Assembly: GCF_029395355.1 (NCBI RefSeq)
Contig: NZ_CP113913.1
Span: 1,426,001 to 1,490,000, forward strand
Direction: 5' to 3'
Source of the DNA: Bifidobacterium sp. ESL0800
GTDB taxonomy: Bacteria; Actinomycetota; Actinomycetes; Actinomycetales; Bifidobacteriaceae
DNA: 64,000 bases
Shown here: positions 1 through 64,000 of the stretch, piece after piece
How positions within the stretch are numbered: position 1 is the first letter of the stretch
Layout of the letters: each line of letters opens with the position of its first letter
Position numbers and translations under genes: made by a program
The notes under the pieces: model-generated
What the model was told of the DNA's origin: nothing
The model's database searches: none
Seen by the model: only the letters and a program-made list of their open reading frames with translations

Positions 1-1933
1 TGAAGTGCTTGAATTCCTCGTCCGCCTCGGTTCTGAACGCTTGGTAGAGATCACCACCTGCAGTCCACTTACGACTCTTTTTGTGCAGTTGCTTCAGATC
101 GAAGACGTGCGAATCGATATGATCGGCGAAGGATTTGAGCAGCTTGAGCAGCGCTTGTTCAGAAAAAGTCAGATCCAGCTTGTCGTGACGCTGGGAATCG
201 GGCAAAATATCGCCGTGAATCTGGTAGGCCAACGGCAAAATCACGATCGTGTTGGTCTTTACTCCGAGCGACGAAGCGTTGCCCCGCACACGCTGCGCGA
301 CCTGGGAGGAGTCGGCCTGTGCAAGGTCGAGCCCTTCGTACCATTCGGCCTTGCCCGGGTAGATGGCGATGAGTTTCTTGCGCGTCAGGGAAAGCATCGC
401 GGCCGCCATCTGACGGGAAGCCAGTCGCCGGACGTACTTCGTACCGACGACGCGGCTGCCGAATCTGGATGACGGCGAACCTTCCAGAATGTCCATCAGA
501 TGGGCGGCGGCCACCGGCGTGATCTGCGGAATGTCGCGGTAATAATCCACCTCACCCCGGTACGATGCTTCAGGCGCGATGCGGATGAACTTGTTCATCA
601 GATAGCCCAGCGCGGCCAGCGCCACCGCAACGGAGACCACCAGCCAGATGAGATTGGCCGCGCTGACCACCGCCGCCTTCAATCGTTCGGTCTTCTCGTG
701 GCTGACGACCGCCTGCGCATGATCGCCGGATTGCGTGTGCCGCACCTTACCCATCGACGAAGCCGGCGATATCGACACCAGATCGACGTGCCGGCGGGCC
801 CCGACGTGACGCGCGTTGAACTCGATGGTGCGGCTGCCGTGGGCCGATATATCGCCGTTGCCTGCAAAATGCAGCCACTGCTGAGGCAGGTTTACCGACG
901 ATATGTCCGTCTTGCCGGACTGAGATCCATCGGATTTGGCCCGGCCTTTGGGCAGCGTCACCCGTGCGTGCAGATTGTCGACCGGCACGCTGTTGTCGTC
1001 GCCCACCGGCTCCCACTTGAAGTAGGCCACGTCGTCGTAGCGCGTGACCACATCCTTGAAGGTCATGGCGATGTCGAATTTCATGCTGTCTGCGGTATAG
1101 GTCGCCGGGATGTTCCAGCCGATCTCGATGGTATCGCCTGATTCGCCCGTGGCGCAGGTGCCGTCGTCATCGCGCGTATCGGCAGCGGCGTGGACACGCG
1201 GTTTGATTGAGGATTGGACTCGGGATTGGGAACGGGCTTCGATTGGAGCCACGAGTCGGCCTGCACGGGGACGGACCCGCTGTACGTAGCTTGAGGGGTT
1301 GTTTGAATTACCGGAATTATTGCCGCCTTGCCCTGGAACACTGGGATCATTGGAATTCAGCTGGGGGCCAACCACGCCTCCATAGGAACCATCGAACATG
1401 CCGTTGTCAATCGGACGGTCGTCATCCGTTTTCTTGCTAGGCCCGGCGGCCCCGGCGGGCTTGTAGCGCACGGAGGAGCCGCACGAGACGTTGACCGCAT
1501 ACCAGGTCCGGGCGAATTCACTGTCCCACCCGTCGTCAGGCAGGTATTTGAGATCGGAGTCGTCGGCCAGATCGCCGGTCGCATACTCCTCGCCGGTTCT
1601 GGCGTCCTTCACCGATACGTCCGTGATGGCGCTCAATTGCTTGGAATCGAGCTTGTAGCGCTGAAAGAGCTGATGCCACGGGGCTTTGTCGCCATCGCTG
1701 TCACGCCGTTTGCCCAGCTTCACATCCACATGCTCGACCACACGCAGGTCGCCGTTGGGACGCACCGTCATGTCGTAATCGAGTGACCGATAGCTCATGG
1801 TGCCATCGCCGGAAGGCGCCAGTACCAACACCACCAAAGCCGTGACCACCGCCGCGAGAATCACCGACGAGACGATGGCCCGCAGCCTCACCGACCAGTC
1901 TTTGTCCCCCTTCATAACCTCTTCTTCTTCCAT
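1..1933 (-). CDS. DUF2207 family membrane protein, 3' end outside the window
   Basis: Open minus-strand frame from an ATG at 1933 (or the in-frame ATG at 1915) that leaves the window still open. The N-terminus has one membrane segment (about residues 13-31) followed by a domain parallel to the neighbouring 858-aa protein: both contain LFQRY, LSAITDVSVK and MKFD-MTFKDVV motifs. DUF2207 proteins are predicted membrane proteins with an extracytoplasmic domain; their biochemical function is unknown. The gene starts 25 bp after the stop of the upstream paralogue and is probably co-transcribed with it and with lemA. The C-terminal Gly-rich tail of the family lies beyond the edge. Family identity is fairly sure; function is not. 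Confidence 0.8.
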   Translation of the reverse strand, partial: MEEEEVMKGDKDWSVRLRAIVSSVILAAVVTALVVLVLAPSGDGTMSYRSLDYDMTVRPNGDLRVVEHVDVKLGKRRDSDGDKAPWHQLFQRYKLDSKQLSAITDVSVKDARTGEEYATGDLADDSDLKYLPDDGWDSEFARTWYAVNVSCGSSVRYKPAGAAGPSKKTDDDRPIDNGMFDGSYGGVVGPQLNSNDPSVPGQGGNNSGNSNNPSSYVQRVRPRAGRLVAPIEARSQSRVQSSIKPRVHAAADTRDDDGTCATGESGDTIEIGWNIPATYTADSMKFDIAMTFKDVVTRYDDVAYFKWEPVGDDNSVPVDNLHARVTLPKGRAKSDGSQSGKTDISSVNLPQQWLHFAGNGDISAHGSRTIEFNARHVGARRHVDLVSISPASSMGKVRHTQSGDHAQAVVSHEKTERLKAAVVSAANLIWLVVSVAVALAALGYLMNKFIRIAPEASYRGEVDYYRDIPQITPVAAAHLMDILEGSPSSRFGSRVVGTKYVRRLASRQMAAAMLSLTRKKLIAIYPGKAEWYEGLDLAQADSSQVAQRVRGNASSLGVKTNTIVILPLAYQIHGDILPDSQRHDKLDLTFSEQALLKLLKSFADHIDSHVFDLKQLHKKSRKWTAGGDLYQAFRTEADEEFKHF

Positions 1934-1958
1934 CTGCGTTTCCAGTTATACAGCCAGC

Positions 1959-4535
1959 TCAGCGGCCGCCGAAGCTGCCGCCGCCCGAGCCGCCGCCGGA
2001 ACCACCGAAGCTGCCACCGCCGCTGAAACCACCACCGGAACCACCATCGGAGTCGCTGAAGGAGTCGGCGAACGTGGACTGGAGGGTGTCGAAGCCGGAG
2101 GCGATCTGCGAGCCGAAATCGCCCAAACCACCGAAGCTGTCAACACCGGAAAGCGCCTGCCCCGCGTCGGCGCCTGCCGCCCCATTGCCGTCGCCCACGC
2201 CGTCGACCGACGGGTAGTACGACCAGTAGAGCAGCGAATCACCGGCGTTGCCGTCCAGCCAGGACGAGTCGGTGAGGTTCGGGAACACCTGCGCCATTCG
2301 CTTGGTGACTTTCCCGCTGATTCCGAAAGCCGTGGCATAGACGAGATATTGGTCCCAAAGCGCCAGGTCGGGTACGTCGCGCTCGGAAAAGTCGCTGAAG
2401 TCCTCCATATACCGGCGCAGGCCGAGCAATTGCGTGCCCGTCTGCCTGCCCGCCGGCGTCAAGACCTTGAATTTCAACAGCCTGAAGAGGAATGCGAATA
2501 CGAAAATCACCGGCACGCCGAGGATAAGCGACAGCCCCCACTGGCCGTGGAACTGGTCGCAGACGGCCCCGTAATCGTCCGTTCCGGAACCCAATTCGCT
2601 GAAAGCGAGGCCGTCGATGATCAGAGATTCCAAAGCCCCGACGACAACCAGCACCGCGGCCGCAACGTAAGAGAACACGAAGTGCTTGGAGTACTCGCCA
2701 CTCGCGTATTCGGTGTCGACGCTGGTAAAGAACCTGTCCTGCGCCTTCGCGCCCTTCTCCCAATCGCCGAGCCGATCGTTGACCTGGCTTAAGTCGAAGG
2801 TCGGGGAACCAAGCTTGGTGGAAATGTCCATGAGCATGGTCAACAGGCTTTTCTCCGACTTCGAAAGTTTCCGTCCTTTGCCGGCAGCTCTGGACGATTT
2901 CGGCAGTACCGCGATGGTGACGGTGTCCGCCTTTTTGCCTCTGCCGAGCGCCTGGTCAAGGCATGTGCCGGCCTGCTTGCTGACGTCGGCGGCCGGGGCG
3001 GCGAGGTCGAGCCCCGAATACCAATCCGCCTTGCCCGGATACACCGCAATACGTTTCTTGCTCGCCAGCTCAAGCAGCGTGGACGCCGTCTGCCGCGACG
3101 CCAGGCTGGCGTCACCGACGTCATCCGGCATGAGATCATCCATCAGGTCGGCGGCGACGCCGGGCGTGATAGACGGGATGTCGCGCACATAATCCACGTC
3201 TCCGCGTATCCAAGCCTTCCTGTTGCTGGCGATGACCGCGGCGATACCCACCGCAAGAGCGAGAATCACGGGAAGCGCGATGTACTTCAGCAGCACAAAG
3301 CGAGTGTCGCCGCTGTTTTTGACGGAGTTCATCCGCTCATATTCCATCCACGAGACCACGTCCTCCTTCGCGGCCCTGTGGACGCGGTAGCGGACCTGGC
3401 CCATACCGTGATGGCCGAACATGGAGACCAAGTCGATATGATTCCTGGCGGGAACGTGCTCGGCACTCATCTCGATGCTGCGCTGCCCCGCTCGCCTGAT
3501 GGTGCCCTTGCCGGGATAATCCATCCACTGACGCATCGTGCCGGCTTTCGTGCCCTGCGGCAGAGAAACCTTGGCATGAAAACGCCCGATGGGGACGCCG
3601 TTGTCGTCGGCGACCGGCTCCCACTTCATATAGGCCACGTCGTTGTAGACCTTGACGACGTCCTTGAACGTCATCGTCACGTCGAATTTCATGCTTTCGG
3701 CCGACGTGGTGGTCGGAATGTTCCAGCCGATTTCGATGACGTCGCGCGCCGCACCCATTTCCGAAGGCTTTGTGCCGGGATACCAGTCGCGCGAAGAATA
3801 TTTCGTATCGGAACCTGCGTCCGAATCTGTGCCTGAATCCGTGGTATCTGAATCCGCGTTTGTATCCGTGTTCTTGTCGCCTCCGGCCTGCGTCTGCTGC
3901 CGGCTCTGCGTCTGCCCCTGCAGAATCTGCTGCCTTTGCTGCCTCTTCGCCATGTCGTCCTGCTGCTTCTTGACGTCGTATTTGGCCGAGCTCATGGCCG
4001 CGGGCCGGTAATCCACGCCGGGCTTGTCGTCATCCACATTCGCATCAGGCCCCAGATTGCGCGCGTACCAAGTCCCGGCCTGCGTCGCGTCCCAGCGTGA
4101 GCTGTGCAGGGCGTTGGGAGAATCCGCGTCGCCATGGCGATAGGTCTGGCCCGTGGTCACGTTTTTGACCGAGACGTCGGTGATGGCGCTGAGCGTGTCC
4201 TCGTCGTCCTCGATCTCATCCGCCGCTTTTCCCGGGGCGTCAGCCAAGCGGTAACGCTGGAACAGTTCACGCCACGGTTTGGCGCCGTTGTCGCCCCCCT
4301 TGCGTTTGCCCAGCTTGACGTCGATATGCTGGGTGATACGCAAATCGCCATTTGACATCACCACAGCATCGTCATCGAGCGAATTGTAGCTCATCTGGTT
4401 GCCGCTGCCGCTGCCCTGCCAGGCGCAGAACCCGTAGAAGCCGACGACGACCACAACCACCACCAGGGCCACCAGAGCCGCTTTGCCGAGCCGTTTGAGG
4501 CTGTAGACCTCGCCCATCACCACGCGCCTTCCCAC
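1959..4535 (-). CDS. DUF2207 family membrane protein with Gly/Ser-rich C-terminus
   Basis: 858 aa. There is an N-terminal membrane segment (about residues 16-36), then a long extracytoplasmic region interrupted by a Gln-rich and Asp/Thr-rich linker (about 190-245). Further membrane segments lie near 417-436 and around 625-650 and 680-700. The C-terminus ends in GGGS/GGGF repeats, as is typical of DUF2207 proteins. It lies between lemA (42 bp upstream) and a second DUF2207 paralogue (25 bp downstream), so the three genes look like one operon. LemA/DUF2207 neighbours are common in Gram-positive bacteria and are thought to work at the envelope; no enzymatic activity can be assigned. The two copies have diverged strongly, so the duplication is not recent. 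Confidence 0.85.
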   Translation of the reverse strand: MGRRVVMGEVYSLKRLGKAALVALVVVVVVVGFYGFCAWQGSGSGNQMSYNSLDDDAVVMSNGDLRITQHIDVKLGKRKGGDNGAKPWRELFQRYRLADAPGKAADEIEDDEDTLSAITDVSVKNVTTGQTYRHGDADSPNALHSSRWDATQAGTWYARNLGPDANVDDDKPGVDYRPAAMSSAKYDVKKQQDDMAKRQQRQQILQGQTQSRQQTQAGGDKNTDTNADSDTTDSGTDSDAGSDTKYSSRDWYPGTKPSEMGAARDVIEIGWNIPTTTSAESMKFDVTMTFKDVVKVYNDVAYMKWEPVADDNGVPIGRFHAKVSLPQGTKAGTMRQWMDYPGKGTIRRAGQRSIEMSAEHVPARNHIDLVSMFGHHGMGQVRYRVHRAAKEDVVSWMEYERMNSVKNSGDTRFVLLKYIALPVILALAVGIAAVIASNRKAWIRGDVDYVRDIPSITPGVAADLMDDLMPDDVGDASLASRQTASTLLELASKKRIAVYPGKADWYSGLDLAAPAADVSKQAGTCLDQALGRGKKADTVTIAVLPKSSRAAGKGRKLSKSEKSLLTMLMDISTKLGSPTFDLSQVNDRLGDWEKGAKAQDRFFTSVDTEYASGEYSKHFVFSYVAAAVLVVVGALESLIIDGLAFSELGSGTDDYGAVCDQFHGQWGLSLILGVPVIFVFAFLFRLLKFKVLTPAGRQTGTQLLGLRRYMEDFSDFSERDVPDLALWDQYLVYATAFGISGKVTKRMAQVFPNLTDSSWLDGNAGDSLLYWSYYPSVDGVGDGNGAAGADAGQALSGVDSFGGLGDFGSQIASGFDTLQSTFADSFSDSDGGSGGGFSGGGSFGGSGGGSGGGSFGGR

Positions 4536-4577
4536 GATTTCATGTTGCGTATCAGAACCATCGCTTCACCGGCAACC

Positions 4578-5156
4578 TCAGAACTTGACCTGCGGCACCG
4601 CCTTGTCGGATTCGGCGACCTGGAAATACTGGGCCTGGCTGAAGTGGAACATGCCGGCGATCACGTTGGAAGGGAACGTCTGGACGGCCGTGTTGAGCTT
4701 CTGCACCACATCGTTGTAGAACTGACGGGCGTAGGCGATCTTCTGCTCCAAATCGGAGAGTTGGTCCTGCAGCTGCAGGAAGTTCTGGTTGGCCTTGAGG
4801 TCGGGATACGCCTCGGCGGTGGCTTGCAGGGCCATCAAAGCGTTGCTCAAAGCCGACTCGGCCTGGGCACGATCGGCGGTGGTCGCAGAAGAACTGCTGG
4901 CCGCCTTGACGGCTTCAGCGCGTGCCTCGGTCACCTTCTGGAAAACCTGCGATTCGTGGGTCGCATACCCCTTGACGGTCTCGACCAGATTCGGCACCAG
5001 ATCCGTGCGCCGCTTGAGCTGCACATCAATCTGCGAGAACCCGTTCTGCACGCGGTTGCGCAACGCGACCAGATGGTTATAGGACACAATGCCCCACACC
5101 AAAAGAATGATGACGATGGCCAACACGACCAGCAATACAATTATCCCTGCGCTCAT
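4578..5156 (-). CDS. lemA: LemA family protein
   Basis: 192 aa, the normal LemA length. Residues 3-24 form an N-terminal membrane anchor, followed directly by the LemA signature region (YNHLVALRNRVQNGFSQIDV, then RRTDLVPNLVETVKGYA) and a helical bundle ending in FHFSQAQYFQ. LemA proteins are membrane-anchored helical proteins of unclear function. This is the first gene of a probable three-gene operon with two DUF2207 proteins. The ATG at 5156 is preceded by an AGAACGGAGAAGAT-type Shine-Dalgarno stretch. The family call is secure. Confidence 0.93.
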   Translation of the reverse strand: MSAGIIVLLVVLAIVIILLVWGIVSYNHLVALRNRVQNGFSQIDVQLKRRTDLVPNLVETVKGYATHESQVFQKVTEARAEAVKAASSSSATTADRAQAESALSNALMALQATAEAYPDLKANQNFLQLQDQLSDLEQKIAYARQFYNDVVQKLNTAVQTFPSNVIAGMFHFSQAQYFQVAESDKAVPQVKF

Positions 5157-5370
5157 ATCTTCTCCGTTCTCTGACGAACATGTTCAGCTGACGTCGCTTC
5201 ATTCTCGACATTCGGCTTCACCACCGGACAGCTTCTCTCACTCATGATACAAGGACCCTGGCTCTTGAAAGGCAGGGAGGCCCAGCACCTTGCCAAACGC
5301 ACTGATACAATGCTCAACGAGAGCAGATAACAGCCTTATCATCTTGAGGGCATGAAAGAGACGGCCAACA

Positions 5371-6717
5371 TTGCGTCAATGGAAGAAGCGGTCGGAAGAC
5401 ACGCAAATACCAGTATCGGACGAGAATCTATCCATCGACGACACCTCATCCCAACTCGATTCGACGCACTCCGGCCAAATACCCACCGAAAGCAACGTCG
5501 ATGACAAAGACGAAGACAACCGAGTTGAGCGCGAAAGCAAGCCGTGGTTGGACCAAAGTGACAACAGACACGGCAAAACCGGCAATAACGGGATCCACGA
5601 AGATGCCGAAAACGAGGATGAAAACAGCGATGGCGACGGCAACGAAGACAATCAGAAAGACGATACCGGATATAACGTCGCCGATGGCGATGAAGACGAT
5701 ACCGCAGAAGGCGACGACAGCGATGACGCGGACGATATCGACGACGATGAAGAAGACAGTGACGAAGACGAAGACGAAGACGACGATGACGACGACACGG
5801 ATGACGAAGACGACGATGACGACGACAGCAAAGAAAGCAGCGACAAACCCAAGTCGAAAATCGCGAGCGCTTGCGCCTTCCTCTTTGTCATAGTGCTTAT
5901 TGCCGCACCGTTCGTCCTTCCGCACCTCGGCGGCCATTCCGCCTCGTCGTCCTCGGCTTCAGACGACAAGGCATTCGAAGAGAGCGTGAGAAAATCCCAT
6001 ATCCTCAACAAGGCGAACGACACGTTCACCGCGGATATCCAGAAGCCACAAGACCAACTCGGTAACGCACTCTATATCATCACCCAAAGCAGCGGCATGA
6101 ACGGCCCAGCCGACACCATCGAGCAGGACGATCTCGACGATCTCAAGGCCGCCACGGCCACGGTGGCCAATTCGGGAAGCAAATTCACCAAAACGCAGGC
6201 CTACCGCGATTACGGCAATATCCGCAAGGCCTACCAGGCATACCAAGCCAAAAATAAGAAGTACGTCAACGTACTCAACAACTTCAGCGATTCGGTGGTC
6301 GGCTACACCGCCACCATCAAAACCTGCCAAGAGGACGCGCAAAAATACACAAACCTCAACGATGACCCCGATTCCGTCAATACCATACAGACCATCATCA
6401 CCAACTGCGAGACCTCCGCGCAAAGCGTCACCGCGTCCAAAGACCCGTTCATCAAAGCCTACGCAAACGCGTCCCTCAAACGCATGGGCAAAGCGCAAAA
6501 ACTGCTCGAGCAAATCAAAGCTCTCGGCTCACGTGACGAGATTATGAACAATCCTGAAAAATCGCAGAAATACTGGGCCATAGAAGACAAAATCAGGATT
6601 TATCTCTACGAGACCAAAGAATACGGAGACGGCAATCCCGTCTACAAAGAACTGGACGACGCGAAGCCGAGCAAGGAAATGAAAGACCTGTACACGACGA
6701 TATACACCATCAAATAA
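5371..6717 (+). CDS. Acidic single-span membrane protein of unknown function
   Basis: 448 aa if read from the TTG at 5371; no better-placed ATG in this frame precedes the acidic region. Residues 1-162 are hydrophilic and become almost pure Asp/Glu between about 75 and 155. One membrane span follows (about 164-185, ACAFLFVIVLIAAPFVLPHL). The remaining ~260 residues are helical and contain a few Cys (TCQEDAQ, TNCETS), consistent with an extracytoplasmic domain. I do not recognise a family. The topology, an acidic tail inside and a helical domain outside, suggests an envelope protein. It is transcribed divergently from lemA. The start codon is uncertain; the frame itself is convincing because of its length and domain structure. 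Confidence 0.7.
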   Translation: MRQWKKRSEDTQIPVSDENLSIDDTSSQLDSTHSGQIPTESNVDDKDEDNRVERESKPWLDQSDNRHGKTGNNGIHEDAENEDENSDGDGNEDNQKDDTGYNVADGDEDDTAEGDDSDDADDIDDDEEDSDEDEDEDDDDDDTDDEDDDDDDSKESSDKPKSKIASACAFLFVIVLIAAPFVLPHLGGHSASSSSASDDKAFEESVRKSHILNKANDTFTADIQKPQDQLGNALYIITQSSGMNGPADTIEQDDLDDLKAATATVANSGSKFTKTQAYRDYGNIRKAYQAYQAKNKKYVNVLNNFSDSVVGYTATIKTCQEDAQKYTNLNDDPDSVNTIQTIITNCETSAQSVTASKDPFIKAYANASLKRMGKAQKLLEQIKALGSRDEIMNNPEKSQKYWAIEDKIRIYLYETKEYGDGNPVYKELDDAKPSKEMKDLYTTIYTIK

Positions 6718-6764
6718 GCTGCCCCGCCCGTTTTCCATCGCTAATCGGTAGCCACTCAGTAAGT

Positions 6765-6873
6765 TGCGTTGAAAAGCACGTTTTCGGGGCCTTTTCATGC
6801 TTTTGAACGCATCGACGCTAGCTACTGCGTTGAAAAGCAGAAAAGTGAGGCCAACAATCAGCTTTTCAACGCA
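6765..6873. repeat. Two copies of a GCGTTGAAAAGC inverted repeat
   Basis: TGCGTTGAAAAGCA (6765-6778) faces TGCTTTTGAACGCA (6798-6811). A second pair, TGCGTTGAAAAGC (about 6826-6838) and GCTTTTCAACGCA (6861-6873), follows. Each pair can form a stem of 12-13 bp. The repeats lie between the acidic membrane protein and the convergent pgi gene. No T-run follows, so they do not look like ordinary terminators. Confidence 0.65.
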
Positions 6874-6905
6874 TCATACGCACGCATCATACGCTCAGAA
6901 ACACA

Positions 6906-6944
6906 AAAGTGCTCAGTCACCCGAGTATGGTGACTGAGCACTTT
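6906..6944 (-). terminator. Rho-independent terminator of pgi
   Basis: A perfect 16-bp inverted repeat (6906-6921 against 6929-6944) with a 7-nt loop. On the minus strand it is followed by TTTTGTGTTTC, giving the U-rich tail expected for termination of pgi transcription. It could also act on the convergent plus-strand transcript. Confidence 0.8.
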
Positions 6945-7009
6945 GCCCGCATTGCTACCCTCGTCCAAACATCAAGTCGGAAGAAGGCACAATGCCTCAG
7001 CGCTTTTGA

Positions 7010-8704
7010 CTACTTGCGATGCGCGCGATAGAAACGGATGAGGCTCTGGGTGGAGGCGTCCTGCGCCGCCAGCGCCTCGTCGTCCTGCGAGATCGCAGGA
7101 GTGATCTGGCGGGCAAGCTGCTTGCCGAGCTCGACGCCCCACTGGTCGAAGGAGTCGATGCCCCAGACCGTGCCCTCGGTGAAGGTGATGTGCTCATAAA
7201 GCGCGATCAGCTCGCCCAGCGAGAACGGGGTCAACGCATCGCCGAAGATCGAGGTGGTCGGACGGTTGCCGCTGAAAACGCGGGCCGGCACGATGGCTTC
7301 AGGCGTGCCCTCGGCGCGCACCTCGTCGGCGGTCTTGCCGAAAGCGAGCGCCTTGGTCTGCGCCAGATAGTTGCCCAGGAAGAGCTCGTGCACATCCTGG
7401 TCGCCGTCCTTCGCCGGGTTCGGGGTGTTGGCGAAGGCGATGAAGTCGGCGGGGATGAGCTGCGTGCCCTGGTGGATCAGCTGGTAGAAGGCGTGCTGGC
7501 CGTTGGTGCCGGGCTCGCCCCAGAAGACCTCACCGGTGTCGCAGGTCACCGGGGTGCCGTCCCAGCGCACGGACTTGCCGTTGGATTCCATCGTGAGCTG
7601 CTGCAGATAGGCCGGGAAGCGATGCAGGTACTGGTCGTAGGGCAGCACGGCATGGGTGGCCGCGTGGAAGAAGTTGCGGTACCAGACGTTCAACATGCCC
7701 ATCAGCGCAATGACGTTCTTCTCGATCGGGGTGTTGGCGAAGTACTCATCCATCTCGTGGAAGCCGGCGAGGAATTCCTCGAAGCGCTTCGGTCCGCAGA
7801 CGATGGCGATGGAGGTGCCGACCGCGGAATCCACGGAATAGCGGCCGCCGACCCAGTTCCAGAAGCCGAAGGCGTTGGTCGGGTCGATGCCGAACTCCTC
7901 GACGCCCTTCAGGTTGGTGGAGACTGCGATGAAGTGCTTGCGGATGGCTTCGGCGCGCTTGGCGTCGCTGCCGTCGATGGCGCCGGAGGCCTTGAGGCCG
8001 TTCAAGAGCCAGGTGCGGGCCTCGCGAGCGTTGGTGAGCGTCTCGAGGGTGGTGAAGGTCTTGGAGACGACGATGAACATCGTGGTCTCGGGGTCGAGGT
8101 CCTTCGTCTTCTCGGTGATGTCGTTGGGGTCGATGTTGGAGACGTAACGGGCGGAAATGCCGGCGTCTGCGTAGGGCTTGAGGGCCTCGTAGACCATGAC
8201 CGGGCCCAGGTCGGAGCCGCCGATGCCGATGTTGACGACAGTCTCGATCTTCTTGCCGGTCACGCCGCGCCATTCGCCGCTGCGTACCTTGTCGGCGAAC
8301 GCGTAGATGCGGTCGAGCACCTCGTGCACGTCCTTGACCACGTCCTGGCCGTCGACGATGTACTTGCCTTCGTCCGAAACCGGTCGGCGCAGCGCGGTGT
8401 GCAGCACGGCGCGGTCCTCGGTGTTGTTGATATGGACGCCGGAATACATGGCCTTGCGGCGATCCTCGAGGTGCACGGCCTTGGCAAGGTTAGCGAAGAG
8501 CTGCAGGGTCTCGGGCTTGATGAGGTCCTTGGAGAGGTCGAAGTGCAGATCGCCGGCATCGAAGCTCAGCTCTTCAACGCGGTTGGGTTCGTCGGCAAAC
8601 CACTTCTTGAGGTCGATGCCTTCGCTCTGTAGTTCGTCAAAATGCTTTTGCAGCGCCGCCCACTCCGGGGTCTTGGTGGCGTCGATAGGAGGATTGATGG
8701 CCAT
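7010..8704 (-). CDS. pgi: Glucose-6-phosphate isomerase
   Basis: 564 aa, full length for the large PGI form. It interconverts glucose 6-phosphate and fructose 6-phosphate in the cytoplasm, feeding the fructose-6-phosphate phosphoketolase shunt in bifidobacteria. Visible signatures are [10 protein letters not shown] (sugar-phosphate binding), the [10 protein letters not shown] loop, the [11 protein letters not shown] segment, the ESNGKSV motif and the C-terminal [14 protein letters not shown] signature. The ATG at 8704 follows GAAAGGACC at a normal distance. A strong terminator lies 66 bp past the stop. It is monocistronic as far as can be seen. Confidence 0.97.
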
Positions 8705-8973
8705 ATTATTAAGGTCCTTTCATCACGTGCCGCGGGGGCTTCATGGCTTTGTCGTTGCTTATCCGAAAATGCCGTTTCCCCGCTTGCTACATAGCACCAA
8801 GTTACTCACAAAAGCGGACACAACAGCACAAAAAGCGTCGTGCCGATAAACCCTGTTGCACGACCGATTTCAAACTCAATCAACAACTTTTCAAGCGTAA
8901 TAAAAATCCACGTTCCACGAGGCACCATCTACCGAATGAGAGGTAAACAGACGTATATCGACACCGCTAAAAT

Positions 8974-9306
8974 TCAGGCGCCCACCAAGACACGGCCGCT
9001 GACCAACCGATTAAGGCTCACCTTTTCCTCAGCAGCTTCAAGCACCAGTTCACGGTGCTGCTCCGGAGTGACCCGCACGACGAACCTTCCGGAATAGTGA
9101 CGGTCCGCGATGGGATCAGGCACCTTCTCACCATTGGCTTGCATATCGGCCACTGTTTCCGCCGTCATATCAAGGATGCCCTGAAACGCTTCAATCTGGC
9201 TGGAAGACAGCCATGAAAGACTCGGAAACTCTGCGACCGTGCCCACGAATTCGCCATCTTCCGGACTCCAACTGACTCGATATGTGTAATGATGAATATC
9301 GCTCAT
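8974..9306 (-). CDS. hicB: HicB family antitoxin
   Basis: 110 aa. The N-terminal half (YRVSWSPEDGEFVGTVAEFP) is the partial RNase-H-like fold typical of HicB. The C-terminal part (RFVVRVTPEQHRELVLEAAE...SLNRLVSGRV) resembles a ribbon-helix-helix or HicB DNA-binding segment. Its start overlaps the end of the upstream toxin gene by 4 bp, the usual hicA-hicB coupling. It should neutralise HicA and repress the operon through the palindrome upstream of hicA. The family call is good; activity is untested. Confidence 0.85.
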   Translation of the reverse strand: MSDIHHYTYRVSWSPEDGEFVGTVAEFPSLSWLSSSQIEAFQGILDMTAETVADMQANGEKVPDPIADRHYSGRFVVRVTPEQHRELVLEAAEEKVSLNRLVSGRVLVGA

Positions 9307-9566
9307 TTTTTTCCTAACGTATGGTCATCGACCATTTTATCTATGGCCTTCAGGATCTGACGAACTTGGTACGCCTTCGCCTTGCCATGCTCGTTTTGGA
9401 TATTTACCCTCGGATTACCCGGCCAAGTCGTCTTGTAGAGGCAATGGATCGTGGAACGCTGGCAAGGTCGGCCGAAATAGGCCTCGCACACCTTCTGCAA
9501 ATCTTCATAGCGCACGCCTTTCGGGCTGCTGCGCATCTTCCCGACCAGCTTCCCTATATCTCCCAT
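9303..9566 (-). CDS. hicA: HicA-like toxin (mRNA interferase)
   Basis: 87 aa, small and basic. The segment KLVGKMRSSPKGVRYEDLQK followed by GRPCQRSTIHCLYKTTWPGN, then KAKAYQVRQILKAIDKM, matches the HicA dsRBD-like fold: an N-terminal helix, a beta strand with a conserved His, then a C-terminal helix that follows the motif for loading onto HicB. HicA toxins cleave mRNA in the cytoplasm. The gene overlaps hicB by 4 bp. The ATG at 9566 directly abuts a 34-bp palindrome, so the transcript may have a very short leader. Confidence 0.8.
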   Translation of the reverse strand: MGDIGKLVGKMRSSPKGVRYEDLQKVCEAYFGRPCQRSTIHCLYKTTWPGNPRVNIQNEHGKAKAYQVRQILKAIDKMVDDHTLGKK

Positions 9567-9600
9567 TGCACCATAGTATCACTATTGACACTATAGTGCA
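9567..9600. promoter_or_regulatory. Palindromic operator of hicAB
   Basis: A 34-bp inverted repeat immediately upstream of the hicA start. Only three symmetric pairs plus the centre deviate from perfect dyad symmetry, and the arms are TGCACTATAGTGTCA-like. TATAGT and TACTAT inside it could serve as -10 elements. Autoregulation through an operator overlapping the promoter is typical of HicB antitoxins. Confidence 0.6.
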
Positions 9601-9891
9601 AGATCGCATCGGAAGTGATCAGAAGCCTTATGCTGCAACCTTTGACACGATCGGATCCCGAACAGACAACCGCTTTCGCTCAAGACCTGCTCCTGACACG
9701 TCAGTCGGCCTTCTCCCCACAGGACCGACCGACCATCGCCGGCTTCATCGCCAGCGTCATCATCCCGCTCGAACTAGCGACCACCAACTTCAAACGCCGT
9801 CAGTTCCCAAGGAACAGAATCCATCTACGATCCAGACAAAGCAGCTGTCCACAATCGCAACGAATCCGATTTTCGCCATACCGCAATCCGT
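9601..9891. other. Gene-free stretch between hicA and the acyltransferase gene
   Basis: No convincing gene. A plus-strand frame of about 96 codons (9615-9905) contains the protein-like segment TIAGFIASVIIPLELATTNF and could be a remnant, but it has no recognisable family, no clear Shine-Dalgarno sequence and overlaps the end of the acyltransferase gene. Confidence 0.3.
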
Positions 9892-11313
9892 CTACGCCAA
9901 ATTGACCAAGCGCAACAAGGGCTGACGGACGAAACGGTCGAAGAGACAGATGATGACGACAAGCGCCAAGGCGACGACAATGGCCGTCAGGAACCACGCC
10001 ACCTCCCAGAAAGCAGAGTGTAATACAGAACCTGCGAGCGCGGCTGCGGCTACATGTTTCAGGGGGATAGCCGTGAAATACGTCTGGACGATTTCCATGA
10101 TGCTGTAACCCAACGCCTGAGCGATATAAAAGCCCAGAATCCCCGACGCCAGCGCCTCGAGTGCAGCCTTAGTCTTTCCAGCCGGAGGCGCTGCAGCGGA
10201 CCCAGCAGTTTGCATCTCGGCGGCAGATCTCACATTTCCGTTCCGTGGCAAGGAAACGCCCTCGTCATTGGTACCCTTACGGACACGCCCGCCGCAAACC
10301 GCGATCATCAACGAAGAGAGCGCCAAAAGGAACGAAATCACCGAAGTCGATTTGAACGACAGCGCCGACAGCAGGCCATAATCGTCACGCGCGACGAACA
10401 CCGCCGAAAGCACCATCGCCAGAACCGCCACACCCACGATCACCGCGAGCCAAAAACGCCTGGTCAGCCACGCCGGTTCTCGCTTTGAAGTCTTGCCCGA
10501 AACCTCGCCCGCCGCAACATTCCTGCGCGACCGCCGGATCACACTGCCCAATACCCCGGCAATGATGAAGGAGGCAAGATAGCTCACCGCACCGATCTGC
10601 TTACGCCAATTCATAGCGGAGAGCTGGCCGAAATCCCCTCGTGCGCCCAGTGCGACGTAAGCGTTCAGCACGTATAGCTCCACCAGCGCAATCCCCACCA
10701 AGCCAGCCTGCCAACGTTTCCGGCAACGCCCGGCCACCCAGCCGATGACCGGCGCGAGCGCGATGAAGAACATATACAGCCAGATGAATTCGAGGTTGTA
10801 GGTGACCCACCACATGGTTCCGGCATCGCTGACCGGCATGATCCAGCGGTTCACGGCCATGAATATCACGGCGTAGAACACTACCGCGGCAACCACTTTC
10901 AATATGCGGTGAGCGGTCGAACGAAGCTGGCCAGCCCAGTAATGAGGCTCACGCGAGCGTTCGGCGGCCTTCGGGACAAGGAAGAATCCCGAAATCATAA
11001 AGAACACATGGTTGCCCCACGCCCCCAGCAATTCGAGAACGGCCACAGCCCATACCAGCGGACGGGTCGAGGCCAGAACCGCGAGCGCCGGGATGAGTGC
11101 CCCGGAACGGCTCGCCATCGCCGCAGCCTGAGGGCCCAGAGCCACTATCTGCCCATACGTGGGCAGAAACGCGTGGAAGACGGCGATGCCGCCGATGGCC
11201 AAAAGCCGTAGCAGTTCAACAGAGAACATACGACGGCGGGACGGCGCCCGGCGGACAGAAGAACCGGCAGGAGCGGAAGGACTAGAGGATGTCGTCACAG
11301 CCAACCCGCTCAA
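9892..11313 (-). CDS. Acyltransferase 3 family membrane protein
   Basis: 473 aa from a TTG at 11313; a GTG at 11298 or the ATG at 11229 (MFSVELLRLL) are alternative starts. The opening FSVELLRLLAIGGIAVFHAF is the first helix and catalytic-His region of acyltransferase-3 proteins. About ten membrane segments follow, with a long hydrophilic loop near residues 350-385. Family members O-acylate surface polysaccharides, peptidoglycan or secondary metabolites at the membrane. The start overlaps the end of manC, so the two genes are probably co-transcribed and may act on a mannose-containing surface glycan. The substrate is unknown. Confidence 0.8.
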   Translation of the reverse strand: MSGLAVTTSSSPSAPAGSSVRRAPSRRRMFSVELLRLLAIGGIAVFHAFLPTYGQIVALGPQAAAMASRSGALIPALAVLASTRPLVWAVAVLELLGAWGNHVFFMISGFFLVPKAAERSREPHYWAGQLRSTAHRILKVVAAVVFYAVIFMAVNRWIMPVSDAGTMWWVTYNLEFIWLYMFFIALAPVIGWVAGRCRKRWQAGLVGIALVELYVLNAYVALGARGDFGQLSAMNWRKQIGAVSYLASFIIAGVLGSVIRRSRRNVAAGEVSGKTSKREPAWLTRRFWLAVIVGVAVLAMVLSAVFVARDDYGLLSALSFKSTSVISFLLALSSLMIAVCGGRVRKGTNDEGVSLPRNGNVRSAAEMQTAGSAAAPPAGKTKAALEALASGILGFYIAQALGYSIMEIVQTYFTAIPLKHVAAAALAGSVLHSAFWEVAWFLTAIVVALALVVIICLFDRFVRQPLLRLVNLA

Positions 11314-12673
11314 GATAGGCGACCAGATCCTTGACCTCCTGGCTACGGGCGCGCGGCGCGACGAGCAGCGCGTCGGGGGTGTCGGCGATGACCATATCGT
11401 TGACGCCGAGCAGCGCGATGGTGCGTTCGGTCAGCGGCATCACCACGTCGCCGGCGCTGTCGAGGCTGACGACCTTGTCACCGTCGCCCAGGATCTTGAT
11501 GTTGCGGGTGCCGGTACTGGGCAGAAGCGCCGCCACGGAATTGAAGTCGCCGATGTCGTCCCAGCCGAAGTCGCCTGGAACCATCGCCACGCCGCCGGCC
11601 ACGCTCAACGGCTCGGCCACCGCGTAATCGAACGCGATTTTCTCGATGCCCGGCCAGTAGGTCGCCATCGCCTCATCGATGGCATCGTTGTCGATAGCGG
11701 CCTCATTGCCGGCATCAGCGTCGTTACCGCCGTCGACGTCAGCGGCACCACCGGAATCGTCGTCATTGTCGTCATCGCCGCCAATAGCTCCAATCACATC
11801 CGCATGATCTCCGTCTTCGCCGTTATCACCATTTCCGGTCTCGATTGCCGTACGCTTCGCCGCAGCGATTTCGGCCTCGGAGGCGGCCTCATCACTATCA
11901 GCATCGCTATCGACGGCCATATAGGCATCGGCGATATGCGAAATCGCGTCATACATATCGGGCTTATATTCGCGCAAATGCTCAAGCAACACGTCGGCAC
12001 GCATCACGAACATGCCGGCGTTCCAGCGATATTCACCGGTGGAAAGGTAGGCCTGAGCCGTGGCCGAATCCGGTTTCTCGACAAAACGCTCCACCAGACG
12101 CGCGCTTGGCGCCTCGGGAATTTCACCGGCCAGCGACCGGCCTTGATGGATATAGCCGAACGCCGTCGACGGCCGCGAGGCGGCAATGCCGATCGTGGTC
12201 ACATACCCGGCACGCGCAGCCGCCACGGCCTGCCGCACCGCCTCGGCGAACGCCTCCTTGCCTCGAATGACATGATCGGCCGCGAACGACCCGACGACGA
12301 TCTTCTCTCCATGCCGCCTAGCCAGAATAGCCGTGGCCAGCGCGATAGCCGCCGTCGAATCCCGCGGCACCGGCTCGGCAAAAACGTTGGATTCCTTGAG
12401 CTCCGGCAGCTGCGCCTCGACCGCGGCGACGTGCCTCCAGCCCGTGCTCACCACGATGCGGTCGGAGCCGGCAAGCCGCGCGAGCCGGTCGAACGTGGAC
12501 TGAATGAGCGTGCGTCCGCTGCCCATCAAATCGTAAAGGAACTTCGGCCTGGCCCCTCGGCTCAGCGGCCAAAGACGCGAGCCGGTGCCCCCGGCCGGGA
12601 TGATGGCGTAAAAATCTTCAAAACCTTTGCTTGGCGTCGATACCGCCGGCTTTTCATTTTCCAAGTTGCCCAT
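11282..12673 (-). CDS. manC: Mannose-1-phosphate guanylyltransferase with acidic insertion
   Basis: 463 aa. It makes GDP-mannose from mannose 1-phosphate and GTP. The nucleotide-binding motif IIPAGGTGSRLWPLSR is at residues 24-39, with EKPDSATAQAYL near 199-210 and WNAGMFVMRADVL near 217-229. Residues about 254-333 are an Asp/Ala/Glu-rich low-complexity insertion that separates this core from the DYAVAEP and GDFGWDDIGDF motifs. The monofunctional family is about 350-380 aa, so the excess length is this insertion. It overlaps the acyltransferase gene downstream. The catalytic motifs look intact, so the enzyme is probably active. Confidence 0.9.
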   Translation of the reverse strand: MGNLENEKPAVSTPSKGFEDFYAIIPAGGTGSRLWPLSRGARPKFLYDLMGSGRTLIQSTFDRLARLAGSDRIVVSTGWRHVAAVEAQLPELKESNVFAEPVPRDSTAAIALATAILARRHGEKIVVGSFAADHVIRGKEAFAEAVRQAVAAARAGYVTTIGIAASRPSTAFGYIHQGRSLAGEIPEAPSARLVERFVEKPDSATAQAYLSTGEYRWNAGMFVMRADVLLEHLREYKPDMYDAISHIADAYMAVDSDADSDEAASEAEIAAAKRTAIETGNGDNGEDGDHADVIGAIGGDDDNDDDSGGAADVDGGNDADAGNEAAIDNDAIDEAMATYWPGIEKIAFDYAVAEPLSVAGGVAMVPGDFGWDDIGDFNSVAALLPSTGTRNIKILGDGDKVVSLDSAGDVVMPLTERTIALLGVNDMVIADTPDALLVAPRARSQEVKDLVAYLERVGCDDIL

Positions 12674-12974
12674 CCCTTTTCGCGCGATTCCCAGCCTGCC
12701 TGCTCCTTATATCTTCTTATATATTGTCGCGCGGGCCTTTGTCATTGCCGGCTTCGCTCATGTCTTTCAACGTCACATCGCCCTGATTCCCCGCAATTCC
12801 ATAGTTTCCACGGCCAAATTCCCTCGCAATTTCACGATTGCATGGTAAAAACAAGCCCTAAAAACCAAGTCAGCCCAACGAGACACGGCCGAACGCGACG
12901 CTTGTGGACAAAATACACAGTACCCGGTATTATTATTGTTTTGTGCGCGAGTGGTGCATACCGCTCGGGCAATT
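12674..12974. other. Intergenic region between manC and tRNA-Thr
   Basis: No open frame with coding character. The region must contain the promoters for manC (minus) and tRNA-Thr (plus). A TATTATTATTGTTTTG stretch near 12929-12944 is the most A/T-rich part and could hold the tRNA promoter. Nothing else is recognised. Confidence 0.3.
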
Positions 12975-13047
12975 GCCGCTTTAGCTCAGTTGGTAGAGCG
13001 TCTCACTCGTAATGAGAAGGTCGACAGTTCGATTCTGTCAAGCGGCT
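12975..13047 (+). tRNA. tRNA-Thr (anticodon CGT)
   Basis: A 73-nt cloverleaf: acceptor stem GCCGCTT/AAGCGGC, D-arm GCTC-AGTTGGTA-GAGC, anticodon arm TCTCA-CTCGTAA-TGAGA giving anticodon CGT, and T-arm GACAG-TTCGATT-CTGTC. The discriminator base is T. CCA is not encoded. Confidence 0.95.
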
Positions 13048-13156
13048 CTCTTTTTCGCTTCGTTTCTTGGCAGTATCATCTTATTCATTTACGCCTCATT
13101 GCGATGTTGCCGATGAATTTCAACGATATTTTTGCGCCGTCATCACCCAAAACCCA

Positions 13157-13198
13157 TGAGAAAAGCACCGAATCATCCGCGGACCAGTGCTTTTCTCA
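13157..13198 (-). terminator. Hairpin downstream of the MFS gene
   Basis: A perfect 12-bp inverted repeat (TGAGAAAAGCAC at 13157-13168 and GTGCTTTTCTCA at 13187-13198), 13 bp past the MFS stop. On the minus strand it is followed by TGGGTTTTGGG, a weak U-tract, so termination is plausible but not certain. Confidence 0.5.
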
Positions 13199-13210
13199 CA
13201 GATTTTACGC

Positions 13211-14782
13211 TCACTTGCTCGCTGTGGCGATGGCCTTACGCTCGGTGTCGGCGTTCGGCAGGAAGAACGAGGCGGCGAGGCCGATGAGCGCGAAGACGAC
13301 CATGAGGATGAAGCCCCAGTTGTAGCCGATGGCTTGGGCTGCGGCCTTGCCGGCAGAGGCCTGAGACGTCGCGGCAAGCGAGATGACCAGCATCGCGAGC
13401 GCCGTACCGAGCGACCCGCCGACCTGACGCACCGTGGACGAGGCGGCATTGGCATGGGCGGTGAGGCGGGCGGCGCTCAGGTTGATGCCGGCGGTGAACG
13501 TGGTCATCATCGTGCATGAAATGCCGACCATGCGCAGCGCATAGCACAGGCCGATAAGCCACAGGCTGGTTTTCGCGCTGAACCAGAGCATCGGCACCGA
13601 ACCGAGCAAGAGCATCAGGAAGCCGAAAAGCGAGAGCTTCTTGATGCCGAGCTTGTCGTACAGCGTGCCGGAAATCGGGTTGCAGACCACCATCACCAAG
13701 GCGCCGGGCATCATCACCAAGCCGCTCGTGAGCGCCGATTCGCCGCGTGTGGTCTGCAGGTAGAGCGGCAGCACCAGTTCGACGCCGACCATGGCGATGT
13801 TCGAGATGGTGCTCAAGAGCGTGCACAGGTTGAAGCGGGCGTTGCCGAAGACGTGGAGGTCGAGCAGCGGCGTGGAAAGCCTGAACTGGCGGACGCAGAA
13901 GAGCGTCATGATAATCACGCCGACGACGAACAGCACCGCAAGCAGCAACGTGATGCGCCCGGTGTTGCCGACCTCGGAAAGCGCATAAAGAATAAGGCCA
14001 AAGCCGAAGATGGACTCTGCGAAGGAGATGACGTCGGTGGTGCTGTGGTGCGGCGAGGTGACGTTACGTACCAGCGGGACGGCGAGAATCGCGGTGACGG
14101 CGCTGGCGAGCGCGAGGATGACGAACAGCGTTTTCCAACCCGAGACCTTGAGAATCAGGCCGGAAATCGTGGGGCCGACCGCCGGGCCGAAACCGATGAC
14201 CAGGCCGGTGATGCCCATGGCCATGCCGCGTTTTTCGGGCGGGAACATCATGAGGATGACGTTCTGGATGAACGGCATGAGTCCGCCGGCGGCAATCGCC
14301 TCGATAATGCGGCCCGCGAGCAGCACCCAGAAGTTCGGCGCGAAAATGCAGATCACCGAGCCGACAAGGAAAACGGCCATCAAGGTCACGAACGTGGTGC
14401 GCAGGTTGAAGGACTCGAACACCCACGCCGACATCGGAATCATCAGCCCGACCACCAGCAGGTAGGCGGTCGTCAGCCATTGCGCCGTGGCCTGGCCGAC
14501 GGCGAACGCGCCCATAATCGTCGGCAGCGCGTTGTTCAGAAACGTCTCGGCCATCAACGCCGTGAACGACCCCAGCAGCAGCACCGCCATCATCAGCCCG
14601 CGCTGACGCGGAGTAATCGACGCTACGGTGCCTTCACTCCCAGCTGACTTCGGCTGTGCAGATCGCACGTTGCTCTCCCGCCCCGATTCGGATGGTATGG
14701 ATTGCTCAGATACCGGCCGCGCACCCAAAGCGTTGCGCTCCCCGTCTTTGCGCTTTTGCGATTGTTGATTTGTCATTGCCAA
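13211..14782 (-). CDS. MFS multidrug efflux transporter (DHA2 type)
   Basis: 523 aa. A hydrophilic N-terminus (about 55 residues) precedes about 14 membrane segments, as in EmrB/QacA-type proton-coupled drug exporters. Motif A-like and motif C-like glycine patterns appear around GMAMGITGLVIGFGPAVGPT, the classic DHA2 signature in helix 5. It follows a MarR-family regulator gene on the same strand (70 bp gap), an arrangement that usually means substrate-inducible efflux. The substrate cannot be deduced. A second DHA2 protein lies at 52649-54145. Confidence 0.88.
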   Translation of the reverse strand: MAMTNQQSQKRKDGERNALGARPVSEQSIPSESGRESNVRSAQPKSAGSEGTVASITPRQRGLMMAVLLLGSFTALMAETFLNNALPTIMGAFAVGQATAQWLTTAYLLVVGLMIPMSAWVFESFNLRTTFVTLMAVFLVGSVICIFAPNFWVLLAGRIIEAIAAGGLMPFIQNVILMMFPPEKRGMAMGITGLVIGFGPAVGPTISGLILKVSGWKTLFVILALASAVTAILAVPLVRNVTSPHHSTTDVISFAESIFGFGLILYALSEVGNTGRITLLLAVLFVVGVIIMTLFCVRQFRLSTPLLDLHVFGNARFNLCTLLSTISNIAMVGVELVLPLYLQTTRGESALTSGLVMMPGALVMVVCNPISGTLYDKLGIKKLSLFGFLMLLLGSVPMLWFSAKTSLWLIGLCYALRMVGISCTMMTTFTAGINLSAARLTAHANAASSTVRQVGGSLGTALAMLVISLAATSQASAGKAAAQAIGYNWGFILMVVFALIGLAASFFLPNADTERKAIATASK

Positions 14783-14851
14783 CCTTTCCTAATTTATAGC
14801 AAGCTACAGTTTTGATATATAAAGATACCTTTTTAACGAGTACCATCACAC

Positions 14852-15331
14852 TTATTCCGCAAAATTCGCGACGACTCGTTTGAGAGCGCCGACCAACCTC
14901 TTCTGCTCGGCCTGCGACAAACCGTCGGTAATACGCGCGTTGATCTGCCCCATCACGGCGTGGATATCGTCAATATGAGCGTCCATCAGCCGCTGCCCCG
15001 CGGCAGTGAGCTCGAGCAGAATCTGCCGGCGGTCGCTTTCCAGCTGCGAAGTCTCGATAAGCCCGGCACTCTCGAGCCGTTTGACGATACCCCGAATCGT
15101 GGGATGGCTCAGCACGAAGCGGTCGGCGATCTCACGCTGGGTGACGCAGCGCCCGCGAGCGTCGTGCAGATAGACCATCAGGGTGATCTGCGGCCCGGTG
15201 AGGCTGTATCCCTCGAACATCGAAGCGACACGGTTGTTGAGTTCCTTTTCGATCAGGGTATTCGCCACCTTGATCAGCGGGCCCAAGCCATCGACACCGG
15301 CTGCCTCAACACCCGTATTTTCCATATCCAT
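14852..15331 (-). CDS. MarR family transcriptional regulator
   Basis: 159 aa winged-helix protein. TQREIADRFVLSHPTIRGIV is the recognition helix region (about residues 75-95), followed by the wing SAGLIETSQLESDRRQILLEL with the DxR motif. It is probably a dimer that represses its own operon and the downstream MFS exporter gene. The intergenic A/T-rich stretch 14783-14851 (TTGATATATAAAGATACC) could hold its operator. The divergent partner is the butanediol dehydrogenase gene, which may also be under its control. Confidence 0.88.
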   Translation of the reverse strand: MDMENTGVEAAGVDGLGPLIKVANTLIEKELNNRVASMFEGYSLTGPQITLMVYLHDARGRCVTQREIADRFVLSHPTIRGIVKRLESAGLIETSQLESDRRQILLELTAAGQRLMDAHIDDIHAVMGQINARITDGLSQAEQKRLVGALKRVVANFAE

Positions 15332-15571
15332 AGCCTGCTACACTAATCCCCTCTCATGACTTACCGCAAACCTTCCAATTATGGCAGAGCCTTTTGCATT
15401 GAGGTCACTAAAACTATATTTGGTCAAATCTATGAACATTAATCATTTTGCCGCATAGCCATTGTTATCAATGTGAGGAATCAATCATTTTTAATTACTA
15501 TTTTCCGATATTCACAGCCGATTCGCACATATAATGATAGAACGTTTTAAGTTATTGCAAGGAGGCAAAAT

Positions 15572-16636
15572 ATGAAAGCTGTTCGTTATTACGGTAAGGA
15601 ACACGTCCAGATCGACGACATTCCGGAACCACAACTCAAGCCAGGAACCATCAAGATCCACCCCGCTTTCACCGGGCTGTGCGGCTCCGACCTGCATCTC
15701 TACTATGACGGCGAGCAGAACGGCGGCAACTCGGCCACCGAGCCGCACCCGCTTTCCGGCGAGACACTGCCGGTCGTCTTCGGCCACGAATTCTCCGGCA
15801 CCGTCGAGGCCATCGCCGATGACGTCGACACCGATCTGAAGGTCGGCGACCGCGTGGTCGTGGAACCGGTCATGGTCTGCGGCGAATGCGACGCCTGCAA
15901 AACCGGCAACTACAACGTCTGCGAGAAGCTGGGCTTCATTGGCATCAACGGCGGTGGCGGCGGCATGAGCGAACATATCGTCGTCGAGGCCAAGCGTGTC
16001 TTCCCCGTCGGCGACATGCCGCTCGACCAGGCCGCGCTCATCGAGCCGCTTTCGGTGGCCTACCACGCCGTTCGTCGCACCGACGTCAAGGCGGGAGACA
16101 CCGTAGTGGTCGGAGGCGCAGGCCCCATCGGTCTGCTCGTCGGCACCGTGCTCAAGGCCAAGGGCGCCAAGGTCATCATCTCCGAGCTTTCCGAAGCCCG
16201 CAAGAACAAGGCCTTGGAATCCGGAGCCGCAGACATCGTCGTCGACCCGAGCAAGGAAGACCTCAACGAACGTGTGCGCAAGGAAACCAACGGCAAGGGC
16301 GCGGATATCGCCTTCGATTGCGCGGGCGTCGGCGTCGTGGTCCACCAGCTGCTGTCGTGCCTCAAGCAGGAAGGCAAGCTGGAAATCGTCGCGGTGCACG
16401 TCAAGCCGCTCGAAATCAACGTCACCAACGAGCTGACCTTCGCCGAACGCGACATCCAGGCATCGCTCGGCTACGCCAACGACCACGCGAAGGTCATCGA
16501 GATGGTGCGCGAGAAGGGCATCGACCTCTCGCCGTTCATCACCGACAAGATCAAGGCGGAGGACATCGTCAAGGACGGCTTCGAGAAGCTGCGCCACGAC
16601 GGCGAGCACCACGTCAAGATCCTCGTCCAGCTCTGA
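15572..16636 (+). CDS. Zinc-dependent (R,R)-butanediol dehydrogenase-like alcohol dehydrogenase
   Basis: 354 aa medium-chain dehydrogenase. Catalytic zinc ligands are in GLCGSDLH (Cys near residue 38) and FGHEFSG. The structural-zinc loop has four cysteines (CGECDACKTGNYNVC). The NAD-binding Rossmann motif is VVVGGAGPIGLL. The sequence is closest in pattern to 2,3-butanediol/acetoin reductases, although other vicinal diols or hydroxyketones are possible. The Shine-Dalgarno sequence AAGGAGG is ideal. A TATAAT -10 is visible at 15530-15535 without an obvious -35 box, suggesting regulated expression. Terminator at 16704-16731. Confidence 0.85.
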   Translation: MKAVRYYGKEHVQIDDIPEPQLKPGTIKIHPAFTGLCGSDLHLYYDGEQNGGNSATEPHPLSGETLPVVFGHEFSGTVEAIADDVDTDLKVGDRVVVEPVMVCGECDACKTGNYNVCEKLGFIGINGGGGGMSEHIVVEAKRVFPVGDMPLDQAALIEPLSVAYHAVRRTDVKAGDTVVVGGAGPIGLLVGTVLKAKGAKVIISELSEARKNKALESGAADIVVDPSKEDLNERVRKETNGKGADIAFDCAGVGVVVHQLLSCLKQEGKLEIVAVHVKPLEINVTNELTFAERDIQASLGYANDHAKVIEMVREKGIDLSPFITDKIKAEDIVKDGFEKLRHDGEHHVKILVQL

Positions 16637-16703
16637 GGAGCTCTGCAACCCTAAAGAGCCAATAGCCTTCTCGGTCTTATTCCGAGATCACATTGCCAAC
16701 AAT

Positions 16704-16731
16704 CGGGCCGTCGCCTTTTGGTAGCGGCCCG
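16704..16731 (+). terminator. Terminator of the butanediol dehydrogenase gene
   Basis: CGGGCCG (16704-16710) pairs with CGGCCCG (16725-16731), followed by TTTCC. It is a GC-rich hairpin about 70 bp after the stop codon. Confidence 0.6.
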
Positions 16732-16787
16732 TTTCCATGCGCTTTCTCCACCGAACCTTCAGTTTAGCTTGGGCCAAACAGGTGGCT

Positions 16788-16850
16788 CGTTTCAGACGAA
16801 CGGCTTGATCTCAAAGACTCGTTTCAGACGAATCGTCGGTTTCAGACGAA
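16788..16850. repeat. Three copies of a (C/G)GTTTCAGACGAA repeat
   Basis: Thirteen-base copies at 16788-16800, 16820-16832 and 16838-16850, just past the flavodoxin stop codon. The second and third are separated by a 5-nt spacer. Function unknown; too short to be a CRISPR array. Confidence 0.55.
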
Positions 16851-16867
16851 CGATTCGTTTCGCCGGC

Positions 16868-17344
16868 TTACAGGCCGAGCTCCTTGACCCATTGAGCCAA
16901 GGTATCCTCGCTGTCGTCGGAGGTGAAGCGACGACCCGTCTTCCATGTCGCCTTGGGCGCGCAAACGTGCAGATGCTCGCCGTTCGCACCGTCCAGGCTG
17001 CCGCCGGAGGTGGCGAAGGTGACGATGGTCTTGCCGGAGAAGTCCTGGCTTTCGAGGAACGTACGCACGATCTGCGGCGCGACGCCGTACCAAAGCGGAT
17101 AGCCGACGAACACCACGTCATAGGCACTGACGTCAATGGAGGACGCCATCTTCGGGCGCGCATCGACGACATGCTCCACGTTCGCCCGGCATTTCTCGTC
17201 ATCGGCCTTGAGATCGGAGGCGATATACGGCATCGACGGCTTGATCTCCTCGATATCGGCGTTGGCGGCACCAGCCAGTTTTTGCGCCACGGCGCGAGTG
17301 TTGCCGGACACGGAAAAATACGTTACCAATGTTTTGTCAGCCAT
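16868..17344 (-). CDS. Flavodoxin family protein
   Basis: 158 aa from the ATG at 17344, which follows AGGAAGGGAAC. A longer in-frame extension upstream has no support. The FMN phosphate-binding loop FSVSGNTRAVAQ lies at residues 10-21. DVVFVGYPLWYGVAP (about 73-87) and TFATSGGS (about 106-113) are the other two flavin-binding loops. It is a small cytoplasmic electron carrier or NAD(P)H:quinone-type flavoprotein. Monocistronic, with a cluster of short repeats downstream. Confidence 0.88.
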   Translation of the reverse strand: MADKTLVTYFSVSGNTRAVAQKLAGAANADIEEIKPSMPYIASDLKADDEKCRANVEHVVDARPKMASSIDVSAYDVVFVGYPLWYGVAPQIVRTFLESQDFSGKTIVTFATSGGSLDGANGEHLHVCAPKATWKTGRRFTSDDSEDTLAQWVKELGL

Positions 17345-17699
17345 GAAGTTCCCTTCCTCCTGATAATCATTGACTTTTCTGAACTCAATGACATCAAGAC
17401 ACAGTGTAAGCCGGGCCCACCCAAAAGTGACATATCTCACAAGCTTCATCGTTTCTTATTACATTGGACATCAACAAATATCGAGACGTTGGTTGCCGGT
17501 TATACGGATCTGCAGAAATTCTGCGACCTCAATGGCTATACGATCACACCGATTGAGCTCTGAGGCAGGACGGTTCTCTTCAACCCGAAATCTCGTGTCG
17601 GCCAACGAAAGCCGAAGTCATTCGAACTGACAAGGAGTATTCAAGAACCCGATAACTTCAATGCACCCCGACATGTTATCTTGATTCCCGTTCTCAAGG
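17345..17699. other. Intergenic region with a possible gene remnant
   Basis: The first part must hold the flavodoxin promoter. Plus-strand codons ending at 17563 read TLVAGYTDLQKFCDLNGYTI with a stop shortly after. This looks like the end of a real protein, but nothing upstream continues it. I do not recognise the family; a decayed gene is one explanation, chance is another. Confidence 0.25.
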
Positions 17700-17781
17700 T
17701 GCGCGCAAAGGGACTCGAACCCTCACGACTTGCGTCACAGGAACCTAAATCCTGCGCGTCTACCAATTCCGCCATGCGCGC
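17700..17781 (-). tRNA. tRNA-Leu (anticodon TAG)
   Basis: Minus-strand cloverleaf with a long variable arm. Acceptor stem GCGCGCA/TGCGCGC, anticodon arm CAGGA-TTTAGGT-TCCTG giving anticodon TAG, and T-arm AGGG-TTCGAGT-CCCT. The discriminator is A. CCA is not encoded. Confidence 0.93.
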
Positions 17782-17884
17782 GTAACGACACCAATCTAGC
17801 AGACGTCCCACACAAGCTCGCAGCCCAAACGCCACCAACAGCCGGCACGACTTCCGCTCATTCGCCGGCCATTATTCCCAGGCC

Positions 17885-17991
17885 GCGGAGATAATCACAA
17901 AAAAGTGGCGATAATCGTGATTATCTCCGCACCAGAACATCATTTGCAACGATAATCACAGAAACGAGGCGATTTTTGTGATTATCTCCGC
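17885..17991. repeat. GATAATCAC/GTGATTATC hairpin repeats, two units
   Basis: Unit 1: GCGGAGATAATCAC (17885-17898) faces GTGATTATCTCCGC (17917-17930), a 14-bp perfect stem. Unit 2: CGATAATCACAG (from 17950) faces TGTGATTATCTCCGCA (to 17991). The same motif recurs three times at 33920-34056. Confidence 0.75.
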
Positions 17992-18047
17992 ACCCTTCAC
18001 TTGTCACTCATATCGGCTGGCATTGGCGCGTCACTAAAGCCAGACCA

Positions 18048-18635
18048 TCACACCTCGCGCGCCATCAGGTAGTCGGTCTGCTTGTCATCGCCCTGCCAGA
18101 ACGCGTGCTGACCGACGCGCACGAAGCCTTTGCCGGTATAGAAGCGTTTCGCGGGCTCGTTGTGTTCCCACACGCCGAGCCACACCTTGTCGAGGTCGCG
18201 TTCACGAGCCGTTTGCAGCGCCAGGTTCATCAGCCGGGTGCCGAGTCCGCAGCCTTTGAACGCCTTTCGGATGTAAAGCCGTTGGAGCTCCATCGCGCCA
18301 GGCCCCATATCCTCAAGCTGCGCCGAGCCAAAATTCAGCTTCATATAGCCTGCGGGCGTTCCGTTTTGCGCTCCAGAAGACAGTAAAATGACGAAAAACA
18401 TCGAATCGGGATTGGCCAGTTCATCGCGCAGCACGGGCACGGCGTAAGACTCTTCGAGGAATTTACGCATATCGGCGTCCGAGCTCGTGCCGTCAAAGGT
18501 ATCGAAGTACGTTTCGACGCTCAGTTTGTGCAGCATCTGGGCATCGCTAACACCACATTTCCTGATAACTCCCGCAACCTTTGAGTCCGGATTTACCGTA
18601 TTCATCGGATTCGCAGCATTCGTCTGATTGGCCAT
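18048..18635 (-). CDS. GNAT family N-acetyltransferase
   Basis: 195 aa. The acetyl-CoA-binding signature is RKAFKGCGLGTRLMNLAL (about residues 122-139). It is preceded by the beta-strand GYMKLNFG and followed by VWLGVWEHNEPAKRFYTGKG, the usual motif B of GNAT enzymes. It transfers an acetyl group from acetyl-CoA to an unknown amine. The first 20 residues are low-complexity Asn/Thr, so the true start may be one of the internal Met codons. Monocistronic. Confidence 0.87.
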   Translation of the reverse strand: MANQTNAANPMNTVNPDSKVAGVIRKCGVSDAQMLHKLSVETYFDTFDGTSSDADMRKFLEESYAVPVLRDELANPDSMFFVILLSSGAQNGTPAGYMKLNFGSAQLEDMGPGAMELQRLYIRKAFKGCGLGTRLMNLALQTARERDLDKVWLGVWEHNEPAKRFYTGKGFVRVGQHAFWQGDDKQTDYLMAREV

Positions 18636-18929
18636 CAGATTATCACCCCGTTTCGCTCTTCGATATTGTAGAGTCTCGGCCGACTTTCAGCTTGCAAAAT
18701 CCTGGGATTCCATTCACAGCAACGCATAGGGCAGATTCATCGTATTTTCGACCTGTATCTGTGCACATGAGAACCATCACAAGATAGCGTCGAACATCCC
18801 AAATATCGGTATCAAAGGCCATCTATGGGGACTTTATTGCGTTATAGGCAGTGCCGAAGTCTATGATATGACACGGTAGAGCGAATCAACGTCCACAGCA
18901 ACACCAGCGAAAAGAGAGAAACCAAGTCC

Positions 18930-19931
18930 ATGTCAGCACTCATTCAACCGGCGACACTGCTGCTCATCATCCTGCTCGGGTACCTGTTCAAACGGACCGG
19001 CATTTTAGGCGCGAAGGACTACCGCGTGGTGCAGGTGCTGGAATTCGACATCATCCTGCCCGGCGCCATCACCTATTCTTTCGCCACCAACCCGCACCAG
19101 CTCAACCTTCTGCTGCTTTCCTGCTTCTCGTTTTTCGCATCCTTGATTCCGCCGCTGCTCATCTTCGTGTCCACGCGTCACCGACCGGTCGCCGACCGCG
19201 CGTTCCTGATGCTCAACGGAAGCGGGTTCAACGTCGGCTGCTTCTGCTTCCCGATGGTCCAGGCTTTTCTGGGCCCCGCCGCTTTGGTCCCCGCCGCCAT
19301 GTTCGACATCGGCAATGACATCATGGTCGCCGCCGGAACGAACGTGATGACGCAAAATCTCCTGCACATCGTCCCCGGCAAAACCCTGGCCGAGCAGAAT
19401 GCCGGAGACGCCCCGACCTTGCCCCGCATCAAAGCCACCGACCGCGACGCACGCCGCCTGCAACGCCGGGCATTGATCCGCAATGTCGTCAAAGGCTTCG
19501 TCACCTCGCCGGCGTTCGACACCTATATCCTGATGCTGGTATTGATGTTCTTCAACTTCCGCTTCCCGCACTGGATCGCGCAGGTCTGCCAGCCGTTCTC
19601 CGCGGCCAACGCCTTCTGCTCGATGGTGATGGTGGGCATGCTGACCGATCTGCCCGCCTCCTTGCGCGACCTCAAATTCGTCGGCGAGGTCATGGCCTGG
19701 CGCCTGCCCTGCGCGATTATTCTCGCGTTGCTGGCGTGGTATATCCTGCCGTTCAGCCCGCTCATTCGCGAGACCGCGGTGATGTGCTGCCTCGCACCGA
19801 CCGCCATCTTCTCGACGATGTTCACCGACAAGGTGCTCGGCAACGCCAAACTAGCCGGCTTCATCCTCTGCCTGACCGCCGTGATCGGCACAATTCTGAT
19901 GACCGCCGCACATTTCATCATCCACATGTAG
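18930..19931 (+). CDS. AEC family transporter
   Basis: 333 aa with about ten hydrophobic segments and the AEC (auxin efflux carrier/malate permease) layout: five N-terminal spans, a hydrophilic central loop (about residues 145-190) and five C-terminal spans. Characteristic pieces are VLEFDIILPGAITYSFATN near the N-terminus and AVMCCLAPTAIFSTMFTDKV near the C-terminus. Bacterial members export or import organic acids; the substrate is unknown. GAGAGAAACC upstream of the ATG is a weak Shine-Dalgarno. A GAGCCGAT/ATCGGCTC hairpin lies at 19948-19971. Confidence 0.85.
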   Translation: MSALIQPATLLLIILLGYLFKRTGILGAKDYRVVQVLEFDIILPGAITYSFATNPHQLNLLLLSCFSFFASLIPPLLIFVSTRHRPVADRAFLMLNGSGFNVGCFCFPMVQAFLGPAALVPAAMFDIGNDIMVAAGTNVMTQNLLHIVPGKTLAEQNAGDAPTLPRIKATDRDARRLQRRALIRNVVKGFVTSPAFDTYILMLVLMFFNFRFPHWIAQVCQPFSAANAFCSMVMVGMLTDLPASLRDLKFVGEVMAWRLPCAIILALLAWYILPFSPLIRETAVMCCLAPTAIFSTMFTDKVLGNAKLAGFILCLTAVIGTILMTAAHFIIHM

Positions 19932-20192
19932 CGGCACACTCGAACATGAGCCGATACCCGCCAATCGGCTCGCCAGAAAGCCTTATAACGTATCAAATCC
20001 AATCATAACGTAACATTACAAAACGCTTAGAGGACGACCACACGGTTCCGCCCCTATAGCTTCTTCCATCGTCAGCTCATAAGTTCAGGAAGCAGGGTGC
20101 CGCGCTTCTGTCATGAATGCAACGCAGCCGAAACCATATAACGTTCGAAGCCGCAACATTATGGCATCAACGTTTTCGCGTGCCTACCTGCA

Positions 20193-20867
20193 TCAGCCGA
20201 TGAGCTGCCTGATTGCCGGGGCCAACGCGACGAATGCCTTGTGTCGGTGCGAAATCGCATTCTTTTCCTCAGCGGTCATTTCCGCACTGGTCAGTTTTTC
20301 ACCGTCGTCGTTCAACCGTCCGGGCTGATCGTTCGGCACGAAGATCGGATCGTAGCCGAAACCGTTGCCGCCCCGGCGTGCGCGAATGATGACGCCGTGC
20401 ATCTCGCCGAGTTTGGTCGTCTCCTGCGCCTGCGGCACCGAGCCATCCGCACGACGCTCGACGCACTGTTCCGGCACCACCAGAGCGGCATCGCAGCAGA
20501 ACCGTGCGCCGCGCTTGGCGTCCGGAATATCCGCGATCTGGGCGAGCAGCAGATCGATGTTGGCCTCGTCGTCGCCGTGCACACCCGACCAGCGCGCCGA
20601 GAGGATGCCCGGAGCAGCGCCCAGCACATCGACGATCAGCCCACTGTCGTCGGCGAGCGCCGGCAATCCGGTTCGCCGCGCCACGTCGCGTGCCTTGAGC
20701 AGCGCGTTCTCTTCGAAGGTGACACCGGTTTCAACAGGATCCGGCAGATTCATCGAACCGGCGGAAACCAGCTCGACGTGTTGTACCGCCTCTCCGAGCT
20801 CCTCCTCGATGATGGTGCGGATCTCCGGCAGCTTGCCTTCATTATGTGTAGCGACGACGATTTTCAT
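20193..20867 (-). CDS. rdgB: RdgB/HAM1 non-canonical purine NTP pyrophosphatase
   Basis: 224 aa. It hydrolyses dITP and XTP to the monophosphates, keeping them out of DNA and RNA. Signatures are VVATHNEGKLPEI at the N-terminus, ALADDSGLIVD (catalytic Asp), GILSARWSG, NGFGYDPIFVP and SHRHKAF at the C-terminus. It follows rph on the same strand (176 bp gap), the common rph-rdgB pairing. Confidence 0.95.
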   Translation of the reverse strand: MKIVVATHNEGKLPEIRTIIEEELGEAVQHVELVSAGSMNLPDPVETGVTFEENALLKARDVARRTGLPALADDSGLIVDVLGAAPGILSARWSGVHGDDEANIDLLLAQIADIPDAKRGARFCCDAALVVPEQCVERRADGSVPQAQETTKLGEMHGVIIRARRGGNGFGYDPIFVPNDQPGRLNDDGEKLTSAEMTAEEKNAISHRHKAFVALAPAIRQLIG

Positions 20868-21043
20868 GATAGATTCCCAGCCCTTGTCTGTTTCCTACTC
20901 GTTTCAGCGTGTATACGTCGCAAACTCTCGGTCAACTTCGACTAGCAGCACTTTTACGACGTCCATTACGCTATTGGCGTCGCAAATCTCCTATCAGCCT
21001 CAGCCAATGGCGCATTGCGACGCTCAAAACCCTGCGAACTTCC

Positions 21044-21808
21044 TCAGTCCTTGGCGAGCGCCTCGTTCTGCGCACGCTGCAGCTCCTTGTTGCCCTTTTC
21101 GGCCAGCTCGAGCAGCACGTTGAGCTCATCACGGGTGAAAGGACGGTGCTCGGCGGTGCCCTGGATCTCGATGAACTTGCCGGAGCCGGTCATGGCGACG
21201 TTCATGTCGGTCATGGCCTGGCTGTCCTCGATATAGGGCAGGTCCAGCATCGGTGTACCGTTGATAATCCCCACGGAAACCGCGGAGATCTGGTCCTTGA
21301 TCGCTTTTTGCGCCGAACGGATGTGCTTGTGCTTCTCGGCCCAATGCAGCGCGTCGACCAAAGCCACATATGCACCGGTCACGGAAGCCGTACGGGTGCC
21401 GCCATCTGCCTGCAATACGTCGCAGTCCAGCTGCACCTGGTTCTCACCCAGCGCCTTCATATCGATGACACCGCGCAGGCAGCGGCCGACCAAGCGGCTG
21501 ATCTCCTGTGTACGCCCGCCGACCTTGCCCCTCACGGATTCGCGCGGGGTGCGTTCGGAAGTGGCGCGCGGCAGCATCGCATACTCCGCAGTGACCCAGC
21601 CGAGCCCGGAATCCTTGCGCCAACGCGGCACGCCCGGGGCGAACGTCGCGGTGCACATCACGCGGGTGTTGCCGCATTCGATGAGCACGGAACCTTCCGG
21701 AGCGTCGGTGAAATGACGGGTGATCTTGACGGGGCGCAGCTCGTCGACGGCACGTCCGTCCGGACGCACCACAGTGTTATCGTTCAGTAAATCCTTGATT
21801 TGAGCCAT
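21044..21808 (-). CDS. rph: Ribonuclease PH
   Basis: 254 aa, full length. A phosphorolytic 3'-5' exoribonuclease that trims tRNA 3' ends. Typical motifs are [27 protein letters not shown], the RRxxRE-like [19 protein letters not shown] region, [17 protein letters not shown] and the C-terminal [13 protein letters not shown]. First gene of the rph-rdgB pair. Confidence 0.96.
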
Positions 21809-21863
21809 ACCGCCAACCTACCATCAGGCGGTCACGTCATTGCGCAACGTTCAATATTCGTTC

Positions 21864-21974
21864 AAATGCGTTGTTTCCAGCAGCTCACACACTTTTATGC
21901 TGGAAACAACGCATTTAAAGTTTCCAATTAGGTTGTTTCCAGCACAAATGTGTGCAAAATGCTGGAAACAACGC
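21864..21974. repeat. Two GTTGTTTCCAGCA inverted repeats
   Basis: ATGCGTTGTTTCCAGCA (from 21866) faces TGCTGGAAACAACGCAT (to 21914). A second pair, GTTGTTTCCAGCA (from about 21932) and TGCTGGAAACAACGC (to about 21974), follows. Both can form stems of at least 13 bp. They lie between rph and the downstream Pr6Pr-type gene. Confidence 0.7.
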
Positions 21975-22028
21975 AAAATTACGCGTTTTCCGACACCAGT
22001 TATGAGGAAACCGGAAAAGCACATCCGC

Positions 22029-22667
22029 TCAGTTGCGAACGGTGCCGAGCAGCGGCTTCTTCGGCATCACCTTGTCGATCAGGAACAGCACCAGGCCGAG
22101 AATGGCGAAACCGATGATGCAGAAGACGATATTGATCCACATCTGGTTCCAGCCGATCTTGTTGACATCGATGAACCCGTACGGATACGGATTGCCGTGC
22201 GCCTCCGGACCGGAATGCGGCCAAAGCTGCGCGCGGATGAGCACGAACGCCAGGTAGAACGGGAAGTAGATGAGCCAGGTGAGCACGTAATGCCACTTGA
22301 AGCGCTTGTGAGCGTCGAAGAGAATGAAGTCGATGGTCGCGAGGATCGGTGCGGCCTTGTGCAGGATGACGTTGGTCATGATGCCGAACACGTACTTCGA
22401 GGTGAGCGGGTTGGCCGGCGGCAGCAGCGTGGCCGCGACGATGCCGGTGATCAGAATGTAGAGCGTCAGGATGCCCTTGAGCCAGGCGGGAGGCTGCTTG
22501 CCGTCGATCAGGCACGCGACGCCGGCCCACAGCATCACCAGGCCGAGCAGGAAGTTGGTTTCGTAGGTAAAGTAGACCCAATAGCTGGGTTCGCCCCACG
22601 CCACGCTCGTCCAGGCGAGACACAGGAACGCGATGATGAGACGGTAGATTCCGACAAAATATTTCAT
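22029..22667 (-). CDS. Pr6Pr-like integral membrane protein
   Basis: 212 aa from the ATG at 22667; a GTG at 22700 would add 11 residues, and neither start has a good Shine-Dalgarno. Six hydrophobic segments begin YRLIIAFLCLAWTSV and FTYETNFLLGLVMLWAGVAC. ANPLTSKYVFGIMTNVILHK and YPYGFIDVNKIGWNQMWINI are the conserved family blocks. These proteins are widespread in actinobacteria and resemble AIG1/FAR-17a membrane proteins; no function is known. Confidence 0.78.
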   Translation of the reverse strand: MKYFVGIYRLIIAFLCLAWTSVAWGEPSYWVYFTYETNFLLGLVMLWAGVACLIDGKQPPAWLKGILTLYILITGIVAATLLPPANPLTSKYVFGIMTNVILHKAAPILATIDFILFDAHKRFKWHYVLTWLIYFPFYLAFVLIRAQLWPHSGPEAHGNPYPYGFIDVNKIGWNQMWINIVFCIIGFAILGLVLFLIDKVMPKKPLLGTVRN

Positions 22668-23148
22668 GACGGCCAGTTTAGGGATAAGCCGAGAAAACAC
22701 AGTCTTGCATCAAGGCCAGCCACGACACGGATTCAGCCCACCTACACCATCGACATCGACGGCTTTTGCACCTTTGAGAATCTTGAATCCGATGTTCAGC
22801 ACCGAAGGATACCGAAACCTCCAGCACACTTAGAGTGCATCAATCCACAGCTGTGAAAGCATCCATCAGCAATCAATCATTATGTCGAGATGCCGGTCGG
22901 ATCCCCATACTTCCAACGCTAAAACAACAAATCGTAGGTGCGATTCACGGAGCGCGCCGAGAGCCGACACCGAGCAAACCGCGCCGAAATGTCTACTTAT
23001 AGTCATTATTACTATTAATCGCCGTGTCGGGTTAGAATCGAGGTGGAAAAGCAACGCGGCCGGTCAGCCCGGCGACGCAAATCTCGCGCTCTGTCGGCAA
23101 CGCCGACAACGCAAAGGGCGCGAAAAGCACACCTCAGGGAGGCATGTG
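22668..23148. other. Long intergenic region upstream of pncB
   Basis: No coding potential beyond an N-terminal run-on of the pncB frame. It contains the divergent promoters of the Pr6Pr gene and pncB. The A/T-rich stretch around 23000-23025 (TTATAGTCATTATTACTATT) is the likeliest pncB promoter. No riboswitch or NAD-regulator site was recognised. Confidence 0.3.
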
Positions 23149-24471
23149 ATGCTGGATTATTCACCGGCTTTGATGACCGATATGTACGAATACACGATGT
23201 TGGACGCGGCTCTGCGCGACGGCACGGCGAACCGCAAGTGCGTTTTCGAGATCTTTACGCGCCACCTGCCCGTAGGCCGTCGTTACGGCGTCGTCGCCGG
23301 CACCGGCCGCATCCTCGACGCGCTCGAACGCTTCCATCTGAACGACGACGACCTCAAGTTCCTCTCCGACCGCAAGGTGGTGAGCCCCAAGACCATCGAA
23401 TGGCTCAAAAACTTCAAGTTCACCGGCTCGATCAAGGGCTATCGCGAAGGCGAAATGTATTTCCCCGACTCCCCGATCCTGGAGGTCGAAGGCACGTTCG
23501 GCGAGTGCACGCTGCTCGAAACGCTGCTGCTTTCTATTCTGAATTATGATTCCGCAGTAGCTGCTGCGGCTTCACGTATGTCCAGCGCCGCCGGCAATCG
23601 CCCGTGCATGGACATGGGCGGGCGCCGCGCCAACGAATGGGCCGCCGTCGCCGCCGCCAGGGCTGCCGTGGTCGGCGGGTTCCAAGGCACCGCGAACCTG
23701 CTCGCCGCCCAGCTTTACGGCCTCAAGGCCATCGGCACCTCGGCCCACTGCTTCACCCTCGTCCACGATTCCGAGCGCGACGCCTTCGCCTCGCAGGTCA
23801 AGGCGATGAGCGCGAACACCACGCTTCTGGTCGATACATATGACATCAAGGAAGCCATCAAGACCGCCGTCGAGGTGGCCGGCCCCGAGCTCGGCTGCGT
23901 GCGCATCGATTCCGGCGACCTCGCCGAACTGGCCCAGCAGACCCGCAACCAGCTCGACGCCTTGGGCGCCAAGAACACGAAGATCACGGTGACCAACGAC
24001 CTCGACGAGTATGCGCTGGCCGCCCTGCAATCTGCCCCGGTCGACTCCTACGGCGTCGGCACGATGCTGGTGACCGGCTCCGGCGCCCCGACCTGCGCGA
24101 TGGTCTACAAGCTCACCGAACGCGAAGGCGAAGGCGGCGAAATGGTTCCCGTCGCCAAGCATTCCGAGAACAAGGCCACCGTCCCCGGCCGCAAGCTTGC
24201 CTTCCGCTCCTATGAATATGGCCTGGCCACCGCCGAACACGTCATTTCGGGCTCCGAGGAAAAGCTCGCCGCCTTCCAGCCCGAAGACGGCTGGAAGGAT
24301 CTGATGGTCACCTACATGGACCACGGCGAGGCCGACAAGCAGTATCAGGGCCACGACGCCATCACCGCCGCGCACGACTACCACGCGAAGGCCCTGGCCG
24401 AACTGCCGATCACCGCGCAGTCGCTGATGAAGGGCGATCCTTCAATCCCCACGCAGATCGACGTGCTCTAA
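23149..24471 (+). CDS. pncB: Nicotinate phosphoribosyltransferase
   Basis: 440 aa from the ATG at 23149, which follows CAGGGAGGCATGTG; the frame stays open upstream but without a start signal. It converts nicotinate and PRPP to nicotinate mononucleotide in NAD salvage. Motifs: TDMYEYTMLDAALRDG at the N-terminus, FEIFTRHLPVGRRYGV, TLLLDTYDIK-like TTLLVDTYDIKEA (PRPP/base binding), VRIDSGDLAEL and SYGVGTMLVTGSGAPTCAMV. Monocistronic; palindromic repeats follow. Confidence 0.95.
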   Translation: MLDYSPALMTDMYEYTMLDAALRDGTANRKCVFEIFTRHLPVGRRYGVVAGTGRILDALERFHLNDDDLKFLSDRKVVSPKTIEWLKNFKFTGSIKGYREGEMYFPDSPILEVEGTFGECTLLETLLLSILNYDSAVAAAASRMSSAAGNRPCMDMGGRRANEWAAVAAARAAVVGGFQGTANLLAAQLYGLKAIGTSAHCFTLVHDSERDAFASQVKAMSANTTLLVDTYDIKEAIKTAVEVAGPELGCVRIDSGDLAELAQQTRNQLDALGAKNTKITVTNDLDEYALAALQSAPVDSYGVGTMLVTGSGAPTCAMVYKLTEREGEGGEMVPVAKHSENKATVPGRKLAFRSYEYGLATAEHVISGSEEKLAAFQPEDGWKDLMVTYMDHGEADKQYQGHDAITAAHDYHAKALAELPITAQSLMKGDPSIPTQIDVL

Positions 24472-24522
24472 AGAACGTAATCGCAGCATCATAATCTGCT
24501 GCCCCGGCATCAATTTGCTCAT

Positions 24523-24673
24523 TTTGGGGGTTCTTGGTGCACCAAGTACCCCCAAATACGACGCTTTGGGGTGAATTCTTCAGAAAACGGGGTTCTTGGT
24601 GCGCCAAGAGCCCCCAAATTTGACGAATATCACTCAATTCTTTATATAGTCGCCCTCTTGGCGCACCAAGAGG
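24523..24673. repeat. CTTGGTGCACCAAG palindrome cluster, three copies
   Basis: Palindromes at 24533-24546 (within a 34-bp near-perfect dyad 24523-24556 flanked by TTTGGGGG and CCCCCAAA), 24595-24608 (CTTGGTGCGCCAAG) and 24654-24673 (CCTCTTGGCGCACCAAGAGG). A second cluster of the same family occurs at 47273-47412. Confidence 0.8.
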
Positions 24674-24778
24674 TACAAAATAAAGCAAAATGCTGTGCAT
24701 ACCGTCGATTTCTGGTATGCCCAGCCTTTGTTATGTAAACGGCGAAACAATAATCGTCTCCGCGCAAGAAACCTGACT

Positions 24779-25117
24779 TTACTTGTCGGTCATTTCCTCG
24801 TAGATACGTTTGCAGTCCGGGCAGACCGGATATTGTGACGGATCGTGTTTCGGCACCCAGATCTTGCCGCACAGCGCCACCACGGGCCGTCCGGTGAGCT
24901 GAGACTCGCGCATACGGTCACGCGAAACGTAATGCGCAAAGCGATCGGCATCACCGTTGTCGTCGAGCTTGCGCTCCTCCTTGGTTTCCGGACGCTCAAG
25001 CACCGCCGTCCCCGCGCCCGAATCCGGATCTTCGGAAGGATTCTCGAACCCCGCCATATCGAGCCAATCGTTCGGCCGCCCATCACTATCCAACATTTCG
25101 AAAAAGCCAGTCATCAC
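24779..25117 (-). CDS. DUF3039 domain protein
   Basis: 112 aa. The conserved part is the C-terminus: DADRFAHYVSRDRMRESQLTG, then VVALCGKIWVPKHDP and YPVCPDCKRIYEEM. The Cys residues (LCGK plus CPDC) suggest a small zinc-binding fold. DUF3039 proteins are common in actinobacteria and have no assigned function. The N-terminal 50 residues are variable. The gene is divergent from coaD. Confidence 0.8.
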   Translation of the reverse strand: MMTGFFEMLDSDGRPNDWLDMAGFENPSEDPDSGAGTAVLERPETKEERKLDDNGDADRFAHYVSRDRMRESQLTGRPVVALCGKIWVPKHDPSQYPVCPDCKRIYEEMTDK

Positions 25118-25344
25118 GTCTCCTTATTCGGCTATACAGTCACATGTCAATCACCGCAATACCGCCTATATCATAACGTCCGGCGTTTACCGTAAGCAAC
25201 GATGAACATGTCATTCATCTCTAGGCATCACAGCGATTCGATGTTGCGTTTATCAAGAGCGAAAACATCAAAAGACAACAATCACCGGCACCTTGAAGAC
25301 CCGGGCAACAGCGGAAATCAGCGTCAGGCGTTATTCTTGGGAGT

Positions 25345-25839
25345 ATGACTATTGCAGTGTGCCCAGGCTCGTATGATCCAGTCACGGCAGGGCATTTGGA
25401 TGTTATCGAACGCAGTGCGCGCATTTTCGAGACGGTACATGTCGTCGTGGCTGTGAACTGCGCGAAAACCCCGATGTTTTCCGAAGAGACCCGCGTGGAC
25501 GTCATCAGGCGGGCCTTGGTAAAAGACGGATACCCCAACGTCGTCGTCGCCTCCACCGACGGGCTGATCACCGATTATTGCACCAAAGTCGGAGCATCGG
25601 TCATCATCAAGGGTCTGCGGCAGAACGGCGACTACGAGGCCGAGCTCGGCATGGCGCTGGTGAACCGCAAACTTTCCGGCGTCGAGACGATGTTCCTGCC
25701 TGCCAACCCGATTCTTGAGCATATCTCCAGCACCATCGTCAAGGATGTGGCGCGCCACGGTGGCGACGTCACCGGTATGGTGCCCAATTGCGTGGTCGGT
25801 ATGCTCGCCGAACAACTTCAAAAAGAAAAGAGTCAATGA
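25345..25839 (+). CDS. coaD: Pantetheine-phosphate adenylyltransferase
   Basis: 164 aa, normal length. It catalyses the penultimate step of CoA synthesis, ATP plus 4'-phosphopantetheine to dephospho-CoA. The nucleotidyltransferase HIGH-like motif is [14 protein letters not shown] (T/HxGH). [32 protein letters not shown] and the C-terminal [19 protein letters not shown] are all typical. It overlaps the next gene by 4 bp (ATGA), so the two are translationally coupled. Confidence 0.96.
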
Positions 25840-26726
25840 TGGTGGACGAAAAAGACCTCAACGACGAGGAAGACGATACCCTTTCCAAGGTCATTCCGAT
25901 CGACGACCTTTCGCCGAACCACAGCGTAAAGGACAGTGAAGCCGAAAGCTCCGTTGAGCACGAGGAAACTTACGATGCCGACGATTCCGACATTGCCGAC
26001 AACGACGATGCGCCCTCTGTGAAAGCCACCAAGCCGCTTTTCGCCTCGCCTGCCGACCTTCCTGACCTGCGGGAACATCGCAGCGAAGATTCCGGCTATG
26101 ATGCTGGATCCGATTCCGAATCGGCCACAGAAGATAACGCCGAAAGCAAAAGCCATGACGAATTCACCACGGTTTATGACATCATCGATCAGATGACTTC
26201 CTCCATCGAGGAGACCAAGCCGAGCATTTTCACCCCCGGCATGGTGCGCCTCGACCGTGACGAGTTCCTCGACCAGCTTGAACAGCTCAAAGCCATGCTG
26301 CCCGTCCAGCTTGAACGTGCCTCCTCGCTGATGCGCGAGGCCGAACGTAGGCTGCAGAACGCGCAGAGCCAGGCGCAGGCCATCGTTACCAAGGCGCAGA
26401 GCCAAGCCGCGCAGATCAAGCAGAACGCCGAGGAGCAGGCGCAGATTCTCGCCGGCCAGGAGCGTGTCGTGGATCTGGCGCAGCAAAAGGCACGCGCTAT
26501 CGTCGACAGCGCTCAGACCAGGTCGACCAAGCTGGTACAAGGAGCCAACGCCTATTGCGCCGACGTGATGAAAGCTCTGAAAGAGCAGGTCTCCACCTAC
26601 GACCGCGACATTCGCAACGGCATCGACGTCATCGACAAACGCCAGCGCGAGGCGGCCCAACAGCTTCAAACCACCGAAGCCGACGCGATGGCCCAAAGCC
26701 AGGCGTCAGCGAAGAAAACCGAATAG
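25836..26726 (+). CDS. sepIVA: DivIVA-like cell-division protein (SepIVA type)
   Basis: 296 aa from the ATG at 25836, overlapping the coaD stop. Residues 1-115 are acidic and disordered. A DivIVA-like membrane-targeting and linker segment ([40 protein letters not shown]) follows, then a long coiled coil rich in Gln/Ala (about 170-290). In mycobacteria the homologous position next to DUF177 and rnc is occupied by SepIVA, a septum-associated essential protein; synteny and architecture support the same call here. Probably cytoplasmic, at the septum or growing envelope. Confidence 0.75.
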
Positions 26727-26784
26727 CACTATAGTACAGACAAGATCATGGAATCTTGAAGATCCGAAAGAACGATAAACACAT

Positions 26785-27408
26785 ATGAGCAGACCTGAAG
26801 ATTCGCAATGGGCCGTCTGTGTGGGGCAGATCATCTCGCGACCCGGCCAGAGCAAAACCATTGACGCCGATTACCCGGCACCGAGCGGCATCGGCGACAA
26901 CATCATCGGTGTCAAGGAAGGCGCACCGGTAAAGGTGAACGGTTCTTTCGACTCCATCGTCGACGGGCTGATTTTCACCGGCCATTTCGACGCGCCGGTC
27001 CACGCCGAATGCGTACGATGCCTCACACCTCTCAAACGCGACTGGGGCATGGATGTCACCGCGTTCTTCCCCTTTGATTCCGCCAAAGCGAGCGTCAACG
27101 CCGATAACGGGCACGGCAAGCACGACGAAGATATCGATATCATCGCCGGCGAGGACGAGTCGGAAGACACCTACCCGCTGAGCCCGGATTGCAACTACGC
27201 CGACCTCGAAGCGCTCCTGCGCGACACCTTGGTCGAGAACCTGCCGTTGCAGCCGTTGTGCAGGCCGGACTGCAAGGGGCTGTGCTCGCAGTGCGGCATC
27301 AACCTGAACGACAACCCCGATCACCATCACGACGTGGTCGACAACCGTTTCGCGGCTTTGGCCGGCCTCAAGGCCCAGCTGGAAAAGGAAGCGAAACAAG
27401 GCAAGTAG
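26785..27408 (+). CDS. DUF177/YceD family protein
   Basis: 207 aa. It contains the YceD core: an N-terminal strand region, HAECVRCLTPLKRDW, a long acidic loop (about residues 105-135), then the conserved C-terminal PLCRPDCKGLCSQCGINLND block. YceD proteins are nearly always encoded directly upstream of rpmF, as here, and are linked to ribosome/23S rRNA metabolism. Four Cys in the last block plus CVRC may bind zinc. It lies in the coaD-sepIVA-DUF177-rpmF-rnc order. Confidence 0.88.
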   Translation: MSRPEDSQWAVCVGQIISRPGQSKTIDADYPAPSGIGDNIIGVKEGAPVKVNGSFDSIVDGLIFTGHFDAPVHAECVRCLTPLKRDWGMDVTAFFPFDSAKASVNADNGHGKHDEDIDIIAGEDESEDTYPLSPDCNYADLEALLRDTLVENLPLQPLCRPDCKGLCSQCGINLNDNPDHHHDVVDNRFAALAGLKAQLEKEAKQGK

Positions 27409-27480
27409 AGCTTGTACCGAGATTGCGTTAGACTTGTCTACGCTTAAGCTCAATTTGTTCGAACGAAATAGAGGAATACC

Positions 27481-27675
27481 ATGGCACTGCCAAAGTACAA
27501 GACTTCGCGAGCCAATACGCATTCGCGCCGCTCCAACTGGAAGGCCAGCGCGGCCAAGACCGTAGCCTGCCCCAATTGTGGTGCGCCGACCCTGCCGCAT
27601 ATGGCTTGCCCGAGCTGCGGTTCGTTCCGCGGCCGCGTGTATCGCGAGGCTATCAGCAAGTCGCTGAGCAAGTGA
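27481..27675 (+). CDS. rpmF: 50S ribosomal protein L32
   Basis: 64 aa basic protein beginning [20 protein letters not shown], with two zinc knuckle pairs ([18 protein letters not shown]). This is the zinc-containing form of L32 that binds 23S rRNA near the peptidyl-transferase region. It follows DUF177 as in most bacteria. A strong terminator follows. Confidence 0.97.
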
Positions 27676-27689
27676 AACGCTAGCAGATA

Positions 27690-27722
27690 AAAGCCCTGCC
27701 ATCGACGGGTGGCGGGGCTTTT
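27690..27722 (+). terminator. Terminator after rpmF
   Basis: AAAGCCCTGCCA pairs with TGGCGGGGCTTT (one G-T wobble) and is followed by T residues. It separates rpmF from rnc, so rnc needs its own promoter or read-through. Confidence 0.8.
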
Positions 27723-27902
27723 GCATCTCTGCTTACGCTTGGCTTTAATCTAAAAAAACCATTACACCGCCACGCAGATGTATTACAGTAACCAATACGG
27801 TTCGGCTATACCTGACGATATTCGATATCGCAGTATTCGCCATCAACCGGCTTGGTGCCCGCAATATGTTCGTCGGGGTCATATCCGTATAAAAGGACCA
27901 TC

Positions 27903-28688
27903 ATGACCGATTCACAACATAACGAAAATACCAAATCCACCACCCCGCAGCAAGAGCTGCTCGACCGGCTGGGCACCACGCTTTCGCCGGATATGCTGGT
28001 GATGGCGCTCACCCACCGCTCCTTCTCGCACGAGCACGAGGGCGCGCCGAATTACGAACGCTTGGAATTCCTGGGCGACGCGGTGCTCGAGTTCGTCTCC
28101 ACCGAAACCCTGTATCGTGTCCATCCCGACATGAACGAAGGCCAGCTGGCGAAGATGCGGGCGATGGCCGTCTCGGAAAAGGCGCTTTCGCAGATCGCGC
28201 GCGAAAAGCTCCAGGTCGGGCCCTATATCCTGCTCGGCCACGGCGAAGCGGAATCAGGCGGAGCCGAGAAAAGCTCGATCCTCTGCGATATCGTCGAATC
28301 CCTGATCGGCGCGACGTTCGTGGAACACGGCATTGATGAGGCTCGTAAGGTCGTGCACCATCTGGTCGACGACGAGCTCAAAAAAGTGGCCACGGAAGGG
28401 CCTGCGCTGGACTGGAAGACCTCACTGACCGTCAAAGCACACGGCATGGGGCTTGAGGATCCGCGCTACCGCATGGCCGTCTCCGGGCCGGAATACGCGC
28501 AGGTCTTCACCGCTCGCGCCGTCGTCGGAAACGATGACGAAGTACTCGGAGTCGGCACCGGTTCCAGCAAACGCAAGGCCCAGCTCGCCGCGGCAAAAGC
28601 CGCATGGACGGAGTTGGACACGAATCCGAGCCGCCATCAGGCTAAAAAGCACCATCATCACAACGATGGAAAATCGCAGCGACAATAG
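27903..28688 (+). CDS. rnc: Ribonuclease III
   Basis: 261 aa from the ATG at 27903 (AAAGGACC upstream). It cleaves double-stranded RNA in rRNA maturation and mRNA processing. The catalytic signature YERLEFLGDAVLEF contains the metal-binding Glu/Asp residues, and a second set is in CDIVESLIGATFVEHG. The dsRNA-binding domain covers about residues 160-235 (DWKTSLTVKAHG to KRKAQLAAAKAAW). A His/Lys-rich tail (KKHHHHND) extends past it. Confidence 0.95.
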   Translation: MTDSQHNENTKSTTPQQELLDRLGTTLSPDMLVMALTHRSFSHEHEGAPNYERLEFLGDAVLEFVSTETLYRVHPDMNEGQLAKMRAMAVSEKALSQIAREKLQVGPYILLGHGEAESGGAEKSSILCDIVESLIGATFVEHGIDEARKVVHHLVDDELKKVATEGPALDWKTSLTVKAHGMGLEDPRYRMAVSGPEYAQVFTARAVVGNDDEVLGVGTGSSKRKAQLAAAKAAWTELDTNPSRHQAKKHHHHNDGKSQRQ

Positions 28689-28908
28689 CGAATCCTCGAA
28701 TCCCCACAGACTTGCGACACCCCGCCAATATTTGGGCAATAAGCGTTTTCCGCACATACAAGGCGCTATGATATTGAGCACATCGGCATAGCGTCACAGC
28801 CTGCCACGAACGGGCGAGCGAACACCGAGCGTCATTACCATGCAGACGTACACCATACGCAGCAGGTCAGAAGACAATTCCTACAAACCCGAAGAGATAA
28901 GAGGAACG

Positions 28909-30867
28909 ATGGTGTCACCAACGCCTTTACAGGCATTCAGCGGGGTGCAGAAAGCACCGACGAAGACAAGCAAACAGACTCTCGTCGACGGCGAGAAGAT
29001 GACCGGCGCACAGGCGCTGATCCGCGCGCTGGAAGATCTGGGCGTGCAGGACGTTTTCGGCATTCCGGGCGGCGCTATCCTGCCGGTTTATCACCAGATT
29101 CACGACGACACCAAGTTCCGTTTCGTGCTGATGCGCCATGAGCAGGGCGCGGGACACGCGGCCGAAGGATACGCCGTCGCCACCGGGCGCGTGGGCGTGT
29201 GCATCGTGACCTCCGGCCCAGGCGCCACGAACATGGTCACCCCGATCGCCGACGCGAATATGGATTCGGTTCCGCTCGTCGTCATCTCCGGGCAGGTCGG
29301 CATCGATTCGATCGGCACCGACGCCTTCCAGGAGGCCGACACCGTGGGTATCACCTATCCGGTGGTCAAGCATTCCTATCTCGTCACCGACGCGCAGGAC
29401 ATTCCGCGCGTACTCGCCGAAGCGCACTATATCGCACGTTCGGGTCGCCCTGGCCCTGTGGTCGTCGACGTTTCGAAAACCGCACAGGTCGGCGAGATGT
29501 ATTATTCCTGGCCGCAAAAAATGATACTTCCCGGCTATAATCCCACGACCAAACCTCACGGCCATGTCCTGCGCGAGGCCGCAAAACTCTTCGAGCAGTC
29601 CTATCGTCCGGTGCTCTACGTCGGCGGCGGCGCCATGCGTTCCAACGCGGGCGCGCAGGTCAAGGAACTTGCCGATCTAACCGATTCTCCCATCGTCACC
29701 ACCCTGCCCGCACGCGGCATCGTGCCGGATTCCGACCCGAAGGTGCTGGGAATGCTGGGGATGCACGGCACGTTGGCGGCGACGGCTGCGACGCAGAAAT
29801 GCGACTTGCTGGTGGCCATCGGCGCACGCTTCGACGACCGTGTGACCGGCAAGATGGACGCGTTCGCCCCCGCCGCCCGCGTTATTCACATCGACATCGA
29901 CCCGGCCGAAATCGGCAAACGCCGCCAGCCGGATGTGCCGATCGTCGGCGACGTCGCGGAAGTGCTCGACGCTCTGAACGCCGAAATCAAGCGCGGACAG
30001 GCCATACGCGGCGCTACGAATCTCAAGCCGTGGTGGAATCTCATCAACTCGTGGCGCGAAAAGTACCCCATGAAGTATGACGAAGAGACCCCCGACGGCA
30101 CGCTTTCGCCGCAGTGGGTCGTCGAGGAGCTTTCGCGTCAGGCCGCGCCTTCCACCATCTGGGTTTCCGGCGTGGGCCAGCACCAGATGTGGGCCTCGCA
30201 GCTGATCGATTTCGAGAACCCGCATTCCTGGATTTCCTCGGGCGGCTTGGGCACCATGGGCTTCGGCCTGCCCGCGGCCATCGGCGCCCGCGTCGGTTCG
30301 GCCCGTGATTTCGGCGGCAAAAAGCCGGTCTGGCTGATTGACGGTGACGGCAGCTTCCAGATGACGTCCGAGGAGCTCGCAGCCGCGTTCATCGACAATG
30401 CACCGGTGAAAATCGCGATTCTGAACAATTCGGTCTACGGCATGGTCCGTCAGTGGCAGACGCTTTTCTACGACAAGCACTATTCGCAGACCAGCATCCA
30501 GGATGGCGAGAATACCGAGGATATCGTCAATGTCCCCGATTTCGTGAAGCTCGCCGAGGCGTATAGCTGCGTCGGCATTCGCGCCACGACGCAGGACGAG
30601 GCGAAAGCCGCGATCAAACGCGCCAATGAGATCAATGACCGACCAGTGTTGATCGACTTCCGCGTCTATAAAGATGCCATGGTCTGGCCGATGGTGGCCG
30701 CCGGACAGTCCAACGACACCGTCACCTACAAACCGGGCGTGCAGCCGCTGTTGCACAACGACACCACGGATTCGGGCTCAGATTCGGGTGCCGACGAGCC
30801 CCAGAACGATACCGACCATGCAGCCGTTGCCGATGGCGCTACGGCTGCTGAACAATCGAAAGAATAA
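28909..30867 (+). CDS. ilvB: Acetolactate synthase large subunit
   Basis: 652 aa from the ATG at 28909 (AGAGGAACG upstream); an upstream ATG at 28840 lacks a Shine-Dalgarno. It condenses two pyruvates, or pyruvate and 2-ketobutyrate, as the first common step of branched-chain amino acid synthesis. Domains: the TPP-binding N-terminal domain (GVQDVFGIPGGAILPVYHQI, HEQGAGHAAEGYA), a central FAD domain, and the C-terminal TPP domain with GDGSFQMTSEEL and NNSVYGMVRQW. The last ~35 residues are an acidic disordered tail. ilvN follows 21 bp later. Confidence 0.96.
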   Translation: MVSPTPLQAFSGVQKAPTKTSKQTLVDGEKMTGAQALIRALEDLGVQDVFGIPGGAILPVYHQIHDDTKFRFVLMRHEQGAGHAAEGYAVATGRVGVCIVTSGPGATNMVTPIADANMDSVPLVVISGQVGIDSIGTDAFQEADTVGITYPVVKHSYLVTDAQDIPRVLAEAHYIARSGRPGPVVVDVSKTAQVGEMYYSWPQKMILPGYNPTTKPHGHVLREAAKLFEQSYRPVLYVGGGAMRSNAGAQVKELADLTDSPIVTTLPARGIVPDSDPKVLGMLGMHGTLAATAATQKCDLLVAIGARFDDRVTGKMDAFAPAARVIHIDIDPAEIGKRRQPDVPIVGDVAEVLDALNAEIKRGQAIRGATNLKPWWNLINSWREKYPMKYDEETPDGTLSPQWVVEELSRQAAPSTIWVSGVGQHQMWASQLIDFENPHSWISSGGLGTMGFGLPAAIGARVGSARDFGGKKPVWLIDGDGSFQMTSEELAAAFIDNAPVKIAILNNSVYGMVRQWQTLFYDKHYSQTSIQDGENTEDIVNVPDFVKLAEAYSCVGIRATTQDEAKAAIKRANEINDRPVLIDFRVYKDAMVWPMVAAGQSNDTVTYKPGVQPLLHNDTTDSGSDSGADEPQNDTDHAAVADGATAAEQSKE

Positions 30868-30888
30868 GGACAAGGCGAAAGGAACATC

Positions 30889-31443
30889 ATGGCAATCTAT
30901 CCCGCATCCACTCCGCACAGCGAGCGCCACACCCTGTCCGTTCTGGTCGAGAACCGCCCCGGCGTACTGGCACGTATAGCAGGCCTCTTCGCCCGCCGCG
31001 CCTTTAACATCAACTCGCTTTCCGTCTCCCCCACCGAGCGCCCCGACATTTCGCGCGTTACCGTGACCGCCGACGTCGAGCAGGTGCCGCTGGAGCAAAT
31101 CATCAAGCAACTCAACAAGTTGCTTCATGTGCTGAAAATCGTCGACCTTGACAACACCGACGCCGTCGAGCGTGAACTGGTGCTCATCAAAGTCGCCGCC
31201 AACGAGACGAACCGTTCCGACGTGCTTGAGATCGTGCGCCTCTTCCGCGTGCGCGTGGTCGATGTGCACCCCGAGTCCCTGACTATCGAGGCCACCGGCG
31301 CCGAGGGCAAGATCGACGCGTTGCTCGGTCTTTTGCACGATTACGGCATCATCGAGCTGGTTCGTTCCGGTGCCGTCGCCGTGACCCGCGGCCCCCACGC
31401 ACTGAGCGAAAAAGTGGTCGGCAGCGAGATTCGAGGGCGCTGA
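30889..31443 (+). CDS. ilvN: Acetolactate synthase small (regulatory) subunit
   Basis: 184 aa. The N-terminal ACT domain begins HTLSVLVENRPGVLARIAGL with FNINSLSVSPTE, the usual valine-binding region. The C-terminal half (ELVLIKVAANETNRSDVLEI, GKIDALLGLLHDYGIIELVR) is the second ACT-like domain. It binds and activates IlvB and mediates feedback inhibition. It is co-transcribed with ilvB and ends at a strong terminator. Confidence 0.96.
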   Translation: MAIYPASTPHSERHTLSVLVENRPGVLARIAGLFARRAFNINSLSVSPTERPDISRVTVTADVEQVPLEQIIKQLNKLLHVLKIVDLDNTDAVERELVLIKVAANETNRSDVLEIVRLFRVRVVDVHPESLTIEATGAEGKIDALLGLLHDYGIIELVRSGAVAVTRGPHALSEKVVGSEIRGR

Positions 31444-31474
31444 CGGCATAGCGTTTCGATATCGCTTATTTGTC

Positions 31475-31506
31475 GGGCGGATATGGCTTCCGAGTCATAT
31501 CCGCCC
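31475..31506 (+). terminator. Terminator of ilvBN
   Basis: GGGCGGATATG (31475-31485) pairs with CATATCCGCCC (31496-31506), followed by TTTGTTTTC. Confidence 0.85.
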
Positions 31507-31598
31507 TTTGTTTTCAACGATCTTCAACAATCTCAGCAACATAACGTATTACAAACATATCTGCTGGTCTCCACGAATACGAGGGATGGCAAATCGGC

Positions 31599-33851
31599 CT
31601 ATTCGACCTGCTCGGAGAGATCCATCCATTCGGCTTCCAGCGTGTCCTTTTCGTCGGAGTTGGCGTTCAACTGCTCGTTGAGTTTGCCCAGACCCTCGTA
31701 ATCGGCCGGGTCATGTTCCGCCATCTGCTGCTCGATCTTCGACTTTTCGGTTTCGAGTTTGGCCAGCTTGCGCTCGATGGCCGAAAGCCGACGGGTGGCG
31801 TCGTGGAAGGCCTTGCCGGTCAGCTTCGGCTCGCTGGATCGCGAATCGGAACCTTCGTCATTATCGCTGCGCCCATTCGCATTCGATGACTGGGATTCAG
31901 ATGTACCGCTGCTCGAAGCCGAACCCTTGCGCGATGACTTACCACCGCGATTGTCACCGGCAATCTCATCAAGCGTGGCGCCGTTCTCGATCTTGCGCAC
32001 CATTTCGAGGTAATCGTCGACGCCGCCGGGAAGGTGACGGACCTTGCCGCCAATCAGCGCGAACTGCTCGTCGGTCACCCGTTCAAGCAAGTAACGGTCG
32101 TGGGAAACCACAATCAAAGTGCCCGGCCACGAATCCAGTAGATCCTCCATCACGGCCAGCATATCGGTGTCAAGATCGTTGCCGGGCTCGTCGAGAATGA
32201 GCACGTTCGGCTCATCCAAGAGAATCAGCAGCAACTGCATACGACGCTTCTGGCCACCGGAAAGATCGGCGATCGGCGTCATCAGCTGCGCGGCCGAGAA
32301 ACCGAGCCGTTCCATCAGCTGACTGGTCGAAACCTCTTTGCCGTCGACCACGTAGGTCGGCTTGTAGCGGCTCAGCACTTCCTTGATCTTGTATTTGCCG
32401 AGTTTTTCAAGCTCGTCAAGACGCTGCGAAAGCACCGCGAATTTCACGGTTTTGCCGATTTTCACGTGTCCTTTGGTCGGCGTCAACGTGCCATCGATAA
32501 TCTTCAGCAGGGTCGACTTGCCGGCGCCGTTCGCGCCCACGATGCCGAACCGGTCGCCTGGGCCGATCAGCCAGGTGACGTCGTCGAGAATCTTGCGACC
32601 GCTGACCGTCACTCGCTGCGCCGACGAAGTCACTGCGGGCGCGTCCTCGGTATCCGGTTCACCGCCGTCTGTCTCGCCGGCATCTGTTGCCCGCTTATCA
32701 GCTGCACTGTTTGCCTGATCGGCAGACACTTCGGCTTCGTTTGTTTCCACAGCAACCGGCGTTTCCCCGGCCGCAGCGTTCGCCGCCTTGGCATCGACCA
32801 GCCGGTCGTCGTCCAAGTCGTCGACGGCCAACTCGACGGAACCCATGACTTTCGGTTCCTCGTACAGGGCCGGGACGATATCGACGCGAGAAGCGGATTC
32901 ATCGCCCGAAATATCGTTCGAAGCAGTAGGTGAATTTGGAGCTACACCTTGCGGATGTTCGAAAATCTGCGTGACGTCATTGAGGTCGACGACCTGCTTA
33001 CCGAGCCGAGAAGTCGCCATCTGCTTGAGCTGTAACGTATTACGCAATGGCGGTACGTCATCGATCAATTCGTGCGCCTGTTTCACGTGGAACTTCTGCT
33101 TGGTGGCGCGGGCACGAGCGCCGCGGGTCAGCCACGCCAGCTCCTTGCGGGCCAGGTTGCGCCGGCGCTCCTCGCGGATGTCGGCCTGCCGATCACGTTC
33201 GACGCGCTGAAGCATGTAGGCGCTGTAGCCGCCTTCGAACGGGTCGATCACCCCGTCATGAACCTCCCACATCGACTCGCAGACCTCGTCGAGGAACCAA
33301 CGGTCGTGGGTGACCAAAAGCAGCGCGCCCTGACCGGAGGCCCAACGGTTCTTGAGGTGTTCCGCAAGCCAGTGGATGGTGACGATATCCAAATGGTTCG
33401 TAGGCTCGTCGAGGGCCAGAATGTCCCAATCCTTGAGCAAAAGCCGTGTCAGATCGGCCCGGCGACGCTGCCCGCCGGAAAGCGAGCCGATCTTCGCGTC
33501 AAGGCTCAGGCCGCCGAGCAACGCTTCCACGACCTCGCGCGAACGGGTGTCGGAAGCCCACTGATAATCCTCGCGCCCCTCAAGCGCGGCCTGGCGCAAG
33601 GTGGCGTTGTCATCGAGCGGATCGCGCTGGTCGAGCATACCGAAGGTCAGACCGTTGCGTACGGTCACGCGCCCGGAATCCGGCTTCTGAGTGCCCTTCA
33701 GCAGATGCAACAGTGTGGATTTACCGTCGCCATTCTTGCCGACGATGCCGATGCGGTCGCCTTCGAAGACGCCCTGCGTCACATCGGTGAAAATATTTTT
33801 AGTGGCGAAATCGAGCGAAACGTGTTCAAGTCCCAAGTCATAAGTCGGCAT
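31599..33851 (-). CDS. ABC-F family ATPase, Uup/EttA-like
   Basis: 750 aa with two ABC domains and no membrane segment. Domain 1: Walker A GKNGDGKSTLL (about 38-48), signature LSGGQRRRADL. Domain 2: Walker A GANGAGKSTLL, signature LSGGQKRRMQL. The C-terminal ~75 residues form the charged coiled coil typical of Uup. ABC-F proteins act on the ribosome or, for Uup, on 50S biogenesis and DNA-linked processes. The linker between the two domains holds a ~105-residue acidic low-complexity insertion (about 305-410) that the family lacks. Convergent with ilvN. Confidence 0.9.
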   Translation of the reverse strand: MPTYDLGLEHVSLDFATKNIFTDVTQGVFEGDRIGIVGKNGDGKSTLLHLLKGTQKPDSGRVTVRNGLTFGMLDQRDPLDDNATLRQAALEGREDYQWASDTRSREVVEALLGGLSLDAKIGSLSGGQRRRADLTRLLLKDWDILALDEPTNHLDIVTIHWLAEHLKNRWASGQGALLLVTHDRWFLDEVCESMWEVHDGVIDPFEGGYSAYMLQRVERDRQADIREERRRNLARKELAWLTRGARARATKQKFHVKQAHELIDDVPPLRNTLQLKQMATSRLGKQVVDLNDVTQIFEHPQGVAPNSPTASNDISGDESASRVDIVPALYEEPKVMGSVELAVDDLDDDRLVDAKAANAAAGETPVAVETNEAEVSADQANSAADKRATDAGETDGGEPDTEDAPAVTSSAQRVTVSGRKILDDVTWLIGPGDRFGIVGANGAGKSTLLKIIDGTLTPTKGHVKIGKTVKFAVLSQRLDELEKLGKYKIKEVLSRYKPTYVVDGKEVSTSQLMERLGFSAAQLMTPIADLSGGQKRRMQLLLILLDEPNVLILDEPGNDLDTDMLAVMEDLLDSWPGTLIVVSHDRYLLERVTDEQFALIGGKVRHLPGGVDDYLEMVRKIENGATLDEIAGDNRGGKSSRKGSASSSGTSESQSSNANGRSDNDEGSDSRSSEPKLTGKAFHDATRRLSAIERKLAKLETEKSKIEQQMAEHDPADYEGLGKLNEQLNANSDEKDTLEAEWMDLSEQVE

Positions 33852-33919
33852 AGTGATTCGATGGTACCGCCGCCTATCAACACTCTTGCGCCGTGACCGA
33901 ATATAGCCTCATGCCTTTT

Positions 33920-34056
33920 TGTGATTATCTCTGCATAATCGCCGAACATACGACGATAATCACATTTCCCGGCCCAATTCTGTGATTATCTCTGCATAAT
34001 CACCGAACATACGACGATAATCACATTTCCTAGCCTGATTTTGTGATTATCTCTGC
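33920..34056. repeat. Direct repeats of a GTGATTATCTCTGCA unit
   Basis: GTGATTATCTCTGCAT starts at 33921, about 33982 and about 34043, a period near 61 bp. The first two units continue through AATC(G/A)CCGAACATACGACG and ATAATCACATTTCC, so each full unit also contains an internal GTGATTAT/ATAATCAC inverted repeat. The third is partial and ends at the stop of the amidotransferase gene. The same family occurs at 17885-17991. Confidence 0.8.
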
Positions 34057-34057
34057 A

Positions 34058-34780
34058 TCACGCACTCAATGCGCGGGCGCTGGCGGAGCAACGCACGGCA
34101 AACGCGGAGAAGACCTGCTCGGCAAGCGGCTGCAGCTCGACGTCATAGCGCTTGAAGTCCTCACGGATCTTCGCGATCTGGCTTTTCTTCATGCCCTCGA
34201 TCATGCTCGGCTCAGTGAGCCATTCGTCCAGCAGCGTGGGCGTGACCTCGAGGTGGAATTGCAATCCTAACGCGCTTTTGTAGCTGAACGCCTGGTTTTC
34301 GGTGTATTTCGACGACGCGAGAAGCTGACCACCAACGGGCACGGAGACGACGTCGTTATGCCAGTTGAGCACGTTCATCTGATCGGTCCACATCGGGAAC
34401 CAATCGCTTTTGGCGACGCGCTTGATCGGCGCGAACCCGACTTCGGAGCACTTGCCGCTCTGCAGCTTGCCGCCGAGCGCGGTAGCGATGATCTGGTGGC
34501 CCAGGCAGATGCCGAGCACCGGTTTGCCGGCCTTCACGGCCTTGCGCACCAGCTTCGCCTCGGTCTTGAGCCCCGGATATTCCTTATAATCCTGGGCCCC
34601 CATCGGCCCGCCCATAATGACGATCCCGGCGATCTCCTCGCTTTTCGGCAGATCGGGATCGGCCTGCGCGGCGATGTTGAACGCTTCGCTGGGCATGCCG
34701 AGATCATCAAGGTTATCAAGGATTCGTCCTGGCTTCTCACAGGAGACATGTTGCAGAATAAGCACTTTCGGCATCGTCAT
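34058..34780 (-). CDS. Class I glutamine amidotransferase domain protein
   Basis: 240 aa from the ATG at 34780, or the one at 34774; the upstream extension is not supported. The nucleophile elbow GKPVLGICLGHQII carries the catalytic Cys, and LGLQFHLEVTP supplies the His-Glu dyad. IVIMGGPMGAQDY is the oxyanion region. This is the GuaA-like stand-alone amidotransferase family, often annotated as GMP-synthase-like or gamma-glutamyl hydrolase-like. The acceptor substrate is unknown. It is divergent from cysS. Confidence 0.85.
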   Translation of the reverse strand: MTMPKVLILQHVSCEKPGRILDNLDDLGMPSEAFNIAAQADPDLPKSEEIAGIVIMGGPMGAQDYKEYPGLKTEAKLVRKAVKAGKPVLGICLGHQIIATALGGKLQSGKCSEVGFAPIKRVAKSDWFPMWTDQMNVLNWHNDVVSVPVGGQLLASSKYTENQAFSYKSALGLQFHLEVTPTLLDEWLTEPSMIEGMKKSQIAKIREDFKRYDVELQPLAEQVFSAFAVRCSASARALSA

Positions 34781-34882
34781 GGTTCCATTGTGGCATTTCG
34801 TCACCCCAAAATTTTCGCCGGTTGACTTCAAGCGAACGCCGCGAATCCGTTTTGTCGGCAAAAGCCAATAGTCTTGTAATTT

Positions 34883-36868
34883 ATGGGAAACGCCACAAAA
34901 CCGCAGAATTCCAACCTTTCGCAAGCATCAACGCCGCAGGGGCGTTCGAAGGCCGCCGCCGACCTGAAGCTGTATAACACGGCCACGCACGAGGTGTCCG
35001 CGTTCACTTCGATCGTGCCCGGCAAGGTCGGCATCTACGTCTGCGGCGCGACCGTGCAAAGTTCGCCGCATATCGGCCATATCCGCGCGGCGGTGGCCTT
35101 CGACATCGTCCGTCGCTGGCTGGAAAAACTTGGGTTTGAGGTCACGTTCATCCGCAATGTCACCGATATCGACGACAAGATTTTGGACAAAGCCGCGGCC
35201 GCCGGCCAGCAGTGGTGGGCACGCGCCTATTATTACGAGCGCGAATTCACCCGTGCCTACGACACGCTCGGCGTGTTGCCCCCGACCTACGAGCCCCGCG
35301 CCACCGGTCATATCGGAGATATGGTCGACCTGATCCAACGTTTGATCGACCGCGGCCACGCCTACGTCATCACCGACAAAAACGGCAAACCCACCGGCAA
35401 CGTGTTCTTCGACGTGGCCAGCTGGCCGCATTACGGCGAGCTGACCCACCAGAAGCAGGGCGCCGGCGAGACCCACGATGCCGCAAGCGAGGTCAGCGAC
35501 AACATGGGTCCCAGCGTCGACCAGTCCGGCGATGACAAATACAACCCAGTCGACCCCGCCGATTACGACCCGGCCAAGCACGATCCCCGCGATTTCGCAC
35601 TGTGGAAGGCCTCGAAGGAAAGCGATCCGGAAACCGCCCGTTGGAAGACGCCGTTCGGCACCGGCCGTCCGGGCTGGCATATCGAATGCTCCGCGATGAG
35701 CCACCGCTACCTCGACGGCATGTTCGACATCCACGGCGGCGGCCTCGACCTGCGCTTCCCCCACCACGAAAACGAGATGGCGCAGACCCGCGCTGCCGGC
35801 TACGAATCCGCCAACGTGTGGATGCATTCGGCCTGGGTGACGGCCAAGGGCGAGAAGATGTCGAAGTCGCTGGGCAACGGGCTTTCCGTGCCGAGCGTGC
35901 TCGCGCAGAACTCGGCCTGGGTGGTGCGCTACGCGTTGGGCGGCGTGCAATACCGTTCCATGCTCGAGTGGAGCGACCAGACGCTCGCCGAAGCCAACGC
36001 CGCCTACAAACGCATCATGAACTTCATCAATGGTGCCGGAAGAGCACTCAAGAAAGAGAATCGTCTCTCTGAAACATTGCCCGGAATTGAAGATAATGGC
36101 CAGCCAAACAGCGAATGCTTCAAGCGCATCAACGCGGATGCATTGCCGGAGGACTTCACCTCGGCGATGAACAACGACATCAATGTTTCCGGTGCCTTGG
36201 CGGCGATTTTCGTTGATATTAAAAAAGGCAATTCATTATCGGGGTACCTTTCCAACATCAAGGCAGTACGAAAATTCCTGACAGAGAAAACGGACCAACC
36301 CGAAGCTGCAGAGCAAGAACTTCTGAGCCGGATGACGGACATCGTCTCCGAATTGGGCAGGACGGAACCGCAACTCAGCGGGAAACAGCTCCGGGAAAAA
36401 GCCGTATCATGCTTCAACCAGCCTGCAAAAGAGATACTTCAACAACATACGGGCAAGAATTCCATGCCTGCAAGGCTTCCCGATAACCTCTTCTACGTCT
36501 TTTACGATACGGCTTATCCCCAAGAAAATTCGGACATCAAGAGCCTTGGCGACCTACAACGCACGGAAGAACAAAAACTGGGCGAAACCCTGATCGGTGT
36601 GCGCGCGATGCTCGACACCTTGGGTCTGGACCCGTTGGCCGAGCCTTGGAATACGACTACACCGGCAAGCGGTGCCAACACCCAAAACACCGACGCCCAA
36701 GCCGAACACCGCCTGCTTAATCAGCTGATCGCGCACCAGCTTGACGCACGTAACGCCGCCCGCAAGGCCAAGGATTTCGCGGTCGCCGACAAGATACGCG
36801 ACAGCCTGGGTGAACTGGGCATCACGGTTGAAGACAAGCCGTCCGGTTCCGCCTGGTCGCTGAAGTAA
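34883..36868 (+). CDS. cysS: Cysteinyl-tRNA synthetase with an inserted segment
   Basis: 661 aa, clearly longer than the usual 460-550. It charges tRNA-Cys. HIGH motif: [12 protein letters not shown]. Zinc-site Cys/His residues are in YVCGATVQ and [19 protein letters not shown] motif: [10 protein letters not shown]. The DALR/anticodon region starts at [11 protein letters not shown] and includes [15 protein letters not shown], then an extra ~95-residue segment (about residues 455-555; DNA 36230-36570) before [16 protein letters not shown]. The segment is less G/C-rich than the flanks and lacks low complexity. A small acidic insert also precedes the zinc region. Confidence 0.94.
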
Positions 36869-37476
36869 TCGGCAACCGGGCGCCTTGAAAACCCTGCTCA
36901 TATTCCGTGAAACGTAATACAATAATGGCAAAAATATAGCGCCAAGCCACCGGCAACATGTCGACATTTCGTCACGAGCATCCCCTTCCCTCCCCTCTTT
37001 ATTCGGCGAAGGAAGGGGATTCGCGTTTTATCGGCTTTAAGCTCAATCACACTCGCCAACCCCAAGAAACTTCGAAGCAACGGCGAACGTTGCACGTAAC
37101 ACCTGCGCATTTTATATCTTCCGTCAGCCTTCATATACGAAAAATCGAACAACCTCTGATTTTCGCGGCTTATAAGGCGAGAATCGCGTGTTGGTGTTAA
37201 ATAAAGGCAGATACGTTTAAACGTCAAATTTTGACATAGCTCTCGATAAGCATTCGTTACAGCAATACTTAATTAGACAAATAAAAGTAAATAGCCGAAC
37301 AAATATAGGAATTCCAATACTTTTCACCTATCAATAATCATATTTTGCAGGACGAGAAATATAGTATTTATCCGAATTATGTGTTACACTTGAGACAAAC
37401 GTAAAATGTTGCCGTTGATGTGGAGCCGCCATAAAGGTTACACTCACACGGCTTGCATACGAAAAGAGCTGATGAA
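36869..37476. other. A/T-rich gap upstream of the BspA-type gene
   Basis: No gene recognised. An ATCCCCTTCC/GGAAGGGGAT inverted repeat near 36979-37020 may terminate cysS transcription. From about 37200 to 37440 the DNA becomes strikingly A/T-rich. A TGTTACACT extended -10 (TACACT at 37385-37390) is a candidate promoter for the surface-protein gene. Confidence 0.4.
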
Positions 37477-39567
37477 ATGCGTAAGAATCTTAAAGTGGTG
37501 CTCGGGACGGTGATTGCCGCCGCGATGCTGAGCGTTCCCGTTATCTCGCAGGCCGCCAATCCAGAACCCGACCCCGCCGGGCAAGGCGACATTCTAGCTA
37601 CGCAAACTGCAGGCAACGATGCTTCCGCAGCGGCGACGCCCTCAACGATAGGTACACCTTCGACGCTAGGTGCGCCTTCAACAGCAAGTGCCCCTTCAAC
37701 GTCGAACACGCAGAGCAAAAGCGACTGCACCGACGCAACCGGTGCGATGAGCCATGGCAAGTGGACGGTGTCCCACAGCGCCGAATACAACGGCGAGTGC
37801 ACGCTCACCTTCACCGCCACGGATCCGAACGTCGAGAACGACTTCACCAGCTTCAAGTCCGACAGCCCCGACTCCCCCTACGCACACATTTATACTCGCA
37901 CTCCGCAGTTCCAGCGCGTCAAGCACATCGTCTTCGACGGCGTGAACAAGACGAAGCTGCCGGAGAACTCGAGATTCCTGTTCGGCGACTGGAACTGGGG
38001 CGATGGCGGTTGGGAGCCAGGGAGTTCATTGGTATCGTTCAAGAGCAACAACCACGTCGACACCAGCGAAGTGAAGAACATGGAGGGGCTGTTCCAGTCC
38101 GACCACGACCTGAGCGACCTGGACCTCAGCGGCTGGGACACCAGCAGCCTGCAGACCATGAGGTCGATGTTCGACAACACCTCGATGAAGTCGCTCGACC
38201 TGAGTGGCTTGGACGTCAGCAACGTCACCGACATGAACCATCTGTTCTACAATCTCAATTCCATCGAGTCGCTGGACCTGAGCGGCTGGGACACCAGCAA
38301 AGTCATCGACACGAATGAGATGTTCTTCGGCACGCACATCCACACCCTCACCCTCGGGCCCAAGACCAGGCTCGATCTCATCTACAACCAGTGGGGCGGC
38401 AATCCCACCAGGGTGACGAAGCTGTCGGACGGCACCAGCGGCGTGACCGAAGCAACCGGTGACACAACCACGATTACAAAGTGGAATCTGCGTAACAAGA
38501 TACTCAGCGATGTCAACCGCGCCGGCACCTACACCGTGGGCGCGGTCACGAACCGCACTTTCACCCTCAACGCGAATCTGCCGCAAGGCTATACGGCCGA
38601 TGCCACCGCGGAAGGCTTTACCGCCGATGCCAACGGCAACCTGACGCGAGTCTTCCCCATGACCAACGCACAGGGCGTGCCGATGCCGACCTACGACGCT
38701 GACGGTAACATGACCAACCACAACATCTCGCACAACATTATGTCCAGCAATCCCGCAGTTCCTGCCGATCCGTTCACGCTCAAGGCGAACGAAGGCACCT
38801 CTGACGAATACACGTTCGAAGGTTGGAGCGAGGGCCCTGCGTCTACCACCGCGACAGTCAAGAGCGGTGACACCGTCGACTTGCTGAACAGTGATGTCAC
38901 CCTGTACGCCGTATGGAAGCTGGTGCCTAAGCCTGCACCGGTCGTACCGCCGACGACGCCAAGCGAACCGGCCCAACCTACCGAGCCCACAAAGCCGACT
39001 CCCGGTACTTCCAAGCCGACCAAGCCTGCACCTAGCGATGGTGAGCAGACTCCGTCCGAGTCCAAGCCCGACAAGATCGACAAGACTCCTTCCAAGAGCC
39101 CAGCCGCTGACGCTACGAAGCAACCTACCAATACGGTGAGGCCCAATGCTCCGGCAATCCCGATTGCCACTTCGCCGGTTTCCCTGCCGATGGTCACCAA
39201 TGCGCCGGCCGCTCCGCAGAGTCGCATCCAGCGCGCTGTTCCTCAGGTTGCGCCCCAACAAGCCGCACCCGACCAGAACGCAGACTCCGCTCCGAACGTC
39301 ATCGGCGAGAAGAACGACCAGAAGAAACGTGCATGTGCAGCAGCCTATCTGCAGAACGGACTGGTTTCGCCTGCTGCATACGTCCAGTGCAGCGCTGAAG
39401 GCAATGCCAACGCAACAGCGACTGTGTCTCCTACGGCCGCACGGAGCAATCCGGCCGTTGGCATAGCAATGCTGGCCATGCTGATTGCTTTGGCGATGTT
39501 CGCAGGTATCTTCATGCGCCAGAACAATCTGTTGATTGCCCGTCACCATGAAGACGTGCAGCACTAA
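37477..39567 (+). CDS. BspA-family leucine-rich surface protein
   Basis: 696 aa from the ATG at 37477; the in-frame TTG at 37453 would extend a signal peptide that is already complete. Signal peptide residues 1-26 (cleavage after SQA). A Ser/Thr/Ala/Pro linker with STIGTPSTLGAPST repeats follows, then a BspA/DUF285 block with repeated LDLSGWDTS units (about 190-285). A Listeria-Bacteroides-type repeat (TFEGWSEG to LYAVWKL) comes next, then a Pro/Thr-rich stalk. The C-terminus is a membrane span (AVGIAMLAMLIALAMFAGIF) with a short basic tail and no visible LPXTG. Probably an exported adhesin-like protein held by its C-terminal span. Confidence 0.88.
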   Translation: MRKNLKVVLGTVIAAAMLSVPVISQAANPEPDPAGQGDILATQTAGNDASAAATPSTIGTPSTLGAPSTASAPSTSNTQSKSDCTDATGAMSHGKWTVSHSAEYNGECTLTFTATDPNVENDFTSFKSDSPDSPYAHIYTRTPQFQRVKHIVFDGVNKTKLPENSRFLFGDWNWGDGGWEPGSSLVSFKSNNHVDTSEVKNMEGLFQSDHDLSDLDLSGWDTSSLQTMRSMFDNTSMKSLDLSGLDVSNVTDMNHLFYNLNSIESLDLSGWDTSKVIDTNEMFFGTHIHTLTLGPKTRLDLIYNQWGGNPTRVTKLSDGTSGVTEATGDTTTITKWNLRNKILSDVNRAGTYTVGAVTNRTFTLNANLPQGYTADATAEGFTADANGNLTRVFPMTNAQGVPMPTYDADGNMTNHNISHNIMSSNPAVPADPFTLKANEGTSDEYTFEGWSEGPASTTATVKSGDTVDLLNSDVTLYAVWKLVPKPAPVVPPTTPSEPAQPTEPTKPTPGTSKPTKPAPSDGEQTPSESKPDKIDKTPSKSPAADATKQPTNTVRPNAPAIPIATSPVSLPMVTNAPAAPQSRIQRAVPQVAPQQAAPDQNADSAPNVIGEKNDQKKRACAAAYLQNGLVSPAAYVQCSAEGNANATATVSPTAARSNPAVGIAMLAMLIALAMFAGIFMRQNNLLIARHHEDVQH

Positions 39568-39608
39568 ACCAGCTGTCTGCCTGAAAGACAGCGATATATA
39601 AAGATATA

Positions 39609-39654
39609 AAAGGAATCTTCCTGGCAAGCGAACAGCTGCCAGGAAGATTCCTTT
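39609..39654 (+). terminator. Terminator after the BspA-type gene
   Basis: A perfect 18-bp inverted repeat (39609-39626 and 39637-39654) with a 10-nt loop, followed by ATTTCT. It separates the surface-protein gene from ffh. Confidence 0.85.
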
Positions 39655-39689
39655 ATTTCTCCTTACGAACCGGTAGAATAGGGCTCATT

Positions 39690-41351
39690 ATGGCAGCATT
39701 CAGTTCTTTGACAGACAGGCTCTCGGGCGCGTTCAAGCACCTCAAGAGCAAAGGCAAACTCACCGAAGCGGATATCGACGGCACCATCCGCGAGATTCGC
39801 CGCGCCCTGCTGGACGCCGATGTGGCGCTCGACGTGGTGCGTTCCTTTACTTCCCGCATCCGCGAGCGCGCGCTCGGCGAAGAGGTCTCCAAGGCCCTGA
39901 ACCCGGCGCAGCAGGTGGTGAAGATCGTCAACGAGGAGCTCACGCAGATCCTCGGCGCCGGCGTCGACCGTCCGCTTGCCTTCGCGAAGAACCCACCGAC
40001 CATCATCATGCTGGCGGGCCTTCAGGGCGCCGGCAAGACGACGCTGGCAGGCAAGCTCGGCTATTGGCTCAAGGACGCGGGCCACACCCCGCTGCTGGTC
40101 GCGGCCGACTTGCAGCGGCCGAACGCGGTCACCCAGCTGCAAGTGGTTGGCGAGCGTGCCGATGTACCGGTCTACGCTCCCGAAAAGGGCGTGCAGTCCG
40201 ACGGCGGCGAGGCCGTTGCGGCTCCAGGACAGACCACCGGAGACCCGGTGAAGGTCGCCCGCGACTCAATTGCGTACGCCAAAGACAAGCTCTACGACAC
40301 GGTCATCATCGATACTGCAGGTCGTTTGGGCGTTGACGAGGAGCTGATGGCCCAGGCCCGCGATATCCGCGACGCCGTCAACCCCAACGAGATCCTCTTC
40401 GTCATCGACGCGATGATCGGCCAGGACGCGGTGCAGACCGCCGAGGCCTTCAACAAAGGCGTGGACTTTACCGGCGTGGTGCTCTCCAAGCTCGACGGTG
40501 ACGCACGAGGCGGTGCGGCGCTTTCCGTCGCGACGGTCACCGGCAAGCCGATTCTCTTCGTCTCCAACGGTGAGGGCCTGAAGGACTTCGAAGTTTTCCA
40601 CCCCGACCGCATGGCCTCCCGCATCCTCGACATGGGCGATATCCTCACCTTGATCGAGCAGGCGCAGAAGGAGTTCGACGAGCAGGAAGCGATGGAGTCC
40701 GCCCAGAAGATGGCGAAAGGCACCTATGGCCTCGACGACTTCATGGAACAGCTCGAGCAGGTGCGCAAGCTTGGCTCAATGAAAAGCCTCTTGGGCATGA
40801 TTCCCGGCATGGCCGCACATCGCAAGGAGCTCGAGGCCCTCGACGAGCACGAGATCGACCGCACCGAAGCCATCATTCACTCGATGACCCCGGCCGAACG
40901 CCGCGATCCCTCCATCATCGACGGCTCCCGTCGCGCCCGCATCGCATACGGTTCCGGCAACACCGTCTCGGCAGTCAATGGCCTGTTGCAGCGCTTTGAG
41001 CAGGCGGCGAAGATGATGAAGCGTATGACCAACAAGGTCGGCGGCGGTATCCCCGGCTTCGGCGGCCCCGCCATGGGCGGCGGCTACGGCGGTAAGAAGA
41101 ACAAGAAAGGCAAGAAGAAGGGCAAGTCCAAGTCGGGCAACCCGATGAAGCGCGAGGCCGAAGAAAAAGCGTTGCGTCAAAAACTCGCCGGCAAGAAGAA
41201 CTCCGGCGGTTCCGCTTTCGCCAAGAAACCGCAGAACCCCGCCCTCCCGGCAGGCCTGCAGGAAGCCATGCAAGCGGCCGGCAGCGACGAGAACGGCACC
41301 CCGAATCTCCCGCCGAACTTCGGCGGCGGCCTATCCGGCCTGCTTGGCTGA
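39690..41351 (+). CDS. ffh: Signal recognition particle protein Ffh
   Basis: 553 aa. N domain (residues 1-90), then the GTPase domain with G1 GLQGAGKTTLAGKL, DTAGRLGVDEEL and the TKLDG-equivalent SKLDGDARGG. The Met-rich M domain follows with RDPSIIDGSRRARIAYGSG. A Gly/Lys-rich tail (MGGGYGGKKNKKGKKKGKSK) ends the protein, common in actinobacterial Ffh. It binds 4.5S RNA and signal sequences and delivers ribosomes to FtsY. Confidence 0.96.
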   Translation: MAAFSSLTDRLSGAFKHLKSKGKLTEADIDGTIREIRRALLDADVALDVVRSFTSRIRERALGEEVSKALNPAQQVVKIVNEELTQILGAGVDRPLAFAKNPPTIIMLAGLQGAGKTTLAGKLGYWLKDAGHTPLLVAADLQRPNAVTQLQVVGERADVPVYAPEKGVQSDGGEAVAAPGQTTGDPVKVARDSIAYAKDKLYDTVIIDTAGRLGVDEELMAQARDIRDAVNPNEILFVIDAMIGQDAVQTAEAFNKGVDFTGVVLSKLDGDARGGAALSVATVTGKPILFVSNGEGLKDFEVFHPDRMASRILDMGDILTLIEQAQKEFDEQEAMESAQKMAKGTYGLDDFMEQLEQVRKLGSMKSLLGMIPGMAAHRKELEALDEHEIDRTEAIIHSMTPAERRDPSIIDGSRRARIAYGSGNTVSAVNGLLQRFEQAAKMMKRMTNKVGGGIPGFGGPAMGGGYGGKKNKKGKKKGKSKSGNPMKREAEEKALRQKLAGKKNSGGSAFAKKPQNPALPAGLQEAMQAAGSDENGTPNLPPNFGGGLSGLLG

Positions 41352-41452
41352 ACCACTCTGACTGCGGTCGGCTTGCGCCGGCCGCGCATTTCCTTTTTCG
41401 TCGCCGGCGGACAGGCATGGCGCATTCCCTATCAAGCCTTGAAGGAGGGTCC

Positions 41453-42595
41453 ATGTCCATCGCACTGTCGGTGCTGCTCGTCATTGTCTCCCTGTGGTGG
41501 GCGTTGCGCTTTCTGCCGGCCGGCGCCGACGGGCACGGCCCGCTGCCGTATCTCATCGCGTTCGTCCGCTTTCTCTGGATACCGTCGGTGATCATTCTGG
41601 CGGCAGCGCTTGCACTCCAGCATTGGGCCGTCGCCGTCTGCGCCGCGATAGTAACCTTGCTCACCGGCCTGTTCGCCTCGCCTTGGTACAGAGTCAAGAA
41701 TCATTATTTCGCCCGACAAATCCAAGCTCGAACGCAGGAGCAATCACAATCTCAGGAGCAATCACAGCAACACGAACCGCTGGAACACCCGAACGGCGAC
41801 GGTTCCTTTACCGTCATGACGCTGAACTGCCGTTACGGTCTCGCCGACCCACAGGCCATCGTCGACGCTATACGCGGCAATGACGTATCCGTATTGGCCC
41901 TGCAGGAACTCACGCAAGACCTCGTCTCCGCGCTCGATAAGGCGGGCATCAACGAACTGCTCCCCTACCGTCAGCTCGGGCGTGCGCAGAAAAGCGACAA
42001 CGGCGGCTTCAACGGCATTTTCTCGGCGGCCAAGCCGAGTGCACAAACCGAGCGCACCGTCGACATCGCCGCAGCCGACGTGCCGTGCTGTGCAATCGAG
42101 GGAGTGACCGTGTACAGCGCGCATCCCAAATCCCCGATGCGCGGCTGCAGTCAATGGGCCAAAGGCATCATCAATCTTGCAACGCTGACCTCCCAAACGT
42201 CCAGTGACAGCGCATACACGCCCCTGGACACAAGCAACGGCGAGAGCCTTGCAAACAGCCAAATGCACCGAGCCAAAACGGCGGAACAGACCGATAGCCC
42301 ACAGCCCGGCCCGCAAAGCGAGACGGCGCGAAAGCCCGAAACCGTCATCATGGGCGACCTCAACTCCAACATCGACCACCCCAGCTTCCGAGAGCTGCTC
42401 GACGCGGGGCTGTGCGACGCGGGTCTCGCCGCCTCGCACGCCCACGCCGCGAGTTTCCCGCAATGGCTGGTTTGGCCACGCCTGGAACTTGACCATATCC
42501 TGACTACCTCAGGCATCCAATCGTCGCAGGTACGTACCCTGGCCATCCCCGGAAGCGATCATTTCGCACTGCTCGCCCAGCTACGCCGCATATAG
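41453..42595 (+). CDS. Membrane-anchored endonuclease/exonuclease/phosphatase family protein
   Basis: 380 aa from the ATG at 41453 (AAGGAGGGTCC upstream). Three hydrophobic segments occupy residues 1-80, then a Gln/Glu-rich linker. The EEP catalytic domain carries TLNCRYGLADPQAIVD, VLALQELTQ (catalytic Glu), VYSAHPKSP, MGDLNSNIDHP (Asp/Asn) and LELDHILTT/GSDHFAL (Asp-His). The active site is complete. Likely a phosphodiesterase or nuclease facing outside the cytoplasm; the substrate is unknown. A short variable region (about 250-290) interrupts the catalytic domain. Confidence 0.83.
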   Translation: MSIALSVLLVIVSLWWALRFLPAGADGHGPLPYLIAFVRFLWIPSVIILAAALALQHWAVAVCAAIVTLLTGLFASPWYRVKNHYFARQIQARTQEQSQSQEQSQQHEPLEHPNGDGSFTVMTLNCRYGLADPQAIVDAIRGNDVSVLALQELTQDLVSALDKAGINELLPYRQLGRAQKSDNGGFNGIFSAAKPSAQTERTVDIAAADVPCCAIEGVTVYSAHPKSPMRGCSQWAKGIINLATLTSQTSSDSAYTPLDTSNGESLANSQMHRAKTAEQTDSPQPGPQSETARKPETVIMGDLNSNIDHPSFRELLDAGLCDAGLAASHAHAASFPQWLVWPRLELDHILTTSGIQSSQVRTLAIPGSDHFALLAQLRRI

Positions 42596-42876
42596 CCGCT
42601 CCATGTTTGCTAGTAGCAAAACGCGAGCCTTATCCGACAATATTACGAGCCGCTTTCCCGGATGCGGATGCATCGCTAGACCCAAGCAATATGCGGCTTT
42701 TATCGGTTGAATCTTTGTCCTGAGACATCCTCCGAAAGCGTATAAAACTAGACATACCGTATCTGTCTATTGACTTTATACGAGAGTGTCCATATGCTGT
42801 CCTTTTGGTTGCTATGCAGACGACTTGAAACGATACTAAAAGTATGAATTCAATGTCGAATGCAAAGAAGGATATT

Positions 42877-43107
42877 ATGAACGACACACAAAATGCAGAC
42901 ATTCAATTCAATATCTCCGTTAGCAAAGACCAGCTCGCACTTATGAAACGGGCTGCGGCACTTGAGGAGAGACCAGTTGCGGACTGGGCGGCGGACAAGC
43001 TGCTCGAGGCCGCCGACCAGAGCGTGGAGCAGGAGGTGACGCTTCAGGAGGTCAACGAGGAATTCGACAAGATCCTCGCGACTTTCGAGGTCCCCGCGAA
43101 CGTCTGA
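42877..43107 (+). CDS. Small antitoxin-like protein (DUF1778/TacA-like)
   Basis: 76 aa from the ATG at 42877, preceded by AAGAAGGA at 4 nt; ATGs at 42853 and 42844 are in frame but lack a Shine-Dalgarno. The pattern FNISVSKDQLALMKRAAALE plus WAADKLLEAAD resembles a ribbon-helix-helix DNA-binding domain of DUF1778 antitoxins, and EEFDKILATFEVPANV resembles their C-terminal toxin-binding tail. Such antitoxins normally pair with a GNAT toxin; none is adjacent. The nearest genes are an EEP phosphodiesterase and a kinase. The call is tentative. Confidence 0.55.
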   Translation: MNDTQNADIQFNISVSKDQLALMKRAAALEERPVADWAADKLLEAADQSVEQEVTLQEVNEEFDKILATFEVPANV

Positions 43108-43176
43108 TACGAGCGGATATTCCTCCAATAGATGAGTTACAGACGGTTTCAAAGAACCGTTGATAGTTGATTTGTT

Positions 43177-43212
43177 GAGGGTGGCATCCTTTTTCCACAG
43201 GATGCCACCCTC
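43177..43212 (+). terminator. Terminator after the small antitoxin-like gene
   Basis: GAGGGTGGCATCCT (43177-43190) pairs perfectly with AGGATGCCACCCTC (43199-43212), followed by TTTG. It is about 70 bp past the stop. Confidence 0.8.
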
Positions 43213-43390
43213 TTTGATACCCTATTGCGCAAGACGGGTTATAAATCGGAACACCGGATTTGCATGGTTACCGCGTAAAAACCATCTTTTTGAGTCCTTT
43301 AAGCGTTTTTCTTTCTGCTGTCGTTTCGCCTAATCTGCTTCAGACGCGACTATTCAGATTACTGTCGACGCGCCGTTACCCACAGCCCGC

Positions 43391-44362
43391 TTAATGCAGG
43401 CGTTTTGCCGCCGCTTCGATTTCGGACCTTGACGGGCATGTGGCCGGCCCCGTATGTCTTGTCGACAGTGCAGCAGCACAGTTGGCAAGCTTCAATGCCT
43501 GGACGATATCGTCCGATTCAAGCAGAGCCGCACACAAGACCCCTGCATGGGTATCCCCGGCACCGTTCGTATCCACGGCATTGACTTCTAGCGCCGGAAT
43601 ATGTATGACATCTTGTTTGCGGTCGTCACGTCCATCGCAATACCATGCGCCCAAAGCGCCGACACGCACGATAACGGGATCGCCGAAATACCGGGCAAGC
43701 GAGCGGCACTGCCCTGCGTAATCCCTGTCCCCACAACCCGCATCAACGCCGAAACGCGAACAGAGAATCGCAGTCTCGCGCTCATTCATCGTCCATATCG
43801 GATGCAGACCGCGTAGACTCCGCAAAGATTCATCGTCGATATCGGCAATCATGGGGCTGGTGTCAAATACGACATAGCCCTTGCTCCATCCCGCGTTTTT
43901 CGCGGCAAACCTTCGTGTCGCCTCGGCGTTCTTTTTATGGCAGAACGAATATCCGCTCAGATAGACCACATCTCCGGCAACAAGCTCGATATTCTCGTAG
44001 GAATCTTCCGGCACTTGCGTCTCGGCGCCTCTGGTCGACACAAACGTGCGTTCGCCGTCGGGTTCGGTCATCGCGATGCTGTAACCGGTGTCGATGTCCG
44101 GCAATTGAGCCCCATCCATGCCGACACCGATCGAAGACAAAGCCCTGCGAGCTACATCCGCCATCGGACCGGTACCGACGGCACCCAGATACGACGCACG
44201 CGCCCCCATCTGCCGGGCGGCGTATAGCACGTTGTAACCACCGCCGGCGCTCATCGCCTGATTGGTCGCGAAGATGTCTCCCCCGCGTTCGGGCAGATGA
44301 TCGACGGACAGCGTCAGGTCCACACACACCTGAGCCAGATGAAGCAATTCAGGTTCACGCAT
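43391..44362 (-). CDS. PfkB family carbohydrate kinase (YegV-like)
   Basis: 323 aa. The ribokinase-fold signatures are both present: SAGGGYNVLYAARQMGARAS near the N-terminus and VDTNGAGDTHAGVLCAALL with the catalytic Asp near the C-terminus. It phosphorylates a small sugar or nucleoside. Its start overlaps the end of the ADP-ribosylglycohydrolase gene by 8 bp, so the two are translationally coupled. The same pairing exists in E. coli yegU-yegV, where the neighbouring yegT encodes a nucleoside transporter that is not seen here. Substrate unknown; ribose or a nucleoside is plausible. Confidence 0.86.
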   Translation of the reverse strand: MREPELLHLAQVCVDLTLSVDHLPERGGDIFATNQAMSAGGGYNVLYAARQMGARASYLGAVGTGPMADVARRALSSIGVGMDGAQLPDIDTGYSIAMTEPDGERTFVSTRGAETQVPEDSYENIELVAGDVVYLSGYSFCHKKNAEATRRFAAKNAGWSKGYVVFDTSPMIADIDDESLRSLRGLHPIWTMNERETAILCSRFGVDAGCGDRDYAGQCRSLARYFGDPVIVRVGALGAWYCDGRDDRKQDVIHIPALEVNAVDTNGAGDTHAGVLCAALLESDDIVQALKLANCAAALSTRHTGPATCPSRSEIEAAAKRLH

Positions 44363-45554
44363 GTTCGACCTCTTTCTGATCTGTTTGCAGCGTATTCCGT
44401 TGCGTTCCAGGCCCGCCCGGCTCTGTTTCAGACGTATTCCGTTGCGTTCCGGGCCTACCCGGCTCTGTTTCAGACGTATCTCGTTGCGTTCCAGGCCCGC
44501 CCGGCGCTACTCTGCCCACGGACTGTTTCGTTTCCTTTGCTTCGTACGCACGGATCCGAAGCAACGGTTTCACCGATTTCGCAAGCTCAAGATGCGAGAC
44601 GGCGGCGACTTGCCCGGTCAGCTTTTCCGGGAACGTGTCCGCCCCGAGCGCAGCGCCGAGCATGGCTCCACAAATGGCGCCGATCGTGTCGGTGTCCCCG
44701 CCGATATTGGCCGCGGTAAGCAATGCCTTCAACGGTTCGCCTGCATAGCGATATGCCAGCGCGAAAGCCACGGCAACCGACTCATCGGCTTCGACCGACG
44801 TGCCGAATTCCAAGCGCAGCCGCTCGACGAACTCATCGTCGTCGCCGATACTCTGCGCGGCCTTGATAGCGGATTTTGCACGTGCAACGACGCTGGCCTT
44901 CGGACTCCAAGCGGCCTTCTCATAAGAGGCGTTTTCGGCCAGCCTCAACGCGAGATCCAGCGAGATTCGCGGCGTTTCTCCGGAAACGCCGAAGCTGACG
45001 GCGGCGGCGACCAACAGCGCGCCTTGGAAACCCGGAACGGTGTTATGCGTCACCCGGCAGGATTCATAGACGTAATCGGCGAACGACGGCCGGCCCGCAT
45101 CGTGGGCGATACCCACCGGCGCCACGCGCATCGCCGCGCCGTTCGTCGTGCCCGTGCGGCCGGTCTTGCTGATATCCGCGCCGTTCCTGACCTGCTCTAG
45201 CGCCAGTTTCGTGGAAGGCCCAAGCAGATCGAGGGAACCGCGACGTTTCATATCGTCCTCCCAAGCCAACAGCTTGGCAGCCAGACACGCGGGATCGATA
45301 TGGCCGCGTCCCTGCGTGATAAGGCCCGCCACCAGAAGCGCCTGTTCGGTATCGTCGGTCACCGAGCCTGCGGCCATACCGGGGGCGATCGGCTGGTCGG
45401 CTATCGCGTCCACCAGCCCTGTCACCTTGCCGTAGGCCGCCCCAATCCATTCGTGGCTCATGCTCTGCGTCGGCATACCGATGGCGTCACCGAGCGAAAG
45501 CCCCCGCAAAGCCCCCAGCGCTTGGTCTTGCCAGATATCTGAACCGACCTCCAT
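44355..45554 (-). CDS. ADP-ribosylglycohydrolase family protein with C-terminal repeat tail
   Basis: 399 aa. The catalytic pattern is LGDAIGMPTQ near residue 21, VTDDTEQALLVAGL (first metal-binding Asp-Asp) and NIGGDTDTIGAICGAMLGAA (second), as in DraG-type hydrolases. It should remove or hydrolyse ADP-ribose-like groups. Residues about 345-390 are a tandem repeat of about 14 residues (ETEPGGPGTQRNTS-like) encoded by three nearly identical 42-bp units (about 44390-44515), an unusual tail. The gene overlaps the kinase gene and resembles YegU of E. coli. Confidence 0.87.
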   Translation of the reverse strand: MEVGSDIWQDQALGALRGLSLGDAIGMPTQSMSHEWIGAAYGKVTGLVDAIADQPIAPGMAAGSVTDDTEQALLVAGLITQGRGHIDPACLAAKLLAWEDDMKRRGSLDLLGPSTKLALEQVRNGADISKTGRTGTTNGAAMRVAPVGIAHDAGRPSFADYVYESCRVTHNTVPGFQGALLVAAAVSFGVSGETPRISLDLALRLAENASYEKAAWSPKASVVARAKSAIKAAQSIGDDDEFVERLRLEFGTSVEADESVAVAFALAYRYAGEPLKALLTAANIGGDTDTIGAICGAMLGAALGADTFPEKLTGQVAAVSHLELAKSVKPLLRIRAYEAKETKQSVGRVAPGGPGTQRDTSETEPGRPGTQRNTSETEPGGPGTQRNTLQTDQKEVEHA

Positions 45555-45830
45555 GTCATTGCCTCCGACTGATTCTCATTAACGAACTATAAATCTAGTC
45601 ATAAAATTTAGTCATTCTGACCATAACTCAAGCTCCAGCCACGCTCAAGCAAGATTCCGAGCCGGAATGCGAGCAAAGATATCTATCCAGCGGGCGAGCT
45701 ATAGTTGATAAGTTATTCACGGGTGCGGGGCCCTCTCATTCCCGCAGGCCGTGAGGGACAACGCGGATTCAAGCAAGTATGCCCCACATACGAGTGCGAA
45801 ACCGCAATGATACCTACAAGGAGAGCCACA

Positions 45831-46313
45831 ATGGCTACCAAGATTCGTCTGAAGCGCATGGGCAAGAAGTTCCACGCTGTCTACCGCATCGTCATCATGG
45901 ATTCGCGCAAGAAGCGTGATGGCAAGTCGATCGAGGAGATCGGACAGTATGATCCGAACCAGCAGCCTTCGCTGATCAAGATTGATTCTGAGCGCGCTCA
46001 GTATTGGCTCGGCGTCGGCGCGCAGCCGAGCGAACCTGTGCTGAACCTGCTGAAGATCACCGGTGACTGGCAGAAGTTCAAGGGTCTGCCGGGCGCCGAG
46101 GGCACGCTGAAGACCGCCGAAGCCGGCCCGGATGCCGCCGCTCGCGTCGAGGCCGCTGAGGCTGACGCGCAGAAGCGCAAGGCCAAGCAGTCCGAAGCCA
46201 AGGCTAAGGCCGAGGCCGAGAAGGCCGCCGAAGCCGCCAAGGCTGATGAGGCGAAGGCCGACGAGGCCGGTGCTGAAGAAGCTGCCGCCGAAGAGACCGA
46301 GAAGGCTGAGTAA
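45831..46313 (+). CDS. rpsP: 30S ribosomal protein S16
   Basis: 160 aa from the ATG at 45831, preceded by AAGGAGAGCC. The first ~85 residues are canonical S16 ([53 protein letters not shown]). The remaining ~75 residues are an Ala/Glu/Lys tail, common in actinobacterial S16 and presumably disordered. First gene of the rpsP-khpA-rimM group. Confidence 0.97.
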
Positions 46314-46315
46314 TC

Positions 46316-46549
46316 ATGCTCGCGCAAGCTGTGGAACATCTCATTTCCAATATCGTCGACTTCCCCGATGATGTGTCGGTGAAGTCCCACGAAAACGCCC
46401 GCGGCGAACTGTTGCGGGTGCGTGTGAACCCTGAAGACATCGGACGCGTGATCGGCCGCTCCGGCCGCACCGCCAATGCCATCCGCTCTGTGGTGCAGGC
46501 TCTGTCCGACCACAAGGTGCGCGTCGACATCATGGATGTACGCCGGTGA
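46316..46549 (+). CDS. khpA: KH-domain RNA-binding protein KhpA
   Basis: 77 aa. The whole protein is a KH domain with the GxxG-type loop IGRSGRTANAIRSVVQAL. It begins 2 bp after the rpsP stop and overlaps rimM by 4 bp. KhpA with KhpB binds RNA and affects cell-envelope and division genes in Gram-positive bacteria. The rpsP-khpA-rimM-trmD order is standard. Confidence 0.95.
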   Translation: MLAQAVEHLISNIVDFPDDVSVKSHENARGELLRVRVNPEDIGRVIGRSGRTANAIRSVVQALSDHKVRVDIMDVRR

Positions 46550-47214
46550 ATCGCGACGAAACCATTTCGCAGCAGGCAGACCCTCAGCAGCGTGAACTGT
46601 TGAGGGTCTGCCGTATCGGGCGTGCGCAGGGGCTCAAAGGCGAAGTCAACGTTCGCACGTTTACCGACGAACCGGAACGCCGGTTTGCCGCCGGGTCGGT
46701 GTTGACCACCAAAGACGGCGAGCGAACCTACACCGTCGCCCACTCACGCACGTTCAAGGATCGATGGATTCTGCATTTCGAAGGCGTCAGCAACCGCGAC
46801 GCTTCCGAGGCCCTGAACGGTTTGGAACTGTACGTCGAGGCCGACGATCCCGAGGAAATGGCCGAAGAGGACGCCTGGTATCCCAAGGACCTTATCGGAC
46901 TCGAGGCACGCGTCGTGGACAATCCGGCCAACGGAATCAGTGCGGCAAAAGCCGGACAGATTATCGGCAAGGTCGTGGACGTCATCGATGGCCCTGCACA
47001 ATCGCTGCTGAAAATACGCTTGACGAACCCCGTTATCGAGCAGAAAGACGGAAGTTTTAGTGCCGCATCAGCCCCCGAAACCGACGAGGAAGACAACGAG
47101 AAAAACATCAACACCGCTTTGGTCCCATTCGTCGATGAACTCGTGCCGGACATCGATCTTCATAGCAACCGCATCACCATCGATCCGCCAATCGGTCTGA
47201 TTCCCCTGCTTTGA
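46546..47214 (+). CDS. rimM: 16S rRNA processing protein RimM
   Basis: 222 aa from a GTG at 46546 that overlaps the khpA stop (GTGA). The N-terminal RimM domain starts LLRVCRIGRAQGLKGEVNVR, and the PRC-barrel follows (AWYPKDLIGLEA, GKVVDVIDGPAQSLLKIRL). It binds S19 and helps mature the 30S head. A short acidic insertion (ETDEEDNEKNINT) sits in the PRC-barrel. Followed by palindromic repeats before trmD. Confidence 0.93.
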   Translation: MNRDETISQQADPQQRELLRVCRIGRAQGLKGEVNVRTFTDEPERRFAAGSVLTTKDGERTYTVAHSRTFKDRWILHFEGVSNRDASEALNGLELYVEADDPEEMAEEDAWYPKDLIGLEARVVDNPANGISAAKAGQIIGKVVDVIDGPAQSLLKIRLTNPVIEQKDGSFSAASAPETDEEDNEKNINTALVPFVDELVPDIDLHSNRITIDPPIGLIPLL

Positions 47215-47272
47215 GCGCCGTCAATCGCGTCCAATCTCCGCCATCAGTTTTGAATTCGTCATTTTATCCTCT

Positions 47273-47412
47273 CTTGGTGCCACCAAGCAACGGTTTTTCT
47301 CTAAAATCATGCACATTTCTGCGATTTAGAGGGGTCTTGGTGCACCAAGTACCCCCTCAATCACAAGAATGAAGTCTCAATCTCATTTTTTTGGGGTACT
47401 TGGTGCACCAAG
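47273..47412. repeat. CTTGGTGCACCAAG palindrome cluster, second locus
   Basis: Copies at 47273-47287 (CTTGGTGCCACCAAG, with one extra base), 47336-47349 and 47399-47412, roughly 63 bp apart, flanked by GGGG/CCCC runs as at 24523-24673. They fill the rimM-trmD intergenic region of about 340 bp, which holds no gene. Confidence 0.8.
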
Positions 47413-47552
47413 AACCCTCTAAATGAGTGTTTTCACACAATAGACGATGCGTGGCGCAACAATAAGACCACCATGAAACATCATGGACCGCTTATTCGAG
47501 CTCTGATCTCTTCATGCTCGCCGACGGATGGGCATGCGATATGGTTGAAGAC

Positions 47553-48659
47553 ATGAAAATCGATATCGTGTCCGTGTTTCCCGAATATTTCGAAGCCCTC
47601 AACGTCGGCCTGTTTGGCAAAGCCATCGAGCGCGGACTACTTGACGTGAAGACGCACGATCTGCGCGACTGGACCCACGATGTGCACCATTCCGTCGATG
47701 ACACCCCGGTCGGCGGCGGCGCCGGCATGGTGATGAAGCCAGAGGTCTGGGCCGAATGCCTGGATGATCTGCTTGGGATGGAACCAGTTGATATCGCGGA
47801 TAATGACACTGCGGCAAGACCATCCACCACCATCACGGCCAAAGATGATGGTCACGGAAAAGTATCGGCAACATCGACGAGCTCGGACGATATCGACAAG
47901 GCAATAAACCAATCCCGCTCGATCGATCGCGACGGAATTGAACCCACCAACAGATTGAATTTAACCGCAAACGACGAAACAGCGGGAACAATCGTAGACA
48001 ACATCACGATATCGTCGCCGGCCACCGGAACCTCTGCCGCCACGGTTAAAAACAATCCGGAAGACGGCTCGCCGGCTCCGAGTGCGACACAGCAAGAACA
48101 CAGCAAACCAATTCTTATTTTCCCGAACCCTTCGGCCCCGCTGTTCACACAGCGCGACGCGACCGAGCTTTCGCGGGCCGGGCACCTGCTCTTCGGTTGC
48201 GGACGCTACGAGGGTTATGACGCACGAATCCCCCGCTATTACCGGGCCCAGGGCGTCGACGTGCGCGAATACTCCATCGGCGACTACGTGCTGAACGGCG
48301 GCGAAGTGGCCGTCTCGGTAATGCTCGAGGCCATCACCCGCTTGATGCCCGGATTCATGGGCAATCCCGACTCCATCGTCGAGGAGTCCTACACCGGCTC
48401 GAACGCGCTTTTGGAACACTACCAGTACACGAAACCGGCCGTCTGGCGCGGCATGGGAGTGCCCGACGTGCTGACCAGCGGCGACCACGGCAAGGTCGAC
48501 CGTTTCCGCCGTGACGAGGCCATCGTCCACACCGACAGCCTCCGCCCCGACCTCATCGAGCAACTCGACTGCACGGCGCTGGACAAGGCCGACCGCAAAA
48601 CCCTGATGGCGCTGGGCTGGGAGGTCTCCGGCCCTCACCCACGTAAGCTAGATGCCTAA
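47553..48659 (+). CDS. trmD: tRNA (guanine37-N1)-methyltransferase with large insertion
   Basis: 368 aa from the ATG at 47553; typical TrmD is about 240-270 aa. It methylates G37 of tRNAs to prevent frameshifting. The N-terminal core is normal (IDIVSVFPEYFEAL, SVDDTPVGGGAGMVMKP). Residues about 80-184 are an inserted Ser/Thr/Asp/Asn-rich, probably disordered segment. The core then resumes at ILIFPNPSAPLFTQ, followed by the knotted SAM-binding loop (FGCGRYEGYDARI, YSIGDYVLNGGEVA) and the C-terminal domain (YTKPAVWRGMGVPDVLTSGD). Catalytic parts are intact. Confidence 0.94.
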   Translation: MKIDIVSVFPEYFEALNVGLFGKAIERGLLDVKTHDLRDWTHDVHHSVDDTPVGGGAGMVMKPEVWAECLDDLLGMEPVDIADNDTAARPSTTITAKDDGHGKVSATSTSSDDIDKAINQSRSIDRDGIEPTNRLNLTANDETAGTIVDNITISSPATGTSAATVKNNPEDGSPAPSATQQEHSKPILIFPNPSAPLFTQRDATELSRAGHLLFGCGRYEGYDARIPRYYRAQGVDVREYSIGDYVLNGGEVAVSVMLEAITRLMPGFMGNPDSIVEESYTGSNALLEHYQYTKPAVWRGMGVPDVLTSGDHGKVDRFRRDEAIVHTDSLRPDLIEQLDCTALDKADRKTLMALGWEVSGPHPRKLDA

Positions 48660-48692
48660 TGCTCCTCAAAAGCAATGGTAATCCGACGTCAC

Positions 48693-49277
48693 TTACTCGC
48701 GCTCGATGTAGTAGACCGCGGTTTCGCCGTAATCACGCTGGTCGGCGGTGTGCCAGCCTTCCGGAAGCGTCAATGGGTCGGAGCGGGTGGAGCGCTCGAA
48801 AACGATAAGCGTGCGCTCGTCTGTGGCCGGGGACGCGGCCAGGTCGGCGATGAGCTGGTTGCATTCCTCCGTGGTGAGGGCGTAGGGCGGATCGGCGAAG
48901 ATGACGTCGAAAACCGGGCCGTCGTAGCCAGGGGCGAAGCGCTCGGCGCGTTTGCGCATCACACGGGCCTTCATCGTGCGGGCGCCCCAAGACCGGTTGC
49001 GCTTGAGATTGCCCAGCGTCTTGTCGATCAACGAGGCGGCTGGGCCGGCCGATTCCACGGCCACCAGCTCGTCGGCGCCTCGCGAAAGCGCCTCGATGCC
49101 CAGCGCACCGGTTCCGGCGAAGAGGTCGAGCACGCGCCCGCCGTCGAGTATCCCCCAGGCCTCGAGTTTCGAGAAGATGGCCTCTTTGGTCCGGTCGGTC
49201 GTCGGTCGGGTGCCCGGCTTGGCCTTCGCCAGCTCGAACCCTTTGAATCGTCCCGCAATCACACGCATATTCGCCAT
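48693..49277 (-). CDS. rsmD: 16S rRNA (guanine966-N2)-methyltransferase RsmD
   Basis: 194 aa. It starts MRVIAGRFKGFEL, with SAM-binding motif VLDLFAGTGALGIEALSRGA and the methyltransferase motif IV DVIFADPPYAL. PTTDRTKEAIFSKL is the usual N-terminal RsmD motif. Downstream of recG on the same strand with three 51-bp repeats between them, the recG-rsmD order seen in other actinobacteria. Confidence 0.93.
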   Translation of the reverse strand: MANMRVIAGRFKGFELAKAKPGTRPTTDRTKEAIFSKLEAWGILDGGRVLDLFAGTGALGIEALSRGADELVAVESAGPAASLIDKTLGNLKRNRSWGARTMKARVMRKRAERFAPGYDGPVFDVIFADPPYALTTEECNQLIADLAASPATDERTLIVFERSTRSDPLTLPEGWHTADQRDYGETAVYYIERE

Positions 49278-49321
49278 CGTAGCCTGTCACGGCGATAGCT
49301 GCGTTGCAAGCCCACATCACT

Positions 49322-49474
49322 CAAGTGCAAAAAGTGCGAATTAAGCAACCTAAACAGCACCTTTCGCACACGCAAGCGCAAAAAGTGCCAACTGGCACCA
49401 TCAACTCGCACCTTTCGCACATGCAAGTGCAAAAAGTGCCAATTAGAAACGGCAATTCGCACTTTTTACACATG
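49322..49474. repeat. Three tandem 51-bp hairpin units
   Basis: Units start at 49322, 49373 and 49424, each beginning CAAG(T/C)GCAAAAAGTGC and ending CGCACCTTTCGCACA or a close variant. Each holds facing AAAAAGTGC and GCAC(C/T)TTT arms and can fold into a hairpin. Related single units occur at about 54417-54461 and 62585-62628. Confidence 0.8.
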
Positions 49475-49498
49475 AACGCAGGAGCGGCACACGTCGCA

Positions 49499-52375
49499 TC
49501 AGTTGCTGAGGATCTCCGACTCGCCGCCACGGGTGAAGTCGAGGACGGCACCGGCAAGTTGAGGTTGGTCGCCCAGCGTCGGGTCACGCTTGAGCAGCAC
49601 TTCGGCAGCCTCTCGTGCGTCGGCGATGATCTTGGCATCCTTGACCACGCGCAGCAGCTTCAGGCCGGACTTGCCGCCGGACTGGGCGTCACCCAACACG
49701 TCACCGGCACCGCGCAGCTCAAGGTCGGCCTGTGCGATTTCGGCGCCGTCGAGCGAACCTTCGATGACCTTCAGCCGCTGCTCGGCGATGCTGCCCGGCT
49801 CGCCGCGCGAGACGAGGAACGCCCAGGAATCCGTGCCGCCGCGGCCGACGCGTCCACGCAGCTGGTGCAGCTGGGAGAGGCCGTAGCGGTCGGCGTCGAA
49901 AATAGTGATGCAACTCGCCTGCGGCACGTCCACGCCCACCTCGATGACCGTGGTCGCGACGAGAATCGGCGTCTTGCCCGACTCGAAATCGGCCATCACC
50001 TGCCGCTTGGTTTCATCGTCGTCACGCCCGGTCAGTGTCGCGAATGCGATGCCCTTGAACTGCGGCAGGCTCGAAAGCCGGTCTGCGATCTCATCGACAG
50101 CGTGCAGCGGCGGTTTCGGCTCGTGCGGCGTGCCATCACCGTTTTCGTCGCCATAATCGTCAATCTCCACGAAGTCGTCCCTGTTTTCTTCCTCCGCACG
50201 GCCAGACCTTGCCGCCTTCGAGCCACCCGTTGAAGCTTCGTTCTGCGCTTCGTCGGCATCGATGCGCGGGCAGACGATATACGCCCGCTCCCCCGCGTCG
50301 ATGCGGCGGCGGATGTGCACGAACATCTGGCCCATCGTGCGCCCGTCGGCCTCGGGCACGATGAACGTGCGAATCGGCTTGCGACCGCCAGGCAACTCGG
50401 TGAGCCACGAAATATCGAGGTCGCCGAACCACGTCATCGCGGCGGTGCGCGGAATCGGGGTGGCCGTCATCACCAGCAGATGCGGCGTCTTCTCGCCCTT
50501 CTCACGCAATATCTCGCGCTGCTCGACGCCGAAACGATGCTGTTCGTCGATGACCACCAACGCCAGGTTCGGCGCCTGGAACATCTTGGAGAACGCGGCG
50601 TGCGTGGCGATGATGATGCCCGGCTCGCCGCTGGCCGCGGTCGCGAGCGCTCTGCGTCGGGCCGCCAGTTTCATGCCTCCGGTCAGCAGCGTCACCGGGA
50701 TGGCCGAGGAATCGCTTTCAGATTTATCTGTATTATTTTTCTTGCCATCGACGTCCCCGTTGCCGTCATCGTGATCAGCGCCTTTTGCCGACTTACCGGA
50801 ACCGCCGTCGGCAAGCTTGGCAACCATACCGCTGATAGTTTCGAAATGCTGCTCGGCGAGCACCTGTGTCGGCGCGACCAACACGGCCTGATTGCCGGAC
50901 CCGACGGCCTGCAGCATGGCTGCGAGCGCCACCACGGTCTTGCCGCTGCCGACCTCGCCCTGCAGCAGCCGCTGCATCGGATACGCGCGGCCCATGTCCT
51001 CGCAGATGGTGTCGATGACGTCTTGCTGGCCGCCGGTGAGCGTGAACGGCAGCGAGTCAACGAACCGGCTACGTAACCCAGAATCCTCGCATTCGAAAGT
51101 CTCGGCCTTGCGAGCGTTTTCACGGTTCTGCAGCACGGAGACCTGCGAGACGAACGCCTCTTCATAGCGCAGCGTCGCCAGCGCCTTATGGAACGCTTTC
51201 GTCGACTGCGGGTCGTGGATGGCAGCGAACGCGTCGGCCCGGTGCATCAAATGCTTTTCTGCGATGACGTCCTGCGGCAAAATATCGGGGATTGCAGCGC
51301 GTAAGGCAAGGGTTTTCGACTTGCTATCGGCGGCTTGATTATCGGCAATGTTATCAGCCTTGCCAGCGTTATCGGCAACGGCGTCATCAGCCACTGTATT
51401 ATCGACAGCGTCATCATCGCCCACACTTGTCGACGACATAATATTACGCGTGACAGAACCACCTTCGACACCGCCGGTTTCCTGAAGTTTCGCCTCACCG
51501 CTGGCACGCAAGGCATCGAGCATCGCAACAATGGACTCATGAATGTGCTCGCTCGAAATGCGGGAAGTGGCATGGTAGACCGGCCGCGGCCGGCAGACGT
51601 GCTGCAGGGCCTCGTAGGCGGTCGAGGCGTCGAATCTCAGAGCATTGACATTGACATTGGCACGCGCGGCCGCAGCGGCGGAAGACAAACGTGCACTGCC
51701 GGCAACGCCTGAGCGCGCACCAGCAGAAGCGGACGAACCGGCAGCCTGCGCGTTCGACGTCGGCTGGGAATGCGAAGCTAAAACGCCAGAGCCGGCAGCA
51801 ACGGCATCGGCATTTCGACTTCCATCGGCTTGGTTGGAAATATCATCGAAAGAAAGTTCGCCAGCACTTACGGAACCCGGCATCGCGGCCGGACCAGCGA
51901 AAACGTTTGCACCTTCCGGCATCACCGTAAGCACTTCAGGGTGGGTGAATTGCAGCTGGCCGTTGAATTCGGTGGGTGTGCCGGCGAGCACAACGTCGGC
52001 TCCGGAATGCAGACGACCGCTCATCCAGTCCATATACTGCTTTTTATGCGAGAAAAAGACGAGCCGGCAACTCGACCCGGCCACCTGCCGGCTCGCGGCG
52101 AACGCACCGTCATCGACGACGGCTTCCAACCGAAATCCCCTACGTCCACCCATCGGGATGACCCGCGCAAAGCGCACCACCGCCGCAAACGCCATCGGCA
52201 TGCCGGCCTTGGCCTCACGGATGGAACGCCCCGGCACCGGCTCGGTGACACGGAACGGATAGTAGGTCAACGCGTCGCCCACGCTCACCACCCCGAGCCC
52301 TTTGAGCGCACTGACCCGCCGTTTGTTGGCGATCAGCGAGGAAATCGGGGTGTTCAGGGTGACGGTATTGCTCAT
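49499..52375 (-). CDS. recG: ATP-dependent DNA helicase RecG with insertions
   Basis: 958 aa; RecG is usually 680-860. It remodels stalled forks and Holliday junctions. An N-terminal wedge domain (MPMAFAAVVRFARVIP), helicase motif I GEVGSGKTVVALAAM, motif II VVIDEQHRFGVEQR, motif III VMTATPIPRTAAM and the C-terminal VEVGVDVPQA, QLHQLRGRVGRGG motifs are present. Low-complexity insertions interrupt it: Ala/Ser-rich around 160-225, Asp/Ala/Asn-rich around 290-345, Gly/Asp/Lys-rich around 515-558 and acidic around 705-758. All lie between conserved motifs, so activity is probably kept. Confidence 0.93.
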   Translation of the reverse strand: MSNTVTLNTPISSLIANKRRVSALKGLGVVSVGDALTYYPFRVTEPVPGRSIREAKAGMPMAFAAVVRFARVIPMGGRRGFRLEAVVDDGAFAASRQVAGSSCRLVFFSHKKQYMDWMSGRLHSGADVVLAGTPTEFNGQLQFTHPEVLTVMPEGANVFAGPAAMPGSVSAGELSFDDISNQADGSRNADAVAAGSGVLASHSQPTSNAQAAGSSASAGARSGVAGSARLSSAAAAARANVNVNALRFDASTAYEALQHVCRPRPVYHATSRISSEHIHESIVAMLDALRASGEAKLQETGGVEGGSVTRNIMSSTSVGDDDAVDNTVADDAVADNAGKADNIADNQAADSKSKTLALRAAIPDILPQDVIAEKHLMHRADAFAAIHDPQSTKAFHKALATLRYEEAFVSQVSVLQNRENARKAETFECEDSGLRSRFVDSLPFTLTGGQQDVIDTICEDMGRAYPMQRLLQGEVGSGKTVVALAAMLQAVGSGNQAVLVAPTQVLAEQHFETISGMVAKLADGGSGKSAKGADHDDGNGDVDGKKNNTDKSESDSSAIPVTLLTGGMKLAARRRALATAASGEPGIIIATHAAFSKMFQAPNLALVVIDEQHRFGVEQREILREKGEKTPHLLVMTATPIPRTAAMTWFGDLDISWLTELPGGRKPIRTFIVPEADGRTMGQMFVHIRRRIDAGERAYIVCPRIDADEAQNEASTGGSKAARSGRAEEENRDDFVEIDDYGDENGDGTPHEPKPPLHAVDEIADRLSSLPQFKGIAFATLTGRDDDETKRQVMADFESGKTPILVATTVIEVGVDVPQASCITIFDADRYGLSQLHQLRGRVGRGGTDSWAFLVSRGEPGSIAEQRLKVIEGSLDGAEIAQADLELRGAGDVLGDAQSGGKSGLKLLRVVKDAKIIADAREAAEVLLKRDPTLGDQPQLAGAVLDFTRGGESEILSN

Positions 52376-52648
52376 GGTTCCATTCTATTGAAGCCCGACG
52401 AACGGCTTGAAAACCTGACATATCTTGCCTTGCATTCGACGACATCACTGCATAAAAACAAGAACCCGATACATTCATTTGTATCACAAACTAGCTGAAA
52501 CCGCCGTTCACTACAGAAATCCCGCACAAGCCGACAGATACGTTTCGCGATATAGCCATATTGGCCTAACCACAAAATCTATCCGCCGACTCGTGCGGGA
52601 TCATGAAGCCGTTTATATGGCGACTACCAATCGCCACTGGCTAACTCG

Positions 52649-54145
52649 TCAGCGCTTCGAGGCGTCGTCCGACTTGGTCTGGCGGGCCATGCCGAAGGAG
52701 ACCACGAACGCTACGACGGCCAGCACCAGCGCGAAGGTGAAGCCCCAGCGCGAGCCGGTGACGAAGGCCATCGCCTTGCCGCCGGTGTGCGAGGAGGCCT
52801 GGCCGGCCGCCAGCAGGATGGTCGCTACGGCGGTGATGACCGCGCCGAGAACCTGCTGCATGGTGTTCAAAATGGTGGAGCCGTCGGTCGACAGGTGCTG
52901 CGGCAGCGAGGCGAGCGCCGAGGACTGGGCCGGGTTCATCGCCATCGGAATGCCGACCATCAGCACGACGTGCGCGAAGATGATATAGGCGATGGAGGTG
53001 GTCGGGCCGGCCAGCATCAGCAGGATGACGCCGATCATGGAGAGCACCAGGCCGCCGCGCACAAGCCACTTCGGTCCGACGACGTCGAAGAGACGGCCGG
53101 AGAGCATGGATACCAGCGCGTTGACGACGCCGCCGGGCAGCATCACCAGGCCGGTCATGGCCACCTTCACGCCCATGCCGTTCTGCAGCTCCTGCGGCAT
53201 CAGATACATGGTGGCCAGGGTGATGCCGAAGTTCATCATCACGATCAGCGCACCGATGGTGAACTGGCGGATGCCGAGCGCATGCAGATCGATGATCGGG
53301 TTGGCCATATGCAGCTGGCGGTAGCTGTAGAAGGCGACCGCGAGAACGCCGATGACGAGAATCAGGATGACCTGCCAGGTGAAGCCGAGGTCGCTGATGA
53401 GGCTCACGCCGAGCACCAAGCCGCCAAAGCCCAAGATGGAGGCGATGCAGGAAATCAGATCGATCTTCGGGCGGGTCAGCGCGTAGGCGTTGACCATCCA
53501 GATGGCGGCGGCAACGAACGCGAGCGCCGCGATCAGGGCGAAGAAGTAGAAGATCGCGCGCCAGGAGAACGCGCCGATGAGCGCGCCGGAAAGGGTGGGG
53601 CCGATGGCCGGGGCGAACATGACCACGAGGCCGGCCATGCCCATCGCGGCGCCGATCTTGTTCAAGGGGAAGACCTCGAGGATGACGGCGAACATCATTG
53701 GCAGCACCAGACCGGTCGAGATGCCCTGGATCATACGTCCGATCAGCAGCACGATGAACATGGACGTCGGTGCGAAGCCGGAAATCAACGAGCCGATGAA
53801 GAACATCGCCAGCGCGAAGAGCAGCAGCGGCTTGGCCGGAATCCACTTTAAGAGCAGGCTGGTGAACGGCAGGACGATGCCGATGACGAGCATGTAGCCC
53901 ACCACCATCCACTGCGCGGTACCCGGGCCGATGCCGAAGCTCTTGCTCAGGTCGGGCAGCGCGATGTTCATTGCGGTCTCGCTGAGCATCCCCAGGAACG
54001 CCCCGAGGTAGAGCCCGAGCATCGTCAGGTTCGGGTGCTTGACGTCCACGCGCGCCTTCATCGCGCCTTTCGGTGTCTGCGACTGTTCATTATGCTGCGT
54101 TTTCCCGTTTTCGGGCGCAACTGTCTGCGACATGGTAGAACCCAT
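52649..54145 (-). CDS. MFS multidrug transporter (DHA2 type)
   Basis: 498 aa from the ATG at 54145 (GGAGAAGAACAAAC upstream); an earlier in-frame ATG at 54166 lacks a Shine-Dalgarno. About 14 membrane segments. The motif-C region reads GAAMGMAGLVVMFAPAIGPT, the same DHA2 signature as the exporter at 13211-14782. Probably a proton-driven exporter. No regulator is adjacent. It ends 249 bp from recG. Confidence 0.87.
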   Translation of the reverse strand: MGSTMSQTVAPENGKTQHNEQSQTPKGAMKARVDVKHPNLTMLGLYLGAFLGMLSETAMNIALPDLSKSFGIGPGTAQWMVVGYMLVIGIVLPFTSLLLKWIPAKPLLLFALAMFFIGSLISGFAPTSMFIVLLIGRMIQGISTGLVLPMMFAVILEVFPLNKIGAAMGMAGLVVMFAPAIGPTLSGALIGAFSWRAIFYFFALIAALAFVAAAIWMVNAYALTRPKIDLISCIASILGFGGLVLGVSLISDLGFTWQVILILVIGVLAVAFYSYRQLHMANPIIDLHALGIRQFTIGALIVMMNFGITLATMYLMPQELQNGMGVKVAMTGLVMLPGGVVNALVSMLSGRLFDVVGPKWLVRGGLVLSMIGVILLMLAGPTTSIAYIIFAHVVLMVGIPMAMNPAQSSALASLPQHLSTDGSTILNTMQQVLGAVITAVATILLAAGQASSHTGGKAMAFVTGSRWGFTFALVLAVVAFVVSFGMARQTKSDDASKR

Positions 54146-54373
54146 GTTTGTTCTTCTCCATTTCATACCCGCGTCTTATCGCCGTTTACGGTTGCACGGG
54201 CCATTCGTGTATCGCGCCTTGAAGCGCGCTTCCATTGCAAGGGTGACGCAGGAACGCGTCCACTTTATTGGCAGGAACCCCTCAATTCCCAAAGCAAAAT
54301 TTGATTATTAGCGTGCCGTTGGACAACCACGTCAGCGCCCGGCATAACGTGAGCCTCGCCACGCCGCCGTATT

Positions 54374-54538
54374 CCGCTAATAGTCACTTCTTGCGCGCGA
54401 TACGAGGTCAGCTGTGTAAAAAGTGACAATTAGCTTGTCTATTTGTCACCTTTTGCACATATCCGCCAAACGGTGCCGCGCCAAGGCATGAAAAACCTCC
54501 GACGCTGAAACGTACGGAGGTTTTCAACATTGTTTTCC
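54374..54538. repeat. Island-flanking direct repeat, left copy
   Basis: A 165-bp sequence nearly identical to 62542-62725, differing by about ten substitutions and two indels. It contains a GTGTAAAAAGTGACAATTAG hairpin element and the terminator 54492-54524. The pair brackets the whole GRE/kinase/EIIC/DeoR block. Confidence 0.88.
54492..54524 (-). terminator. Terminator after the EIIC gene
   Basis: AAAACCTCCG (54492-54501) pairs with CGGAGGTTTT (54515-54524). It is part of the direct repeat and is the same hairpin as the rpmB terminator at 62679-62711. Confidence 0.85.
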
Positions 54539-54562
54539 TCTCGGCAAACGGCTAAGCCCCGT

Positions 54563-55777
54563 TTACGACTTGGTCGTTGCGATTGCGTCAGCGGCGATAC
54601 CCACTTCGGAATTCGCAGAGGTTTCACCTTCGGCCTGTGAGCTCTCCCCAAGCAACTCATGGTCTTCCTCGGAGCGAACCTCGTCGTTTTCGTCGTTCAA
54701 GTTGTCCACAGGGAACTTGAACACGAGCGTCAGCAGGAAGGCGACCACCATGGCGACCACACAGGAAATCACGTAGGTCACGAAGCCGCGACCGAAGAAA
54801 ACCGGCAACGTGGCGATGCTAGGAAGCGCGAAAGCGTGGGCCTGGACACCGGAATATCCGGCAATGGCGCCACCCACTCCGCCGCCGATGCACACCGCGG
54901 CAAGAGGCATCTTACGCGGGAGGTTCACGCCGAACATAGCCGGTTCCGTAATGCCGAACAAAGCCGAGATACTGGCGGAAATACACGTCGTCTTGAACGG
55001 CGCGTCATGACTTTTGAGCATGACGGCCAACGCGGCTCCTGCCTGGGCAAAGACGGGAGGACCCATCAGAGCGAGTACCGTATCGTGCCCGGAAACCGCC
55101 AGATTGTTCATGCCGATGAGAATCAGGCTCCAATGGAAACCGAAGATGACCATCGGCTGCACGGCAGCGCCCAGCAGCAAGCCGGCGACGATCGGCGAAA
55201 GCGCATACACCCATTCGTATCCGGCAGCGAGGCCGTCACCGACCACTTTGCCGAACGGTCCGAACAGCAGCAATGTCACCGAGCCCACGAACAAGACGCA
55301 GATAAGCGGCGTGAGGAATCCACGAATCACTTCCGGCAGGACCTTGTCGAGCCACTGCTGCACAAAGCGCAGCAAACCAATCGCCAGAATGATGGGCAGC
55401 ACGCTTGAAGCGTATTTGACGCCCAACATCGGAATGCCGAAGAAGGACAGCGTAGTGCCCTTTTCCTGCACTTTCACAAGCGCCGGATACAGCATCAGGC
55501 AGGCGATGACGACGGCGATATACGGATTGGTCTTGAATTGCTTGGCGGACGTGTACGCGAGCATGACGGGCAGGAAGGTGAACACACACGACGCCATCGC
55601 GTCAAGCACTAGATACGTATTGCCGGAAGCGTCCAGTACCTTGCAGCTGGTGAGGATGATCAGCACACCTTTCATGATGCCCGCCGCGGAGAGCAGGTTC
55701 ACAATCGGCAGGAAAATCCCGGAAATACCATCGATGACGATGTTCAGAAGACTCTTTTTCTTGGCCATGTCATTCAC
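54563..55777 (-). CDS. Free-standing PTS EIIC-type permease (glucose/beta-glucoside superfamily)
   Basis: 404 aa from a GTG at 55777 overlapping the kinase stop (GTGA); an ATG at 55768 is an alternative. About eight to ten membrane spans. The signature GITEPAMFGVNLPRKMPLAA belongs to EIIC domains of the Glc/Bgl PTS superfamily, and FGFHWSLILIGMNNLAVSG is also typical. The N-terminus lacks an EIIB domain with its Cys, and the acidic C-terminal tail (about 345-404) lacks an EIIA domain. It therefore cannot phosphorylate on its own. Beside a ROK kinase in a translationally coupled pair, it may act as a plain sugar permease. Confidence 0.88.
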   Translation of the reverse strand: MNDMAKKKSLLNIVIDGISGIFLPIVNLLSAAGIMKGVLIILTSCKVLDASGNTYLVLDAMASCVFTFLPVMLAYTSAKQFKTNPYIAVVIACLMLYPALVKVQEKGTTLSFFGIPMLGVKYASSVLPIILAIGLLRFVQQWLDKVLPEVIRGFLTPLICVLFVGSVTLLLFGPFGKVVGDGLAAGYEWVYALSPIVAGLLLGAAVQPMVIFGFHWSLILIGMNNLAVSGHDTVLALMGPPVFAQAGAALAVMLKSHDAPFKTTCISASISALFGITEPAMFGVNLPRKMPLAAVCIGGGVGGAIAGYSGVQAHAFALPSIATLPVFFGRGFVTYVISCVVAMVVAFLLTLVFKFPVDNLNDENDEVRSEEDHELLGESSQAEGETSANSEVGIAADAIATTKS

Positions 55778-56799
55778 TCGCTTTGAAAGTTGTTGACCAG
55801 CACCTTGCCTTCAGGCACCTTTTCCTCTTCGTCGTTTTCGCCGTTGGGCGTTTGTTTCGACTTTTCGATCGACCCGTCCACATCTTCCTTGTTGACGAAG
55901 TACTCACGTTCGTCGACGCCGCGCAGATAGCATTGCAAGGCGCCCACGAGGTTGGCGTCATTGCGGAATTTGCAGCTGACCACATCCGCTTGGGAGACAA
56001 AGTACGGGCAGGTCGCATACAGCTTCTGCAGATTGGCGCGTATGGCTTCGATGAACGCAGGCTGAGCCGAGATGCCACCACCGATGGCAAACCGTGCCGG
56101 ATCGACGATGTTCTGAATATTGAATATCTGCACCGCGATGTCGTGGGCATAATGATCCAGACAATCCAACGCCTCGGGCTCCCCCGCGTTCACCGCTTCA
56201 AAGAATTTCACGCCATCCATGGAATCCGGATCCACGCCCTTGATGTTCGCATAATTCGCGCACAGGGCAGGCGTTCCACATTGGTTGCCCCAAACCCCCT
56301 CACGGGTCGGCCCTTCATCGCGCGAAGTAATGATGTAGCTCACTTCGCCGGCCGAGAAGTGCGGGCCACGATGAAGCACATGGTTCTTGATGATGCCGCC
56401 ACCGATCATGGTTCCAAACAGCAGGACAAAGCCATCGCTCACATCCTTCAGCGCGCCCACGGTCGCCTCTGCGGTGGCCGCGCACTTCGCGTCGTTGTCC
56501 ATCACGATACGCACCGGGCAATGGCTGAACAGCTCATGACGAAGATAAAAATCGTCGTTGTAGCGCAACGCTCCGCCCATCGCGCAATATCCCTCGTCCG
56601 AATCAATGATGCCCGGCATCGAGATGGCAATGCCCTGTACCCCGGGCTCCTGCTTGAAAAGCTGAGTCAACGCCGCAATCAATTCATCACGACCTTCCTG
56701 CGGGGTGGGAATCGACCCACGGGAGGTAATCGAGCTGTTCTCCAACATATACGCATATTTGATATTGGTTCCGCCGATATCAATGGCCAGAATTTTCAT
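55774..56799 (-). CDS. ROK family sugar kinase
   Basis: 341 aa. The ATP-binding motif DIGGTNIKYA starts at residue 7. GIAISMPGIIDSDEG, RIVMDNDAKCAATAE (with the catalytic Asp) and LFGTMIGGGIIKN are the ROK motifs. The usual ROK zinc-finger CxCGxxGCxE is absent; the corresponding place reads GVWGNQCGTPALCANYANIK, as in some beta-glucoside kinases. The last ~35 residues are acidic and disordered. It starts after a 256-bp gap from the aldolase gene and overlaps the EIIC gene. It probably phosphorylates the sugar imported by EIIC. Confidence 0.87.
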   Translation of the reverse strand: MKILAIDIGGTNIKYAYMLENSSITSRGSIPTPQEGRDELIAALTQLFKQEPGVQGIAISMPGIIDSDEGYCAMGGALRYNDDFYLRHELFSHCPVRIVMDNDAKCAATAEATVGALKDVSDGFVLLFGTMIGGGIIKNHVLHRGPHFSAGEVSYIITSRDEGPTREGVWGNQCGTPALCANYANIKGVDPDSMDGVKFFEAVNAGEPEALDCLDHYAHDIAVQIFNIQNIVDPARFAIGGGISAQPAFIEAIRANLQKLYATCPYFVSQADVVSCKFRNDANLVGALQCYLRGVDEREYFVNKEDVDGSIEKSKQTPNGENDEEEKVPEGKVLVNNFQSE

Positions 56800-56950
56800 G
56801 ATGCATCCTTGCGTTATCCATACCTGTTATTCGAGTTTCAGGGCACAGTACGCCCCGGAATTTCGTAAAAAGTTGATTTTGAAGGTGCAATGCCAAATCG
56901 GCACCGACCGCGCATTGCGCCTTGAAATGTTCGTCTCGTTGTGTTGACGT

Positions 56951-56994
56951 CGGTTTGCCGGCAGCTTCATTGGCTAAAGCCACCGGCGGAACCG
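56951..56994 (-). other. Strong hairpin in the aldolase-kinase gap
   Basis: CGGTT...GCCGG...GCTT arms face AAGC...CCGGC...AACCG across a 9-nt loop. The 256-bp gap 56800-57056 also holds a second stem (GATGGTATGG/CCATATCATC with one wobble, near 57010-57045). No open frame is convincing. It may be an mRNA processing or attenuation site within the operon. Confidence 0.5.
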
Positions 56995-57056
56995 ACAATC
57001 TTGATAACTACGATGATATGGAGGAGACATCCCCCATACCATCGAGGCGACTACGA

Positions 57057-57734
57057 CTACAGAGTGGCCATAGTCTTTCCGGAGCCGACAAGACCTTCGA
57101 AATCGGCCACGAAATCATCTACTGCCGCATCGATTGCAGCGTTCTTGGTCAGCGAGTCGATGACCGAAGACGCTATCGTCGCAGCGCCCACACCATGAAC
57201 TGCCAGGTCAAGCACCTGCTGCGAGTTCTTGAAGCTCGCCGCGAGGACTTCGCAATGCAGGTTGTTGGACTTGAAGATGTCATGAATCTTGCACGCGACG
57301 CCGACTCCGTCGTAACCCATATTGTCGATGCGGTTGATGTACGGGGCGGCATACACTGCTCCTGCCTTCGCCGCTATGAACGCCTGCAAAGGCGTATAGA
57401 TCGCGGTCGCAGTCACGTTGATGCCTTCGCCCGACAACTGCTTGATGGCCTTGAACCCTTCCGGAACGCTCGGAACCTTGGGAAACGTGTTGTCCCCCAG
57501 CTCCTTGACGATCCGATGGGCATCGGCGACCATGCCTTTGGCGTCTCTGGCGACCACCTGCGCGTGCAGCTCGCGATCCGGCCCGATAATCGAGCGAATC
57601 TCGTGCAGCACCTCGAAAGGCGGGCGTCCGGCCTTCGCCAGAATCGAGGGGTTGGTGGTCACACCATCGATCGGATAATACTCGACCAAGCGTTTGATGG
57701 CCTCGGTATCCGCATCATCAATGATGAGTTTCAT
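57057..57734 (-). CDS. Fructose-6-phosphate aldolase-like transaldolase
   Basis: 225 aa, the short FSA size. The start KLIIDDADTEAIKRL and DGVTTNPSILAKAG are FSA/transaldolase signatures. Lys86 in FPKVPSVPEG is the Schiff-base lysine. Gln59 (HAQVVA) is the residue that distinguishes FSA-type aldolases from transaldolases, which have Glu there. AAPYINRIDNMG and VLAASFKN complete the active site. In E. coli, FsaA and FsaB are encoded beside YbiW and PflD-type GREs and were reported to cleave 1-deoxyfructose 6-phosphate; the same role is likely here. It starts 51 bp after the GRE stop (AAAGGA upstream). Confidence 0.9.
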   Translation of the reverse strand: MKLIIDDADTEAIKRLVEYYPIDGVTTNPSILAKAGRPPFEVLHEIRSIIGPDRELHAQVVARDAKGMVADAHRIVKELGDNTFPKVPSVPEGFKAIKQLSGEGINVTATAIYTPLQAFIAAKAGAVYAAPYINRIDNMGYDGVGVACKIHDIFKSNNLHCEVLAASFKNSQQVLDLAVHGVGAATIASSVIDSLTKNAAIDAAVDDFVADFEGLVGSGKTMATL

Positions 57735-57785
57735 GGTTATTTCCTTTCATTGCCAACAGTTCAGCGATCAATCACGAATCGCGGA

Positions 57786-60212
57786 TTACAGCGTCTGTTC
57801 CGTCCGCTCGATGATGTCGTCCTGGGTCGCCTTGGACAGCACCACGAAGAACGCGCTGTAACCGGCGACGCGAACGATCAGATCACGATGCTTTTCAGGA
57901 TGGACCTGCGCATCAAGCAACGTTTCGCGGGAGACGACGTTGTATTGCACGTGGTAGCCGTGAAGCTTGTCGAAGAACGCACGGGTCAGCAAAGCGAGTT
58001 TCTGCCTGTTCTCCATCTTCGAAAGCACCTGCGGGGTCATCTTCTGGTTGAGCAGCACACCTCCGGTGATGTCATCGGTGGGCAGCTTGGAAACCGACTT
58101 GAACACGGCGGTCGGGCCGTGCTGATCGGCGGAATGCGAAGGGCTGCAACCTTCGGCGAGTGGCTCGCCTGCGGCACGGCCGTCAGGGGTGGCCAACGTC
58201 CCGGCGCCCTGGGGCACATTCGCCGAAATCGAGCTGGTACCGGCGTAGTAGATCCCGCCGATCGGCCCGCGGCCATACCTGGTGTTGTGGTACTTCTTCA
58301 TCTCATCGATGTAGATGTCATACGCCTGGCGAATCAGCGAATCGACGTAATCATCGTCGTTGCCGTACTTCGGCGCCGCCTTCATCAGCTCACGGATATG
58401 TTCGTTCTTTTCGCCCTGCCAATTGTCCTGCATGGCGTTCCACAGCTCTTCAGGCGTCACCTTCTTCTCTTCGAAGACCACCTTCTTCATGGCGGCGAGA
58501 GAATCGGCAAGATTGGCGATGCCCACCTGCAGATCGGAGATGAAGTCGTAGACGGCTCCGCCTTCCTTCATGTTCAGTCCGCGTTCGATGCAGTCGTCGG
58601 TCAGGCAGGAGCAGAGAATATCCGCAGTATCGTGTTCAAGCACCATATCGCAGGTCGCGTCGATGATGACGCACTGACGGCACATCTCGCGGATGACCTT
58701 GTCCCAGCACTGCATGACCTGGTCGAAACTCGTGAAGTCCTTGAAATGCCCGGTGCCCTCAACGAGCTTCTCGCCGCTTTGCGGGTCGACACCGTTGTTC
58801 ATGGCAATCAGCAGCGCCTTCGGGAAATTGAGGAAGCTCATGCCGGTGCAGCGATAGCCCCATTTGCCCGGCACTGCCGTTTCCACGCAGCCGATGGCGG
58901 AGTAATTGTAGGCATCCTCGCGGGCCACACCCTTTTCGATGAAGCTGGGGATGATGACCTCGTCGTCGTTGAAGGCGGGCATACCGAAACCGCAACGAAC
59001 GACTTCGATGCACTCGTTCATGAAATCGTCCGGAAGGTTCTCGTGATAACGGACGGTGAGGTTCGGCTGGGTCAAATGGCACTGGGCCACAGACTTCAGG
59101 ATCAGCCAGCTCATGGGGTTGGTGGCGTCGCGCGCTTCGCCGTCCACCAGCTTCTGGCCACCGACGGTGACATTCTGGTAGAGCGGCGAGCCTGCGGAGA
59201 ACTGGGTGTGGCTCCACGGGCGGACCTTGTTGATGGTGAAGGTTTTGAGCCACAGATTGCACATCAGCTCATCGGCCTCATCAGCCGTGATCCGACCGGT
59301 TTTCAGATCGTTTTCATAGTACGGCCACAGATATTGGTCCATGCGACCATACGAAAGCGAATGACCGTTGGACTCGAGCTGCAGCGTGAGGTGGATCAGC
59401 CAGACCGATTGCACCGCTTCGCGCAAGGTATGTGCCGGCTCATACGGCACGTGGTCCAGCGCTTCAGCCATCCCGCACAGTTCCGAAGCACGACGTTCGT
59501 CGCCCTTTTGCGAGCATTGTGTGGCTTGCTGGCGAGCCAACGAAGCATATCGACCGGCGAATTCCTTGACGGCATCGGCCACGATGAGAATGGCCCGATA
59601 GAAGTAGCTCTTATGGATGTTGCGGTAATCCGTCAGATCAAGGGCGTCAAGCTTTTCCTGGGCACGACGCGCATAGTCCTTCAGTCCCAGCTTCAACAAT
59701 CCCTCATAATTGACGGCGCAATGGGCGTCGCCCGAAGTGATATTGCCCTCGGACTTGATGATGCCGAGGTCATAGAACAGCTTGGAATGGGGAGGGAAGG
59801 CCGCCAACCCACGGTCCTGAAGCGTGTTGTGCTTCCAGAACGGATAGATGGAACGCAGCTTTTCCTTGTTCTCCTCCGTGATGGTGAACACATCGCCATC
59901 GCGCTTTTCAAACTGGTCGAGCTCGTCAATCACCCAGTCCATCGCGTATTCCGGGAAAATCGGCGCCGACCTGTTCTTCGAGGCTTGGTTGCCGGCGATA
60001 ACCGTCTCGGGCTCAATGAAAATCGGCATCTGCTCAAGAATCTCTTTGAGCATGATGGCACGCTTGATGGCCAAAGGCTGATCCTGCTGCTCCTGATAGA
60101 CCTTGGTCGTGATCATCGCCCGATCGACATCGATCTGCGGCACTGCATCCAACAGCTGATCGCGGAAAGAGTTCATCCTGTCAGTGAGCTTTCCAAAATG
60201 TGAATCACTCAT
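57786..60212 (-). CDS. Glycyl radical enzyme of the C-x-E (dehydratase/C-O lyase) type
   Basis: 808 aa, full GRE length. The active-site loop AIGCVETAVPG has Cys442 (thiyl radical) and Glu444 in the C-x-E pattern of C-O or C-N cleaving GREs, not the Cys-Cys of pyruvate formate-lyase. The glycyl-radical motif RVAGYSAFFVVLS places the radical at Gly784, with LSKATQDDIIERTEQ at the C-terminus. Context with an FSA-like aldolase and an activase suggests a YbiW/PflD-like 1,5-anhydrohexitol 6-phosphate lyase rather than a glycerol or propanediol dehydratase. The leader is short: a consensus promoter at 60259-60287 and AAAGGAAAG before the ATG. Oxygen-sensitive and anaerobic by nature. Confidence 0.92.
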   Translation of the reverse strand: MSDSHFGKLTDRMNSFRDQLLDAVPQIDVDRAMITTKVYQEQQDQPLAIKRAIMLKEILEQMPIFIEPETVIAGNQASKNRSAPIFPEYAMDWVIDELDQFEKRDGDVFTITEENKEKLRSIYPFWKHNTLQDRGLAAFPPHSKLFYDLGIIKSEGNITSGDAHCAVNYEGLLKLGLKDYARRAQEKLDALDLTDYRNIHKSYFYRAILIVADAVKEFAGRYASLARQQATQCSQKGDERRASELCGMAEALDHVPYEPAHTLREAVQSVWLIHLTLQLESNGHSLSYGRMDQYLWPYYENDLKTGRITADEADELMCNLWLKTFTINKVRPWSHTQFSAGSPLYQNVTVGGQKLVDGEARDATNPMSWLILKSVAQCHLTQPNLTVRYHENLPDDFMNECIEVVRCGFGMPAFNDDEVIIPSFIEKGVAREDAYNYSAIGCVETAVPGKWGYRCTGMSFLNFPKALLIAMNNGVDPQSGEKLVEGTGHFKDFTSFDQVMQCWDKVIREMCRQCVIIDATCDMVLEHDTADILCSCLTDDCIERGLNMKEGGAVYDFISDLQVGIANLADSLAAMKKVVFEEKKVTPEELWNAMQDNWQGEKNEHIRELMKAAPKYGNDDDYVDSLIRQAYDIYIDEMKKYHNTRYGRGPIGGIYYAGTSSISANVPQGAGTLATPDGRAAGEPLAEGCSPSHSADQHGPTAVFKSVSKLPTDDITGGVLLNQKMTPQVLSKMENRQKLALLTRAFFDKLHGYHVQYNVVSRETLLDAQVHPEKHRDLIVRVAGYSAFFVVLSKATQDDIIERTEQTL

Positions 60213-60234
60213 CGTACTTTCCTTTCATAAATGT

Positions 60235-60318
60235 AAGCTACATCACTTACGTAGCTTTAGAATAACGAAAGAAAGTTTTTTTGTCAATTTCGTAAGCGAT
60301 TTATCTTTTGTTCGTAAA
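60235..60318 (-). promoter_or_regulatory. Promoter and candidate operators of the GRE operon
   Basis: On the minus strand TTGACA (60287-60282), a 17-nt spacer and TATTCT (60264-60259) form a near-perfect sigma-70 promoter. TTACGAA occurs twice just upstream (around 60318-60311 and 60296-60289). An AAGCTAC/GTAGCTT inverted repeat (60235-60241 and 60251-60257) covers the start site. The region 60213-60558 holds no gene and is very A/T-rich. Confidence 0.7.
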
Positions 60319-60558
60319 TAAAAAACTTTCGATTAAGACTTTTTGACTTCTATTTCTTGTATATTCACCAATGTCCGAATCAAAAAGAAAGCATAGAGAT
60401 ATCGTTTCAAACCTTGAAAACAATAAAAGATCGTTTACCGTTTCGACATCAGAAGTCGCAGATAACTACTCATAGCACAAATCCGAAACGAGGCAGACAA
60501 AGGCCACGTACGTGCAGAAAAATCAAACCGAATTAAAAAATTGCCCTAAAACGAAATA

Positions 60559-61305
60559 TCAGACCGTGACGATGTCAACACCGTGCCGGTCCAGCATCTT
60601 CCGGGCCGGCTCCGAAAGGCCGACATCGGTGAACGTGGCGACATCCTTGTCCCCGAATTCAAGAGGCACGGTACCCCGTCGGGAGAACTTGCTGCTTTCG
60701 GTGACCACGACCACACGGCCGGCGTGTTGCGCCATATCGCACACGGTCTCGGCACGCAGAGAATCACGGTTGGCAAACCCGGTTTCCTCGCTGTAACCGT
60801 CGGTGCCGGCGAACAGGATATCGACGTACATGCCTTTCAGACAGCGCTCGACCATCGGCCCGACCATAACCTGCGCCGTCTGCTGGTATATCCCACCTAA
60901 GAGAATGATTTGGCTTTGGGATTTGCCACGTACATATCCGGCGACAAACGCGCTGTTGGTGATGATGGTGAGGTCGTTTTTGCTCGCAACCAGTTCGGCA
61001 GCCAACAGAGCGCAAGTGCTGCCGTTCTCGATCATCACCGTATCGCCGTCGTGGACGCATTCGGCTGCACGCCTGGCAATTTTCAGCTTCTCCTCGTAAT
61101 GGTAGGCAAGCCGGCTTTCCATGTTGTCGGCGCTTTTGAGCACGGCGAATCCATGCTCGCGATCGATGATGCCACGCTTTTCGAGCCCGCTCAGATCCTT
61201 ACGCATGGTGACTTCGGAAACCCCGAGTTCCTCGGCAAGCGTGGCGACCTCAATACGTTTGTGCTCGGTGAGCAACTCGAGAATACGATTCGTCCTCGTT
61301 TCCAT
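60559..61305 (-). CDS. DeoR family transcriptional regulator
   Basis: 248 aa from the ATG at 61305 (GGAAGGCG upstream); an in-frame extension to 61359 is unsupported. The DeoR helix-turn-helix lies at residues 18-50 (VATLAEELGVSEVTMRKDLS, EKRGIIDREHG). The C-terminal sugar-phosphate-sensing domain has TVMIENGSTCALLAAELV, ILLGGIYQQTAQVMVGP and TDGYSEETGFANRDS. It is placed between the activase gene and the GRE operon, and probably represses both until a sugar phosphate binds; the shared TTACGAA sites fit this. Confidence 0.9.
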   Translation of the reverse strand: METRTNRILELLTEHKRIEVATLAEELGVSEVTMRKDLSGLEKRGIIDREHGFAVLKSADNMESRLAYHYEEKLKIARRAAECVHDGDTVMIENGSTCALLAAELVASKNDLTIITNSAFVAGYVRGKSQSQIILLGGIYQQTAQVMVGPMVERCLKGMYVDILFAGTDGYSEETGFANRDSLRAETVCDMAQHAGRVVVVTESSKFSRRGTVPLEFGDKDVATFTDVGLSEPARKMLDRHGVDIVTV

Positions 61306-61496
61306 TGATACGCCTTCCGTAATCAGGTTCACGCTTGGTCTACCCTGCCAGCCTAACACCCAATACCAAGGAATAACAAACAGATCGGCTTTCGAACAAA
61401 AGCTTTTCTCTTACTCAACTAAAGCCCCTGTTTTCGTTGATACTGTCAAAACGGTAATCACGAAACCGCCGGAAGCAAGCATTCGCAAGGAGAAAC

Positions 61497-62405
61497 CTAT
61501 AAGAAGGCCTCCACACCCTCGTCAAGATACACCTGCTTGAAATCCTCAATATCTTCAGGATGTGTGTTGGGCACGCCTTTGAACGCATAGTCCTCGCGAC
61601 CCAGCAACTCGTACTTCGATTCGCCGAAATTATGGAACGGCAGCAGCTGCACCTTATCGACCCCTATTGCCTTGAGTTTGCGGGCCATGCCCCTCGCATC
61701 ATCAAGCGAATCATTGAAACCGGGAATGACAGGAGTGCGAATCAACAGGTCTTTACCCGTTGAAACCGCGTAGGCCATGTTCTTGAGGATCAGCTCGTTG
61801 CCGACACCGGTGCCCCGCTTGTGAAGGTTCGTGTCATACTGCTTCATATCCATGAAAATATGGTCGAGATGCCCGATGGCGGCTCTGAAAACCTTTTCGG
61901 GCACATGGCCAGTCGTCTCGATACTGGTGTCGATGCCATGAGCGTTGAGCTTATCGAGCAACTCGACACAGAAATGTCCCCAAACCAACGGCTCACCGCC
62001 GGAAAGCGTGACGCCTCCCCCGCCTTCCTCGTAGAACGGCTCATCCTGCAGACATTCCTCAAGCACGTCATCACTCGTGCGCCTCACTCCGACAACAGAG
62101 AGACCGGGGCAATCCTTCAATGCTTCATCGACCTGCGCGTCGCCCATTTGCAGGCGAGTCACGTCCGGCCCTCGCCGCGCACCGGTTTTAATGAAACCGA
62201 CTTTACGGGCGAGAGCATCGGAGGCGTCGCAGCCATCGCAAGAACGCTCATCCCACTCAATCTCAGGAGTCTTCTTCTGACTCTCCGGATTGGAGCACCA
62301 GCCGCACCGCAATGGGCAACCCTTGAGAAAGACCACGGTTCGTATGCCCGGGCCGTCGTTAAGACTGAACTTCTGAACATTGAAAACAATCGCGGATTCC
62401 AACAT
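61497..62405 (-). CDS. Glycyl radical enzyme activase (radical SAM)
   Basis: 302 aa from the ATG at 62405 (AAAGAGG upstream); an in-frame ATG at 62447 would add 14 residues. The radical SAM cluster is Cys30, Cys34, Cys37 in GCPLRCGWCSNPES. FSLNDGPGIRTVVFLKG and GGGVTLSGGEPL are GRE-activase signatures. The auxiliary ferredoxin insert is reduced: only Cys56, Cys59 and Cys99 remain, instead of the eight Cys of two clusters. From memory, E. coli YbiY is similarly reduced. It should install the glycyl radical on Gly784 of the neighbouring GRE. It has its own promoter. Confidence 0.92.
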   Translation of the reverse strand: MLESAIVFNVQKFSLNDGPGIRTVVFLKGCPLRCGWCSNPESQKKTPEIEWDERSCDGCDASDALARKVGFIKTGARRGPDVTRLQMGDAQVDEALKDCPGLSVVGVRRTSDDVLEECLQDEPFYEEGGGGVTLSGGEPLVWGHFCVELLDKLNAHGIDTSIETTGHVPEKVFRAAIGHLDHIFMDMKQYDTNLHKRGTGVGNELILKNMAYAVSTGKDLLIRTPVIPGFNDSLDDARGMARKLKAIGVDKVQLLPFHNFGESKYELLGREDYAFKGVPNTHPEDIEDFKQVYLDEGVEAFL

Positions 62406-62464
62406 TGCCTCTTTCGAACGATGTGCAGCAACGTAATTCATATCCAAAAATTACGTTCAAAACT

Positions 62465-62493
62465 AATATAACTTACGTTCGTAATTAAAGCAA
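62465..62493 (-). promoter_or_regulatory. Activase promoter with internal palindrome
   Basis: On the minus strand TTGCTT (62493-62488), a 17-nt spacer and TATATT (62470-62465). Inside the spacer is TTACGAACGTAA (62484-62473), an inverted repeat with a 2-nt centre. TTACG recurs at 62451-62455. The TTACGAA core matches the sites upstream of the GRE promoter, suggesting one common regulator. Confidence 0.65.
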
Positions 62494-62541
62494 GATTGAA
62501 ATCACTTATCTAAATCCAACCCGGAATTTTTGATCTTGCTC

Positions 62542-62725
62542 CCGCCAATGGTCACTTCTTGCGCGCGATATGAGGTCAGCCGTGTAAAAAGTGACAATTA
62601 GCCTGTCTATTTGTCACCTTTTGCACATATCCGCCAAACGGCGCCGTGCCAACAAACCGTGTTGCGCCAAGGCATGAAAAAACCTCCGACGCCGAAACGT
62701 ACGGAGGTTTTCAAAATTGCTTTCC
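62542..62725. repeat. Island-flanking direct repeat, right copy
   Basis: 184 bp, nearly identical to 54374-54538 apart from substitutions, a 1-bp indel and an extra ~18 bp (around 62651-62668). It contains the AAAAAGTGACAATTAG hairpin element and the rpmB terminator. It lies between the activase promoter region and the rpmB stop codon. Confidence 0.88.
62679..62711 (-). terminator. Terminator of rpmB
   Basis: AAAACCTCCG (62679-62688) pairs with CGGAGGTTTT (62702-62711), 20 bp past the rpmB stop. On the minus strand a T-run follows the stem. Confidence 0.85.
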
Positions 62726-62731
62726 GCGTTT

Positions 62732-62926
62732 TCACGCAACCACGCGCTGAACCTTGCCGGCCTTGAGGCACTTGGCGCACACGCGAACGCGGACGTTCTG
62801 TCCGTCGATAGTGGTGTGAACCGACTGCAGGTTCGGGCTGAAGGTGCGCTTATTGCGGATATGTGAATGCGAAACGCTGTAACCGGTCTGCGGTCCCTTG
62901 CCGCACACTGCGCAACGAGCTGCCAT
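62732..62926 (-). CDS. rpmB: 50S ribosomal protein L28
   Basis: 64 aa from the ATG at 62926; a longer frame reaching 63079 is not supported. [20 protein letters not shown] is the L28 N-terminus with a CxxC zinc half-site, and [11 protein letters not shown] supplies the second CxxC. This is the zinc-containing form. It ends at the terminator that lies within the right flanking repeat of the metabolic island. Confidence 0.96.
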
Positions 62927-63661
62927 AATGGACTCCCTAAACTGTTTTGACTTGCAAGTCTTGATGCCCCTATCCTGCGTTTTGACGCACAACAGCGACA
63001 CACAACTTATCAAGTATACAACCGGGGCCGACCAAGGACAAAGACAGTGTAATAACGCACGGTCTTTCATGCCCAACATTCGTCGTTATCATGACGTAAG
63101 CATAAAAAATCCCATCGAATACAAGCCATGTGGACCCATCCGAAAAATTATGCCCGCAGCATATATTATGAACGTCTTTTTTTAAAAATATTCTGTCGAA
63201 TTTTCGAGAAGAGAATCCTTTATAATATACAGTCGCATGATTTTATTCAATGTATAAATTCTATTTCATTCCTTAAATATGCAATCGATTTTCTCCAATG
63301 CTTACAGCGTAATATCAGAGCCCAACGGTTGACTCATTCAACGGGAATGCTAATATGCATGACTGTTCACTTACGGCTGACTCTTTTCATTTCACCGTCT
63401 CCATTCAACCGCTCAACTACTGATATCACCCTTTGCCGCCCACAACGACGGCAACGATAAACCGTACCGCGCGTCAAGGCAAAAATCCGCACAGTACGAC
63501 TCGGCGTTGACGTCAGAGCTTGTTTTATGTTCCAAATCAAAAGCCGAAACAAAAGAACCTTACGAATAACCAGTAGCCGATAATTAATAAAAATTCGTCT
63601 GTTATTCGTCAACTTTTCTTGTCGAATAACGTCATCAACGCCATCGCCGAGAAATGCCATT
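62927..63661. other. 735-bp A/T-rich gap without a recognised gene
   Basis: Holds the rpmB promoter near its start. From about 63080 to 63660 the base composition is much lower in G/C than average. A 97-codon minus-strand frame (63367-63660) starts 1 bp after the lactonase stop, but its Arg-rich composition is not convincing and no family is recognised. Possibly decayed DNA. Confidence 0.35.
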
Positions 63662-64000
63662 CTAGATTCCGGTCAGCGGCAGCACGACCGTCGGCGACCC
63701 GGCAGGATAATCACCAAGGTGCACGGGTTCACCGTCATCGGCCGCGCGGAAAAGGCTCAGGTTGTCGCTGACCTCGTTGGCCACGACGAGCATATTGCCG
63801 ACGGCCAGGATGTGACGCGGACGTTCGCCGCCGCTGGAAACACCGCGGCCTTTCCAGCCCGGATCGCCTTCTTCGGTCAGACGGCTCAGCCTGCTGCCGT
63901 CCCAATACAACGTCACGATGCGATCGGAGCCCCGCAGCCCCACGTAAACATAGCCGCGTGAAAACGGCGAGCCCCCACGGCTTTCTTCGCTGCCGCCAAG
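63662..64000 (-). CDS. Lactonase family (6-phosphogluconolactonase-like) protein, 5' end outside the window
   Basis: Only the last ~112 residues are in the window. FSRGYVYVGLRGSDRIVTLY, GERPRHILAVGNMLVVANEV and SDNLSLFRAADDGEP are blade motifs of the YbhE/Pgl seven-bladed propeller lactonases, which hydrolyse 6-phosphogluconolactone or similar lactones. The stop is TAG at 63662-63664. The start and most of the protein lie beyond the right edge. Confidence 0.75.
   Translation of the reverse strand, partial: LGGSEESRGGSPFSRGYVYVGLRGSDRIVTLYWDGSRLSRLTEEGDPGWKGRGVSSGGERPRHILAVGNMLVVANEVSDNLSLFRAADDGEPVHLGDYPAGSPTVVLPLTGI

Follow-up and report, generated by a model that had tools for sequence, protein, structure and literature searches.

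Anhydroglycolysis was reportedly described by Ma et al. in 2024, with YbiW as its AG6P lyase. The E. coli genes ybiUVWY-fsaA share with a block of six genes at 54563-62405 of the window (the whole 64,000-nucleotide stretch of Bifidobacterium sp. ESL0800 DNA that was analysed) the branch of the glycyl radical enzyme (GRE), most of its pocket-loop residues, the activase, the FSA aldolase, a YciT-like DeoR regulator and the operator sequence. The two differ in the entry step, which in E. coli reportedly uses the PTS whereas the window block has a ROK kinase and a lone EIIC. None of the six genes of the block corresponds to ybiU or ybiV, and the regulator gene lies inside the block, whereas E. coli yciT is found ~480 kb from ybiW. 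PMC12441222 says of the E. coli anhydroglycolysis substrate that it enters via the PTS, and presents 1,5-anhydroglucitol as the precursor of a metabolite that builds up in two human neutropenia disorders.

The E. coli pflD/pflC/frw/fsaB/gldA system, whose PflD is an AM6P lyase, has in common with the block the reaction type, the activase and the FSA aldolase. It differs by a GRE of another branch (37% identical), by the absence of an operator match and by its annotated PTS components and GldA. For the transport protein the nearest described system is the BglF-type beta-glucoside PTS enzyme II, with which the window EIIC shares the EIIC domain, the GITEP motif and the FGxHW region, but the window protein has neither EIIB nor EIIA. 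EIIC proteins passing unphosphorylated sugar are known from uncoupled EIICB-Glc mutants of E. coli and from maltose diffusion through TreB, as described in PMC3901232 and PMC3938415. These cases involve complete enzymes, as mutants or through side activities, whereas the window EIIC would be a natural, dedicated case.

Gene content and genomic setting

The sequence-only reading had placed a six-gene set in this region, and its ORFs, families and residues were all confirmed. The six ORFs lie in a row on the minus strand and each matches its expected family above the Pfam cut-offs:

61497..62405, minus strand: GRE activase (radical SAM), YbiY-like; Radical_SAM, TIGR02494, alignment with YbiY, PflC and relatives
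60559..61305, minus strand: DeoR-family regulator, YciT-like; PF08220, PF00455 (HTH_DeoR/DeoRC)
57786..60212, minus strand: glycyl radical enzyme of the YbiW (1,5-anhydroglucitol-6-phosphate lyase) branch, as placed by tree, pocket columns and fold; PF02901, PF01228
57057..57734, minus strand: FSA-type aldolase, Gln59/Lys86; PF00923 (TAL_FSA), alignment
55774..56799, minus strand: ROK-family sugar kinase, nearest to beta-glucoside kinases; PF00480
54563..55777, minus strand: stand-alone PTS EIIC (beta-glucoside type), without IIB or IIA; PF02378

The EIIC and kinase genes overlap by 4 bases. The ORFs of the activase and of the regulator, as listed, span 61497-62447 and 60559-61359. In the regulator, the stretch that aligns with YciT starts with the Met codon at 61305. 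Judging from the aligned sequences, the activase probably starts at ATG 62405 or at the following TTG 62402: GAAAGAGG stands ahead of the ATG/TTG in all six aligned carriers, five of which keep the ATG (AAG in L117) and all of which keep the TTG. The block is not a chance assembly: its genes have orthologues in relatives, where their order is kept, and comparison of the window with three close carriers gives dN/dS values of 0.018-0.097 across the six genes.

The activase carries a degenerate auxiliary ferredoxin insert and scores 277.6 bits with TIGR02494 (cut-off 174.35). In the aldolase, Gln59 and Lys86 match up with FsaA/FsaB, as had been proposed, and its best solved relatives in the PDB are fructose-6-phosphate aldolases. 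The ROK kinase matches no NCBIfam model above its cut-off (BglK, 164 bits against 550) and has 4htl as PDB match. The earlier remark that no gldA-like gene lies in the block holds: a tblastn search of the window with E. coli GldA gave only an insignificant match (E 0.69, at 36 kb). PF00465 occurs at 41 places in nine genomes; 12 of these loci were compared with GldA, the best reaching 25-26% identity, and none was identified as a hydroxyacetone reductase. The match in the window's genome has 25% identity over 142 columns (E 0.002).

The surroundings of the block carry the following features:

54327..62669, no strand: block missing from the rpmB-MFS junction of relatives; BLAST against six relatives
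54374..54538, plus strand: direct repeat, left copy, flanking the block; 85% over 184 columns
62542..62725, plus strand: direct repeat, right copy, reaching the rpmB terminator region; 85% over 184 columns

All six relatives inspected by BLAST lack the block at the rpmB (L28)-MFS junction (ten genomes were searched with RecG, and the empty site was read in six), so that it reads as an insertion in the window. Their MFS-side match ends at 54325-54328 and their rpmB-side match starts at 62668-62671. A nucleotide search of E. coli with the block gave no match. Among 81 GRE loci, where the relatives are the best 80 of 166, the activase is present within 9 kb of the GRE in 70, the DeoR regulator in 66, the ROK kinase in 51 and the FSA aldolase in 35; no FSA was seen near the GRE in 46 loci, many of them on short contigs. 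Loci L060, L044 and L082 have a PflD-branch GRE in the same neighbourhood (PDB check on that of L060 only).

Branch and active site of the glycyl radical enzyme

Cys442, Glu444 and Gly784, singled out in the sequence-only reading, are invariant in a 35-row GRE alignment and lie in the C-x-E thiyl loop and the C-terminal glycyl motif. Against PDB chains the GRE scores 893 bits with YbiW (51.1% identity), 580 with glycerol dehydratase (39.1%), 551 with diol (propanediol) dehydratase, at most 482 with choline enzymes and 444 with PflD (37.3%). In a quick tree, for which the tool gave long-branch warnings, YbiW branches as sister of the 81-row clade that holds the window GRE (SH-aLRT 97), on a long branch outside it, and that GRE does not group with glycerol dehydratase, PflD or the two HypD sequences. 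The comparison with labelled propanediol and choline enzymes, which this tree did not include, is by PDB scores. Clustering with glycerol, propanediol or choline enzymes, named beforehand as evidence against an anhydroglycolysis locus, was not seen in the tree or in these scores. The tree held 104 of 109 rows, a fragment (L094) and near-identical genus copies of the window GRE (among L083-L088) having been dropped; the pocket alignment, from which L002 was also dropped, held 103. The clade relatives were the best 80 of the 166 found in genome contigs, and the sample is therefore biased to close relatives.

In 37 alignment columns the clade has the residue of YbiW, absent from all 21 other GREs, and the window keeps all 37, including the G156-H164 loop, W451/R454 and the inserted GRGP 647-650. 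Of these diagnostic columns, 21 fall in five pocket loops. A lack of residues for binding the anhydrohexitol phosphate, also named beforehand as counter-evidence, was not seen in these columns. When any of the 21 other GREs took the place of YbiW as a control, only 0-4 such columns were obtained. Pocket-loop identity of the window GRE is 86/109 to YbiW, 40/109 to glycerol dehydratase and 37/109 to PflD, and after the C-x-E motif it reads RCTGMSF, against HDSAFF in glycerol dehydratase 1r8w. A further 79 clade-conserved columns differ from YbiW, 11 of them in pocket loops; the clade residues W333, Y288, T644 and Q668 are absent from YbiW and from all 21 other GREs. The 51% identity to YbiW leaves room for a shifted substrate. 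The best VIA-align 2 match of the GRE model is 8id7, titled YbiW with 1,5-anhydroglucitol-6-phosphate. The fold does not settle the substrate, because the model is poor in places (pLDDT below 50 at 333-342, 558-563, 646-652, 660-673 and 689-694) and the Z score with CutC (44.8) is close to that with YbiW (46.2).

Regulator and candidate operators

The regulator is 37% identical to E. coli YciT in pairwise alignment, and its best NCBIfam model is YciT (201 bits, below the cut-off of 450). PMC8464067 counts 49 sites of the DeoR protein YciT in E. coli and reports binding upstream of ybiUVWY and of fsaA; a role in osmolarity is proposed there, and its targets are described as hinting at an uncharacterised pathway. 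Upstream regions of the block hold the following candidate sites:

60305..60317, minus strand: operator candidate TTWCGAAYRWAAG, upstream of the GRE gene; region conserved in 9 aligned loci
61390..61402, plus strand: operator candidate upstream of the DeoR gene
62472..62484, minus strand: operator candidate upstream of the activase gene; region conserved in 6 aligned carriers
60259..60287, minus strand: sigma-70-like promoter TTGACA-17-TATTCT, before the GRE gene and just downstream of the operator; scan

The 13-bp operator has exactly three exact sites in the window's genome, all upstream of block genes. Nine carrier genomes hold 22 exact sites, 7 of them outside the block (none of these in the window's genome). 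At up to one mismatch, 52 of the 81 loci (relatives again the best 80 of 166) have it upstream of a key gene, while 29 loci have no such site; its density at this threshold is 2.04 per kb upstream of key genes against 0.016 elsewhere. The E. coli ybiW locus carries three exact copies, and a 16-bp form is shared without change by L004, L005 and the gap between ybiY and fsaA in E. coli. No site at one mismatch occurs in two E. coli pflD-region loci. The operator ties the pathway to YciT and thereby gives a prediction of the signal to which E. coli YciT responds. The promoter scan of 54200-62800 gave one hit, with its TTGACA retained across 9 aligned loci; as shuffles average 4.6 hits, the scan carries no weight by itself. 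Terminator-like sites were below shuffle level.

Proposed pathway and entry of the substrate

The proposal of an anhydroglycolysis locus is well supported by the scores, tree position and pocket loops of the GRE (YbiW branch, all diagnostic columns kept) and by the independent evidence of the shared operator, its substrate being predicted from sequence. We estimate at about 0.65 the probability that the block is an anhydroglycolysis operon combining uptake of 1,5-anhydroglucitol by a lone EIIC, phosphorylation by the ROK kinase, YbiW-type opening and FSA cleavage. 1,5-anhydroglucitol would enter through the EIIC acting as an uncoupled carrier, and the ROK kinase would convert it with ATP to the 6-phosphate. 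The activase would charge the GRE, an oxygen-sensitive radical enzyme, which by analogy to YbiW would open the ring to give 1-deoxyfructose 6-phosphate; the FSA aldolase would cleave this product to glyceraldehyde 3-phosphate, which would join the cell's sugar metabolism, and hydroxyacetone. The YciT-like DeoR protein would control the activase, regulator and GRE units through the TTWCGAAYRWAAG boxes, and presumably represses them until a phosphorylated intermediate causes its release.

The entry step probably differs from that of E. coli, making this a variant of the known pathway without PTS phosphorylation. The sequence-only reading was right that a kinase and a permease replace the PTS; what serves as permease here is a PTS EIIC, in genomes that lack PF00367 EIIB. 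We lean towards a scheme in which the stand-alone EIIC carries unphosphorylated sugar in relay-less genomes and the operon's ATP kinase replaces the PTS, with a regulator and 13-bp operator conserved between Bifidobacterium, Clostridia and the E. coli YciT regulon. If true, a recently described gut pathway would be placed in bifidobacteria, with an entry step needing no PTS, and the locus would be a natural case for testing whether evolution, as opposed to mutation, can turn an EIIC into a facilitator. Among the literature matches listed, mostly from non-subscription journals, no title or abstract start joins bifidobacteria to anhydroglycolysis or names a lone EIIC with a kinase, which is weak evidence that no such report exists.

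The same radical ring-opening could act on another substrate, e.g. 1,5-anhydromannitol-6-phosphate or a closely related sugar-alcohol phosphate. This is less likely. In its favour, the window clade is separate from YbiW and has conserved pocket-loop residues of its own, such as W333 and Q668, the ROK kinase and the EIIC may have other substrates, and the mannitol epimer is the substrate of the related PflD (8id0 by its PDB title; PMC12441222). However, the pocket loops follow YbiW and not PflD, which is the more distant relative, and the block shares its operator and its type of regulator with ybiW, the pflD regions having no one-mismatch site. A GRE of the glycerol, propanediol, choline or hydroxyproline type is very improbable, although the superfamily is shared and CutC structures come within 1.4 Z units of YbiW when compared with the model. 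The PDB scores for all four types and the pocket loops speak against it, as does the presence of FSA and a sugar kinase in the operon; the tree separates glycerol dehydratase and HypD, and the NCBIfam models of HypD and CutC give about half their cut-offs. Glycerol dehydratase or HypD was rejected on tree, PDB scores and pocket loops, and a propanediol or choline enzyme on the latter two.

An EIIC coupled to phosphotransfer in trans, with another job for the ROK kinase, is improbable. It would fit G000, the window's genome, and G088, which both encode EI and HPr, G000 having an EIIC-GAT/EIIA_2 PTS alongside. Against it, glucose-class EIIB PF00367 has no match in any of the six carrier genomes (EIIBs of other PTS classes being outside this search), so that a split PF00367 EIIB hidden elsewhere in the genome is ruled out; carriers G090 and G091 have no match to EI (PF02896) or HPr (PF00381), and G084 and G085 none to HPr. 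From the lack of PF00367 in six carriers and of EI and HPr in two of them, the EIIC is probably an uncoupled carrier that supplies the ROK kinase.

The TIGR01995 match covers only the IIC part of the protein, which retains the GITEP motif and the FGxHW region; its sequence gave no PDB match at E 0.01. In loci L004 and L006 such an EIIC is absent, and a PF06800 sugar transporter lies downstream. Their ORF between kinase and transporter (cluster c19) was rejected as a likely antisense artefact, with no hydrophobic windows and, for that of L004, no Pfam match. The EIIC is the only PF02378 protein of the window's genome. Its dN/dS is 0.039-0.043 against three close carriers, and of the 112 genus genomes searched, the same six carry both the EIIC (at least 94%) and the GRE (at least 97%).

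Gene content and probable acquisition of the block

The branch of its glycyl radical enzyme (GRE), the pocket of that enzyme, its partner genes and its operator file the block with the E. coli YbiW pathway, and the anhydroglycolysis proposed in the sequence-only reading is well supported in its YbiW form. The block is a variant of an already known pathway, the new part being substrate entry and phosphorylation. Its six genes stand in a row on the minus strand from 62405 to 54563, as had been read from the sequence: activase, DeoR-family regulator, GRE, FSA aldolase, ROK kinase and EIIC, the last two overlapping by four bases. The ESL0800 genome, one contig of 2.25 Mb, has a second PF02901 protein at 999-1001 kb that matches the window GRE weakly (141.8 bits). 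Among the best 80 of 166 relatives, the closest named one is Bifidobacterium sp. ESL0784, with a GRE 97% identical.

No island gene is found at this place in any of the six relatives inspected, of 10 searched with RecG; all six have rpmB, an MFS gene and recG together, and the homology of the window to them ends at about 54326 and restarts at about 62670. A direct repeat flanks the block, its two copies 85% identical over 184 columns:
54374-54538, direct repeat, left copy
62542-62725, direct repeat, right copy

The GC content of the block is 55.1% versus 58.0% for the window, and the loci of monkey bifidobacteria (a host we presume from the species names) have different neighbour genes. Acquisition by insertion is likely, loss of the block in the relatives being the formal alternative. 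A 63-base piece of the right repeat has two matches each in the relatives' loci L003, L115, L116 and L118, a single match each in L117 and five of the six block-free relatives, and none in L180. L117 (genome G088) also carries at 5251-5925, upstream of the activase, an extra FSA gene 92% identical to that of the window, which would fit a past tandem duplication of the block. The auxiliary ferredoxin insert of the activase (61497-62405) is degenerate in the window, with 7 cysteines in the compared segment versus 11-14 in seven relatives; it is missing from L045 and the three monkey bifidobacteria (L004, L005, L006).

The glycyl radical enzyme

Against solved structures the window GRE scores 905 bits with 6xs4, an Enterobacter protein, and 893 bits with E. 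coli YbiW. Glycerol dehydratase reaches 580, a diol dehydratase 551 and PflD 444, and no choline lyase exceeds 482. Sequence identity is 51.1% to YbiW, 39.1% to glycerol dehydratase and 37.3% to PflD. A quick tree of 104 rows, flagged by the program for long branches (that of YbiW among them), puts the window GRE in a clade of 81 rows; those with a label come from Actinomycetota, Bacillota and Spirochaetota, plus one Planctomycetota record. YbiW is sister to this clade (82 rows, SH-aLRT 97), and PflD, glycerol dehydratase and two HypD that pass the NCBIfam cut-off fall outside. Clustering with choline or propanediol enzymes is not borne out by the PDB scores, the tree holding no labelled member of either type. 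L119 (G085) and L120 (G089) have a further GRE with activase on a branch of its own, 36% identical to the window GRE; that of L119 is below the TIGR01774 cut-off.

In a 103-row alignment, 37 columns are diagnostic: at least 95% of the clade has the same residue there, YbiW has it too, and 21 other GREs lack it. The window retains all 37; each of those 21 GREs put in YbiW's place gives 0 to 4. Twenty-one of the columns lie within five loops (150-170, 278-290, 331-350, 438-462 and 643-672) which we take, from glycerol dehydratase, to line the pocket. There the window is identical to YbiW at 86/109 positions, to glycerol dehydratase at 40/109, to PflD at 37/109 and to the two HypD at 30/109 and 27/109. 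On the other side, YbiW departs from the clade at 79 of its conserved columns, of which the loops contain 11. Among the compared rows, W333, Y288, T644 and Q668 are confined to the clade. Candidates for phosphate binding are R454 and R648.

The AlphaFold model of the GRE (pLDDT 82.0, pTM 0.88) has as its best VIA-align 2 match 8id7, entitled YbiW complexed with 1,5-anhydroglucitol-6-phosphate (Z 46.2, rmsd 2.1, 772 aligned). 6xs4 and 8id7 are also the top two in Foldseek, glycerol dehydratase trailing by some ten orders of magnitude or more. With CutC at Z 44.8 and several of the pocket loops poorly modelled, the fold alone cannot pick the substrate.

Substrate entry and phosphorylation

The EIIC is 404 residues long; it can be aligned to the IIC portion of BglF, GITEP motif included, but unlike BglF comes without IIB and IIA. 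ESL0800 and four other carriers of the block (G084, G085, G090, G091) have no other PF02378 protein; the sixth, G088, has another, a weak match at 35.1 bits. A profile search for the EIIB domain PF00367 found none in the six carriers and was positive in G113-G116 and 5 of 14 control genomes. The proposal that kinase and permease replace the PTS holds to this extent, although the permease itself is a PTS EIIC. EI and HPr are both present in ESL0800 and G088; in the former they adjoin EIIC-GAT and EIIA_2 genes (L112 2522-7190, genome 1608.5-1613.2 kb), a cluster that is an ascorbate/galactitol-type PTS. G090 and G091 have neither a PF02896 nor a PF00381 match; in G084 and G085 PF00381 was not found, and PF02896 matches within frames of 910 or 881 residues, a length typical of pyruvate phosphate dikinase.

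EIIC orthologues at least 94% identical occur in six of 112 genus genomes, the very six with a GRE at least 97% identical, and the next match is at most 41% identical. The EIIC dN/dS is 0.039-0.043 against three carriers, like that of other block genes. Unphosphorylated sugar is reported to pass EIICs of uncoupled mutants (PMC3901232), and maltose to pass unphosphorylated through TreB (PMC3938415). Given the missing EIIB, the gaps in EI and HPr, the co-occurrence and constraint of the EIIC and these precedents, the simplest reading is an uncoupled carrier, through which sugar would enter to be handed to the ROK kinase. The latter is nearest to beta-glucoside kinases, over no cut-off; those enzymes phosphorylate the glucoside at C6. 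In the E. coli pathway, 1-deoxyfructose 6-phosphate is then cleaved by FSA and hydroxyacetone is reduced by GldA. The block differs at entry and phosphorylation from the E. coli pathway, for which cleavage of 1,5-anhydroglucitol- and 1,5-anhydromannitol-6-phosphate to 1-deoxyfructose 6-phosphate by YbiW and PflD is described as following phosphorylation by the PTS (PMC12441222).

Neighbourhoods within 9 kb of the GRE were surveyed in 81 loci, many of them short contigs (the window and the best 80 of 166 relatives). Near the GRE are activase in 70, DeoR in 66, ROK in 51 and FSA in 35 loci; 8 have a PF02378-like EIIC, the EIIC survey covering families related to PF02378. For the 48 loci that have 5 kb or more to each side or are the window, the counts are 47, 46, 26, 30 and 6. 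Five of the 8 EIIC loci are non-bifidobacterial (L065, L074, L080, L082 and L021, whose EIIC runs off the end of the locus), and no ROK kinase was found within 9 kb of their GREs; lactose-type IIA and IIB adjoin the EIIC in L065 and L082. ROK and EIIC occur together in three of the 81 loci, all bifidobacterial (window, L003, L005). The loci of B. saimiriisciurei (L004) and B. primatium (L006) have GRE, FSA and ROK without the block-type EIIC. A PF06800 sugar transporter lies downstream in L004 (tested) and L006 (alike), and the sole PF02378 protein of these genomes is elsewhere, in a frame some 800 residues long. Some other loci have ABC sugar-type transporter genes. A PflD-branch GRE shares the neighbourhood in L060, where its nearest PDB relative is PflD, L044 and L082. 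L029, L037 and L045 have a GFO/IDH/MocA-family oxidoreductase immediately 3' of the GRE (protein tested: that of L045); since this family includes 1,5-anhydrofructose reductases, these strains may make their own anhydrohexitol.

Operator and regulator

Upstream alignments of nine bifidobacterial loci reveal a conserved 13-bp box, TTWCGAAYRWAAG. The window has exactly three copies, preceding GRE, DeoR and activase, and its genome no further exact one (reversed control pattern, 0). With up to one mismatch, a site lies within 350 bases upstream of the GRE, DeoR, activase, FSA or ROK gene in 52 of 81 loci (window and best 80 of 166); these upstream regions hold 75 sites in 36.7 kb, and the other 1.31 Mb hold 21. 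In E. coli, exact copies of the box lie at three places of the ybiW locus (ahead of ybiU, ahead of ybiV and in the ybiY-fsaA gap), and the 16-mer ACTTTCGAATGAAAGT is identical across L004, L005 and this last gap. Two E. coli pflD-region loci have no site at up to one mismatch, and the 10 kb around yciT no exact one.

The best-scoring model for the block regulator, though under cut-off, is YciT, a DeoR-family regulator of E. coli to which it is 37% identical. According to one ChIP-exo report, YciT sits upstream of ybiUVWY and fsaA, its deletion altered expression of ybiV, ybiY and fsaA, its motif is palindromic, and its 49 sites come with a proposed role in osmolarity (PMC8464067). We infer that the block regulator binds the box. 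Across the nine genomes searched there are 22 exact sites (reversed pattern, 3). The block accounts for 15; the other 7, one each in G084, G085, G090, G091, G113, G114 and G115, may point to additional regulon genes.
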